DNA of 44,400 nucleotides from a virus: positions 1 through 44,400 of IMG/VR virus record IMGVR_UViG_3300017605_000171; one strand, 5' to 3'. The position numbers and the translations under genes are program-made. Shown one piece after another: positions 1 to 44,400 of the stretch. The notes below the pieces were generated by a model. It saw only the letters and a list, made by a program, of their open reading frames with translations, was not told where the DNA came from and searched no databases. Each line of letters begins with the position of its first letter. The first letter of the stretch is position 1.

Positions 1-141
1 AACATTGCTGGTTTAGAGTTTGGTGAACTCTATGCCAGTTCTTTCAGCAAAAATGCACGAATTAAAGCAATGCTGGCGCAGGCGCTCAAAGGTGAGATTC
101 TTATTCATCCTGAATGTAGGTCAGCAGTAGTATCTGAGATA
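1..141. repeat. Terminal direct repeat, left copy (circular contig overlap)
   Basis: Bases 1-141 are identical to 44260-44400. The repeat lies inside the terminase large subunit gene, and the reading frame continues unbroken from the right copy into base 142. An exact overlap of a fixed odd length inside a gene is what a de Bruijn graph assembler leaves on a circular path (a k-mer of 141 would give this), so I read it as proof of circularity rather than a biological terminal repeat. The unique genome is then 44,259 bp. Confidence 0.93.
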
Positions 142-327
142 GTAGAATGGAATCCAGCACGGCAGAAGAATCGTGACGACGTAATGGATTTACTTGCGTG
201 GGCGTATAAAGTAATAGAACTTTACGGTCACATGATGCCGTTGATAGATATGGATGAAATCCCCCGGCTGGAATCATCCCCCTTAGCAATGACGCAGGAT
301 GAAATTGCAGAACAACTCCCATTTTAA
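1..327 (+). CDS. terL: Terminase large subunit, C-terminal part (continues from 43093)
   Basis: This is the end of the DNA-packaging motor gene that starts at 43093 and is split by the arbitrary cut of the circular genome. Base 1 is a first codon position of the same frame; joined, the protein is 497 aa (389 codons up to 44259, then 108 here plus stop). This part carries the last acidic motif of the RNase H-like nuclease domain: the segment NRDDVMDLLAWA around joined residues 446-457, with Asp448/449 and Asp452 as candidate metal ligands. The gene stops at 325-327, and the portal gene follows after 9 bases. Confidence 0.93.
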   Translation, partial: NIAGLEFGELYASSFSKNARIKAMLAQALKGEILIHPECRSAVVSEIVEWNPARQKNRDDVMDLLAWAYKVIELYGHMMPLIDMDEIPRLESSPLAMTQDEIAEQLPF

Positions 328-336
328 TGAGGATTT

Positions 337-2256
337 ATGGCCACAAACCTTCCAGTTCCATATAAAGTAGATGCCAAGCAGCAGCAGTCAATAGTTAACT
401 ACGTTATCAATTGCACTGAAAGTCTTGGCTCTGTGTGGAACTTGCGAGAACAATTCCTGCTCAAAGACTGTTACTACGCCCGTGAGATGGATAGGAGTGT
501 AGAGCAAACTAGAGCTATGCTAGCTAACAAAGCTGGTGACCCTTACAAGTTACAGAATATGACAGTGCCTGTTATTCTCCCTCAGGTGGAGTCAGCACTA
601 GCATATTTGGCTGGTGTATTTCTTTCTGGTTATCCTATCTTTGGAGTAGCTACTAATCCTCAGTTAGCTGACCAAGCTTTACAGATGGAGACAGTGATTG
701 CTGATAACTCCGTCAAGTATGGTTGGGCGCGGGAACTCATAATGTACATGAGAGATGGACTTAAATATAATCTCGGTGCTCTTGAAGTTTCTTGGAAAAG
801 AAAGCGCGTTCCTAGCGTGGTTAATGACCCTGCTGCTAACCTTCGTCAAGGCACTGCTGCCACCGATGTTTATTACGCTGGAAACTGTCTCCGTCGCCTT
901 GACCCTTATAACCTTATTTGGGACAAAAGAGTAGCTCCTACTAAACTTGCTACTGACGGTGAGTTTGGAGGCTTCACAGAACTAATGAGCAGGATTCAAC
1001 TTAAGCAACTTCTGCTTGACTTGAACACTGATAACACAATGAACGCGCGGGAGGCATTTGAATCAGGCACTCCTTCCATTACTCTTAATGGTTCTGACGC
1101 CTGGTATTACATTCCTCAAGTAAACCCTTATGCTTTCATTGGTGCGAACGTATATCCCACTACCAATTGGCTCTCATGGGCAATGATTGGTGGAGAGAAA
1201 GAAAAGGGTACTATTGAATACAACAATATGTATGAAGTTACTACCCTCTACGGACGCATAATTCCACAAGATTTCCGTATGGGAGTTGCTCGCAGGAACC
1301 AACCCCAGATTTGGAAGTTTATCATCGTCAATCGGCGTATCTGTATTTTCGTCGAACAGCAGACTAATGCTCACAATCTCTTGCCTATCCTCCTTTGCCA
1401 ACCAAACGAAGATGGATTAGGGTATCAAACCAAGTCATTTTTGGATAATGTTATCCCGTTCCAATCCATGAGCACCAGTCTCTGGAACGCTGCTATTGAG
1501 AGCAAAAGGAGACAAGTATTTGACAGACTGCTTTACGACCCTTCGAGGATTCGGAAGGAAGATATTGACAAAGTAACTGCTGTTGCGCGCATCCCTGTAA
1601 AACAGTCTGCTTATGGGAAGCCTATTCAGGAGGCTGTTTACGCCTTTCCTTACAGGGATGACAACATTGCTTCTACTCTACAAATGGCAGAAAGTATCAA
1701 TACCATGGCAGACGTTGCAAATGGTCAAAATAAGGTAGACCGCGGTCAGTTCCAGAAAGGTAACAAGACTCGCGCTGAGTTCCAAACTACCATGAGTAAT
1801 TCTAACAGTCGTCAGCAGCTCCAAGCTCTAATGTTGGAGCATCAAGTATATGTGCCTATCAAAGAGATGATAAAGCACAATATGCTCCAGTATCAATCTG
1901 AGGCTACTTACTACAATAGTCAGAAGAAAGAGAACATCAAGATTAGTCCTGAGCAAATCCGCCAAGCCTCTCTGGAATTCAAGATTTCAGATGGTCTGCT
2001 TCCGACGGATAAACTACTCAATACTGACCTGCTTCAAGTATTCATGCAGACTATTCAAACATCGCCACTTATGCAGGCTGAGTTTGATATAGTTGGTGCC
2101 TTCACTTACTGGTGTAAGGAGCAAGGTGCTCAGTGGTTTGAAGATTTCCGTAGAACGCCAGAACAGAAGCAAACTGTAATGAATCAACTTACTGCGATGG
2201 AACAAGCTAAAAATGCGCCACCGCCTCCTGCTGGTCAACCCCCGCAACAAGGATAG
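337..2256 (+). CDS. Portal (head-tail connector) protein
   Basis: Predicted to form the dodecameric ring at the capsid vertex through which DNA is packaged and ejected. The 639-aa length, the position directly after the terminase and before the scaffold and capsid genes, and a start after a GAGG ribosome site support this. The central part is mixed alpha/beta with many aromatic residues; the last about 130 residues are helix-rich and end in a short proline/glutamine tail, as in podovirus portals whose C-terminal helices form a barrel. I recognise it by context and overall character rather than by a diagnostic motif. The stop codon is 2 bases before the next start, so the two genes are probably translationally coupled. 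Confidence 0.85.
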   Translation: MATNLPVPYKVDAKQQQSIVNYVINCTESLGSVWNLREQFLLKDCYYAREMDRSVEQTRAMLANKAGDPYKLQNMTVPVILPQVESALAYLAGVFLSGYPIFGVATNPQLADQALQMETVIADNSVKYGWARELIMYMRDGLKYNLGALEVSWKRKRVPSVVNDPAANLRQGTAATDVYYAGNCLRRLDPYNLIWDKRVAPTKLATDGEFGGFTELMSRIQLKQLLLDLNTDNTMNAREAFESGTPSITLNGSDAWYYIPQVNPYAFIGANVYPTTNWLSWAMIGGEKEKGTIEYNNMYEVTTLYGRIIPQDFRMGVARRNQPQIWKFIIVNRRICIFVEQQTNAHNLLPILLCQPNEDGLGYQTKSFLDNVIPFQSMSTSLWNAAIESKRRQVFDRLLYDPSRIRKEDIDKVTAVARIPVKQSAYGKPIQEAVYAFPYRDDNIASTLQMAESINTMADVANGQNKVDRGQFQKGNKTRAEFQTTMSNSNSRQQLQALMLEHQVYVPIKEMIKHNMLQYQSEATYYNSQKKENIKISPEQIRQASLEFKISDGLLPTDKLLNTDLLQVFMQTIQTSPLMQAEFDIVGAFTYWCKEQGAQWFEDFRRTPEQKQTVMNQLTAMEQAKNAPPPPAGQPPQQG

Positions 2257-2258
2257 TT

Positions 2259-2522
2259 ATGCCAATCCCACGAGCAACTAAATTTACTGCTTTTGATTTT
2301 ACGGAGGAAGAACGTAAAGAGGCAGGTAAATTATCCCAGTTTAATCTCATGCTACTTCAAACTTTAGCTGCGGAAGCATCAGAAGAACGTCTGCAACTGA
2401 AGTTAGATTTGCATGAGGGTAAAACTTTGCACGAAGCTCAGATGCTGTTTATGCAGCGTGAAGCTGAATTGCAAGGAAGAATCGCTGCATACGAAGGTCT
2501 GATTTTACTGTCACAAGATTAA
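2259..2522 (+). CDS. Small coiled-coil-like protein between portal and scaffold
   Basis: An 87-aa acidic, helix-rich protein of unknown function. It starts 2 bases after the portal stop with an AAGGA site 5 bases upstream. Residues 14-85 are almost entirely helix-forming (many Glu, Leu, Ala, Gln) with heptad-like leucine spacing. Its place between portal and scaffold suggests a minor assembly or virion role, but nothing in the sequence names one. Confidence 0.75.
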   Translation: MPIPRATKFTAFDFTEEERKEAGKLSQFNLMLLQTLAAEASEERLQLKLDLHEGKTLHEAQMLFMQREAELQGRIAAYEGLILLSQD

Positions 2523-2558
2523 ATCTCTTAACCCCACTTTCATTACTGGAGAACTACA

Positions 2559-3350
2559 ATGGCTGAAGGACGCGGTTTTAGCATATCTGACATTTTTAGT
2601 GGTGGTCGGCAAGGTAACCAATCTTCTGGAACTCCTGCGCCTGCTACTGTTCCTGGTAGTAATGGTATTCCTTCTGCTCCGGTGAATCCTGGAGCTGACG
2701 TTGGTGCGAATCTCGAAGCCAACAAAGGTATTCTTGACCCGAATCTTGGGCCTGATGGTAAACCAAAAACACCTGATAACCCTCTTGATGGTTTCAAGGA
2801 TTTCTTTACAATAACAGAAGATGATAGGAAGAAGCAACCGCCAGACCAGTTCGCGGAACCGTTGCTAAACTTCGACCCAAAGAAATTCGGTGATACTGCT
2901 GGCAAGATGAATTTTGCTGGCAATATTGACCCGGCATTGATGCAGAAAGCAATGTCAGGTGACCAACAAGCTTTTGCTGCTGTTTTAAATAGAGTAGCAC
3001 AATCCTCGTTTACTGCTTCAGCCCAAGTGCTAACTGGCATTCTGGAGCAGGCGTTTAAGAAGAACAATGGTAGATGGGATGGTTCGCTAGATAGTAGGTT
3101 TCGTAACTTGCAACTTACTAACACGCGTTCCACAAACCCAGTGCTACAACATCCGGCAGCAGCCCCGTTGCTGGAAGGCATGAAAGCCACAATCGCAGCT
3201 AAAGACCCCACAATGCGTCCAGAAGAAGTTGCCAGAAAAGCTGAAGAATACTTTGGTGCGTTTACCGATATGATGATTGCTAGTCGGGCACCTAAAGAAA
3301 CTCCAGCCACTAGTGCATCTGATGATTGGACAAAGTTTCTAGGCGTCTAA
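2559..3350 (+). CDS. Putative capsid scaffolding protein
   Basis: A 263-aa protein whose position (portal, then this, then decoration and major capsid) is that of podovirus scaffolding proteins, which fill the procapsid and leave before or during packaging. Residues 1-90 are low-complexity, rich in Gly, Pro, Asn and Ala and probably disordered. Residues 120-245 are helix-forming, and the end is a short charged/aromatic segment (DDWTKFLGV) of the sort that docks scaffold to capsid. The start follows a GGAG site at 2549-2552. A 255-codon reading frame lies antisense to it but has no translation signals. Confidence 0.75.
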   Translation: MAEGRGFSISDIFSGGRQGNQSSGTPAPATVPGSNGIPSAPVNPGADVGANLEANKGILDPNLGPDGKPKTPDNPLDGFKDFFTITEDDRKKQPPDQFAEPLLNFDPKKFGDTAGKMNFAGNIDPALMQKAMSGDQQAFAAVLNRVAQSSFTASAQVLTGILEQAFKKNNGRWDGSLDSRFRNLQLTNTRSTNPVLQHPAAAPLLEGMKATIAAKDPTMRPEEVARKAEEYFGAFTDMMIASRAPKETPATSASDDWTKFLGV

Positions 3351-3385
3351 CAGTTTACTTTCTTCAACTTTTTAGGAGACTTCTA

Positions 3386-4036
3386 ATGTTTGTTCGCGGA
3401 ATGGTAAGGGCAGGAATGGAAGGCCCGGCAAATCCTGGCCAACCTATTTTTCACCAGCTAATTCCAGCGGCTAATGCTACTGCTGCTGGCACTACGCTGA
3501 CAGCCAACGAAGTTCTTAGTGGTTGGCTGCAACGCAGTAACGGTGGTGGTGCTGGTTTCTCAGATACTTTCCCGTCGGTGGATAGTCTGATTACTGCGCT
3601 GAACGCTGCCGGTAGTCCTCCCGGTGTTGGTGATTGCTTCCGTTTCATCTATCAGAACACGGTTGCATTTGCCATGACGTATGTAGCGGGTGCTGGTCTT
3701 GTGGCTGGAACGGGAACGCTTAACATTGCAGCCAGTGTTACGCGCATGTACTTCATTACTTTCCTCTCCACCAAAAACACGGTTGTTATCCCCGGTGTTA
3801 CTACCACCAGTGGTAACAAGTTCCTGACCAACATCAGTGCTGCTCAGATGGCAAACATCATGCCGGGTATGGCTGTTACTGGAACCGGTATTGGTGCGAG
3901 TGCTCTTGTTGTTGGTTGTGCCCCTGATGCTGGCACTGTTACTGTGGATGTGAACTCCACGGCGACTGCTGACAACATCGCAGTAACCTTTGCTCCGCGT
4001 GCTAGGATTGATAGCATCGGGACGATGGCTGCGTAG
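3386..4036 (+). CDS. Putative head decoration protein
   Basis: A 216-aa protein between scaffold and major capsid. I start it at 3386, where AGGAG stands 8 bases upstream; an in-frame ATG at 3326 would overlap the scaffold gene and has no such site. The N-terminal half resembles small trimeric head-decoration proteins in composition (Gly, Ala, Thr, Asn). Residues 130-205 form a beta-rich module with a Gly-Met-Ala-Val-Thr-Gly-Thr-Gly-Ile core, a pattern common in capsid-surface and fibre add-on domains. Role inferred from position and composition; it could also be another minor capsid protein. Confidence 0.6.
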   Translation: MFVRGMVRAGMEGPANPGQPIFHQLIPAANATAAGTTLTANEVLSGWLQRSNGGGAGFSDTFPSVDSLITALNAAGSPPGVGDCFRFIYQNTVAFAMTYVAGAGLVAGTGTLNIAASVTRMYFITFLSTKNTVVIPGVTTTSGNKFLTNISAAQMANIMPGMAVTGTGIGASALVVGCAPDAGTVTVDVNSTATADNIAVTFAPRARIDSIGTMAA

Positions 4037-4078
4037 TTTGGCCTGATTCACCTTTCTAACTAAATAGGAGTATTCACA

Positions 4079-5293
4079 ATGCCTGGAGTAACTGGTGTAT
4101 TCAATACGGGCCAAATCACGCAAGACCTAGCAAAGAAGTCATTTGCGGCGATGATTACCCGCCTCATGCCAAACGGCACAGCACCGCTGTTTGGTCTCAC
4201 TGCACTGCTGAAGGAAGAAACTGCCTATCAGTTTGAGCATGGTTATTTCTCCAAGACGATGATTTTTCCGTCGATGGCAGTTTCGGCGGCTGGTCAGCTG
4301 ATTGGTGATACCACGTTCACGGTGGTTTCTACTGCCAACGTGCTCGCTGGGATGATTATGCGGGTAGATAGCACGAATGAAAACGTGCTAGTTACCAGCG
4401 TGCTCAGTTCTACGCAAGTGGCAGTTCAGCGTGCAGTTGGAACGGTTGCTGCTGTTGCAATCGCCGGTAACATCAACCTGTGGATGGTTGGTAATGCGTT
4501 TGAGGAAGCTTCTCTGCGCCCGCAGTCACTGGTTATCGTGCCTGCGCGTATCACCAACTATACGCAGATTTTCCGCAATACCTGGGCAATCAGCAAAACC
4601 AATGCTGCGACGACTCTTATCGCTGGCAGTGGTAACGTAGCTGAGAGCAGACAGGATTGCGCTGCGTTCCATGCTGCGGATATTGAGAAGGCGCTGTTCT
4701 TCGGGCAGAAGTTCCTCGGCTCTCGGAACGGTCAACCCTTCCACACGATGGATGGTCTCATTAGCATCGTGACCCAAAACGCTGCGGGTAACATTACTAC
4801 GTTGGGTGCTACTACTAACTGGACTCAGTTAGAAGCTGCACTTGACCCGGCGTTCAACCAAATGACAGACCCGAAGGTTCCAAACATGCGGGTACTGTTC
4901 TGTGGTGGCCCGGCTCGCCGTGTTATCCACAACATCTGCCGCCTGAATAGCACCTACTACATTCAGGGAACAGAAACTACCTGGGGTCTGCAATTCGATA
5001 CCATCAAAACCCCGCGTGGCACGTTCAATATCGTGGAACATCCGCTGTTCAATGCTTTTGGTGCTACCAGCACTTGGGCAAAGATGGCGATTGGTGTTGA
5101 CCTTGCTACTTTCAACCTTGCTTACTTGCAAGGGCGCAAGACGGAGAACCAAGAGTTTAACATGAGTGGCCAACCAACTGACAACGGCGTGGATGCCTGC
5201 GGTGGAACTCTCACCACGGAACCAACCTGCCTTGTTAAAAACCCGGCTGCGAATGTGATTCTCTACAACTTCACTGCTGGCGCTGTAGGCTAA
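4079..5293 (+). CDS. Major capsid protein
   Basis: A 404-aa protein predicted to have the HK97 fold and build the icosahedral shell. It lies after the scaffold, with an AGGAG site 9 bases before the start and a strong terminator straight after the stop, the usual setting of the most highly expressed virion gene. An N-terminal helix region (about 10-60) is followed by a beta-rich insertion (about 75-135, with TTFTVVSTANVLAGM) and an Arg/Asn-rich core (IFRNTWAISKTNAAT, about 161-175). The layout resembles the SU10/DUF5309 type of capsid protein, which I offer as a likely family without a search. Codons are more C-ending than in neighbours, fitting high expression. Confidence 0.87.
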   Translation: MPGVTGVFNTGQITQDLAKKSFAAMITRLMPNGTAPLFGLTALLKEETAYQFEHGYFSKTMIFPSMAVSAAGQLIGDTTFTVVSTANVLAGMIMRVDSTNENVLVTSVLSSTQVAVQRAVGTVAAVAIAGNINLWMVGNAFEEASLRPQSLVIVPARITNYTQIFRNTWAISKTNAATTLIAGSGNVAESRQDCAAFHAADIEKALFFGQKFLGSRNGQPFHTMDGLISIVTQNAAGNITTLGATTNWTQLEAALDPAFNQMTDPKVPNMRVLFCGGPARRVIHNICRLNSTYYIQGTETTWGLQFDTIKTPRGTFNIVEHPLFNAFGATSTWAKMAIGVDLATFNLAYLQGRKTENQEFNMSGQPTDNGVDACGGTLTTEPTCLVKNPAANVILYNFTAGAVG

Positions 5294-5299
5294 ACCCTG

Positions 5300-5354
5300 A
5301 ACTGGTGGGAGGGGGCATCCTTGCTCAGGAGTGCCTCTTCCTGCCAGTTATTTT
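5300..5354 (+). terminator. Intrinsic terminator after the major capsid gene
   Basis: An inverted repeat pairs 5300-5317 with 5332-5349 (18 pairs, four of them G-U) and is followed by a T-rich TTATTTT. It begins 7 bases after the capsid stop codon. Partial termination here would give extra capsid-ended transcripts, as the terminator after T7 gene 10 does. Confidence 0.85.
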
Positions 5355-5378
5355 CGTAGTTCAACTTCGGAGATTAAA

Positions 5379-5813
5379 ATGGAAAAGATTTATCGTCATC
5401 GTACTGCTGGTGCTCGTTTCATCTTCCCTGATGGGACTGATGTTTCTTTTGCTGGTGGTGTTTATCGCACTGAGAACCTTCAGCATCAACAAGAACTGGA
5501 TAGAGTTGCTAATCTTCCAGCTTCCCAGATTTTCACTACTGAAACTCCTCCTGTAGCGCGTGAAGAAGCAGTGGTACGCAAAGATTTAATGGAAGGTGCC
5601 ACTGGTGCTTTTGACGCTGCTAACAAGATTGCACCCGGAGCTAAAACAGTTCCCATGCCAGTTCCTGGAGATTCCAAACCTACTTTGCAAGCTCTACAAG
5701 GAGGTGAAGGTGCGGCTAATGTTGCTCCTCCGGTGGGTGGCAAATCTGCTATTGATGCTGCTAAAACAGCATTGGCAGAGCGTCAAGCTAAGACTGCTGA
5801 CGTTAAGAAGTAA
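5379..5813 (+). CDS. Small post-capsid protein, probably virion-associated
   Basis: A 144-aa protein of unknown function just downstream of the capsid terminator. I place the start at 5379 behind CGGAG; in-frame upstream starts fall inside the terminator hairpin. Residues 1-45 look like a compact beta domain (YRHRTAGARFIFPDGTDVSF). The rest is Ala/Pro/Gly-rich and probably extended. Small proteins with this kind of N-terminus are common right after capsid genes, so a minor head or head-completion role is plausible but unproved. Confidence 0.75.
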   Translation: MEKIYRHRTAGARFIFPDGTDVSFAGGVYRTENLQHQQELDRVANLPASQIFTTETPPVAREEAVVRKDLMEGATGAFDAANKIAPGAKTVPMPVPGDSKPTLQALQGGEGAANVAPPVGGKSAIDAAKTALAERQAKTADVKK

Positions 5814-5838
5814 TTACTGTTAACTAGGAGTCTGAGCG

Positions 5839-6459
5839 ATGTCTTTATTTAGCGATACAGTAGATGAAGTATATAGTCTTACTAATCGCCCTGATTTAGT
5901 TGCTGAAACTGCACTAGCAGTTCGGCAGGCTACGCTGTCAGCCCATCGTTCAGACTACTATTTAAAAGATTTAGTTGAAATACTTCTTCCGTTATCCTCT
6001 GCTTCTATTTTTCAATTAGATATTCCTTCCTATTTTCCTCAGTGGAGGAATTTTAAGTATATTCGTCCATACAATACGGTTGGTGCAAGCGCAGCTTCCT
6101 TCTTTCTTTCTTCGCTTGCTCCGGACGCTATTTTTGATGAGTATCTAATTGAAAAGTCGAACGTCTACTATGTAGCTGGCACTAACCTCAACATAAAATT
6201 AGAAGCAGCCTACGACGCATTTATAGTTGGCTACTATGCTAATCCAATTTTGAGCCCAGAAGCTAGTTACAACTCATGGATTGCTACTGACCACTCTGCA
6301 ATCATAACCATTGAAGCCACTATCAAAGTATTTGGTATGATTGGTTACGAAGATGCTGCTGCTAGACTTCGTAAGCTTCTTTATGAACCTTCTCCTGATG
6401 GCATACCTTCGGAGTTTAATCGTTTCCGCGCGTCTGCGCTGGAAGACCAAGGAAGATAA
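5839..6459 (+). CDS. Putative head-tail adaptor (tail tubular protein A position)
   Basis: A 206-aa protein downstream of the capsid group, close in size to T7 gp11 (tail tubular protein A), which joins the portal to the nozzle. The N-terminal segment (VYSLTNRPDLVAETALAVRQ) and following helices match the helical-bundle character of podovirus adaptors; the middle is aromatic-rich and could be the beta insertion. AGGAG precedes the start, and the gene is followed within 2 bases by the tail fibre gene. Confidence 0.65.
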   Translation: MSLFSDTVDEVYSLTNRPDLVAETALAVRQATLSAHRSDYYLKDLVEILLPLSSASIFQLDIPSYFPQWRNFKYIRPYNTVGASAASFFLSSLAPDAIFDEYLIEKSNVYYVAGTNLNIKLEAAYDAFIVGYYANPILSPEASYNSWIATDHSAIITIEATIKVFGMIGYEDAAARLRKLLYEPSPDGIPSEFNRFRASALEDQGR

Positions 6460-6461
6460 TC

Positions 6462-8225
6462 ATGAGTGTTAATGTTTGGGCACAGGTTGGAGCAGTAATA
6501 GGTTATTTACCACTGAGTGCGCTTACTGGAAATGCCGGGCAACTGCTTGGCATGGATTCTGGTGGCACTGTTGCTGAGTGGAAGAATTTTCAAGTTTTTG
6601 GTAATCAAATGAGGATGCCAGCAGGTAGTGCTGGAAGTCCAGCTCTTGTTTTTCAAGGAGGCACTGCCACTGGTTGGTATAAAGGCGCGTTAGGCGACTG
6701 GACATTTGCAATTCTTGGGTTAGATGTTTTAGTTATCAGCAATGCCGCTGGATTTCAATTTACTAACCGTCATGTAAAAATTAGCAACAAACTTCTGCAA
6801 ACTGACCTTGGTGGCAGTATTGCTGCGGCAGCTACTACTGACCTCGGAAATGCCACAGGTAATACTCTTGACATTACCAATGCAGCAGGTGCTACTGTTA
6901 TCACTAGTCTTGGTGGTGCGTCTATTCCAGCAGGTACTCAAGTTGAAACAAAGTTTGTAATCACAGGCGGTAGCATTACTATTACCTATGATGCAGCTAA
7001 TCTTATTCTTCTTGGCGGTGCAGATATTTCTATTATTACGGGGGACGTTGCACGCTGGAGAAAAATTAACGATGCTGCTGCTCGTTGGGAGATGGTTTCT
7101 TTCAATAGAGGAACTAGCGCAGGTAGTGCAATTGCCGCTAAAGGTGACCTGATTGCTGGAGTTCTTAATAGTGGAAATATTATTCCTGGTATTCTTACAG
7201 TTGGGTCTAACGGGCAGACAATTGTTCCTGATTCTACCCAAGCAGCAGGACTGCGCTGGGTAGATAAAGTTTCTAGTAAAAATTTACTAATTAACGGTAA
7301 CTTCGATGTATGGCAGCGTGGTCTTTCATTTCTTGGTGTCTCCACAGCTCCTTATGCCGCCGATAGATGGTTTGCTTCTAATTCCGCAGGAACTTTAGAT
7401 GTAACTAGAGTGGCAGCCACCGGCCTTGGAGTTGGCAATTATGGACTGCGCGTTAGACAAGCAACTGGAGTATCTTCTATTTCTTTGGACTCTGTCCAAA
7501 CTACTGCATTTACAAATAATGTAAAGGGTAAAACCCTTATATTTAGTGGATACATCCGAAAAGGGTCAACCTTCTTACCTGACGTTAACGTCCTACTTTT
7601 TACAGCAGCAGCAGAAGCTAGATTTTCTGCCTCTGTAGATATTAATTCCCTAGTTATTCCAAACGCGGCTATTCCTGGAGCAGCCTCTGCACCTGTGAGG
7701 TTTTCTGTGGCCTTATCTGTACCTGCTAATTCAGCGGCTTTAGGATTTACTGTGCGAGTTAACGCTGTTGGCGTGGTAGCAGATGCTAATGCATATTTTG
7801 AAGTTTTTGGCTGCAAACTTCAAGAAGGCAATTTTGCTACCCCGCTCGACTTCAATAGTTTTGAGTCTGAGTGGGCTAACTGCTTAGATTATTATGAGAA
7901 AAGTTTTGACTATGCAACTGCTCCTGCACAAAATGCAGGCGTGGTTGGTGCTCATTACTTTCTCCAGCCTGTAGCAGCACTAACAGCAACTGCTACTCCC
8001 CCCGTTAAATTTGAACGGGCTAAGCGTATTACTCCTCTACTTGTTACTTATAATCCACAAGCTGCCAATGCTGAGATTAGGACTGAAGCCATTGGCGATT
8101 GGACACTGACTACTCCTGCTATTATAGCACAAAATGGATTTAGACTAACTGGCACTACTCCTGCTGGTACAGCAGTTAATCAAGGCTGCTCTGTTCACTG
8201 GACTGCTGACGCTGAAATCTACTAA
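6462..8225 (+). CDS. Tail fibre / receptor-binding protein
   Basis: A 587-aa beta-rich protein. Residues 150-215 carry a repeated-strand module ending in GDVARWRKI...WEMVSFNRG, and residues 222-268 carry AAKGDLIAGVL...LTVGSNGQTIVPDST, both typical of phage and prophage fibre shafts. Residues 274-287 are NLLINGNFDVWQRG followed by YAADRW, a well-known signature of fibre-borne carbohydrate-binding-like domains. The C-terminal about 150 residues are probably the receptor-facing tip. Unusually, it lies between adaptor and nozzle genes. The stop overlaps the next start by one base. Confidence 0.85.
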   Translation: MSVNVWAQVGAVIGYLPLSALTGNAGQLLGMDSGGTVAEWKNFQVFGNQMRMPAGSAGSPALVFQGGTATGWYKGALGDWTFAILGLDVLVISNAAGFQFTNRHVKISNKLLQTDLGGSIAAAATTDLGNATGNTLDITNAAGATVITSLGGASIPAGTQVETKFVITGGSITITYDAANLILLGGADISIITGDVARWRKINDAAARWEMVSFNRGTSAGSAIAAKGDLIAGVLNSGNIIPGILTVGSNGQTIVPDSTQAAGLRWVDKVSSKNLLINGNFDVWQRGLSFLGVSTAPYAADRWFASNSAGTLDVTRVAATGLGVGNYGLRVRQATGVSSISLDSVQTTAFTNNVKGKTLIFSGYIRKGSTFLPDVNVLLFTAAAEARFSASVDINSLVIPNAAIPGAASAPVRFSVALSVPANSAALGFTVRVNAVGVVADANAYFEVFGCKLQEGNFATPLDFNSFESEWANCLDYYEKSFDYATAPAQNAGVVGAHYFLQPVAALTATATPPVKFERAKRITPLLVTYNPQAANAEIRTEAIGDWTLTTPAIIAQNGFRLTGTTPAGTAVNQGCSVHWTADAEIY

Positions 8226-9814
8226 TGGCATATAACACCTTCACTGTTGGCTTGAATCTCGCTGAGTTTCCTTTCATCAGCGACTTCTTTGCTCGCAGTG
8301 TAATGGTTCCGCAGTTAGATATACCCCCGCGCGTTACTAGAACTAACGATGTTGGTTCTGTTGAGTCTCGAAATCCAGAACTTGCACAGCATCTCTATGC
8401 TCAGAATGTAATGCCAGCAACAGAAGGGCTAATGAGCGTAGGTTATGTGCAGCTTTTAGCTGCAATTCCCGGCGCAACTGACTTCGACCAAGTGATTACA
8501 CTGCGCGATGAGGATGAAAACAACTTTCTTTTCGCTCCTGCTGGTGGTAAGAACTACATAATGACTGCTCTTAGTGGCACGTGGGCACCACACAGCAGTT
8601 TTGTAGCTACTCCTGGCAGTTTAGTGACTCGCGCCTACGTTAATGGCAGAACTTTTGTCTGTTACGAGTCACAACGAGTGTTAGAATACGATTTTGCCAC
8701 TGATACACTCAATACTGCGGTGATTGTGGGACTTCCAGCGCAGGCTGAAGGCATTAGTGCGAGCAATAACTACATGCTAGCGTGGGTTGGTCTCGAAGTT
8801 CACTGGAGTAGTTTGATTGACCCATTGGATATGGTGCCAAGTATCCAAACTGGCGCTGGATTTGCAATTCCGCAGGATGTAAAAGGCCCAATTCGCAGTA
8901 TTGTTCCTATTTCTGGTGGTTTCATCATCTACACTACCAAGAATGCAGTAGCAGCACTGTATACTAACAATGCACGCGCTCCTTTCGTGTTCAAGGAAGT
9001 GAGCAACACTGGTGGTATTCTTGACCCTGAGCAGATTAGCTTAGATGCAACCGTAGGATTCCACTATGGTTGGACTTCTAACGGGTTACAGAAGATTACA
9101 GCTAATACCAGTGAGCCGGTTAGTGGTGCTGCTTCTGATTTCTTAGCTGGTAGGATACTAGAGACATTCGATACTATCACCAATTTGCTAACGGTACAGC
9201 GATTGACTACTAACGTGCACGTTAAAGTAACCCACGTTAGTGGCAGATATTTGGTAGTTAGCTACGGGAAAGATGTAGGGGCAACACCGCAACTATTCTC
9301 TCATGCAATAGTCTTTGATACTGTTCTTAAGCGGTGGGGTAAATTACTAGTTGACCACTCGGATTGTTTTACTTATCCGTATCCAACAATCCCCGGAGTA
9401 ATTACTCAGTCACCGCATAAGCAAAGTTTAGCATTTCTGCAAGCAGATGGAACTATTCTCCAGTGTGTGCTTGACTATCGTGACCAACAAGACGTGGGAG
9501 TTCTTATTCTTGGTAAGTTCCAGCTTGTTCGTCAGAAGAACATTACCTTTCAGACCTGTGAGTTTGAAAGTTTGATTGACGCCTATCCTCCTGACGTTTA
9601 TCTACTAGTAAGTCTGGATGGAAGGAATATGGGAACACCACAACAGTTGCAAGTAATCAAAGATAATGGTAACTATAAGAAATATGGTGCTCCTGCTTAC
9701 AGTGGAACAGGTGCTGCTCCTGCGAGGTCAGGAGTTAGTTTGTGCCTGCTGGTTAAAGGCACATTTGAGTTAGCTGCTAACATACTTACGGTGACTCAAA
9801 GTGGTAATCGGTAG
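8225..9814 (+). CDS. Putative tail nozzle protein (tail tubular protein B / P22 gp10-like role)
   Basis: A 529-aa protein, almost wholly beta-strand in character, with recurring blade-like segments (for example SGGFIIYTTKNAVAALYTNN at about 232-251, and GRYLVVSYGKD) that suggest a beta-propeller. Podovirus nozzle and hub proteins have this architecture and sit after the adaptor gene. The start overlaps the fibre stop by one base (TAATG), pointing to translational coupling. Identification rests on fold character and position, so a different tail-tube role is possible. Confidence 0.68.
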   Translation: MAYNTFTVGLNLAEFPFISDFFARSVMVPQLDIPPRVTRTNDVGSVESRNPELAQHLYAQNVMPATEGLMSVGYVQLLAAIPGATDFDQVITLRDEDENNFLFAPAGGKNYIMTALSGTWAPHSSFVATPGSLVTRAYVNGRTFVCYESQRVLEYDFATDTLNTAVIVGLPAQAEGISASNNYMLAWVGLEVHWSSLIDPLDMVPSIQTGAGFAIPQDVKGPIRSIVPISGGFIIYTTKNAVAALYTNNARAPFVFKEVSNTGGILDPEQISLDATVGFHYGWTSNGLQKITANTSEPVSGAASDFLAGRILETFDTITNLLTVQRLTTNVHVKVTHVSGRYLVVSYGKDVGATPQLFSHAIVFDTVLKRWGKLLVDHSDCFTYPYPTIPGVITQSPHKQSLAFLQADGTILQCVLDYRDQQDVGVLILGKFQLVRQKNITFQTCEFESLIDAYPPDVYLLVSLDGRNMGTPQQLQVIKDNGNYKKYGAPAYSGTGAAPARSGVSLCLLVKGTFELAANILTVTQSGNR

Positions 9815-10373
9815 CAAAATTCAGACTGGTTTACCGCAGGTTCCTTCAGGAGTTCCGGAACCGCTGTTCAATCAGTTCTTTATAATCTACCAAGCTATTC
9901 AGAATCTTGCTAGACAGTTCTCTGAATTTGCTGGTGTTGACGAGTGGGATTCTACCATTTGGAGTCAGCTATCAATTGATGATACCATCTGGAAAATTAA
10001 TCCTGCTAGACTTTATGTGCCACAGAACGAAGCACTAGTTTATGGTGAATGTGCCTCGCTGATTCTAGACGCTGGGATTTTGAAAGTGCGTAAAGCTGAT
10101 GCTACTAACAATACGCGCCCAGCAGTCGGATTTGTTAGTAGCCAAGACCATGTTTCTGCTGTTGACCAGTTCTGTGAAACAACTATTGGTGTTGGACTCA
10201 TCACGGGTGTCAGTGGTATGATTACCGCAGCGCGCTATTTTACGCACACTACGCCGGGAGTTATTACTAACGTGGCACCTGTAGCTGCTGGAAATATTGA
10301 GCAAGTAGTTGGTGTTGCTCTTTCTGGCAACAGGTTGCTAATGAACATTGACCAAGCTTGGATACAGCATTAG
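9801..10373 (+). CDS. Minor virion protein, probably tail or fibre accessory
   Basis: A 190-aa protein with a GTG start, overlapping the nozzle gene by 14 bases. Residues 1-70 are helix-rich. Residues 75-190 form a Gly/Val/Thr-rich domain ending in TTPGVITN...IEQVVGVALSGNRLLMNI, a beta-barrel-like C-terminal module seen in many phage tail and capsid proteins. No clear ribosome site was seen, so expression probably depends on translation of the upstream gene. Specific function unknown. Confidence 0.75.
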   Translation: MVIGSKIQTGLPQVPSGVPEPLFNQFFIIYQAIQNLARQFSEFAGVDEWDSTIWSQLSIDDTIWKINPARLYVPQNEALVYGECASLILDAGILKVRKADATNNTRPAVGFVSSQDHVSAVDQFCETTIGVGLITGVSGMITAARYFTHTTPGVITNVAPVAAGNIEQVVGVALSGNRLLMNIDQAWIQH

Positions 10374-10381
10374 GAGCTATC

Positions 10382-10657
10382 ATGGATGATGTTGCTGACC
10401 TTCTTAACAAGATAATTGCAGAAGCTCCAGGCACTGTGATTATCATTAATCTCGGTGGAAGCGGAGATAGTGAAGAAGAGGAAGAAGCTGAAGGTGAACT
10501 CAGCAGTCCTGCTGAACAGATGATGGTTCAACAGGATGAGTTAGCTGATGCTGCTCCCGCGCCGGGTGATAACTGGTTTGCTGATGCTTTCTTTGAAGCT
10601 ATCTTTACTACTCCTGAGCTTACTCAGGATGGTTATCCTTCACCAACTGTTCCATGA
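10382..10657 (+). CDS. Small acidic protein
   Basis: A 91-aa, strongly acidic protein (one stretch of Ser-Gly-Asp-Ser then eight acidic residues interrupted once). I start it at 10382 behind TAGGAG rather than at the in-frame ATG at 10358 inside the previous gene. No fold or family recognised. It sits between a virion protein and the lysis genes. Confidence 0.65.
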   Translation: MDDVADLLNKIIAEAPGTVIIINLGGSGDSEEEEEAEGELSSPAEQMMVQQDELADAAPAPGDNWFADAFFEAIFTTPELTQDGYPSPTVP

Positions 10658-10670
10658 GAGGGAGTTAATA

Positions 10671-11024
10671 ATGGCCGATGACAGGGGTTCTGAGTGTGAT
10701 TCTGATACTCCCGAAATTGGGAGAAGGAGCACAGATAAATTGAAGCTCAAACTTCCATGGTTGTCACTAGAACTCAGCGGCAAAGACATAGTTATCTTTG
10801 GTGCGATTTCTGTTGTTGCTGCTGCTGCTATCTACGGTCTGTATCTCCATGATGAAAAAGCAGATAGTAGACTTGCTAAGATTGAGAAGCATATTGAGAA
10901 CAGTGTCGAGAGCCAAGATGCTACTAACTACATCTTGACGCTTACACAAGATGAACGTAACAATCTTCAGCTAATCAAGCCGAAGAAAATTCGTGAAATG
11001 GAACGACGCAATGACGCTAGGTGA
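10671..11024 (+). CDS. Single-span membrane protein with coiled coil; possible holin or lysis accessory
   Basis: A 117-aa protein starting at 10671 after GAGAGGGAG. Residues 1-37 are charged, residues 38-60 (DIVIFGAISVVAAAAIYGLY) form one membrane span, and residues 62-117 form a charged helical segment likely to be a coiled coil. The next gene, overlapping its end, encodes a peptidoglycan peptidase, so a lysis role (holin, or an inner-membrane spanin-like part) is likely. No outer spanin lipoprotein was found next to it. Confidence 0.65.
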   Translation: MADDRGSECDSDTPEIGRRSTDKLKLKLPWLSLELSGKDIVIFGAISVVAAAAIYGLYLHDEKADSRLAKIEKHIENSVESQDATNYILTLTQDERNNLQLIKPKKIREMERRNDAR

Positions 11025-11355
11025 GAAGCAGAGACTCTTTGTAAAGTTAGTTGGTATGCTCATAGCTTGGTGCTATGCCAATGGCTATGAGCTTACCTTC
11101 GGAGAAGCAGTAAGGAGTAAAGCGCAAGCTGAAGCTAATGCAGCTTCCGGCGCAGGTATCTCTAACTCCCTCCACCTAGTTCGTCTTGCCATTGACTTGA
11201 ATCTTTTCATTGGTGGAATCTACCAGATTGGCTCCGAAGCATACAAACCATTAGGAGAGTTTTGGAAGTCTTTGCATCCTCTGTGCTGCTGGGGTGGTGA
11301 CTTCTCCAAACCTGATGGAAATCATTTCAGCCTCGAACATGAAGGAAGGAAATAA
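11011..11355 (+). CDS. Endolysin: M15-type L-alanyl-D-glutamate peptidase
   Basis: Cuts peptide bridges of peptidoglycan to lyse the host. The 114-aa protein shows the peptidase M15 zinc signature SLHLVRLAIDLNL (His and Asp ligands, about residues 54-66) and the C-terminal WGGDF...DGNHFSLEH block carrying the last His ligand and catalytic acid. It is a single catalytic domain without a cell-wall-binding module, usual for phages of Gram-negative hosts. I choose the ATG at 11011 because this family usually begins with a short M-T-L-x-E-K leader; a GTG at 10993 would add 6 residues. It overlaps the upstream gene by 14 bases. Confidence 0.88.
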   Translation: MTLGEKQRLFVKLVGMLIAWCYANGYELTFGEAVRSKAQAEANAASGAGISNSLHLVRLAIDLNLFIGGIYQIGSEAYKPLGEFWKSLHPLCCWGGDFSKPDGNHFSLEHEGRK

Positions 11356-11357
11356 CT

Positions 11358-12698
11358 ATGGCACAGCGCGTTGCTAGTTGGGGGCCGAGACTATTCAACA
11401 ATAAGAGTTCCACATGGAAATCGTGGGCCACAGGTGGTATGCTTCCTGGCGGCGTCATGCAACTTGCAAGTTTTTATGCTCCGCTTACTGACGCCGGTAA
11501 TGGAGTAGTAAATACTAATCTTGGTAGAGGTTTAGGGTCTGCGACTTTTAGCAGAGCTAATCCAATAGCTACTACTTACAATAGGTCTGGAATAATTATT
11601 CCTGTTGGTGCTAATCTACCTCGGTCATACTATGACCCAACGACACTTGATTTCGAGGGATATTTAGATGAACCGCAAAGAACAAATTTAATACTGTGGA
11701 GTGAAGATTTTAGTAATGCTGCGTGGGGAAAGATTGATACAACTGTAACTGCTAACGCTACTGTTGCTCCTGATGGCGCAGTTACAGCAGATTTACTTAC
11801 TCAAGGTGCAGCAGGAACTGCTCAAACAAGACCAGCGGTGGCTCTAGTAGGAACTGCAAACGGATTTTATAGTATCTCTAGTTTTGCTAAATACAGTAAT
11901 GCTGCTTGGATTCTTCAAACTATTGATGATGGTTTAGGGAATAGTTTCCAAAGTTGGTATAATATTCAAACAGGTGTTTTAGGTCAGTCTGCTGCAACAG
12001 GCACAGGTACATCCGTAAATGCTTTTATTCAACAATGTCCTAATGGTTGGTATAGATTAAAAATTGTTGGAAAAGTAAACAACGCGTCTACTGCTATTAC
12101 TCCTCGATACTTAGCTGTAGATGGAGATGGACTTAGTACTCGCGCTACTCCAAACATGGCCTTTTACTGCTGGGGCGCTCAGTTTGAGGATGCGGATGTT
12201 GTAACTACTTATATTCCAACAGGTGCTGCTGCTGTTGTGCGGACTGTTGACAGTGGGCTTTCTTACCCTCCTGGTGGAAATATATCTTTTACTGAAGGTA
12301 GTGTTTTAGTTACAGGACGTTTGCACGGAATTTTGCAAACACCTACTATTCAGTATTTCTTCTCATCTGGGGCGGGTGGTCAAGTCATGTACCACTTCAA
12401 TACTGCGCCAAATAAGATAGATATTTTTGATGGAACATCTGTTGCTTCATCTGCTGCGGGAAGTGTAATAACTGGGCCACAGAAGAAGTTTATGGTTACT
12501 TGGGGGCCAGCAGGACTGTCAGCTACTAAAGAAGGGCTTGCTCCTAACACAGTTGCTTTTGATGGTCTTATGCTTGGAAATGGTATTATTATTGGAGCTG
12601 GCCCGGCTGGAGCAACTGCGTGCATCGGAACTACTAAAGAAGTTTGGGTTTGGCCGAATCAACTTCCACCAAGTTACCAACAAGGAGCAACTGCATGA
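11358..12698 (+). CDS. Second receptor-binding / spike-like protein
   Basis: A 446-aa beta-rich protein. Residues 108-126 (RTNLILWSEDFSNAAWGK) followed by a TANATVAPDG segment (about 131-140) match a common module of phage head-fibre and tail-spike proteins, a jelly-roll carbohydrate-binding-like domain. PTGAAAVVRTVDSGLSYPP (about 278-296) is the usual linker after it. The C-terminal 150 residues look like a second jelly-roll domain. It lies between the endolysin and holin genes, away from the first fibre, so it may be a separate host-range protein or an enzyme-like spike. GGAAGGA precedes the start. Confidence 0.78.
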   Translation: MAQRVASWGPRLFNNKSSTWKSWATGGMLPGGVMQLASFYAPLTDAGNGVVNTNLGRGLGSATFSRANPIATTYNRSGIIIPVGANLPRSYYDPTTLDFEGYLDEPQRTNLILWSEDFSNAAWGKIDTTVTANATVAPDGAVTADLLTQGAAGTAQTRPAVALVGTANGFYSISSFAKYSNAAWILQTIDDGLGNSFQSWYNIQTGVLGQSAATGTGTSVNAFIQQCPNGWYRLKIVGKVNNASTAITPRYLAVDGDGLSTRATPNMAFYCWGAQFEDADVVTTYIPTGAAAVVRTVDSGLSYPPGGNISFTEGSVLVTGRLHGILQTPTIQYFFSSGAGGQVMYHFNTAPNKIDIFDGTSVASSAAGSVITGPQKKFMVTWGPAGLSATKEGLAPNTVAFDGLMLGNGIIIGAGPAGATACIGTTKEVWVWPNQLPPSYQQGATA

Positions 12699-13033
12699 AC
12701 TCAACTAACTACACTCATGGCAAGATTGCTGGAATCATTCAACTAGTAATTGGTTTGATTCCCTCCCTAGCACTTCACTCCATGTGGCCAATACTGGCAG
12801 GGGGCGCGATTGCTATGTCTTGGTTTATTTCTCGTGAGCACGCACAGCAGCAAACTGACAATAAAATCCTTACTGGAGTTCCCATCGCAGAGCAGAACAT
12901 CTGGGATGGTTTCAAAGGCTGGGACAGAGACCGCCAAGATGATGTGCTCTTTCCCCTCTATGTAGTGACTGTCATCGACGTATCAACCTTCATAGGACTT
13001 TACCACCAATGGCTCCTATCCTTCTTGCGCTAG
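12695..13033 (+). CDS. Membrane protein in lysis cluster (possible holin)
   Basis: A 112-aa protein starting at 12695 behind AAGGAG, overlapping the spike gene by 4 bases (ATGA). Two hydrophobic stretches at about 9-40 could span the membrane twice; a charged middle (REHAQQQ, WDRDRQDD) and a third hydrophobic stretch near the C-terminus (VLFPLYVVTVIDVSTFIG) follow. The layout and neighbours fit a holin or antiholin. The end overlaps the next gene by 25 bases. Confidence 0.65.
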   Translation: MNSTNYTHGKIAGIIQLVIGLIPSLALHSMWPILAGGAIAMSWFISREHAQQQTDNKILTGVPIAEQNIWDGFKGWDRDRQDDVLFPLYVVTVIDVSTFIGLYHQWLLSFLR

Positions 13034-13527
13034 CAAATCTAGCTCCGCTGCTCACCAAGTATATTGGTGGCAGTGATTCGACTGTAGGCAAGGTAGTTAC
13101 TGCTGCTTCTGAAATTGCAACTACCATCGCTGGCGCGCCCACTGTGGAAGAAGCTATTGTCAAAATCTCCAGTGACCCAGAGAAGCTAGCACAGTTTCGT
13201 TTGCAAGTAACCCAACAGTCTATTGAGTGGGATAAAATATTTCTTGCTGATATACAGTCAGCTCGTGACCGTGATGTAAAATTACGCCAAGCAGGTTATG
13301 CTAATAGTAGAGCTAGCTGGATGCTGCTTTCTGCTTACGCAGGGGTCGTGATGTGCTTCTTTGGTATCTGGTCAACCGACCTTGATGACTTTCAGAAATC
13401 AGTTTTAACCTTGGTGCTTGGTCGTATGCTTGGTTATATTGACCAAGGATTTAACTTCGAGTTTGGTACTACTCGAAACAGCAAGGCCAAAGATGACACG
13501 ATTAGCAAACTTTCTGGAGGTAGCTAA
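13009..13527 (+). CDS. Holin of the 3-TM (gene-transfer-agent-like) type
   Basis: A 172-aa protein with an N-terminal hydrophobic segment, a conserved-looking DIQSARDRDVKLRQAG helix (about 81-96), two membrane spans between about 100 and 145, and a C-terminal FGTTRNSKAKDDTI tail (about 152-165). This order matches the GTA_holin_3TM family, which forms inner-membrane lesions that release the endolysin. No clear ribosome site; it overlaps the upstream membrane protein by 25 bases. Family call is from memory of its pattern, not from a search. Confidence 0.72.
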   Translation: MAPILLALANLAPLLTKYIGGSDSTVGKVVTAASEIATTIAGAPTVEEAIVKISSDPEKLAQFRLQVTQQSIEWDKIFLADIQSARDRDVKLRQAGYANSRASWMLLSAYAGVVMCFFGIWSTDLDDFQKSVLTLVLGRMLGYIDQGFNFEFGTTRNSKAKDDTISKLSGGS

Positions 13528-15383
13528 TGGTTACTGCTGTAAAAGCACCGATTGAGTATAATTCGCCGCTAAGTTCTGCGATGAGTCTTATCCCATATCT
13601 GGGAGGCACTAAAACATCCACGTCTGCTACGTCAGCGACTAGTGCTAATATTGACCCATTAGTTTCAGTTCTTAATAGCCAGTTAGACCCGAAATCTCTG
13701 GAGAGCTTAGTTGACTTGCTATTCAATCAAGCTGCTAACAAAGTTCCTGGTCTTACTGCTCAGTATGCCAATGCTACTGGAACTAGAACTAAGAACAACT
13801 CAATGCTTTCAGGTAGTTTGGCTGAGCTGAATATGAACTTGGCGCAAGCCATTTCTCAAGCTATTGTTCAGAACACAGCTAATGCTTCTACTACTGCGGG
13901 ACGCATTGCTGATGCTACTAAAACAACTACTACCAGCCAAACTCAGAAGTCTGCTCCAGGAGTTAATGCAGGTAAAGCTGCCGCGACCACGCTACTTGGT
14001 GGTTTTGCTCTTAACAAACTTGGGAAGAGCAAGATATTTGGAGGAGAAGAAACTCCCACGCCACAGGTACCAGTTTCCATTCCACCCACTGTTACCAGTG
14101 CTCCTGTAGTGGATGCAACTATTACTACTCCTCCTGACGCTGCTCCATTGGATGTTGGTTCTAATGTAGATATTAGTCCCTACGTGGACTTTGCAGCGGT
14201 GCCATCTGTAGAATTGCCACCAGTAGATATTCCAACTGACCTTCCTCCTGTGGATGCGGTTGAAGGTGGTGGTGACATCTTTCAAGGGTCAGGAGATTTC
14301 TTCGACTTCGATACTTCTGTCTTTGGATTTGCTGATGGTGGTCGAGTTGGTAAACCTCCGGCTGGTTACGCAAATGGGGGCGTAGTTAGAAACCTGCCTA
14401 ACTTTGGGCCACGCCAGCCAACGCAAACTACTAGAGCAGCTAACTATGCTGCTTCTGCTCCGGCTCCTGCTCCTGCTCCTGCTGTTCCACAAGTTCGCAG
14501 AAGGGAACCAACTGACGTTACTAATCCTGAAGGTGGTGGAGATGCTGGGTCAGTTTCTGACGCCTCTGCTCCTGGTGGAGCTGCTGGTTTTCAAGGACTT
14601 GGGCCAGCACAGATGGCAGCAGTAGTTGCCTCCTTTGCTATTGGTGGCCCTGTAGCAGGATTAGCAGCGGCTGCTCGCGCATTGACGCTTAATGGTGTAA
14701 TGGCTGCTTTCAAATCTCCTGCTCCGCTTGCTGCTAACGTAGTTACTGCGCCAGCTCCCGGCCCCGGAGAACCTGATACTACTTCTTTAGGTGGTGTAGA
14801 AACTCAAGCTCCAGCAGAAGTTGCTGATTTGAGTCTTAGTTCACCGCCAGGACTTACAGCAGCAGAGATGGCAGTGTCAGCGGTAGGTTTGAGTCCTGAA
14901 GAAATATCTGCTATGACCGCAGAACTTGGTGCTCCTGGAGTTACTGCTGCCGACGTAACTGCTGCTGTTGATGCTGCTACAGGAATTAGTGGAGCTACTG
15001 GAACAGAAGATACTACTGGAACAGAAGCTAGCAGTGATGCTAGCAGTGATGCTAGCAGTGGCACAGATGCTGACTCCGATGCTGGTACTGACGCAGGTGG
15101 CAGTGAAGGAGATGCTGGTGGTGATTCCGGCGGTGGTGATGATGGTGGTGGAGATGGCGGCGGTGATGGTGGAGGCGACGGTGGCGGAGATTCCTACGAT
15201 GGTGGCCCTGTTGGTAAAGGCAAGTCTAAACCGCGTGTTGCAGGTATTGACCAAGTTCCAATCCGGGCAACTCCTGGAGAGTATGTGCTTCCGGTAGACG
15301 TTGTTGACTATATCGGACAAGATACTCTTGACCAGTTGGTTGCGATGGTTCATTCTCCTTTGAGGACTGGTACACATGGCTGA
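13527..15383 (+). CDS. Putative internal/core virion protein with low-complexity region
   Basis: A 618-aa protein, start at 13527 behind GGAGG. The N-terminal 150 residues are helical; then come Pro/Thr-rich linkers, a FADGGRVGKPPAGYANGG element (about 269-286), an Ala/Pro repeat, and a run of Ser/Asp/Gly repeats (about 490-550). The C-terminus ends with VPIRATPGEYVLPVDVV (about 577-593), a GEYV-P-DVV motif found in many phage structural proteins. With the next two genes it forms the block where podoviruses encode proteins ejected into the host. The start overlaps the holin stop by one base. Confidence 0.68.
   Translation: MVTAVKAPIEYNSPLSSAMSLIPYLGGTKTSTSATSATSANIDPLVSVLNSQLDPKSLESLVDLLFNQAANKVPGLTAQYANATGTRTKNNSMLSGSLAELNMNLAQAISQAIVQNTANASTTAGRIADATKTTTTSQTQKSAPGVNAGKAAATTLLGGFALNKLGKSKIFGGEETPTPQVPVSIPPTVTSAPVVDATITTPPDAAPLDVGSNVDISPYVDFAAVPSVELPPVDIPTDLPPVDAVEGGGDIFQGSGDFFDFDTSVFGFADGGRVGKPPAGYANGGVVRNLPNFGPRQPTQTTRAANYAASAPAPAPAPAVPQVRRREPTDVTNPEGGGDAGSVSDASAPGGAAGFQGLGPAQMAAVVASFAIGGPVAGLAAAARALTLNGVMAAFKSPAPLAANVVTAPAPGPGEPDTTSLGGVETQAPAEVADLSLSSPPGLTAAEMAVSAVGLSPEEISAMTAELGAPGVTAADVTAAVDAATGISGATGTEDTTGTEASSDASSDASSGTDADSDAGTDAGGSEGDAGGDSGGGDDGGGDGGGDGGGDGGGDSYDGGPVGKGKSKPRVAGIDQVPIRATPGEYVLPVDVVDYIGQDTLDQLVAMVHSPLRTGTHG
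14994..15190 (+). repeat. Tandem coding repeats (GTE, SSDA and GGD units)
   Basis: Inside the 618-aa gene, a 15-base unit CTACTGGAACAGAAG occurs twice with an 18-base period, followed by GCTAGCAGTGAT units (12 bases, three partial copies) and then a GGN-rich tract coding Gly-Gly-Asp repeats up to about 15190. Such tracts vary by slippage and probably encode a flexible linker. Confidence 0.8.
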
Positions 15384-17616
15384 AGCACCAACTACAGTTC
15401 CAGTATCTGCTGCTCTGGACTGGTTAGATAAGAACGCTGAAACCTCAGGCGTTGCTCCTTCTCTTGCCAAGCAAATCTTTCTTGCTGAGAACCTTAATGA
15501 GACTAAGGATGGCAGGATAATTGTCCCTAACAGCATTGCTGCTGGTCAAACTAGTCCCAAAGATGCTTACGGTCTAATGCAAGTTAGACCCAGCACTCAT
15601 GCTGCTCTTATTAAGCAAGGATATTTGCCAGAAGGTCACACGATGGGTGACTGGCAAACGCAGCTTGAAGCAGGACTTGCTGCCATATCTGCAATGCAGA
15701 AAGAGCAGAAAACTACTGACCCTACTGTTATTGGTGCTGCCTACAATGGTGGTTTTAAATCAGGTAGGTTAGCTAGTGAAGGTAAGCATGACCAACTTCC
15801 CGCAGAAACTCAGAAGTATGGTTTCCGCATGGCTGCTGCCAGAGACTTCCTAGGCATCAATAACACAGCAACTGGCGCGCCCTCTGCTTCTGTTAGTCCT
15901 CCAACCGGACTTCCTACTTCTAATCTTCCCGTTCGACCTGGTACTTCTGATACTATTGGTCGTGGTATTGAAGCAATGCAGCAAGTTCTTACTGATGGCA
16001 GTAAGCTATTTGATGAGTTGGTTAAGACTGTCACTGACAGCTCTACTGCTGCGGCTTCTGCTAAGACCAGAGAAGCAGATTCACTTCGCCAAGCGGGAGA
16101 AGCTAGGGCGCGTGCTGATGTAACTACGGGTGTTGTAGAATCAATGATTCTTAAGATGAAAGAGCGCACCGCCAACATCTTGGGAGTCAACACTAACAAT
16201 ACCAATAACGTAGTTGCGGCTGAAATCAGTAAGCAGGATAGTCTTGAAGCTCAGATGAATCCGCTGAAGGCTGATATTGACAGGCGCATGAGTGTTGGTT
16301 TGTTTGACAATCCTCTTCAATGGTTAATTAATCAAACTGTGCTACCGGGTAAAGTTGCACAGTATAACGCGCAAGTCCAGGACTACAATAATTCTGCGAC
16401 TAAGATTAACTATCGGCAGACTACTGCTGATGCTCAGAACAAAGTCGATGTTGCTGGAACTGCTGACTTAGTTGCTCAGCAGTATGTGGACATTTCCAAA
16501 GCTAATGCTGCTCAGTTCAATGCTAAGGCAGAAACTGCGCTGGCTGAAGCCTCTGGCGCGCGAGCCGCAGCTACACTCTCCATTGCTAGACTTGCAGAGC
16601 AGCAACAAGACAACAAACGCCAGTCTATTCAGTATGCTCTTACATTAGCTGAGCATCAAGAACGGAGTCAGCTTAAAGAAAAAGACAGAAAACAATTAGA
16701 AGAAACTGATGCAACAGTTAAGACTATTGGTGAAGCTATTGGTGCTCCCAATATGTCGTCGATGGCACTTAAAAATGCCACCAAAGAAGTTAAAGATATG
16801 TGGGAGCGCGCCATCGTTACTAAATCAGCGGGCGATTCTTTCACTGAAGCTTTTCTTTTCATTAAAAATCAAGGTAACTTAAATAACTTGCGTAAAGGTG
16901 CTCGTGCTGAGTTTGCTCAGTATCAGCAAGATTTTCAGGACACCTTTAGTAAGCGTGTCCCTGAACTGTATACTAACTGGAGCACTATGTTTCCTGCTTC
17001 TGGTGGTAAAGTTCCTACAGAAAAACAAGTACAGGCTCAGGCGCTAACAGAGATAGAAAACAGTATTAAGCACGAAGTTAATACTAATATGCTTAATGCT
17101 CATGCGTATAATCCTTATTTAATTAATCACTCCAGCACTATTAAACAATGGAGTGGTGATGTTAATAATCCAGTGTATCAGTTTGTAAAAACTCAGCTGG
17201 AGAAAGGCACAAAGATAAATGACACCATCCTTCTTAAGGCTATCAGCCAACAAGTAAGTTTGGGTCAAGTTGCTCCTAGAGACGCTGCGATAGCGGTTGC
17301 TGACTACTACTCCACAGCTGTAGCTCGCAATAATGCTCAGCGCGATTTTAACTTTATGGGGATGCCTGCTCAGGAAACTTATCGTGTAGTGCTGCCCGGC
17401 TCTAAGGTAGCAGCTAATTTAACTAATATTGCAAGCATAGACAATCTGTTCACTTCCATGAAAGTGAAATCAGCGCGCTTCCCACCAATTCAAAGTTTTG
17501 CTACTACTCCTGAGGGAGCAGTTACTGGTGCCCAGATGATTCCGCGTCAAATTCCTCAGCGCAAACCTGTCAGCAGCGATACGGTGTTTGCAGTGCCAGC
17601 TCCGGAGAATAACTAA
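15376..17616 (+). CDS. Internal virion protein with N-terminal lytic transglycosylase domain
   Basis: A 746-aa protein likely to be ejected with the DNA and to open peptidoglycan locally. Residues 30-150 match the SLT fold: IFLAENLNETK with Glu38 or Glu42 as catalytic acid, AYGLMQV at 64-70 and AAYNGG at 121-126. The remaining about 590 residues are helical, Ala/Gln/Lys-rich, and probably build the internal core. The fusion resembles T7 gp16 in logic, although here the enzyme sits on the mid-sized protein. It overlaps the previous gene by 8 bases and the next by one base. Confidence 0.82.
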   Translation: MAEAPTTVPVSAALDWLDKNAETSGVAPSLAKQIFLAENLNETKDGRIIVPNSIAAGQTSPKDAYGLMQVRPSTHAALIKQGYLPEGHTMGDWQTQLEAGLAAISAMQKEQKTTDPTVIGAAYNGGFKSGRLASEGKHDQLPAETQKYGFRMAAARDFLGINNTATGAPSASVSPPTGLPTSNLPVRPGTSDTIGRGIEAMQQVLTDGSKLFDELVKTVTDSSTAAASAKTREADSLRQAGEARARADVTTGVVESMILKMKERTANILGVNTNNTNNVVAAEISKQDSLEAQMNPLKADIDRRMSVGLFDNPLQWLINQTVLPGKVAQYNAQVQDYNNSATKINYRQTTADAQNKVDVAGTADLVAQQYVDISKANAAQFNAKAETALAEASGARAAATLSIARLAEQQQDNKRQSIQYALTLAEHQERSQLKEKDRKQLEETDATVKTIGEAIGAPNMSSMALKNATKEVKDMWERAIVTKSAGDSFTEAFLFIKNQGNLNNLRKGARAEFAQYQQDFQDTFSKRVPELYTNWSTMFPASGGKVPTEKQVQAQALTEIENSIKHEVNTNMLNAHAYNPYLINHSSTIKQWSGDVNNPVYQFVKTQLEKGTKINDTILLKAISQQVSLGQVAPRDAAIAVADYYSTAVARNNAQRDFNFMGMPAQETYRVVLPGSKVAANLTNIASIDNLFTSMKVKSARFPPIQSFATTPEGAVTGAQMIPRQIPQRKPVSSDTVFAVPAPENN

Positions 17617-20600
17617 TGGAAAATGATTTTAGCAGCAGTTCTATCATAGCAGCAGCAGACACTGCTAATATGCAGGCTGGTGCTGATGAGTCTCTTCTGG
17701 AGCGCGCTAGTACTTTTACAGGAGCTGCTATACTTAGTGGTATTTATAGCATTTACAATACTGCTGCTGGAGCCGCGAATTATCTGGGAGCAGATATTGA
17801 GAAAGCAGATGTTGCTAAAACTCTTTCAGAGAATGACGCCAATCAAGGTGAGTATTATCAAAGAAATAAAGAAGCCATTGATGCTACTGGCTTTATGCTT
17901 ACCTCTCTTATTCCTGGCGGTCTTGCACTTAAAGGTTTACAGCTTGCAAAAGCTGGAACTCTTATTGGCCCCTACGGACGCGCGCTAGGTTACTTTAGTG
18001 ATAGGCGCACGGCTGCGCTTACTGCTGCACTTGACGAACTAGGAACTAGTGGCGGCACTATCTTCAACCAGATTAGCAGAAACAAGCTTGCGGCTATGGG
18101 CTGGGAAACAGCAGACAACGTGCTACAAGTAGCAGCATTTGAGACTGCTGTTTCTGCTACTATGAAGCAGTCGCCACTTCTGGAAAAAGATGATTTGGCA
18201 GATATTGGCTGGAATATTGCTAAAACTGCTGCCATTTTTGGGCCTATCGGCGGTGCCATTAGTTCTCTAGCTATTCACAATGTGTATAAAAATGCTAGCA
18301 GACTCATTGAGCCGGAGATGCGGAAGTATGACCTTCTTCATGTGCTCAACGGAGTTAACGATATTCCTGATGGCAGTAAAGCTTTCCTACTTCTTAAGAG
18401 TGCGTTGGAACGTCCCGGCGAAGGATTCAATATACCATTCCAGCATCCTTACTTAACTGAGGGAAAGACTTACGAACTTCCTACCAGTGCTGCAATGCTT
18501 CGTGCGCGTGACACTGGAACTAAGCATGCGTGGACAGAACTTGATAACCTCACCAAACTTATGGCAGGGGGTGATGAGGAAGTTGCTGGTGCTTTCTCCC
18601 ACTATATCTATCGCACAGTTGGAGAGATGCAACAAGCTGGCCGCGACATTCCTGCTATCACGGGATTTCTTGAGGACAACTTACTTAACGTCAGTAAGAT
18701 TTCCAGAATATCTGACAAAGCAGATAAAGGCATGGGAGATTTATTCTACCTTGCTAAAGAAATTCCGAAAGAAACTTATTCACAAATTAAGACTGTGGAT
18801 GATTTCATCAATGCTATTCGTAGTCGCGCCCCATTCGAGAAAAATGCTGGCAGTCAGCCCTATGAGATTCTAGGAAACTTTGATGATGTTAAGATTGCTT
18901 CGATTGGGGATACTTCCGATGCTGTTTCTCGTTTCCCGCGCTATGCAACTCCTGCCGATGCTTATGCTGATGGCATTGACGTAGTAGTTATGCGTGGTGG
19001 AACTCTTAGAATTAATCCTAAGTCTGAGCGAATCGTTGACCACTCTGACCCGCTGCTGCGCCCGCGCCAGTATTTCAATATGCCGTCTAGGAGTTTCTCC
19101 TACACCGCGCAACCCACCATTGCAGATATGGGAACGGTAGCAGTTGTTGGTGCTAAGGATACAGTTATTGCTGGAACTCAGCCAGCAAGAGTAATGAAGA
19201 TGTTTGATGATTTTGAATTGAGGAAGATGACTACGGTAGATGCTAGTGCGCGTTATGCTTGGCTTGCTCATAAGACAGGTGATAACTACACACTGGCCGC
19301 GCTTCCTCACCGTATTTCTGCTACTGACTTTCCTATGCTGGAACGTATTATGCAGGAAGGTGCAGAGAAGTGGAAAGACATTGAGCTTGTTTCCATTGAT
19401 GGCAGCTCCAGGAAAGTTGGAGACATTGCTAACTTTGGAGAGTTTCTCACCAGCCAGAAGTTAGGAACACTGAAAAATCATTTTGCTGAAGGGCCGGAGG
19501 ATTTACTATCTCTGGGAGTTAAACTAAATGTGGATTCATCGTGGGTGCAGAAAGCTATTGAGCATAACTTTGTATTTACTGACGACTTGATTGCTGGTGC
19601 TACTGTTCCTCTGCATCGTTCTCTTTATCCTGCTAACGTAGAAGTTCGCTGGGATTTCAGTAAGACCGTGAAAGCAGCAAAAGGACTCGTACAAGACCAA
19701 CCTACCCTAGTAGGAACTAGTGGGCGCACTCTTCCTGCTGCTGGTAAGGCTGATTTTGTTCAGGCACTTCCTGATGGTGCTGGTAATGCTATCTATGGAG
19801 AACTAGGAACTACTTATGCGATTAAAATTGGTAAACAGCAAGCTGAAGATGCGGCTGTTTCTGTGCTTGGAAAGTGGTATCACCTTCTGCCTGATTTGGC
19901 GGAAGATGCAACTAAAGGTGCGGATTCACGTGGTGCAGGGCCAACATTGGCAGGTGCTTCCAATGCTGACTACGGCGATTCTCTGCGCTCAACTTTCCAG
20001 TTTGCGGGTAACATCACAAACCAGGCAATTAAGGAGGCAGCAAATCTACAGTTGGCTCGCTTCCAACCCATAATGATTCGTATTGCAGATGACAAGGAAG
20101 CTGCTGCGGAACTGGGCATCCTTACTACTCGTCTGCGTAGGTCGTCAGAGAAGTTTGTAATTGACCCTAACGATAGCACCAGACTTGTTAACAAAAAAAC
20201 TTTGATGGTTAATGAGGATGGAACTACATCAGTCTCTACTGCTAAGATTGATGAGCTTAAGAAAGCCGGTGTTGATACTGTCTATCAGATGAAGAACAGT
20301 AACACAGTTGACTTCATTAATACTTACAGAGAAGCTAATGCTCAGTGGGTGGAGAAGAGGAAAGTATTGCTCTCAGCGCGCGGCTGGAACATTAACTGGG
20401 ATGCGAATGTAATTCACGTTCCTCCCGTAGATACTGGTCGTTATCCCTTCTTCGCCTTTGTGCGAAAGAGAGAAGGTTTCTTAGGAGCTAGCAGTGAAGT
20501 AAGTATGATTACTGCTAGAACCGATGCTGAGTTGCGGAAACTTACTGATGGCGTTCCGCGTGGAGAGTATGATGTTCTCTTCAAAGAAAATACCAAAGCT

Positions 20601-22850
20601 TATCACAAAGCTAAGAGCACTTACGACTACCAACTTTCTATGAAGGAACCAGCAGTTAATAGTGACCTTCAGAAAGCTGGTGTGCTTGGTGATTTCTTCC
20701 CTGAAACTGCCTCGGATGTTGTGCTTGAAGATTATCTTCGTCATATCCAACAGCAAGAATCCAGAGTAGTGCGGCTAGGTGTTGAGACCAAATACGCACA
20801 GCAATTTGCAGAACTTCGTAATCTTGGACGCCAGTTCGAGGAAATTTCTACTTCCAAGATGCAGGCTGATGTTAAGAAATTCAAGAGTCAGATTGAAAAT
20901 CCTTTCGAGGAATATACCAAGTTAGCTCTTGACATTAGCAAGCGTAGCGAATACACCCTGCTTCACGATGCTAATGAATTTGCTGAGTCTCTTGGCAGAA
21001 CTGCCTACCGAATGTTTGAGCTTAATAAAGACAAAGCTCTTAGCAGGATGGTGTCTTGGGAAGAAGCTAATAAGATTTCTGAGGGCTTTGGTATCAAAGG
21101 CCCCTACAATGCTAATAACATTGAGCAGTATATTGCTGCTAATTCTCCTGCCGAACGAAGCCTTACAAAAGAGTTTGTAGGCAAGGCTAATACGATGATG
21201 GTTAATTTTGCTCTCCGTTTGGATATGGTGCAAAGTTTAATCAACACTATTAGCACTCCTATTCTGCTATCCACGGAAATGTCTAGCATCAGAACGCTCG
21301 TTGCTAATGACTCTGCACTTGCCGGGAAGTTAGCAGAACTTCGTAGCGTGCAAATTCCTGGCATGGACGCGGCAGTTCCTTCTACTCTCAAGCTTCTTGG
21401 GCGCGCTATCCAAAACTTCTTCGGAGATAACAAAGAGCAGCTCCTTAGTCGTTACAAGGATATTAGAGTCATCAATGAAACCATGAGTAAGTATCATGAG
21501 ATGATTGATGCCTTCTCTCTCAAGCCGTGGCAGGGAGTAAACAAGTATAAAGAAATGGGAGATAAAGGAATTGAGATTGGTGCTAAGTTCACTGGCAATG
21601 CTTGGAGTGAGGAATTTACTCGCTTCGTATCTGCCAATGTAATGCACCAACTCACTGACCCAATAGTTGAAGCAGGTAAGATGAGCTTGAAGGAGCAAAA
21701 TGCTTATATCAGTATCTTCGTTAACAGAGTGCAAGGAAATTACCTCGCATCTCAAAGACCTATTGCTTTCCAAGGAGTGCTTGGCTCGGCTGTCAGTCTC
21801 TTTCAAACTTACCAGTTTAATCTCCTCCAACAGTTATTCCGTCACGTCGCAACAGGAGATAACAAAACTGTCTTCACTATGATGGGTATGCAGGGAGCCT
21901 TATATGGTGCTAACGGTATTCCGTTCTTTGAGGCTGTTAATAATTATCTCATTGGTCAAAGTAGCCTCAACCCGACTCACAAAGACCTCTACTCTACAAC
22001 CGCACTGGCTAGTAAAGCAGTTACTGGTAGCACTAGCATGGGTGAATGGCTTATGTATGGAACCGCGTCAGCCTTCCCCTTCTGGAGTAGCAACGCTCCT
22101 GCTCTTTATACTCGTGGCGATATTAACCCTCGTCACATCAGTGTTCTGCCTATATCTCCTGCTGATTGGGTTGGAGTTGATGGCAGTATTAGGATGGTGA
22201 GTAATCTTATTGACTTCGGAAAGAAAGCTGTGCAAGGTGCTGACATGAGCACTTCACTACTGGAAGCTCTGGAGCACAATGGAATTAATCGGCCATTGGC
22301 AGGAATGGCGCAGGTTGTTGCAGGCAGGAGCACTACAAGCAAAGGTAGTCTCATCAGTGCTAACAACGACTTCCTTAGCCTTGCGACTCTATCACGGATT
22401 GCTGGTGCAAAACCGATGGATGAGAGTCTCGCGCTCAATACCTACTTCCGCATTAACGGGTATCAAGCTGCTGACCAGCAACGCTTAGAAGCTTTGGGAG
22501 AAACAGTTAAGACAAAGTTGAAGAATAACAAGATGCCTACATCAGAGGAGATGCAAGCTTTTCAACTTGAGTATGTTAAGTCTGGTGGCAGGATTGAAAA
22601 CTACTCCGCTGCCCTCCAACGCTGGAGTAAAGATGCTAATGTCAGCATTGTTAACAAGCTGATGCAGGAGCATCAAACTAGCTACAGCAAAAACATGCTT
22701 AGCAATATGGGTGGGCGGCAACTTCCAGATTACAGGAATACTGGAACTGCTCAACCTGTAATTCCAGCAGCTACTGATGAAAATGAGGATGTTGACCAAA
22801 CAGAGCAGTATCGACGCTCTAGCAATCGCTACGGCGGTGTGCGCGGTTAA
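17616..22850 (+). CDS. Giant internal/ejection protein (1744 aa)
   Basis: The largest gene, 1744 aa, last of the rightward arm. It starts at 17616 behind GGAG. Long helical stretches dominate; hydrophobic Gly/Ala segments near residues 95-110 and 205-220 (AKTAAIFGPIGGAISSLAI) could interact with membranes during ejection. No enzymatic motif was recognised. Size, location after a transglycosylase-bearing virion protein and composition fit the largest ejected protein of podoviruses. The stop codon overlaps the stop of the convergent ATPase gene. Confidence 0.72.
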   Translation: MENDFSSSSIIAAADTANMQAGADESLLERASTFTGAAILSGIYSIYNTAAGAANYLGADIEKADVAKTLSENDANQGEYYQRNKEAIDATGFMLTSLIPGGLALKGLQLAKAGTLIGPYGRALGYFSDRRTAALTAALDELGTSGGTIFNQISRNKLAAMGWETADNVLQVAAFETAVSATMKQSPLLEKDDLADIGWNIAKTAAIFGPIGGAISSLAIHNVYKNASRLIEPEMRKYDLLHVLNGVNDIPDGSKAFLLLKSALERPGEGFNIPFQHPYLTEGKTYELPTSAAMLRARDTGTKHAWTELDNLTKLMAGGDEEVAGAFSHYIYRTVGEMQQAGRDIPAITGFLEDNLLNVSKISRISDKADKGMGDLFYLAKEIPKETYSQIKTVDDFINAIRSRAPFEKNAGSQPYEILGNFDDVKIASIGDTSDAVSRFPRYATPADAYADGIDVVVMRGGTLRINPKSERIVDHSDPLLRPRQYFNMPSRSFSYTAQPTIADMGTVAVVGAKDTVIAGTQPARVMKMFDDFELRKMTTVDASARYAWLAHKTGDNYTLAALPHRISATDFPMLERIMQEGAEKWKDIELVSIDGSSRKVGDIANFGEFLTSQKLGTLKNHFAEGPEDLLSLGVKLNVDSSWVQKAIEHNFVFTDDLIAGATVPLHRSLYPANVEVRWDFSKTVKAAKGLVQDQPTLVGTSGRTLPAAGKADFVQALPDGAGNAIYGELGTTYAIKIGKQQAEDAAVSVLGKWYHLLPDLAEDATKGADSRGAGPTLAGASNADYGDSLRSTFQFAGNITNQAIKEAANLQLARFQPIMIRIADDKEAAAELGILTTRLRRSSEKFVIDPNDSTRLVNKKTLMVNEDGTTSVSTAKIDELKKAGVDTVYQMKNSNTVDFINTYREANAQWVEKRKVLLSARGWNINWDANVIHVPPVDTGRYPFFAFVRKREGFLGASSEVSMITARTDAELRKLTDGVPRGEYDVLFKENTKAYHKAKSTYDYQLSMKEPAVNSDLQKAGVLGDFFPETASDVVLEDYLRHIQQQESRVVRLGVETKYAQQFAELRNLGRQFEEISTSKMQADVKKFKSQIENPFEEYTKLALDISKRSEYTLLHDANEFAESLGRTAYRMFELNKDKALSRMVSWEEANKISEGFGIKGPYNANNIEQYIAANSPAERSLTKEFVGKANTMMVNFALRLDMVQSLINTISTPILLSTEMSSIRTLVANDSALAGKLAELRSVQIPGMDAAVPSTLKLLGRAIQNFFGDNKEQLLSRYKDIRVINETMSKYHEMIDAFSLKPWQGVNKYKEMGDKGIEIGAKFTGNAWSEEFTRFVSANVMHQLTDPIVEAGKMSLKEQNAYISIFVNRVQGNYLASQRPIAFQGVLGSAVSLFQTYQFNLLQQLFRHVATGDNKTVFTMMGMQGALYGANGIPFFEAVNNYLIGQSSLNPTHKDLYSTTALASKAVTGSTSMGEWLMYGTASAFPFWSSNAPALYTRGDINPRHISVLPISPADWVGVDGSIRMVSNLIDFGKKAVQGADMSTSLLEALEHNGINRPLAGMAQVVAGRSTTSKGSLISANNDFLSLATLSRIAGAKPMDESLALNTYFRINGYQAADQQRLEALGETVKTKLKNNKMPTSEEMQAFQLEYVKSGGRIENYSAALQRWSKDANVSIVNKLMQEHQTSYSKNMLSNMGGRQLPDYRNTGTAQPVIPAATDENEDVDQTEQYRRSSNRYGGVRG

Positions 22851-22853
22851 CCG
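22844..22853. other. Convergent junction with overlapping stop codons in a palindrome
   Basis: The 10-base palindrome CGGTTAACCG holds both stop codons of the converging arms (plus stop 22848-22850, minus stop 22847-22849). There is no T-tract on either side and no space for a bidirectional terminator, so each transcript can run into the other arm as antisense. Confidence 0.8.
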
Positions 22854-24121
22854 TGAGTTTCGTCAAACTCTTTAAGTAAACTATAATCCACGTAAACCAT
22901 CTTATTGTTAAGCGCACGCTGCTTAGGTAAGAATCCTTCTCCCTTCACTATCTGTATCTTATCAGCATTTTGGAGATTCACCAGTAGATTGCTGAGGTCA
23001 TTGACCTTATCTAGGTCATTAGATACTACCTTCCACAACTCCGGTAACTTCAGTGGCCGTTTAGTATCGTAGAGCGCGTTCATAATTTTGTTAGCTGCTT
23101 CTGCGTTCTTACTCTTACCAAACTCACCTAGTGCTTTTGGCATGAAGCTTTCAGTGTAGGTAAGCAAGCTGTTGGCTAGCAGTGCATCGTCAAGAGTTAC
23201 CACCTTGCTGACGCGGCAGGCAGCGCACACAATACAAAGCTTCAGTAAATGTGTGAATCTGCGAGTACTATAGTGTTTGAACCGCTGGTCTGCTATCTCC
23301 TGCCAACTCCTGTAAACTAAATCCAATGCACGCCTAGCATCAGCAGTAATAACTAAGCTTCCTCTGCATTGTTCACGCATTGCTCGGAGTGTATCTACTA
23401 TCTCCTTTTCTAGCTTAGGGTCTGGGTCACTAGGAAAAGTAAACTTCTTACCAGATGGTTCAGAGTAGACTAAGATAATTCTACTCATAATCCCTTGGCC
23501 CAGGGACTGCGGCGGAAACATTTGTTGGAAACCGGCATGGGTATTACCTCCGAGTAAAGAGACTGTCGGCTGGAAGATTTTAACACTCTTAGAGTTCTTG
23601 AGACGATACTTATAAAAACCTCTCTCATCGTCCCAGTCCCAAAGGTCGCCCAGGTCTGAAAGAAATTCCAAGTCTCCCGGCGGGAGGAAGTTATTAAACT
23701 CAGGGGCGACAATAAATACTTCTCTTGGGTCAGCTCCGGAAGTATCTTCCAGCCCTCCCTCACCAAATAGATTCTCAAAAACCTTGTCTGTGCCAGCTTT
23801 CTTCTTCTCATCTTCCCCGATACCTTCAAGGTCAAGCAAGAATTTTTCTTTCCGTGTCTTAGAAGCACTGAAGTTAGCATAGCCTGCATCCTGTAAGAGT
23901 TTCTTGATTGCGTAAGTAGCAGTGTTTTTGCGCGTGCCAGGATTCCCAATCAGCATGATATAGTGATTAGGAAATACACGAAACCTGCCCATGTTAATGT
24001 AGCAGTTTCGACCGAGAAATGCGCCTACGGCAGATATTAAACTCCACCGATAGTAAATCAGCGGTGGTTCAGTATCTTTGACGTAGGCAAAGAAAGAGTC
24101 GAAAAGACTCTTAGTTGCCAT
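22847..24121 (-). CDS. P-loop ATPase, helicase-like (DUF3987/YfjI-type)
   Basis: A 424-aa protein predicted to act in DNA replication as an ATP-driven helicase or loader. The P-loop GNPGTRKNT (residues 59-67) keeps the Lys-x-Thr order but has Arg where Gly is usual and Asn before the Thr. VFIVAPEFNNF (about 133-143) is a plausible Walker B-like strand with a Glu. The domain order (hydrophobic N-terminus, P-loop, ATPase core, winged-helix-like C-terminus about 350-424) fits the DUF3987 group common in phage replication modules. It is the last gene of the leftward arm. Confidence 0.68.
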   Translation of the reverse strand: MATKSLFDSFFAYVKDTEPPLIYYRWSLISAVGAFLGRNCYINMGRFRVFPNHYIMLIGNPGTRKNTATYAIKKLLQDAGYANFSASKTRKEKFLLDLEGIGEDEKKKAGTDKVFENLFGEGGLEDTSGADPREVFIVAPEFNNFLPPGDLEFLSDLGDLWDWDDERGFYKYRLKNSKSVKIFQPTVSLLGGNTHAGFQQMFPPQSLGQGIMSRIILVYSEPSGKKFTFPSDPDPKLEKEIVDTLRAMREQCRGSLVITADARRALDLVYRSWQEIADQRFKHYSTRRFTHLLKLCIVCAACRVSKVVTLDDALLANSLLTYTESFMPKALGEFGKSKNAEAANKIMNALYDTKRPLKLPELWKVVSNDLDKVNDLSNLLVNLQNADKIQIVKGEGFLPKQRALNNKMVYVDYSLLKEFDETHG

Positions 24122-24125
24122 GATG

Positions 24126-24455
24126 CTACTGCTTAAGTTCTATGTTGTCAGATGCTGTTATGTTTTCTATGGACTTAAAAGACATATCTTTCTTTTGAAG
24201 CCACATCACCAGAGCAGCTCTACCATCCTTGCCGAGAACTACTTTCTGACAAACCATAATATCTTCTGGTCGCAGTGTAGGATTATCCAGAAGATACTTA
24301 GCAACCATTGTTTCCTGATTTTGCTGCCAGATAAAACCAGCTATCTCAGCAGCCTTCTCAACAGATAGCTCAGGTTGCGAAGCATTAGCAGCCTCATCAA
24401 CAATAACTAAATCAGGCTGGCGTCCCTGTATTTTTACATCATCGTCGTTATTCAC
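24126..24455 (-). CDS. Unknown protein next to DNA polymerase
   Basis: A 109-aa acidic protein, mostly helical after residue 30. The start ATG overlaps the polymerase stop by 4 bases (ATGA), so it is translationally coupled to the polymerase, and the ATPase start follows 4 bases after its stop. The segment DLVIVDEAA resembles a Walker B strand but there is no P-loop, so I give it no ATPase role. A replisome accessory is a reasonable guess from position alone. Confidence 0.7.
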   Translation of the reverse strand: MNNDDDVKIQGRQPDLVIVDEAANASQPELSVEKAAEIAGFIWQQNQETMVAKYLLDNPTLRPEDIMVCQKVVLGKDGRAALVMWLQKKDMSFKSIENITASDNIELKQ

Positions 24456-26692
24456 TTGAGTTCACTCCATCGTTGTTTGCCGTGGGATACACTAACTGGA
24501 ATCAGCATAGTGCGTTTGATTTTATCTGCACCTACTATTTCTGTGGGACAAGTAAGATACTCACGAACTCTCTCGTTCACCCACTCAGCACCAACTTTAT
24601 ACTGATAAGGTAAGCTATCATGAATCTGTGCTTTAAGTCTAAGAACACCACGAAAGACACCATAAACAGATTCCCACCAAACTTTGTAGAAACATTTGTT
24701 CATGATGGATACAGAAAGATTCTGCGGCTTGTGTGCTACTGCTGCATTTAGGTAATGTTTGTTTCCTCTGGGGTCGCCAAAGAACCAACGCACATGACCT
24801 AAAGGTGAAGTAAGTTTTTTAGTTGTTTCTATCTCAAGAATTACTGATTGATAGAAAAGACCCTTTACTCTTGTGTAGGTAGCAGCATAGCGGTCTAAGC
24901 AATACTTGCATACAGCTTTCAAAGTTAAGGATGCAGGCAACTTCAGCAGCACCTTTGCCAGCGCAACTGCTTTCGGCCCCATTGTGTCTAGCATTACACC
25001 TTCTGCCATGTTGTAGTTAGCACCGTGATTGGTGCGCTTGCTGGTATCTCTTATCTCTTTTGCTGCCTTGTTGCGCGGAGCTTTCTTTTCTTCATCCCAG
25101 AGTTCTTCGTATTTAATTCCAAAAAACTCTTGAGCATTCCAACTATGATAGTCTTTTCCTGACTCGACAAGTTGTATAAGTTTCTCATCTCCTGACAGAT
25201 ATGCAACACAGCGTGCCTCAGATTGCTCAAAGTCAGGCTCGGCAAGTTTCCATCCAGCATCTGAAATGAGAAATGATTTAATACTGTCTCCTCTTGGGAT
25301 ATTCTGTATCTGAAACCCAAACCAAAAACTACTTTCCTTACTAGCGAGTCTCCCGGTGTCCGTGCCACCAGGGTCAAGTCGATAGTAAAGTCTCCACCTA
25401 TAAAGTTTATCCTCGACAATGTAAGTGGAAAGTAGTTTAGCTGCTGCTTTGTATTCTTTGATTTCACCGAGTATCCTTGAATTAAGTGGATGGCGGTATT
25501 CTGCCTTCATGGTATTAGCTTTGTCAGTGCTCTTCAAATCCTGACAGCCTAGAAGCTTGAAAAGCGTCAGCATCTGTTTCGGGCTTCGTGGATTGAAGTT
25601 GGGCGCGCTAACCATCTTCTGGATTGACACTAGTTTCTCTGCTGCTACTTTCTCTTTCTCTGCTTTAACCTTAGCAAACTGAACCTCATCAACCTTCCAA
25701 CCTTCTATCTCACAGTGAATAGCTGGAAATACTAATGGGAATTCACTGCGATAATTGTTGATAGCCCAAGCAGGGAGTTCCCCCATAAGAGCAAGAAAAG
25801 CATTAAGAGTAGCCCAGCCATCCATAGCATTATAGCGATAGTAGCTTTCAATGCCTCCAGATTTTCCATCGTCTTTCCAGTATCGTATATTGCGGAGCGT
25901 AAAAGCTCCCACAAAGTCCAGACGCTTAGGCAACTCAGAATACCAACTATGAAAGAGATGGAGAGTATCGAAATACCAATAAAGAATTGGGCAGTTAAAA
26001 CGCAATAGATATACAGCATCGTAGCTCCCACCTTGTAAGATTTTTGGGATTGGAAGCGCGCAGAATTTGCGAATCCATGTTAGAAAGAAGAGACTAGTAA
26101 ACGGGACAACCACTGAGTTACTGCGGTGACTACTATGCCAGTAGCCAGTAAAGCTAATACAACTGACGAGTAAATCAGGATTAGTTCGCGGTGTTTCGAT
26201 GTCAATAGCGATATAATCCGCAGCCTTAAATTCGTTGTAAAGATTTTCAATTGTAGATTCATCGGCAATTTCCCATTCAAATTTAGTTTGTTGGAACCAG
26301 CGCGCTGGCGCAGTTAACTTCTTGATAAACCTGTCAAATACAAACGCACCATAAGCAACAGACATTACGTGCTCAGGTGGATTTAGGACTACTACTGGAA
26401 TCTTAGTGGTGCGTGTTGCAAGCAGTGAGCCTTGATAGTCGTCAAGAGTAAGAGCCTTGCGCGTATCCGGCTTGTTGAAATCTAACGTAGCATTGAGTAT
26501 GCGCTCCAAGAGTTCCTGGTTTGCACACAGGATTCCTTCAATGGAGTGTTTACTGCACATTACTTCTAGTTCTGACACTGTATCAGGTGCGCGCATGAGC
26601 ACCTGAACAGGATGCCCAATTAGTGCTGACAGTCTGGAGAACCGCGCCAGATAATTCTGCTGGTCTGGCGTAGTTACTAGGAGCAGTTTCAT
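24452..26692 (-). CDS. DNA polymerase, family A, with 3'-5' exonuclease
   Basis: Replicates the phage genome. The 746-aa protein has an extra N-terminal domain (1-155), then the proofreading exonuclease: IAIDIET (Asp164, Glu166), SYDAVYL (Asp225) and YNAMDGWAT (Tyr287, Asp291). The polymerase domain shows TDTGRLAS (about 444-451), motif A DFEQSEAR (Asp487), motif B RDTSKRTNHGANY (Arg548, Lys552, Tyr560) and motif C QIHDS with Asp692. All catalytic acids are present; motif C has Ser693 where Glu is usual. The start overlaps the stop of the upstream gene (ATGA). Confidence 0.95.
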   Translation of the reverse strand: MKLLLVTTPDQQNYLARFSRLSALIGHPVQVLMRAPDTVSELEVMCSKHSIEGILCANQELLERILNATLDFNKPDTRKALTLDDYQGSLLATRTTKIPVVVLNPPEHVMSVAYGAFVFDRFIKKLTAPARWFQQTKFEWEIADESTIENLYNEFKAADYIAIDIETPRTNPDLLVSCISFTGYWHSSHRSNSVVVPFTSLFFLTWIRKFCALPIPKILQGGSYDAVYLLRFNCPILYWYFDTLHLFHSWYSELPKRLDFVGAFTLRNIRYWKDDGKSGGIESYYRYNAMDGWATLNAFLALMGELPAWAINNYRSEFPLVFPAIHCEIEGWKVDEVQFAKVKAEKEKVAAEKLVSIQKMVSAPNFNPRSPKQMLTLFKLLGCQDLKSTDKANTMKAEYRHPLNSRILGEIKEYKAAAKLLSTYIVEDKLYRWRLYYRLDPGGTDTGRLASKESSFWFGFQIQNIPRGDSIKSFLISDAGWKLAEPDFEQSEARCVAYLSGDEKLIQLVESGKDYHSWNAQEFFGIKYEELWDEEKKAPRNKAAKEIRDTSKRTNHGANYNMAEGVMLDTMGPKAVALAKVLLKLPASLTLKAVCKYCLDRYAATYTRVKGLFYQSVILEIETTKKLTSPLGHVRWFFGDPRGNKHYLNAAVAHKPQNLSVSIMNKCFYKVWWESVYGVFRGVLRLKAQIHDSLPYQYKVGAEWVNERVREYLTCPTEIVGADKIKRTMLIPVSVSHGKQRWSELK

Positions 26693-26925
26693 TTAATCTT
26701 CAAGTCCATAAATGCATCAGGAGTAGGATGCTTGCAGTGGTGAACCAGATACCTCTTAGGGTCGATGAGTCTCCACTGAGTATCGAAGCGTTCCCATACT
26801 AGCCCACCTTTACCGCAGAATTTGCAAGTACGAAGTCCATTGCGCTCAGGCCAGAAACTTATGCCTTCTTCATCATCTTCATCAAATTCTTCAAATTGAA
26901 GAGTATCCTCAGCATGGTCACCCAT
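26689..26925 (-). CDS. Small zinc-binding-type protein
   Basis: A 78-aa protein with an acidic N-terminus and a likely zinc site: CKFCGKGG (about residues 34-41) and YLVHHCKH near the C-terminus supply Cys/Cys and His/Cys. This short pattern recurs in small phage proteins encoded near replication genes; I know of no defined function. It is coupled to the polymerase gene by an ATGA overlap. Confidence 0.75.
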   Translation of the reverse strand: MGDHAEDTLQFEEFDEDDEEGISFWPERNGLRTCKFCGKGGLVWERFDTQWRLIDPKRYLVHHCKHPTPDAFMDLKIK

Positions 26926-27196
26926 AAGTTTCTCCTAGTCTTTCTGTCCAGAGTTGTTCTGCTCTTGGATTTTCATAGCAGTAACCACCGCCGCGTCTGT
27001 GAACAAAGGAGTATCCACCGCAGTTGCAGTTTCTTTTCCTATTTGCTTCGGGGAATCTATCCCAGCACACATAAAGGCTTGCAGCAGCGCAGTGTTTACA
27101 CTTTTTGGGTCTGACATAGAACCTCAGATGTTTAGAAATAGTCTGCCTTGTATTGCATCTGCTGCACCTACAAGGCACACTAGTCCTGCGACTCAT
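26918..27196 (-). CDS. Cysteine-rich zinc-ribbon protein
   Basis: A 92-aa basic protein with two candidate zinc sites: CRCSRC (9-14) with KHC (34-36), and CNCGG with a later Cys. The ending CNCGGYSFVHRRGGGYC resembles a small conserved phage family ending in a GY-F-HR-G pattern, which supports coding over the overlapping 60-aa frame on the same strand. The ATG at 27196 lacks a ribosome site; a GTG at 27178 stands behind AGGA and may be the true start. A strong hairpin lies just upstream. Confidence 0.7.
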   Translation of the reverse strand: MSRRTSVPCRCSRCNTRQTISKHLRFYVRPKKCKHCAAASLYVCWDRFPEANRKRNCNCGGYSFVHRRGGGYCYENPRAEQLWTERLGETYG

Positions 27197-27202
27197 AAGA
27201 AA

Positions 27203-27231
27203 TGGGGTGCCAGGATTATTCCCAGCACCCC
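27203..27231 (-). terminator. Hairpin after the putative ssDNA-binding gene
   Basis: Perfect 8-bp stem (27203-27210 with 27224-27231) and a 13-base loop, 7 bases downstream of the stop of the 27238-27687 gene in the transcribed direction. The following ATTTCTTAT is only weakly T-rich, so this may be a partial terminator or a 3'-end stabiliser that leaves the upstream message more abundant. Confidence 0.6.
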
Positions 27232-27237
27232 ACTTAG

Positions 27238-27687
27238 TTACAGTACTTCCGGATTCAGCACCTGCGCGTAAACCTTGTCAGCGTCATTCTTATCCTTACG
27301 CTGTTTCAGGCTTGCACCAATGGTGATGTTTTGAATCTTCTCCACCAGCACAGAGACTTTGCTACCTTGCAGTCCCAGACCAGCAGCGATTGGTGTAACC
27401 AGCGCCTTGAACGCACCTTGACCGAACTCGTTGTTGAGCTGGAACAGGCTGCTAAACTTGGTGCCGATTTCCGCCGGTGTTTCGGCAGGGTTCTTCAGCT
27501 CCAGAGTTTCCAACAGAACAAACGATGCTTCGATGCAGGGATTGTCATTGACAACCTTCTTAGCCAAGCTGACTTGCAGCTTGTAGTGTCCCACCGGAGG
27601 AACGATAAATGGCGGCAGGTCTTTCAGGTCGTCGATGGACGAATCCATCAGGTCGTCGATACTCACAGGTTGATTTGAAGCATTCAT
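27238..27687 (-). CDS. Putative ssDNA-binding protein
   Basis: A 149-aa acidic protein in the replication cluster. It starts with an acidic stretch (IDDLMDSSIDDLKDLPPF), followed by a beta-rich core (GHYKLQVSLAKKV...CIEASFVLLETLEL) compatible with an OB-type fold. Codons are distinctly more C-ending than in flanking genes, like the major capsid gene, and a strong hairpin follows the stop; both suggest high expression, which suits a stoichiometric ssDNA binder. No SSB motif is plain, so the role is inferred. AAGGAC precedes the start. Confidence 0.55.
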   Translation of the reverse strand: MNASNQPVSIDDLMDSSIDDLKDLPPFIVPPVGHYKLQVSLAKKVVNDNPCIEASFVLLETLELKNPAETPAEIGTKFSSLFQLNNEFGQGAFKALVTPIAAGLGLQGSKVSVLVEKIQNITIGASLKQRKDKNDADKVYAQVLNPEVL

Positions 27688-27723
27688 TTGAAGTCCTTTG
27701 AAAGTTTAAGAAAGTTTAAGCAG

Positions 27724-28089
27724 TTAAGCTTTTGGTTGGTTGCCAGCCGTAGTGCGGCGTTCCTCCTCTATTGCTAAGAAAAGAATCATGTAAACAATAA
27801 TATCCATTGCACGACCATCAATACCTTCAAGACGTTCACGAGTCTTGCCAGTATTGAGGTCTTGGATATACTGCATTACTGCGTCCCAATGCTTAGCGCA
27901 GTAAACAGCCCACACAGTTTCCATTGGAAGGCCAAGAGCAATACCATTGCGACGAAAATTAGCCAGACGGTCGGAGTCTCCCGCATATTCCCCTCCTTTG
28001 AGAGCAGCAAGTTTGTTGATTTCTAAGACTACCTTGTTTACTAAGGCGTCAAACTTTGCGTGGGAGTAGCGAGCGTGTGAATTGTCCAT
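27724..28089 (-). CDS. Conserved-type helical protein beside MazG (possible nucleotide-related)
   Basis: A 121-aa helical protein. The segments GEYAGDSDRLANFRRNG (about 34-50) and EGIDGRAMDIIVYMILFLA (about 88-106) resemble an all-helical pattern of phage proteins related to nucleotide modification/NTP-pyrophosphatase folds, but I cannot confirm the family. The start ATG overlaps the MazG stop by one base (TGATG), so the pair is co-translated. A role in nucleotide-pool handling is a guess from this pairing. Confidence 0.65.
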   Translation of the reverse strand: MDNSHARYSHAKFDALVNKVVLEINKLAALKGGEYAGDSDRLANFRRNGIALGLPMETVWAVYCAKHWDAVMQYIQDLNTGKTRERLEGIDGRAMDIIVYMILFLAIEEERRTTAGNQPKA

Positions 28090-28433
28090 CACAGCGGCTC
28101 TTTGAATCCAACCTTAACAGAGTCTTTATTAAACTTGCGAGCAATGTGCTGCTGCAAGTCTATCCCTTCACGAGCGCAAAGCAAGTCGAGATAGATTACT
28201 ATGTCGGCAGCTTCATCACCGATAGCATCTTGCTCGTTACCTTCTATTCTACTAACATCTCTACCGCCAATACCCTGGTCAGCACGCTGGATTTTCTTTA
28301 GCACATTCAGAAGTTCTCCAGCTTCGCCACCAATGGCACATCCCCATTCCATGATACTCCACGAATCTATGGGATGATGGAACGCTTCTTCACATCTTTT
28401 TACATTCAACTCACGCAGTTTTTGCAGGAACAT
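28089..28433 (-). CDS. MazG-like nucleoside triphosphate pyrophosphatase
   Basis: A 114-aa protein of the all-alpha NTP pyrophosphatase superfamily, which hydrolyses (d)NTPs to monophosphates and so cleans the nucleotide pool or alters alarmone levels. The metal-binding signature is visible as GGEAGELLNVLKK (about 35-47) and DEAADIVIYLDLL (about 73-85), the E-x-x-E plus E-x-x-D arrangement. AAGGA lies 7 bases before the start. It overlaps the ATPase gene upstream by 23 bases. Confidence 0.85.
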   Translation of the reverse strand: MFLQKLRELNVKRCEEAFHHPIDSWSIMEWGCAIGGEAGELLNVLKKIQRADQGIGGRDVSRIEGNEQDAIGDEAADIVIYLDLLCAREGIDLQQHIARKFNKDSVKVGFKEPL

Positions 28434-29286
28434 TTGCTTTCCTTTTTAAGAGTCCGAGAATGTTTTGAGTACCTTCAGCTAACTTCTCAATCTCGATGCC
28501 AGTTCTACTGCCCGTCATTATCCTGCCATCGTAAACAGTGGAACTGAACGCCCTGTGCTTCTTGTTTACAATGTCAAGATATACAATGTTGTCAAAATAG
28601 CGACCAAACTGGCGACTAAAGTTTCTAGTTCCAGCAGCAGGAACAATTGTCTCCACATTATTTCCCGGAGCTTTTTCACCGCCACCTCCACTAGTGTCTT
28701 GTATCTGTTCAATCATTATTTCGTGACTGACAGCTACGCAGTTGAAGTTACCACTTTGCATGATGGAAAAGATTCTATCAAGCATGAATCCCTGTGCTCG
28801 ATAGTCATGGAAGGTGGGCTTGTATTCCCAGTCATCTTTGATGATTGCAGACTTGATGACTGCATACATAGCAGACAGGCTTAGCTGAGTAACAGAGTTA
28901 ATCACAAGCCAATCTTTGTTGGTGAATTCATTGAGGCAGATTCGTTCGACCGGCGCACCCAGCACCTTGCTGCAAACTTGGCAATCAACCTTGCCATGCT
29001 GCCAACAAATCTTGCACTCTTTACCTTTGATAACCTTAAGGAGTGTTTCCACTGCCATTGGAACAAGCTGGTTATCAGGCACCTTAATAACGTGGATGTT
29101 CTTATGGAATTCTACTGGCAGTATCTCTGGATTGAGCAGCGTCTTAACGCCATCTTCCAAATCAAACCACCAGATTGTGTAGCCAGCACGTGCTAGCTGT
29201 CCAACAAAAGCATCTTTACCCACCTTAGCTCTGCCATAAACCAGAACTTTGTGAGTTTCTTTATCTTCGTATTCCGAGAGTAGCAT
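28411..29286 (-). CDS. Sak4-type RecA-like ATPase (recombination/annealing)
   Basis: A 291-aa protein with a RecA-like P-loop GRAKVGKD (residues 18-25), in which Asp replaces the usual Ser/Thr after Lys. FDLEDG (41-46) follows, then four cysteines (91, 94, 102, 105) in two CxxC pairs forming a probable zinc ribbon, and DWLVINSVTQL as the Walker B strand. This fits the AAA_24/Sak4 group, phage single-strand annealing or recombination ATPases usually encoded beside an SSB and a nuclease, as here. AAGGAC precedes the start; the gene overlaps its upstream neighbour by 26 bases. Confidence 0.78.
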   Translation of the reverse strand: MLLSEYEDKETHKVLVYGRAKVGKDAFVGQLARAGYTIWWFDLEDGVKTLLNPEILPVEFHKNIHVIKVPDNQLVPMAVETLLKVIKGKECKICWQHGKVDCQVCSKVLGAPVERICLNEFTNKDWLVINSVTQLSLSAMYAVIKSAIIKDDWEYKPTFHDYRAQGFMLDRIFSIMQSGNFNCVAVSHEIMIEQIQDTSGGGGEKAPGNNVETIVPAAGTRNFSRQFGRYFDNIVYLDIVNKKHRAFSSTVYDGRIMTGSRTGIEIEKLAEGTQNILGLLKRKANVPAKTA

Positions 29287-29557
29287 CGGTTTTGTCCTTA
29301 GGTTTGGGAGTTACACAGATGAAGTAGAATGTTTTGAACCACGGTTTTACTAGAATCTTGCAATCTTTGTAGTGCCGTTTGAGTGTGTAGCTTACTATTG
29401 ATGTCATAGCACCTCTTGTTGACCAATAAGGAACAGGCCAAACAAGCAAGTCGTGCTTTTGCATTGCATCAATAGCATCCCACAAGTCAGACCAGCGAGT
29501 CTTGTTTCGTGCTTTCCTAACAATACCTGCGTTGGCTTCGTTAGCTGCTCTTAGCAC
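29261..29557 (-). CDS. Unknown small basic protein between nuclease and Sak4 ATPase
   Basis: A 98-aa protein with a GTG start behind AAGGGA. It overlaps both neighbours (17 bases with the nuclease gene, 26 with the ATPase gene). The N-terminal third is basic and helical; the middle (LLVWPVPYWSTRGAMTSIVS) is mixed. This may be a small conserved phage fold, possibly nucleic-acid binding from its charge; no family recognised. Confidence 0.7.
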   Translation of the reverse strand: MLRAANEANAGIVRKARNKTRWSDLWDAIDAMQKHDLLVWPVPYWSTRGAMTSIVSYTLKRHYKDCKILVKPWFKTFYFICVTPKPKDKTDATLGIRR

Positions 29558-30545
29558 TGAAAATATCCCTTGCTAAATCAGACAGCTTGAATTTGAAGTC
29601 GGGAGTTTCTGGGAATGGCATATCTGGAGTCCACTCTTCAAACTTCATGCTAGTATTAACCTTGAAGTCACAGACTCCATAGTGCGGGCAGCGTTTGGAA
29701 AAGCTCCAACAAGCATTGCCGCGCTTAGGAAACAATCCAATCTTCCTGTAGGTGCTGATTGCAGCATGGTCGTAAAGCAAATCCTGCAACCAATTGGCGC
29801 GCTCATTCCTGCTCTTCACGAATGGCAGCATTGTCCAGCTTCTTTTAGTGCTGGAATAGACGTTGTAGAAAACAGTGAAGGTAGATACACCACCCTCCAA
29901 TCCTGCCACTGCATCTATCACAATTGAATATCCAAGTCCCTGGTCGCTGTTTCCATACATAGCTTCATCAGGGATTTGAATACTCGTAGTCTTAAGTTCC
30001 CATACTGCGTAGTGACCACTATGCTTATTACGCAGCACCAAATCTACGTGGCCTACATGATAGTAACCATTCTCACAGTCAAGAAAGAATAGGAGTTCCG
30101 CTGCTTGTTTACCATTGAAGGAGGCAAGTTCCCACTCATCAGACATTGAATTCCAGATAGGAATAAACTTCAGCACTGCCAGAATTGCTAGTGGCAGGCT
30201 CTTACCTTTCTTAGAGTTCTCCGTATCAGGGTCAATGTTCCAAGCTAGGAACGCAGCAAAGAGAGCAGCGTCCTTGTTGTTAGTCTTTGCATACGTCTGA
30301 ACACCAGCTCCAACAGCATGACCAAAAGCAAAGTCTATGTTGGTAAGCGGCTCAGTTTCTGTTACTCGCGCAATCTTTATCTGCTGAAACTTTCTAGGAC
30401 ATTCTTGTAGATATGTTCGCTGCGAGTAGGAAGTAATGTTGATGAATCTGTAGGCAGTATAGTAGTTACTCTTGCTAGTCAGAGTAGCTTGGACTGCTGC
30501 TGCGCCTACAGTGGAGTCGAAGAATTCATCAACAGAGAGTGTCAT
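29541..30545 (-). CDS. Cas4/RecB-like PD-(D/E)xK nuclease with Fe-S cluster cysteines
   Basis: A 334-aa exonuclease predicted to act in recombination or DNA-end processing. The catalytic core is GHVDLVL (Asp168) and VWELKTTS (Glu183, Lys185), preceded by FGHAVGAG with His76. One Cys near the N-terminus (ECPRKFQ, Cys49) and three near the C-terminus (Cys279, Cys286, Cys292 in CWSFSKRCPHYGVC) reproduce the four-cysteine 4Fe-4S arrangement of Cas4 and AddB-type nucleases. There is no CRISPR array or cas gene, so this is the replication/recombination type. Coupled to its upstream neighbour by ATGA. Confidence 0.87.
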   Translation of the reverse strand: MTLSVDEFFDSTVGAAAVQATLTSKSNYYTAYRFINITSYSQRTYLQECPRKFQQIKIARVTETEPLTNIDFAFGHAVGAGVQTYAKTNNKDAALFAAFLAWNIDPDTENSKKGKSLPLAILAVLKFIPIWNSMSDEWELASFNGKQAAELLFFLDCENGYYHVGHVDLVLRNKHSGHYAVWELKTTSIQIPDEAMYGNSDQGLGYSIVIDAVAGLEGGVSTFTVFYNVYSSTKRSWTMLPFVKSRNERANWLQDLLYDHAAISTYRKIGLFPKRGNACWSFSKRCPHYGVCDFKVNTSMKFEEWTPDMPFPETPDFKFKLSDLARDIFSAKSS

Positions 30546-30880
30546 AAATCGTCAGCAGTAACGCCTTTAACGCTAACGCGCTTAGGCTTTGCTTCTGGTA
30601 AGGGAGATTTCTCACCTGTTTGAGGATTGTAAAAATGTGGTTTAATATATTCTACGTACCATTTACCCTCCCATCCACAGTGCTGGTCATCACCGCGAGT
30701 AGCATATACATTGAGAGTTTTGTATTGATTTATTGGCATACCAATTACTACATCAATAGTAGAAGCATCAATGTTTTTCTCATGACCACACTTCCAACCT
30801 TTTGCGTTCTCAAGGTAGGTTCGATTGCCAATAAGGTGGCAGCAATCGCAACAGTAACGAGTATCTTTGGTGTCAGACAC
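30542..30880 (-). CDS. Small cysteine-rich protein, paralogue A
   Basis: A 112-aa protein with a GTG start overlapping the previous gene by 8 bases. Residues 9-35 (CCDCCHLIGNRTY...GWKC) and later IDVVIGMP match the next gene (30873-31112) position for position, so the two arose by tandem duplication or are tandem members of one family. The cysteines suggest a zinc-binding fold. A Pro/Lys-rich tail ends in VTADDL, a tail also seen on the protein at 31771. Function unknown. Confidence 0.7.
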   Translation of the reverse strand: MSDTKDTRYCCDCCHLIGNRTYLENAKGWKCGHEKNIDASTIDVVIGMPINQYKTLNVYATRGDDQHCGWEGKWYVEYIKPHFYNPQTGEKSPLPEAKPKRVSVKGVTADDL

Positions 30881-31112
30881 GGGTGATAGGCTCGAACCAG
30901 TGACCAGTAATACTGCAATACTCGTTCATGTTTCTTGTTTGATTGCAGTTAATGGTGTACAGCGATTTTTTAGGAGCACCACTAACTACGTCTATTGAAG
31001 TAGACCGTATATTCTTGGGATAGTGGCACTTCCATCCATCAGAGTTTTCTGGATAGTTACGATTACCAAACAGATGCTTGCAATCTTTGCAGAAGTTAGT
31101 TGGTGTGTTCAT
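30873..31112 (-). CDS. Small cysteine-rich protein, paralogue B
   Basis: A 79-aa protein starting at 31112 behind AAAGGAAA. It shares with its downstream neighbour the framework CKDCKHLFGNRNYPENSDGW, a KNI...IDVV-G-P stretch, a TRN segment and a final Cys...G-W. It lacks the tail of paralogue A. Probably a compact zinc-binding protein; function unknown. Confidence 0.75.
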   Translation of the reverse strand: MNTPTNFCKDCKHLFGNRNYPENSDGWKCHYPKNIRSTSIDVVSGAPKKSLYTINCNQTRNMNEYCSITGHWFEPITRV

Positions 31113-31113
31113 G

Positions 31114-31524
31114 TTATTTCCTTTCCGCGAGGGCGGCGTCGATGGCAGCGCACAGTTGATTATATGCAGACTTTCGTATTGGCCTAGTTTCGTTCGTGCT
31201 GGCGGCTACCGCAGCACCCACAATTGGTTTAACCTTTTTCATTGCTTTGCTGGCCGTCTCCAACCGCTCCTGCTGTAGTTTCGCGCTGTCGTAGAGCATG
31301 GAAATCTCAACCTTCAACGCTTCCTCCCGCTCCTGCGAGGCGGCGAGGGCGAGTTCTAACTGGCGAGCGATGTCCCACGGATTTGGCAAGTCCTTCTGTT
31401 CACCTTGCCGCCCTATAAAGCGGTTCGCTATCATCTTGTCATGCGCTAACTCTGCCGCGTCTACTATCGGCGTCTTGCTCTCCTGCACCGCAGCGGCTTG
31501 GATAGTATCATTGTTTATAACCAT
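31114..31524 (-). CDS. Unknown helical protein with KTPxVDAA leader
   Basis: A 136-aa Ala/Glu/Lys-rich helical protein. It carries SKTPIVDAAE (about 16-25), NPWDIARQLELALAAS and a long charged helix (about 60-95). Small phage and prophage proteins with this leader and helix are widespread and mostly uncharacterised. Its base composition is more GC-rich than its neighbours, which may mark recent acquisition. GGAGG lies 11 bases upstream of the start. Confidence 0.7.
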   Translation of the reverse strand: MVINNDTIQAAAVQESKTPIVDAAELAHDKMIANRFIGRQGEQKDLPNPWDIARQLELALAASQEREEALKVEISMLYDSAKLQQERLETASKAMKKVKPIVGAAVAASTNETRPIRKSAYNQLCAAIDAALAERK

Positions 31525-31525
31525 G

Positions 31526-31774
31526 TTAACCAGTACCTCCGCTGCTGTGAATAATTTCTTCCTGAGTGAAATTCTCAGGGACTAAGGAAATAGTTTCAAA
31601 CATCTCTGGAAACTTTGACGGGTCTACGCTGTAGATGTTTGAAAAGCACTCAGCGATGAACAGATTAAAAGCTGCTTCTCTAGTTTCAGCAGCAATAACT
31701 GCACCGTGAGTGTCAGTATACCAAGCGTAAGACTCGCCTAATTCCGTTTTGGGTCGTACTAGAAACAGTCTCAT
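31526..31774 (-). CDS. Unknown small protein
   Basis: An 82-aa protein whose ATG overlaps the stop of the upstream gene (ATGA), implying coupled translation. Residues 1-45 look like a small alpha/beta unit (MRLFLVRPKTELGESYAWYT). No family recognised. Confidence 0.65.
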   Translation of the reverse strand: MRLFLVRPKTELGESYAWYTDTHGAVIAAETREAAFNLFIAECFSNIYSVDPSKFPEMFETISLVPENFTQEEIIHSSGGTG

Positions 31775-32064
31775 AAATCCGCCGCACTAACATTCTTCAA
31801 GCTCTTGCCTTTGCCAGGCTTAGTGCCAGTAGTCTCTGCTGCTAGCACAATTCCAAGCTTCTTCTCAGCACCATTGATGATTACTGCAATCTGTGCTTCA
31901 CTGAGCAGCATTGCTAGCTCCTCATACTTGATGAGGTTGTTATGTATGGCCCGTAGATGCGTAGCAAACATAGGGTCGTCAGCATCTATCGCGGCGCGCA
32001 GGTCTGCAATCTTCTGCACAGTTTCCTGCATCTTGGGATTAGAGGGAGTATCAGTGGGAGCCAT
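31771..32064 (-). CDS. Unknown helical protein with VSAADL tail
   Basis: A 97-aa protein. I choose the ATG at 32064 because AAAAGGA stands about 8 bases upstream; the in-frame ATG at 32070 is too close to that site. Helical from residue 10 to 75 (QETVQKIADLRAAIDADDP), then a Gly/Lys-rich linker and the terminal KGKSLKNVSAADL, which resembles the end of the 30542 protein. Function unknown. Confidence 0.65.
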   Translation of the reverse strand: MAPTDTPSNPKMQETVQKIADLRAAIDADDPMFATHLRAIHNNLIKYEELAMLLSEAQIAVIINGAEKKLGIVLAAETTGTKPGKGKSLKNVSAADL

Positions 32065-32323
32065 GCTCATATCCTTTTGGCATCAGCAGTGCTGACTCAG
32101 TTCCTTTGCGACGCAGGTGCATTAGATAAGTCTTGCACACGGTAACATTGTCAGTGTCAAATGGGATGCGTAAGTCCAGAGCTTTGTTCATTGCTTCCAT
32201 GAATTGCTCCCTGTCCCACGCCATAAACCAGCCTACTCGCTGGAACAGAGCAGGAAAGTTAGTCGAAAGCTCTTTCCGCAGCTCGTTGAATTCGTCAGGA
32301 AAGTAATCAGCTTTGATTGGCAT
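32051..32323 (-). CDS. Unknown small protein
   Basis: A 90-aa protein with the pattern FNELRKELSTNFPALFQRVG and WDREQFMEAMNKALDL; helical with no motif I can name. I start at the ATG at 32323; an in-frame GTG at 32335 is possible. It overlaps both neighbours, as is usual in this operon. Confidence 0.62.
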   Translation of the reverse strand: MPIKADYFPDEFNELRKELSTNFPALFQRVGWFMAWDREQFMEAMNKALDLRIPFDTDNVTVCKTYLMHLRRKGTESALLMPKGYEHGSH

Positions 32324-32531
32324 GAGACTCTTCACGAAGTATCTGTCTAACTTCTTTAAGCATAGTAGAAGCTACATCGCAAAGATGGACAGTAAGGAGA
32401 TTCTCCATCGCTTCCACTTGAATGTTTACTGGAAGTAAAGCAAATTGAGGTGTTCTGCGAAGAGCGCACTGCTGTTTGTAAATAGTCTTAGCAGCAGTTT
32501 CTAGAAACTGTTCTGTTTCTTTGGGTGTCAC
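32307..32531 (-). CDS. Unknown small helical protein
   Basis: A 74-aa helical protein with a GTG start overlapping the previous stop (GTGA), preceded by AGGAG about 10 bases upstream. No family recognised. Confidence 0.6.
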   Translation of the reverse strand: MTPKETEQFLETAAKTIYKQQCALRRTPQFALLPVNIQVEAMENLLTVHLCDVASTMLKEVRQILREESHANQS

Positions 32532-32776
32532 AGTTCATAACTCCTGTAGCTGTTCACGAGTTTGAAGGTAATGATACCTTCACCGTTAATAATCTTGTGC
32601 TCCGCTTTAAGTCTGCCAAAGCTTTGCATCTCAAGAGCATGGCGCGGTGCATTTTCTCTGCTCTTTTCTTTCCTGACACAAGCTATAATGGTTGCTACTT
32701 TTGCTGGCTTGCACTTAACTACTACTTGTTTTTTATTTTTTATCTCAGTCCACAACTGAGCATAGCGTCTAGCCAT
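32528..32776 (-). CDS. Unknown small basic protein
   Basis: An 82-aa protein rich in Lys and Arg with alternating strands (QVVVKCKPAKVATIIACVRK). The start overlaps the upstream stop by one base (TAATG). A nucleic-acid-binding role would fit the charge but is unproved. Confidence 0.65.
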   Translation of the reverse strand: MARRYAQLWTEIKNKKQVVVKCKPAKVATIIACVRKEKSRENAPRHALEMQSFGRLKAEHKIINGEGIITFKLVNSYRSYEL

Positions 32777-33039
32777 TAGGATACTATCTCAAATTCTAAG
32801 CCATTAACCTTGCGCGACTTAGCAATGGTAAAGGTAGATTCACCTTGACCCGAATGGTAAGTAGCACAGACAGACAGATTATCTTCGTCTGCGCCTAGTT
32901 CGGCAAATAGTTTCTTATGGCTGGAATGAAGCTTGCAAAGTCTTACTCGCAAGCGTTCATGAGTAGCTGGGTCGCCAGTCCCGACAACTACGCGAGAATC
33001 TGCAACCAGTTGGTTGTAGATTTGTTGGACAGTTGCCAC
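32776..33039 (-). CDS. Unknown small protein
   Basis: An 87-aa protein with a GTG start and no clear ribosome site; it follows the previous gene after 5 bases. Residues 10-45 are helical and basic, and the C-terminus is beta-like (GESTFTIAKSRKVNGLEFEIV). No family recognised. Confidence 0.6.
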   Translation of the reverse strand: MATVQQIYNQLVADSRVVVGTGDPATHERLRVRLCKLHSSHKKLFAELGADEDNLSVCATYHSGQGESTFTIAKSRKVNGLEFEIVS

Positions 33040-33044
33040 GGTTG

Positions 33045-33230
33045 CTAGGTCGGTTGCACGCCAAAGAGTTTATCTAACCGTTCCCGCTCTTTTTGTTGAG
33101 CTAATTTGGTAGCAGTTACTTGCTTATCCTGAGCTGCCATGCTATCAAGATTGCTACCATAGCGTTTGTTGTAGCGTCTGAACCACTTTGGGACACCCAA
33201 AGAACAAGCTTGTTCTTTATCTGTTCTCAC
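33045..33230 (-). CDS. Unknown small basic protein
   Basis: A 61-aa protein, GTG start at 33230 with AGGAG 6 bases upstream. Basic aromatic stretch PKWFRRYNKRYG (about 14-25), then a charged helix. Possible DNA-binding small protein; function unknown. Confidence 0.62.
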   Translation of the reverse strand: MRTDKEQACSLGVPKWFRRYNKRYGSNLDSMAAQDKQVTATKLAQQKERERLDKLFGVQPT

Positions 33231-33244
33231 GAAAAGCTCCTAGT

Positions 33245-33403
33245 TTATGGTTGTTTAGCAATGCGCTTAGCAGCTTTAGCTGCTTGTCTCTTGCTGGAGT
33301 GTGGATAAACCTTTGGGAGTTTCTGAATGGCGCGCGGAGTTCCTTCCATGCGCGCCTGAAGTGCCATCTGTGCAAACAGCAATCCTAGTTTTACGGTAGT
33401 CAT
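33245..33403 (-). CDS. Very small basic protein (52 aa)
   Basis: A 52-aa frame beginning MTTVKLGLLFAQMALQ and ending with a Lys/Ala/Arg-rich helix. The start at 33403 has GGAGAG 6 bases upstream, and the stop is followed 9 bases later by the ribosome site of the next gene, so spacing fits the operon. It is the first gene after the 380-bp noncoding gap and would be the first translated from promoters there. Function unknown. Confidence 0.65.
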   Translation of the reverse strand: MTTVKLGLLFAQMALQARMEGTPRAIQKLPKVYPHSSKRQAAKAAKRIAKQP

Positions 33404-33514
33404 TGTTCTCTCCGGTTAACTTCTGTTTAGATTCTTTATTCCACTAGCCAGCAAGCTGACTAGCAGGATAGAGACTCGTCAGTCACATCTTCGGTTACTA
33501 GGCTCCGATGGTTC

Positions 33515-33544
33515 CTTATATCTAATGCCAACAGTGGTAAGCAA
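33515..33544 (-). promoter_or_regulatory. Promoter-like site 1 in the gap
   Basis: Minus strand: TTGCTT, 18 bases, TATAAG. The -10 matches the sigma-70 consensus at 5 of 6 positions; the -35 keeps TTG. It reads toward the 52-aa gene and the block below. The -35 to -10 span overlaps the nested hairpin. Confidence 0.4.
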
Positions 33545-33578
33545 CCACTGAAAGGAACAGGGAGAGCTTGCTAGGCTC

Positions 33579-33606
33579 CTTATAGTATCTTCTATGTTAG
33601 CAGCAA
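33579..33606 (-). promoter_or_regulatory. Promoter-like site 2 in the gap
   Basis: Minus strand: TTGCTG, 16 bases, TATAAG, followed by GAGCC. It shares both boxes and following bases with site 1 (TATAAGGA then R-C-C), so the two look like duplicated modules. Confidence 0.4.
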
Positions 33607-33633
33607 ACTAACAAAGGATGGTTGCTAATCTCC

Positions 33634-33684
33634 ATCCGAACAGCACACTAGTAACCAGGAGGGGAACCTAATGTGCTGCCGGAT
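33634..33684 (-). other. Long hairpin in the gap
   Basis: ATCCG and CAGCACA pair with TGTGCTG and CGGAT across a small internal loop, leaving a loop of about 24 bases. Twelve pairs without mismatch make it the strongest structure in the gap. There is no T-tract on the minus strand, so it is more likely a processing or protein-binding element than a terminator. Confidence 0.5.
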
Positions 33685-33781
33685 AAAAGAACTAGGGCAC
33701 AAGCCTGTAATACTCAGCAATAGGCTTTTGGACTGAGCAGCTAGTCACTTCTATCTAGGCTGGCCTCTATCAGCCGTAAAG

Positions 33782-34087
33782 TTAACTAATAACAACTTCC
33801 CCTGAACCCATCTTAACAATCAATCCTTTTCGGATATAGATGATAGGCTCATTGGAAATGAATGTAGCTCCCTTATTGAAACCATAGGGAGTAAGCACTA
33901 TCCTCCAAAGAGTTTTACCTGCCTTGTTTACGCACTCATATTGTTGATGGGCAGGGCTGCTATTTCTCATACTCTCTGGATTCCACTGCACTGAATTAAA
34001 CAGTTCATAATTCAGCCAGCGACAGAATTCTTCTGGAAAAACAGTCTGAACAGTGAATCTACCTTGTGATGCCTTGTATCGTGGCAT
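33782..34087 (-). CDS. Unknown protein upstream of the gap
   Basis: A 101-aa basic, aromatic-rich protein; start at 34087 behind GGAGA. Segments FPEEFCRWLNYELF and GKTLWRIVLTPYGFNKG suggest an alpha/beta fold. No family recognised. It follows the strong hairpin after the 34159 gene and precedes the 380-bp gap. Confidence 0.68.
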   Translation of the reverse strand: MPRYKASQGRFTVQTVFPEEFCRWLNYELFNSVQWNPESMRNSSPAHQQYECVNKAGKTLWRIVLTPYGFNKGATFISNEPIIYIRKGLIVKMGSGEVVIS

Positions 34088-34121
34088 TGCTAATCTCCTG
34101 ATTGGTTTGTGAAGCAGTATT

Positions 34122-34157
34122 ACTATTGCCCAGTCTGTGCTAGCTCTGGGCAATAGT
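34122..34157 (-). terminator. Perfect 12-bp hairpin after the 34159 gene
   Basis: Minus strand: ACTATTGCCCAG pairs perfectly with CTGGGCAATAGT around a 12-base loop, starting 1 base after the stop codon of the 34159-34821 gene. No T-tract follows, so it may protect the 3' end or be a processing site rather than a full terminator. Confidence 0.6.
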
Positions 34158-34158
34158 C

Positions 34159-34821
34159 TTACAGTGCTTCTGCCAGTACCTTCTCTTCTTCCGACAGCAG
34201 CGTTTCGACACGACCCTTCAGATACTCGTAAACTTCCTGATGCTCTTCCATGCTGGAAGTCGAAGCAGCCCACAGTGCCAGCATGTCAGCAAGAACGCCA
34301 AGAGCCTTCTTGTCATTGCGGCACGGGTAGAACTTCTTCTTGAACAACTGGATGTGCTTCTCGATGCGCTCAACATCCTTGCCAGTTACCTTTGGCATGA
34401 TGGCGCGGTAGTCAGCAGAGAAAGCATCCCAGTCCTCATCAGCGATGCCCAAACCACGGCGCTCCGCCTTCGGGATGCGAGCAATGATGCCCCAAGCAAG
34501 CTTGGAAACATCAATGTTTTCCGACTTGATTTCTGCGTCTGGATTCTTCGCACGAAGGTCGTTGATAACATCACGCGCAGCAGCGTAGACAACTTCCTGC
34601 ACTGCATCCATCAGCAAGCCCAGCTCAGGGCCGCCAGCTTGCACGATTTCCAGGATGCCCTCAGTGGAAGGAACAGGCAGAGCAACCTTCACGCTCGGCA
34701 GTTTCTTTCCTTCACCGATAACTTCACCAGCACCGTTCTTGATTTTCTCTTTCTTGAAGTGGAAGTCCACTTCCTTTGCTTCCGTCTTGATTACAGCAAC
34801 AGCGGTTTGTGCAGCTTCCAT
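34159..34821 (-). CDS. Highly expressed unknown protein with own promoter
   Basis: A 220-aa protein, start at 34821 behind GGAG. Residues 15-50 are charged and probably beta/extended; from residue 60 on it is helical, with KLAWGIIARI, DEDWDAFSADYRAIMP and KKALGVLADMLALW as landmarks. The same order of landmarks occurs in the 41309 protein, suggesting distant paralogy. Codons are C-ending like those of the major capsid gene. A near-consensus promoter lies upstream with a hairpin at the predicted 5' end, and a 12-bp hairpin follows the stop. Function unknown; high expression suggests an abundant early or structural role. Confidence 0.7.
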   Translation of the reverse strand: MEAAQTAVAVIKTEAKEVDFHFKKEKIKNGAGEVIGEGKKLPSVKVALPVPSTEGILEIVQAGGPELGLLMDAVQEVVYAAARDVINDLRAKNPDAEIKSENIDVSKLAWGIIARIPKAERRGLGIADEDWDAFSADYRAIMPKVTGKDVERIEKHIQLFKKKFYPCRNDKKALGVLADMLALWAASTSSMEEHQEVYEYLKGRVETLLSEEEKVLAEAL

Positions 34822-34860
34822 TGTTTGCTCCGTTTTGAGTGAATGAAGAAACTACCGAAT

Positions 34861-34883
34861 CCCTTGCGGGCATTTCCTAATGC
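34861..34883 (-). other. 5'-leader hairpins of the 34159 message
   Basis: Just after the predicted transcription start, GCATT pairs with AATGC (within 34870-34883), and CCC pairs with GGG across TTGC (34861-34870). Hairpins at the very 5' end often protect messages from decay, in line with other signs of high expression of this gene. Confidence 0.45.
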
Positions 34884-34889
34884 ACAATC

Positions 34890-34917
34890 AGCCTACCACA
34901 TTTCCGGCGAGAGTCAA
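34890..34917 (-). promoter_or_regulatory. Sigma-70-type promoter for the 34159 gene
   Basis: Minus strand: TTGACT, 16 bases, TAGGCT, with TG one base before the -10 (extended -10). It sits in a 105-bp intergenic gap and points at the 34159 gene. The -35 matches consensus at 5 of 6 positions. Confidence 0.62.
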
Positions 34918-34926
34918 GCCCTTTTT

Positions 34927-35169
34927 TTAAGAAATAACTATGCAGAGTTTAACGAATTGCTCAGGTGTATAGTATGCAACATCGTTAATATCCAAGTTCT
35001 CCGGCTGGTCATCACTATCATAGATGGTAACTACTCCAGCAGGCGTATGCTTGTTTACTCGAAAACTCTTGTCACTGAATTGCTCCAATGATAACAACCC
35101 ATCACTAATGCCAAGCTCATTAGCTAGGTGGCGCAGCCAAACAGAAACATCTTGAGTAGATTTAGCCAT
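34927..35169 (-). CDS. Unknown small acidic protein
   Basis: An 80-aa protein with an N-terminal helix (VWLRHLANELGI) and an acidic, beta-like C-terminal half (GVVTIYDSDDQPENLDINDV). AGAGG lies about 11 bases before the start. No family recognised. It is the last gene before the promoter of the 34159 gene. Confidence 0.65.
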   Translation of the reverse strand: MAKSTQDVSVWLRHLANELGISDGLLSLEQFSDKSFRVNKHTPAGVVTIYDSDDQPENLDINDVAYYTPEQFVKLCIVIS

Positions 35170-35175
35170 GATTGT

Positions 35176-35352
35176 TTAGTCCTCTAACAACTTAGTAACT
35201 ATGTGCGCTAAAAATGCTACTGGAAAATAAATCCAGTAGAGAAACCACATCAGCTCTGTTGCATTTACCAATACAAGAATCTTGTAAAGTAAATATAGCC
35301 AGATTGGAAGGGTAATGAAAACAGAAAGAATCAGAACAATTGCTTTAAGCAT
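35176..35352 (-). CDS. Small two-span membrane protein (58 aa)
   Basis: A 58-aa frame with AAGGAG 9 bases before its ATG at 35352. Residues 2-29 (LKAIVLILSVFITLPIWLYL and beyond) and 34-52 are hydrophobic, so two membrane spans are likely. It overlaps the upstream gene by 8 bases. Small early membrane proteins may interfere with host functions; there is no direct evidence here. Confidence 0.7.
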   Translation of the reverse strand: MLKAIVLILSVFITLPIWLYLLYKILVLVNATELMWFLYWIYFPVAFLAHIVTKLLED

Positions 35353-35572
35353 GAGCTTGTCTCCTTAGTAACCTTAGTTTTTGGTCTCTCTTGGTTTTTC
35401 CTTTTCGGCGCACTTCCTGCTTCTCCTTAAAGGATTTTCCTGAAGCAAGATTAAAATAGTGACGAATAGAAAAATGTTGAGTCCACCCACCAGCAGGATG
35501 ACGAACAAAGAAAACACCAGAGCCTTCTGAGTTTCCACAGAAAGCAAACGCATGAGAGATTTCAATGGTCAT
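35345..35572 (-). CDS. Unknown small basic protein
   Basis: A 75-aa protein; start at 35572 behind AAGGA, overlapping the upstream stop (ATG ... TGA across 11 bases). The C-terminal 30 residues are strongly basic (RRKGKTKRDQKLRLLRRQ), the rest aromatic. Likely binds nucleic acid or another acidic partner; no family recognised. Confidence 0.65.
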   Translation of the reverse strand: MTIEISHAFAFCGNSEGSGVFFVRHPAGGWTQHFSIRHYFNLASGKSFKEKQEVRRKGKTKRDQKLRLLRRQAHA

Positions 35573-35909
35573 ACCTCGTATCCTTCTTATCAGGTGTGAC
35601 AACAAAAGAATCTGCTGGCACTATTTTCTTACTGATATGTTCTCCTGTTTGCATAACAAAGCAGGAATCTTCTCCGACGTAGATACGAAACACAGAGTCA
35701 TCACGAAACAGGATGATGATTGCAAAGTCATCATCATCTGCATCAGTAACACGGTAGAAAACAATGTCGGTATTTCCATACAGCGTAGGCAGCAAGTCAG
35801 CAAGAACAACTAGCATTTGAGTAGGTGTCCACGCTTCCTTGCCAGCAGCTTGTTCAGCTTGCTGTCTAGCAGTTACTGCTGCTTGTATTTTGTCTGCAAG
35901 TGCGCTCAC
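35562..35909 (-). CDS. Unknown protein, GTG start
   Basis: A 115-aa protein. I use the GTG at 35909, which overlaps the upstream stop (GTGA) and has AAGGGGAG just before it; the longer frame from 35963 has no such site. An N-terminal helix (SALADKIQAAVTARQQAEQA) leads to an acidic beta-rich domain (DIVFYRVTDADDDDFAIIIL). No family recognised. Confidence 0.68.
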   Translation of the reverse strand: MSALADKIQAAVTARQQAEQAAGKEAWTPTQMLVVLADLLPTLYGNTDIVFYRVTDADDDDFAIIILFRDDSVFRIYVGEDSCFVMQTGEHISKKIVPADSFVVTPDKKDTRYDH

Positions 35910-36148
35910 GGGTGCTCCCCTTGCATGAGTGCTGACTCTAGGCACCCATAAAATAGATTCCATCGCGCAGGCGCGTCCAATGCCGCGACAGTTCCGAACG
36001 AGATAGAATCTTGTGTATTCTTTTTGTCTGCCTCGATAACATCAGAAGCAATCATAATCCTGCACTCACGACGAGCTGCAAAGGCTATGATGTTATCTTC
36101 CCAAGTCATTGGCATGTAGCACTTAAGCTGCTTCAGTTCCTGTGGCAT
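35906..36148 (-). CDS. Unknown small protein
   Basis: An 80-aa protein starting at 36148 behind AGGAGA. It shows ECRIMIASDVIEADKK and GTVAALDAPARWNLFYGCLE, an alpha/beta pattern. It overlaps the upstream gene by 26 bases. Function unknown. Confidence 0.66.
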   Translation of the reverse strand: MPQELKQLKCYMPMTWEDNIIAFAARRECRIMIASDVIEADKKNTQDSISFGTVAALDAPARWNLFYGCLESALMQGEHP

Positions 36149-36323
36149 CTTGATTCTCCTGGTTGTTGAAAAAACACTTGCCCACCTTGTAATGATGCAC
36201 CCAACCGTAACTACCACAACAGCAAATATTGCGATGTTTTTCAGGCTTGTAAACTACGAGCAAGTCATCTAAATCATACTGTGCTCGCCACTCAACTGCT
36301 GGCAATAAATGATATTGGTTCAT
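36123..36323 (-). CDS. Unknown small protein with cysteine cluster
   Basis: A 66-aa protein with CCCGSYGWVHHYKVGKC (about 34-50), a possible zinc-binding knuckle. It starts 2 bases after the upstream stop. Function unknown. Confidence 0.62.
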   Translation of the reverse strand: MNQYHLLPAVEWRAQYDLDDLLVVYKPEKHRNICCCGSYGWVHHYKVGKCFFNNQENQDATGTEAA

Positions 36324-36325
36324 GG

Positions 36326-36526
36326 CTAGATTTCCACAGGAACAACATAGTTAAAGAGGAATCTACCATAACCTGCTGCAATGGTTACTTGATTGAAACC
36401 AAGTGCCATTAAGTAGCTACATCCTTCCATTGCATCGCAGGCTGCGTCGCTGGCAGTTAGCGATATACCCTGTGCAGCTATATACATCTGGCCAATAGCT
36501 TGGCCTAACTTGTATTGAGAATTCAT
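36326..36526 (-). CDS. Unknown small hydrophobic protein
   Basis: A 66-aa protein started at 36526 behind GGAG; a longer in-frame reading would overlap the L7/L12-like gene by 130 bases. Ala/Gly-rich with SDAACDAMEGCSYLMALG in the middle. Function unknown. Confidence 0.6.
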   Translation of the reverse strand: MNSQYKLGQAIGQMYIAAQGISLTASDAACDAMEGCSYLMALGFNQVTIAAGYGRFLFNYVVPVEI

Positions 36527-36560
36527 GCTAGCAATCTCCTGTGCTAGTTCTGCTGCTTGT

Positions 36561-36980
36561 TTAGATGCGGAAAGGATTAACGCTAGGAAAACCGGGAGCC
36601 TTAAGTTCTTTGATAAGTTCAACAGTTTCCTTTGCTTCCCGCAGTCCCATTGGAAATTGTTGTTTGGCACGCAAATACTTAATAGCAGCAACTACCTTAC
36701 CAGCATTGGAAAGTTCCCAGATTATAAAGCAATCCAAAACAGGCACCAGAATTTCCACTGGCTTCATGATTTGAACAGTGATGTTATCATTCGTCACAGT
36801 CTTAAGTTCGGCTCGGTTCATTTGCTTCTCCTGTTTGTTTACTTCATTGATGGGCTGATTTGCTTCAGCCAATTTTATTTTCAGCAAGTCTCCCAGCGAT
36901 GGACGCTTTTCTTGTTTGGAACAATACGTGCACCACTGGTGATAATAATGCCCGTGTATTTCACACCACTTCTCTGCCAT
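36561..36980 (-). CDS. L7/L12 C-terminal-domain-like protein with N-terminal zinc motif
   Basis: A 139-aa protein. The C-terminal part KVVAAIKYLRA...MGLREAKETVELIKEL (about 94-125) resembles the ribosomal L7/L12 C-terminal domain, the factor-binding helix-loop-helix that recurs in phage small proteins. The N-terminus has CEIHGHYYHQWCTYC (6-20), a likely zinc site. An internal in-frame ATG at 36821 (Met54) has its own AGGAGA site, so an 86-aa short form holding only the L7/L12-like part is probably made too. It starts 1 base after the helicase-protease gene stop. Confidence 0.7.
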   Translation of the reverse strand: MAEKWCEIHGHYYHQWCTYCSKQEKRPSLGDLLKIKLAEANQPINEVNKQEKQMNRAELKTVTNDNITVQIMKPVEILVPVLDCFIIWELSNAGKVVAAIKYLRAKQQFPMGLREAKETVELIKELKAPGFPSVNPFRI

Positions 36981-36981
36981 G

Positions 36982-39255
36982 CTAGCACTCCTCCGAAGTA
37001 TCTGCTACGGTTGAGAATTCTTCCTTTAACAATTGCATAACATCCTTGAAACCATGCGCCCAGCTTGGAAGTTCGCCATCTGCAACAAACACATTAGGCT
37101 TTGCTCCCATTAATTGCATTGCCATATTCCACGCAGTGCCATGCGCGCGGTCTTTGCTGTAGCTTGCAGCTATCAAGTGGCAGCACTCATGCACAAGAGT
37201 ATCACCTAGCATCTGCTCCCGAACATCCTCATTTCTGCTAGCGAGAATACTCCACAGAGCATTAAGCTTGATTAGCTGCTCGTCAAATACAGCTTGTCCT
37301 ACTATCCTGCTTTTCTGTAGCTTGTAGCTGATTGTTGGAATGACACCAATCTTGTCACCCCAAATTATCTTTGCACGGTTCCAAATCTTTTCAAGAGCAT
37401 CTTCGACCTGATGTTTAAAAGTATCAGGCACTAACTCATGAAGTTTAACCAGCGGTGGCGGTGGCGTTTCCTGCACCGGAAGGGCAGGGAGGCGCGTATC
37501 ATCTTCAGCGCCTTTATATCTGCTTTCAACTGGCTTACCTTCAGGTAAATCATTACCCTTTGCCATAAGCTTATCAAATTCATCCTTTTTTCCTTTAAAC
37601 CATTCTGCTTTCTCAGCAAGTGTATCACCCTTGATGCGTGGCGACCTTGCTGCTTTGGTCAAGGTGCCATCCTTACCATTCCTGTCAGGCTCTACAATCA
37701 TGTAGAGTTCCTCACGTGCTCTAGTGATAGCAGTGTAGAGAAGCTCACGGCTCCACATAGTAACATGGCTTTGGTGAGTAAGGAAAAATACCCGTTTCCA
37801 TTCCGAGCCTTGCGCCTTGTGAACGGTGAGCGCGTAGGCAAATTGCATGGCGTTAATATCACCAGCACTGCCAACACTCTCCACAGCTTCCGAATCTAGC
37901 AGCTTAACTGTAATGATATGGGAAGCTTCCTGTTTCCTGTCCTCCTCGGCTTCATCACCTTTGAGAACAAAGGAATCTAAGAAAGCGTCAGTATCAAAAT
38001 CGTCTGCTGGGTCACTTTCTGCTGTTGGTTTTTGCTTGTAGCTTCCCCAACGGTCAAGATGTTCTGACGGTGGACGAGCGCGTTTCTTGCCGTAGTATCT
38101 GGCATTGCGTTCAATGCGAGTAATGATTGCATCCTCTCTTCCAACCAGCACTCTATCACCGACTGCGTAGTAATGACTCTGGAAGCCAGCAATCACTTCC
38201 ACTACAACTGCTTTACGCTTGTCACCTAGTGCCTGAGCAATAACCCTGTTAAATTCATTAGTGCCAAACGCAAGGTTAGCAGTCTTTTCCTGCGGGCAGA
38301 GGATAATATCCTCTTCTTCGTCGTAGTCACCTTTGGTAACAAGGTCACGAAGAAAGGCGCTGGCAGCATGTGTGCCATCGAAGTCAGATAGTGGTTTCTT
38401 CCACGGGTGTATAGTTACTTTACCTTGCGTGGTTTCCATCACTATTTTCTGTGTGACTGGTATCTTCTCTCCATTCTTAACCTTGTGTGCAAGGTCAATG
38501 ATAGGAGATAGTGCAGCTTGCCGGTAGATATGGGTAAGTTCGACGGTTGGCAATTCCAAAAGTTTGAAGCCCAGAATTGCTTGCCCGTAAACAGGCGGCA
38601 ACTGATGCAAGTCACCAACGAAAATAAACATCACGTTAGCGCCATTGCTAACTAGTGCGTCTAGGATTTGCTTGAAGAGCTGCACACTTGGCATCGAAGC
38701 TTCGTCGATTACTATTACTGTCAGTGTGCCCGGTAGTTTCCTACCACGATTGCGAGCTGGCTCGAAACGCATTGTGATGCGGTTCTTACCTTCCTCCTCA
38801 TCGTAGACTTCATAAAACTGAGGCTCGAATTCCAACAGCTTATGAATTGTTATACAGTGCGGTTTCAACTCAGTAGAAACGACTTTCTTGATGTTTCTAA
38901 CGGCTCTGCGAGTGAAGGAAGTAAGAACAATTCCGGGCCTGCCACGCTCAAGATACTTGGTAGATAGGTCGATAGGCTGCACTTTGTTGCCTGCCACCAA
39001 CCTATTGATTACTTCCTTAAGCGTGGAAGTCTTGCCAGTGCCGGCAGCACCAATGAGGCAGAAGCTTTTGCCATTCATTGCTAGGTCGATACCTTGCTGC
39101 TGTTCTTTGTTCCAAGTCCATTCACCAGCACTGGCAGTATCTGGCAACTTAACAAAGGGAGGAGCAACAGGAAGTGCAGCAGTTTCCTTTGCTGCTAACT
39201 TGGCGCGCGCCTCAGCAATCAACTCTTGCAGTCGTGTTTGCGTTGGAGTAGTCAT
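36982..39255 (-). CDS. SF1 (RecD/Dda-like) helicase fused to SprT-type zinc protease
   Basis: A 757-aa two-domain protein; start at 39255 behind AGGAG. Residues 45-560 form a superfamily 1 helicase: GAAGTGKTST (69-78), VIVIDEAS (Walker B, DE), FVGDLHQLPPVYG (motif III), VHKAQGSEW and ELLYTAITRAREELY near the end, as in RecD2/Dda DNA helicases. Residues 640-757 carry a metalloprotease motif, VHECCHLIAAS with His689, Glu690 and His693, then His705 in AHGTAW, the H-E-x-x-H...H pattern of SprT/Spartan proteases that cut proteins crosslinked to DNA. The inferred job is to unwind past and remove protein roadblocks during replication. Confidence 0.87.
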   Translation of the reverse strand: MTTPTQTRLQELIAEARAKLAAKETAALPVAPPFVKLPDTASAGEWTWNKEQQQGIDLAMNGKSFCLIGAAGTGKTSTLKEVINRLVAGNKVQPIDLSTKYLERGRPGIVLTSFTRRAVRNIKKVVSTELKPHCITIHKLLEFEPQFYEVYDEEEGKNRITMRFEPARNRGRKLPGTLTVIVIDEASMPSVQLFKQILDALVSNGANVMFIFVGDLHQLPPVYGQAILGFKLLELPTVELTHIYRQAALSPIIDLAHKVKNGEKIPVTQKIVMETTQGKVTIHPWKKPLSDFDGTHAASAFLRDLVTKGDYDEEEDIILCPQEKTANLAFGTNEFNRVIAQALGDKRKAVVVEVIAGFQSHYYAVGDRVLVGREDAIITRIERNARYYGKKRARPPSEHLDRWGSYKQKPTAESDPADDFDTDAFLDSFVLKGDEAEEDRKQEASHIITVKLLDSEAVESVGSAGDINAMQFAYALTVHKAQGSEWKRVFFLTHQSHVTMWSRELLYTAITRAREELYMIVEPDRNGKDGTLTKAARSPRIKGDTLAEKAEWFKGKKDEFDKLMAKGNDLPEGKPVESRYKGAEDDTRLPALPVQETPPPPLVKLHELVPDTFKHQVEDALEKIWNRAKIIWGDKIGVIPTISYKLQKSRIVGQAVFDEQLIKLNALWSILASRNEDVREQMLGDTLVHECCHLIAASYSKDRAHGTAWNMAMQLMGAKPNVFVADGELPSWAHGFKDVMQLLKEEFSTVADTSEEC

Positions 39256-39256
39256 T

Positions 39257-40231
39257 TCACAGCTCCTCAGCCAGATTGCTAGCAGTCTTGGAAGCAGCCT
39301 TGTTAGCAAGCTTCCATTTTGCTTCTGCTACGTAGAAAGCAGCCTTACTAGTAAAATCCTTCGCCAGCGGTGCGGGGATGCCCACTAGCGCCGCATCCTG
39401 CTCAGGAATGATTATCTCAAAAGTATCTTGATAAACATTGAGCCAGCGTTTCAACTCTGCTAGTCTCTTTGACACTTCGTAACTAATGCTGTTGCCAGTT
39501 TCGCAGTGCTCCAGAAACAGAGCTTCAAGGTCATCAATCTCTGTAAGACTCCAATTCTGGATGTTCTTTTCCGCTGCAAAGAATAAATCCTTTGCATCGT
39601 TCAGCTCGCTGTTCAGGTGATTTGGCATCTGAGCATCGACCCAGCTCCACAATCTACGCAAGCTAACATCTTCATACATATTCTTACGGATGCTCCTCAT
39701 TGCAAGAGCAGCAGCTTTTTGTTTCGCTTCACGCTGAGTAACTCTTACAGTGCTTTCGTAGTCTGCTATGCAATCATTGCAGACCTTTAACCACGGTGCA
39801 ATCTGTTCAAAGCCTGATTCTTTCCAGATATGCAACCGAGGAAAGTGCAGCCGTTGGCTGTTAATGCTCAGTTTGTAATCCACCAGCACAATTACTTCAG
39901 CAATGAAAGTATCTGCTACGTGCGGCGGTGGCAGGCATGGCAAGTCTTGCACCAGAAAATCCTCTGAGTGCAGCAATGCTAGCATAGCTAGCTGTTTCTG
40001 CTGCATTGGCCACGGCTTCTTGCCTTCCTTCTCCAGCATGGCATTAGACTTAGCCTTGTGGAGAAGTGCAGAAGTAGAGAGGCTGAAGATAGGATGAAGC
40101 AGAGTTTCCTGCTTCCAGTTTTTGATGTATGGAGAGGTTCCATCCGTTCCGTACACTGCGACGTTTGCTACAAATTCACCGAGCCTAAGCCCGGAAAACT
40201 TGCAGAACAGCGGGATGTTATGGTTTGCCAT
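39257..40231 (-). CDS. Unknown protein, second gene of the leftward operon
   Basis: A 324-aa protein started at 40231, 1 base after the upstream stop; longer in-frame readings overlap that gene. The N-terminal part has PLFCKFSGLRLGEF and HPIFSLSTSALL, the centre is helical and basic with several Trp, and the C-terminus is Lys/Ala-rich. No motif for a primase, nuclease or ATPase is visible. Its place directly before the helicase-protease and near the candidate origin suggests a replication-associated role. Confidence 0.68.
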   Translation of the reverse strand: MANHNIPLFCKFSGLRLGEFVANVAVYGTDGTSPYIKNWKQETLLHPIFSLSTSALLHKAKSNAMLEKEGKKPWPMQQKQLAMLALLHSEDFLVQDLPCLPPPHVADTFIAEVIVLVDYKLSINSQRLHFPRLHIWKESGFEQIAPWLKVCNDCIADYESTVRVTQREAKQKAAALAMRSIRKNMYEDVSLRRLWSWVDAQMPNHLNSELNDAKDLFFAAEKNIQNWSLTEIDDLEALFLEHCETGNSISYEVSKRLAELKRWLNVYQDTFEIIIPEQDAALVGIPAPLAKDFTSKAAFYVAEAKWKLANKAASKTASNLAEEL

Positions 40232-40232
40232 G

Positions 40233-40550
40233 TTAGCTGCGTCCGGTGGTAGCAAACAGCCTGTGAGTCTCAGCACCGAATGAGTCCAGCACTGAAATGT
40301 AGCAGCGATTGGCGACTCTGTTAGAATCGAAGCCACCAATGTAGAAAGTGCCATCGTCCTTAACAGGCAGACCTGTTTCTTCGTTGATAGGAAGCTCCAC
40401 TTTCTCGAATCGCTGCTCCAGTTTCATTTGCACAGGAGCTGCGACTGCTACTTCGGAACCGCTGGGGATTGTTATTTCTGAACCATCGGATGTTATCATG
40501 TAGAAACGCCCGCTGTAATCTTGCTTGATACCGCACATTCTCGGTTGCAT
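40233..40550 (-). CDS. First protein of the leftward operon
   Basis: A 105-aa protein starting at 40550 behind AGGAG; upstream in-frame starts fall in the promoter and repeat region. It is beta-rich with GRFYMITSDGSEITIPSG and TFYIGGFDSNRV. As the gene nearest the promoter it should be expressed earliest. Function unknown. Confidence 0.7.
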   Translation of the reverse strand: MQPRMCGIKQDYSGRFYMITSDGSEITIPSGSEVAVAAPVQMKLEQRFEKVELPINEETGLPVKDDGTFYIGGFDSNRVANRCYISVLDSFGAETHRLFATTGRS

Positions 40551-40574
40551 GTTTGTTTCTCCTAGTTTGTTAAC

Positions 40575-40615
40575 CTTGCTCTGTTTGCCTGCTATGCGGA
40601 AATGCCATAGCCATA
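40575..40615 (-). other. Leader hairpin of the leftward transcript
   Basis: Between promoter and first gene, GCC and CTATG pair with CATAG and GGC around a loop, with a small bulge. It falls at or near the 5' end of the predicted leftward message and leaves the ribosome site free. Confidence 0.45.
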
Positions 40616-40619
40616 GGCA

Positions 40620-40628
40620 AGTATAGCA
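40620..40628 (-). promoter_or_regulatory. Extended -10 promoter of the leftward operon
   Basis: Minus strand: TG, one base, TATACT. The -10 matches consensus at 5 of 6; no -35 is visible at normal spacing, as expected for extended -10 promoters. Predicted start near 40613, about 60 bases before the first gene. Confidence 0.5.
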
Positions 40629-40703
40629 TAAATCATGCCAGAATCCCCGGTCGCCGGAAAATATTTTTTGAAGAAACTTTTGCAAGCTTAGAATCCTGAC
40701 CAT

Positions 40704-40964
40704 TGTTCCCATTGTTCCCAATGTTCATTGTTCATCCTTCATCCTCTCCCGTTTTCCACGCTTGCCTCTTACTATCTACTACTGTTAATGTCCTTTTAGA
40801 CTCCCCACTTTACAAAAATAAATAACTTCTTAGTTTCTAAGTTTGTTTAAAGAGATACTACCAGGCTTAGATAGGAGATAGATACTAGCAGCTACTTCCA
40901 GAGGAGGGGTGAAACAGGCAGTGGTGGGAGCATGAACAGGTGAACAATCTGAACAAACTGAACA
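40704..40964. other. Candidate replication origin / operator array with mirrored GAACA repeats
   Basis: Left cluster: four TGTTC sites at 40704, 40713, 40722 and 40729. Right cluster: four GAACA sites at 40934, 40942, 40951 and 40960. The spacings (9, 9, 7 and 8, 9, 9) mirror each other. The common centre, 40834, coincides with a dyad CTTAG-TTT-CTAAG at 40829-40841 inside an AT-rich stretch (about 40808-40852). The left flank is pyrimidine-rich and the right flank purine-rich. The region is noncoding and sits between divergent arms. Confidence 0.6.
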
Positions 40965-41043
40965 GCCTGCACATTGGTAATATTGTTAACGCTTGGTTGT
41001 TTACTATTTTATAAGTCCCCAGGAAACTAGCCTGCACAGCTCC

Positions 41044-41073
41044 AAGCTTGCACCGTTCTAGTGCAGCAAGCTT
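41044..41073. other. Hairpin in the divergent intergenic region
   Basis: AAGCTTG and CAC pair with GTG and CAAGCTT across a 7-base loop with a 3-base bulge. No T-tract, no nearby gene end. It may be part of the origin or a transcript leader. Confidence 0.5.
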
Positions 41074-41133
41074 TCTACCAGTTTTCTCAATAGAATCAGG
41101 CACTTACCAATGTGACAAATTTGAGGGGCACAA

Positions 41134-41152
41134 AGTGACGCCCAGCGTCATT
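41134..41152. other. Hairpin upstream of the Fur-like box
   Basis: AGTGACGC pairs with GCGTCATT around a 3-base loop (8 pairs, one G-U). It lies 15 bases before the Fur-like palindrome. Confidence 0.45.
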
Positions 41153-41179
41153 GATGCACTGCACCATGAGAATGAGAAT
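41151..41179 (+). promoter_or_regulatory. Weak promoter-like site overlapping the Fur-like box
   Basis: TTGATG, 17 bases, GAGAAT, each box matching consensus at 4 of 6 positions. The -10 lies inside the Fur-like palindrome, the arrangement expected for Fur repression. Weak on its own. Confidence 0.3.
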
Positions 41180-41187
41180 CATTCGCA
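41167..41187. promoter_or_regulatory. Fur-like operator palindrome
   Basis: TGAGAATGA-GAA-TCATTCGCA is an inverted repeat matching at 8 of 9 positions per arm. Bases 41168-41186 match the 19-bp Fur consensus at 15 positions. It lies about 120 bases before the 41309 gene. Confidence 0.5.
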
Positions 41188-41230
41188 CTTACTAAGTCGT
41201 TGATTTTGCAGGGAAAATAGATGCCAATTC

Positions 41231-41260
41231 CTGCAAGGCTGGCATGCTTCCTGCTACTAT
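41231..41260 (+). promoter_or_regulatory. Promoter-like site for the 41309 gene
   Basis: CTGCAA, 18 bases, TACTAT, with TG one base before the -10 (extended -10). Predicted start near 41267, directly before a perfect hairpin. Confidence 0.5.
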
Positions 41261-41267
41261 CTAGGCA

Positions 41268-41283
41268 CTGGCACTAATGCCAG
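41268..41283 (+). other. 5'-leader hairpin of the 41309 message
   Basis: CTGGCA pairs perfectly with TGCCAG across CTAA at the predicted 5' end of the transcript, a likely RNA stabiliser. The 34159 message has a hairpin in the same place. Confidence 0.5.
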
Positions 41284-41308
41284 CAACCAACCAAACCACG
41301 GAGAACCA

Positions 41309-41938
41309 ATGACTACCACCGAAACCAAGACCAACGACGCACAGGCTCTGATGTTGCCCTTCCTGCTCGCCACGCCGACCACTGTAGGCACTGGCTTGCA
41401 AGCTGTTACGTTCAACCGGAAGTCCACCAAACTCCAACCGGTCGCTGATGATGTCAAGTCCCGCAGCGTCATCATGGAGCAGTTTCCGGTGACCGACCTC
41501 CCGCAGCATGCTGTGTTCCGTCAGGTTGTTCTGGATTCGCTGACGGATGCCGCCAAGACCATCATGCAAGCCTACTTTGTTGCGGATACCAGCCGCACCG
41601 AAATCCCGGCTAGCATGCTGGACTTTGCTGCACTGGTCGCGCACATCGAGCAGAACCAGCAGACCGCCGAACGGCTCACCAGTGAGGCTATCTGGAAATG
41701 GTATGATGCCAGCAGCATGCCGAGCAAGGCCAGCGAACGCTACAAGGCTGACGCTGCCAAGATGGGTAAACTCCGGGCAGCTTTCGGTGCGCTTGCCAGC
41801 AACAACCCCGGTATCCAACCTGCTAACGCTCTTGTCATGCTTTCCCTGATTGACGAGACCGACGGCAGCACGACAGCGCAGTATCTGGCCAAGAAACTGA
41901 ACACGATTAGCAAGGCAGATACCAGCGAAAGCCTGTAA
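41309..41938 (+). CDS. Highly expressed unknown protein, first gene of the rightward arm
   Basis: A 209-aa protein, start at 41309 behind GGAG. Codons are the most GC- and C-rich of the window, like those of the capsid gene. Landmarks VTFNRKSTKLQ (about 33-43), MLDFAALVAHI, SEAIWKWYDASSMP and ANALVMLSLI follow the same order as in the 34159 protein, suggesting distant paralogy. It has its own promoter-like region, 5' hairpin and a strong terminator, so it is probably a single-gene transcript. No fold recognised; abundant early protein inferred. Possible Fur control through the box upstream. Confidence 0.72.
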   Translation: MTTTETKTNDAQALMLPFLLATPTTVGTGLQAVTFNRKSTKLQPVADDVKSRSVIMEQFPVTDLPQHAVFRQVVLDSLTDAAKTIMQAYFVADTSRTEIPASMLDFAALVAHIEQNQQTAERLTSEAIWKWYDASSMPSKASERYKADAAKMGKLRAAFGALASNNPGIQPANALVMLSLIDETDGSTTAQYLAKKLNTISKADTSESL

Positions 41939-41962
41939 GCCTACAAGACTTGCAAGCTTAAT

Positions 41963-42003
41963 AAGGCTGCACAGGTTAATAGCCTTGCAGCCTTAAAAAT
42001 TTT
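41963..42003 (+). terminator. Intrinsic terminator after the 41309 gene
   Basis: AAGGCTGC (41963-41970) pairs perfectly with GCAGCCTT (41987-41994), with a small inner AGG/CCT stem, followed by AAAAATTTTT. It lies 24 bases after the stop and separates this gene from the terminase genes. Confidence 0.82.
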
Positions 42004-42036
42004 GCCCTCACTCGCTGACGCTCGTTCGGGAGTTTG

Positions 42037-42307
42037 CACTCGCTGCGCTCGTGTCAACTGCAACGTCAAAAGCCACGTCAAAAGCAATCGAGCCTGCTAC
42101 GCAGGCAGGAAACTGCAAGAGCTTGAAAAGTCAAAAGCATCAAGAGTCGCTTCGCGACCGGAAGAACACGAAAGGTCAAAAGCGTCAAGTGACTCGCTAC
42201 GCGAGTAAGAAACTACAACACCTTGGAAACTGCATTCGCAACTAAAGTTGCTCACAATTCAAAAGCTCAAGAGCTTCGCTGCGCTCAGAGGAAACTACAA
42301 CACCTAG
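42037..42307 (+). repeat. Array of hairpin-bearing repeats upstream of the terminase genes
   Basis: Noncoding. Imperfect units have three parts: TCAAAAGC (42065, 42077, 42130, 42175 and 42258, give or take a base), a GC-rich hairpin, and RGAAACTRCAA(CACC). The hairpins differ in sequence but keep pairing: GCCTGC-TAC-GCAGGC (42092-42106), GTCGC-TTC-GCGAC (42146-42158), ACTCGC-TAC-GCGAGT (42192-42206), GCAACT-AA-AGTTGC (42238-42251) and a shorter GAGC/GCTC (42271-42286). An imperfect relative stands at 42037-42053. Pairing kept while sequence changes points to selected structure. Confidence 0.75.
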
Positions 42308-42437
42308 GAGAACAGCTCTGGAATCAGGCGGGGGTGGTATCTTTTTGAGGTTGTAAAGCTGCAAGTCCTACATCGTACCTTAAAAACTTTACTAAAAATT
42401 TTTGCAATATTTACCCACTAGCAAGTAAGGTGGCTAG
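42308..42437 (+). other. Leader region before the terminase genes
   Basis: After the repeat array come a G-rich GGCGGGGGTGGT (about 42327-42338), then an AT-rich stretch (42378-42413, mostly A and T) and a CCAC/GTGG hairpin close to the ribosome site AAGG at 42427. No clear promoter was found; a terminase binding or cutting site could lie here. Confidence 0.4.
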
Positions 42438-42503
42438 ATGCGAAAATGGAAACTGGTAAACATTTGGCGAGGCGCGCAAGCCGCCCTTCCCTGGAAGTTA
42501 TGA
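42438..42503 (+). CDS. Possible 21-codon leader peptide overlapping terS
   Basis: The ATG at 42438 has the ribosome site AAGG at the best distance (7 bases), whereas the terS start at 42446 is 15 bases away. The frame codes MRKWKLVNIWRGAQAALPWK plus Leu and ends in TTATGA, which overlaps an internal in-frame terS ATG at 42500. It could couple or limit small terminase synthesis. Confidence 0.35.
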   Translation: MRKWKLVNIWRGAQAALPWKL

Positions 42504-43093
42504 AAGAAAAGATATTAGAGCTACTTGGATTGAATATACCCAACAACATAGTTGCACAAGCTGTTGGGGTTAGCGATAGCTATGTCTCTCAACTAATGAG
42601 TGATGAAGCTTTTGCTGTCCAAGTTCAAACGCTCCGGCTGAGAAACTTAAGTGAGTCTGCTACCAGAGATGGCAAGTGGAATGGACTTGAAGACAAACTG
42701 CTAGAGAAGTTAGAGCAGTTGCTGCCAATGAGTTTCACGAAACCAGCAGAACTTCTGCGCGCCCTGCAAGTAGTCAATGCTGCTAAGAGGCGCGCGTCAG
42801 CTACGGAAGGTCTTGGCCTTCACACTCCTTCCTCAGTAGTGCCTCTCGTACTCCCAATGATTTTCGCGCCCAAACTTCAAATCAATACTCAAGGACAAGT
42901 AATTGAGGTTGATGGTCGTAGCATTGCTACTATGCCTGCGTCCGTTGTTAACAAGCAACTTACTGACGACAGAAAAGAACGGCAGGAAGTGCAGAAGCAA
43001 ATACGTGAGGATGCTGAACGAGCTGTAGCAACTATTGAACGTCTTGATTCGCTCGGAACTTTTCCAGCGCGGCCACTCCATGAAGTAATCTAA
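42446..43093 (+). CDS. terS: Terminase small subunit
   Basis: A 215-aa DNA-recognition subunit of the packaging motor. A helix-turn-helix is visible at about 24-56 (ILELLGLNIPNNIVAQAVGV then SDSYVSQLMSDEAF), followed by a helical oligomerisation region (about 60-120) and a C-terminal PLVLPMIF...VIEVDGRSIATMP segment typical of phage small terminases. The start is uncertain: 42446 gives the basic arm ARRASRP, while Met19 at 42500 overlaps a leader-peptide stop. The stop overlaps the large subunit start by one base (TAATG). Confidence 0.78.
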   Translation: METGKHLARRASRPSLEVMKEKILELLGLNIPNNIVAQAVGVSDSYVSQLMSDEAFAVQVQTLRLRNLSESATRDGKWNGLEDKLLEKLEQLLPMSFTKPAELLRALQVVNAAKRRASATEGLGLHTPSSVVPLVLPMIFAPKLQINTQGQVIEVDGRSIATMPASVVNKQLTDDRKERQEVQKQIREDAERAVATIERLDSLGTFPARPLHEVI

Positions 43094-44400
43094 TGTCATC
43101 TGATGTAGCATATAATAGAGATGAAGCTATTGACGGATGTAGAAACAGCCTTGATTTCTTGGCTGGTTTGTGCGTTCCTGACATTTTCCGTTTTGTGTTT
43201 CCTCCTATATTTATTGCTATCTGGGGACTTCTAAAGGATTCAGTTGATAGCAAATCGCGCAAGCTCCTGCAACTTGCAATTGGTCTGCCGCGCGGGTTCG
43301 CCAAAACTTTCTTCCTTAAAATCTTTGTTGTTTACTGTGTGTTGTTCACTGATAGGAATTTCATCCTGATAGTTTGCAACACTGAACAGTTAGCACTTAA
43401 TTTCATGGCTGACGTAATTGATATTCTAGATTCCATCAACATCAAGAACCTATTTGGTGACTGGAAACTAGGAGCTGAGAAGGATACCCAGGGAATTAAG
43501 AAGTTTGGATTCAGAGGTAGAGACATCATCATAGCTGGTGTAGGTGCTGGTACCAGTTTACGTGGTCTTAACCTTAAGTTCCGTCGGCCTGATTTGATAA
43601 TCATGGATGATATGCAGTCAAGAGAAGATGCTGAAAATCCTCTTGTTGCTAATAGGCAGCTCATCTGGATGATGGGAACTCTGATTAAGGCGCGTAGCTA
43701 TGAACGCTGCACTGTGATTTTCGTTGGTAATATGTATCCCTTTGCAGGTAGTATCCTTAAGAAGCTTAAGTACAATCCTCGCTGGGTTTCATTCATCTGT
43801 GGTGGGATACTAGCTGATGGCAAGAGTCTCTGGGAGGATTTGCGCCCACTGGAATCGCTGCTGGATGAACTTGAGAATGACATAGCAATGGGTCATGCTG
43901 AAATCTTCTATGCTGAGGTGCTTAACGATGAAGAAGCTGGTAGTATTAGCGGTGTTGATGTTAGCAAGTTGCCTCCTTATCCTCCCCATCTTGATGCTAT
44001 CGAACCCCAAGGAGGCTTCGTTATCATCGACCCAGCATCAGGGAAAAGTAGTGGGGACGCGGTAGCTATTGGTTTGTTCCTCATTTACGATGGTGTGCCA
44101 CTGTTGAGGAAAGTAAAGGCTGATAACTTCAGTCCTGGTGACACAATTAAAGAAGCAATGTTAATGGCATTTAACAATAAAGTGAAATTGATAGCTGTTG
44201 AGACCAATGCCTATCAATACACTTTACTCTATTGGTTTAATTGGTTCTGCAGTCAGTATAACATTGCTGGTTTAGAGTTTGGTGAACTCTATGCCAGTTC
44301 TTTCAGCAAAAATGCACGAATTAAAGCAATGCTGGCGCAGGCGCTCAAAGGTGAGATTCTTATTCATCCTGAATGTAGGTCAGCAGTAGTATCTGAGATA
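43093..44400 (+). CDS. terL: Terminase large subunit, N-terminal part (continues at base 1)
   Basis: ATPase and nuclease of the DNA-packaging motor. GLPRGFAKT (residues 64-72) is the deviant Walker A typical of large terminases, and LIIMDD (168-173) the Walker B. The nuclease domain begins with FVIIDPASGK (Asp313), continues with VETNAYQ (Glu370), and its last acidic motif lies in the part encoded at 1-327. The gene runs off the window end in frame and joins base 1; the last 141 bases repeat the first 141. Complete length 497 aa. Confidence 0.94.
   Translation, partial: MSSDVAYNRDEAIDGCRNSLDFLAGLCVPDIFRFVFPPIFIAIWGLLKDSVDSKSRKLLQLAIGLPRGFAKTFFLKIFVVYCVLFTDRNFILIVCNTEQLALNFMADVIDILDSINIKNLFGDWKLGAEKDTQGIKKFGFRGRDIIIAGVGAGTSLRGLNLKFRRPDLIIMDDMQSREDAENPLVANRQLIWMMGTLIKARSYERCTVIFVGNMYPFAGSILKKLKYNPRWVSFICGGILADGKSLWEDLRPLESLLDELENDIAMGHAEIFYAEVLNDEEAGSISGVDVSKLPPYPPHLDAIEPQGGFVIIDPASGKSSGDAVAIGLFLIYDGVPLLRKVKADNFSPGDTIKEAMLMAFNNKVKLIAVETNAYQYTLLYWFNWFCSQYNIAGLEFGELYASSFSKNARIKAMLAQALKGEILIHPECRSAVVSEI
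44260..44400. repeat. Terminal direct repeat, right copy
   Basis: Identical to bases 1-141; removing one copy closes the circle with the terminase frame intact. Confidence 0.93.

Follow-up and report, generated by a model that had tools for sequence, protein, structure and literature searches.

The window, i.e., the whole stretch of DNA analysed, is a 44,400-base virus record that carries a gene for an SU10-type capsid protein at 4079-5293 and, according to Pfam and PHROGs matches, genes for a family A DNA polymerase, a DUF3987/primase protein, a Sak4-like protein and a PD-(D/E)XK nuclease. Judged from these capsid, polymerase, DUF3987/primase, Sak4-like and nuclease genes, the window is a tailed phage. 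A 1744-aa ORF (17616-22850, plus strand), for which no Pfam match is found at E 0.01, closes the plus-strand gene run. The gene of interest (Table 1) had been placed at 36982-39255 by a first-pass annotation made from the sequence; these positions are correct, with the addition that the gene lies on the minus strand and is read from 39255 to 36982. Its longest ORF would begin with a TTG at 39309, and GAGGAG, a good ribosome-binding site, is found 5' of the ATG. Because the stop of the upstream gene lies 1 base before the start of the fusion gene and the next ATG is close behind its stop, the fusion gene lies within a run of co-directional genes. Promoter and terminator scans gave results at chance level only. 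The gene directly upstream (39257-40354, minus strand) encodes a 365-aa protein without Pfam or PHROG match, whose homologues are found in 29 fetched loci (the window and duplicate contigs counted) and lie immediately upstream of the helicase in 10 of them; it is a helicase-linked protein with no function assigned by Pfam or PHROGs.

Table 1. Coordinates of the helicase-SprT fusion gene, its parts and the free-standing SprT-like genes of related contigs.
Feature	Position	Strand	Basis or remark
Helicase-SprT fusion gene	36982..39255	minus	ATG 39255-39253, stop TAG 36984-36982, 757 aa
SF1B RecD2/Dda-type helicase region, ~residues 47-560	37576..39117	minus	Pfam, PHROGs, fold
Walker A GAAGTGKT, residues 69-76	39028..39051	minus	GTGKT at 72-76
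Disordered linker, residues 571-599	37459..37545	minus	pLDDT <50 in full-length model
SprT-like metalloprotease domain, ~residues 605-735	37051..37443	minus	PF10263, AF2 model, fold matches
HECCH, residues 689-693, two zinc His and catalytic Glu (predicted)	37177..37191	minus	H689, E690, H693 invariant
His705, predicted third zinc ligand	37141..37143	minus	+16 from first His, 7/7 fused proteins
Free-standing SprT-like zincins	L004:563-979, L017:1105-1518, L029:2650-3123, L049:271-690, L077:641-1066, L079:3191-3739		upstream of unfused helicase
Free-standing SprT like the tail of L053	L106:10880-11281, L110:9981-10421, L112:10322-10756, L113:10533-10964, L102:9760-10152		

The helicase region matches the Pfam families AAA_19, AAA_30 and UvrD_C_2 and the Dda-like helicase family phrog_325 of PHROGs (1.7e-63). 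Among solved folds, RecD2 (3gpl, E 6.6e-23) is the nearest, followed by RecD, DSH9 and T4 Dda (3upu, E 4.1e-16). The Walker A motif, VIVIDEAS (IDEA at 183-186) and VHKAQGSEW (KAQGSE at 480-485), from which the first-pass annotation had recognized a complete SF1 helicase, are found exactly as it stated, and the Walker A residues G69, A71, G72, G74, K75 and T76 are, like the core motif residues, invariant in the 39 helicases compared. By motifs and fold the protein is a member of the SF1B helicases of the RecD2/Dda type; the RecD2 equivalog TIGR01448 of NCBIfam scored 187.9 bits against its cut-off of 500 and aligned over profile positions 312-690 only. As a member of the SF1B class, the phage helicase is expected to travel in the 5'-3' direction. 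Helicase architecture and motifs are common to the window protein and the SF1B helicases T4 Dda and RecD2, whereas only the window protein bears a fused protease. Likewise, the Dda-like helicases of PaP2/119X, Tiera and Aeromonas P5, which are 34-38% identical to the window protein over 68-74% of its length, stop after the helicase and are without a protease. PADLOC matches are restricted to the helicase part of the fusion.

The full-length model (pLDDT 84.5, pTM 0.67) consists of two folded blocks with the disordered linker between them. In the C-terminal block, HECCH and a third His within AHG at 704-706 are present exactly as had been claimed, and a second AHG is found in the tail at 733-735. 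The Pfam SprT-like family (PF10263) spans residues 650-719 with an E-value of 3.7e-7 and 30.4 bits (33.5 bits for the tail alone) against a cut-off of 25.6, and it matches six of the six fused tails scanned. The HExxH motif is not fortuitous, because PF10263 scores over its cut-off and every fused tail scanned matches; together with conservation and the AlphaFold model, these results rule out a chance occurrence. The AlphaFold model of the protease domain, made from the C-terminal 168 residues together with six homologues, has a pLDDT of 84.9 and a pTM of 0.80. When compared with viral models by Foldseek, its best named matches include SprT proteins (VAP7, Aeh1 and others) with a probability of 1.00, the VAP7 protein being the top structural match of the protease domain (E 2.3e-5). 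In the PDB, Foldseek finds minigluzincins and SPRTN 6mdx (probability 0.85), with high probabilities and weak E-values (best 0.019); a phmmer search of the tail against the PDB returned a single match that is judged to be due to chance. Structure prediction of the C-terminal region, which the first-pass annotation had named beforehand as a test, yields a predicted zinc-protease fold whose nearest relatives are minigluzincins, SPRTN and phage SprT proteins.

The window domain shares the SprT metalloprotease fold, the HExxH motif and the third His with SPRTN (PDB 6mdx). SPRTN has, however, a zinc-binding domain, whereas the window protein has none and its protease is fused to a helicase. The zinc-binding subdomain of SPRTN binds single-stranded DNA and confers dependence on single-stranded DNA. 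The tail of the window protein contains only the cysteines Cys691 and Cys692, both inside HECCH, and Cys757, and no zinc-ribbon family of Pfam matches the fusion protein. The absence of this zinc-binding, DNA-targeting domain rules out a Spartan orthologue, and because the SPRTN-style subdomain is missing, any DNA coupling of the protease must come from the helicase. Of the earlier assignment to a SprT/Spartan type, the SprT-type zinc protease stands by score, fold and ligands, while kinship to Spartan is no nearer than to SprT generally. The nearest solved folds, the archaeal minigluzincins (jannalysin/selecase and abylysin; 4jix, 4qhf and 4jiu), are stand-alone peptidases, and a DNA motor is found only in the window protein. 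The free-standing SprT proteins of Vibrio phage VAP7, Aeromonas phage Aeh1 and Acinetobacter phage Loki (gp24) have the same fold and are separate proteins without a helicase. That the window protein joins a complete SF1 helicase and a SprT-type zinc protease in one chain is confirmed.

A search of viral contigs with the helicase family retrieved 80 loci, five of which (L008, L009, L011, L053 and L057) carry the SprT tail, and a search of viral contigs with the tail added L109 and second contigs matching L008 and L011. Together with the window, L008, L009, L011, L053, L057 and L109 represent seven fused lineages on separate contigs, and the identical architecture on eight other contigs rules out an assembly chimera. 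As the first-pass annotation had required of a genuine protease, the HExxH motif and the third His at +16 are invariant in the seven fused lineages; in a full-length alignment of six of these proteins, H689, E690, H693, H705 and W709 are invariant at domain identities down to ~25%. The dN/dS ratio between L053 and L057 is 0.069 for the SprT core, similar to the 0.094 of the helicase, and a value of ~0.07 indicates purifying selection on the protease. The window and L008 share 50% identity in the tail and 74% in the helicase, so that the tail has changed more quickly. In ~79 other helicase proteins, those of PaP2, Tiera and Aeromonas P5 among them, the chain stops soon after the helicase or continues into an unrelated tail, and the unfused helicase of L010 is 61% identical, with no SprT match in its 49-kb record. 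Because these related phages, L010 included, keep the helicase alone, the helicase of this phage group does not need the protease in order to function. The unfused helicases of L060 (2303-4480), L070 (3532-5808) and L058 (5500-7740) have unrelated C-terminal tails of 57-105 aa with Lys/Ala-rich ends, which lack HExxH and are ruled out as SprT domains. The SprT alignment found no relatives in 84,980 bacterial and archaeal genomes, in a scan that hinges on one short peptide pattern and would miss diverged proteins. A scan run with the alignment of the fused proteins did recover helicases, but the fused-tail profile matched no ORF in the 80 loci kept. Among cultured phages, searches with three tails brought up no fusion to a helicase; the neighbourhoods examined, which belong to a minority of the hits, contain free-standing SprT-like genes or unannotated ORFs.

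A separate SprT-like ORF of ~140-210 aa precedes the unfused helicase by a few kilobases in Tiera (Tiera_053), L017, L029, L049, L077 and L079, and L018 contains a second type of separate SprT-like ORF. No such upstream ORF is found in any of the fused records searched, several of which are partial. The small SprT-like zincins follow the pattern HExxH, HG/HN and then CP..HE..YKPR.A..AGI, and most score at or below the Pfam cut-off. On the contigs with a free-standing SprT similar to the L053 tail, a second HExxH protein with an HHD motif lies ~3 kb from the SprT gene.

Phylogenetic analysis of the helicases places the fused proteins at two separate positions: the window, L008 and L009 with the unfused L010, and L011, L053, L057 and L109 with the unfused L060 and L070. 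This tree requires at least three changes between the fused and unfused states and rules out a fusion limited to one helicase clade; holding all fused proteins as one clade is rejected (AU p 7e-34). In the SprT tree, L011 groups with the window set, apart from L053, L057 and L109, and a single clade of the SprT domains of L011, L053, L057 and L109 is also rejected (AU p 0.0185), a value to be read with caution given the long branches and the short domain. Because the fused forms do not make up one clade among the helicases, fusion or domain exchange probably occurred more than once. On these trees, the simplest reading is at least two separate fusions, or one fusion followed by domain exchange, while a single old gain with many losses would be less parsimonious.

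T4 Dda is a 5'-3' SF1B helicase that strips proteins from DNA (PMC11551737). In a reconstituted animal system, FANCJ loads on single-stranded DNA, moves along it until it meets a crosslinked protein and unfolds that protein, which allows SPRTN to cut; the assay requires FANCJ (PMC12279946). SPRTN works there with FANCJ as a separate helicase, whereas the window protein has both parts in one chain. By analogy, we lean, if only slightly, towards a protein in which a 5'-3' helicase meets and unfolds proteins stuck on DNA and the protease digests them, so that one chain would fill the roles of FANCJ and SPRTN. The SF1B helicase would load on single-stranded phage DNA, move 5' to 3' and push into a crosslinked or very tightly bound protein, such as a trapped host enzyme, RNA polymerase or a DNA-bound defence protein, and partly unfold it. 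The SprT domain, held on its flexible linker of ~30 residues, would then cut the exposed polypeptide via the zinc site formed by His689, Glu690, His693 and His705, and replication or recombination could continue. In this mechanism the helicase would replace the SPRTN zinc-binding domain in DNA targeting; that domain, the one part missing from the phage chain, would then be superfluous. We infer the proteolytic activity, its substrates and the coupling of the two activities from the related systems, and architecture and precedent argue for a role in the clearing or repair of DNA-protein blocks. The domain scores, folds, invariant sites, dN/dS, repeated joining and separate upstream SprT-like ORFs all count for clearance. 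Against it count a SprT part that is not basic (core pI ~7), the missing zinc ribbon, the many relatives without a protease and the more rapid change of the tail, as might equally be expected if its target were one specific protein that itself changes.

The SprT domain could indeed be a host-takeover protease for a specific host protein, e.g., RecBCD, a nucleoid protein or a defence protein, with the helicase merely delivering it to DNA. Such a role would suit the patchy distribution of the domain and its faster divergence; SprT-like peptidases of jumbo phages, where free-standing SprT-like proteins are known, have been proposed to target host proteins because they occur in few genomes and differ in copy number (PMC7824862), and a SprT-like ORF of a large Vibrio phage adjoins host-takeover genes. 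However, the domain turns up repeatedly at one position of one type of helicase, and SprT-like genes elsewhere sit in replication modules, as that of phage Loki does (PMC5313236). Because of this recurrence and this location, a DNA-linked role is indicated, and we consider the host-takeover role unlikely, though a serious contender.

The long disordered linker and the ability of SPRTN to cleave itself in trans (PMC7782752) would accord with a protease that serves as a switch, cutting either the fusion itself or proteins of phage replication or recombination, for timed helicase release or turnover of replisome partners; most relatives do without the domain, however, and we regard such a switch as improbable. 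A SprT relic without catalytic activity, kept for protein or DNA binding only, would agree with the dispensability of the domain in relatives, but it is very hard to reconcile with the four invariant active-site residues and the low dN/dS, and we give this reading hardly any credence. Clearance of stuck proteins is favoured over a specific host target, processing of the fusion or its partners and a dead domain, because Dda removes proteins from DNA and the phage chain has the same two parts as FANCJ with SPRTN. A one-chain clearing machine is also probable because these two activities appear to have been joined repeatedly in separate branches of the viruses. The broader proposal, that phages have more than once evolved a single-chain machine to unfold and digest DNA-bound or crosslinked proteins, and so have a pathway of their own for repairing DNA-protein crosslinks or clearing away defence proteins, is offered tentatively, as one that may well prove either right or wrong.

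Both domains are familiar. The helicase-SprT chain is absent from the cultured phage records and the open-licence literature searched, although an earlier mention elsewhere is possible. The single-chain pairing and its recurrence appear to be previously unknown. If the proposed function is true, this phage protein would show that the pairing of a helicase with a protease is a recurrent solution, here in one chain. It would also offer a compact system, with no ubiquitin and a single polypeptide, for studying how unfolding is coupled to cleavage, and would suggest a function for the widespread, poorly characterised SprT-like proteins in phages and bacteria.
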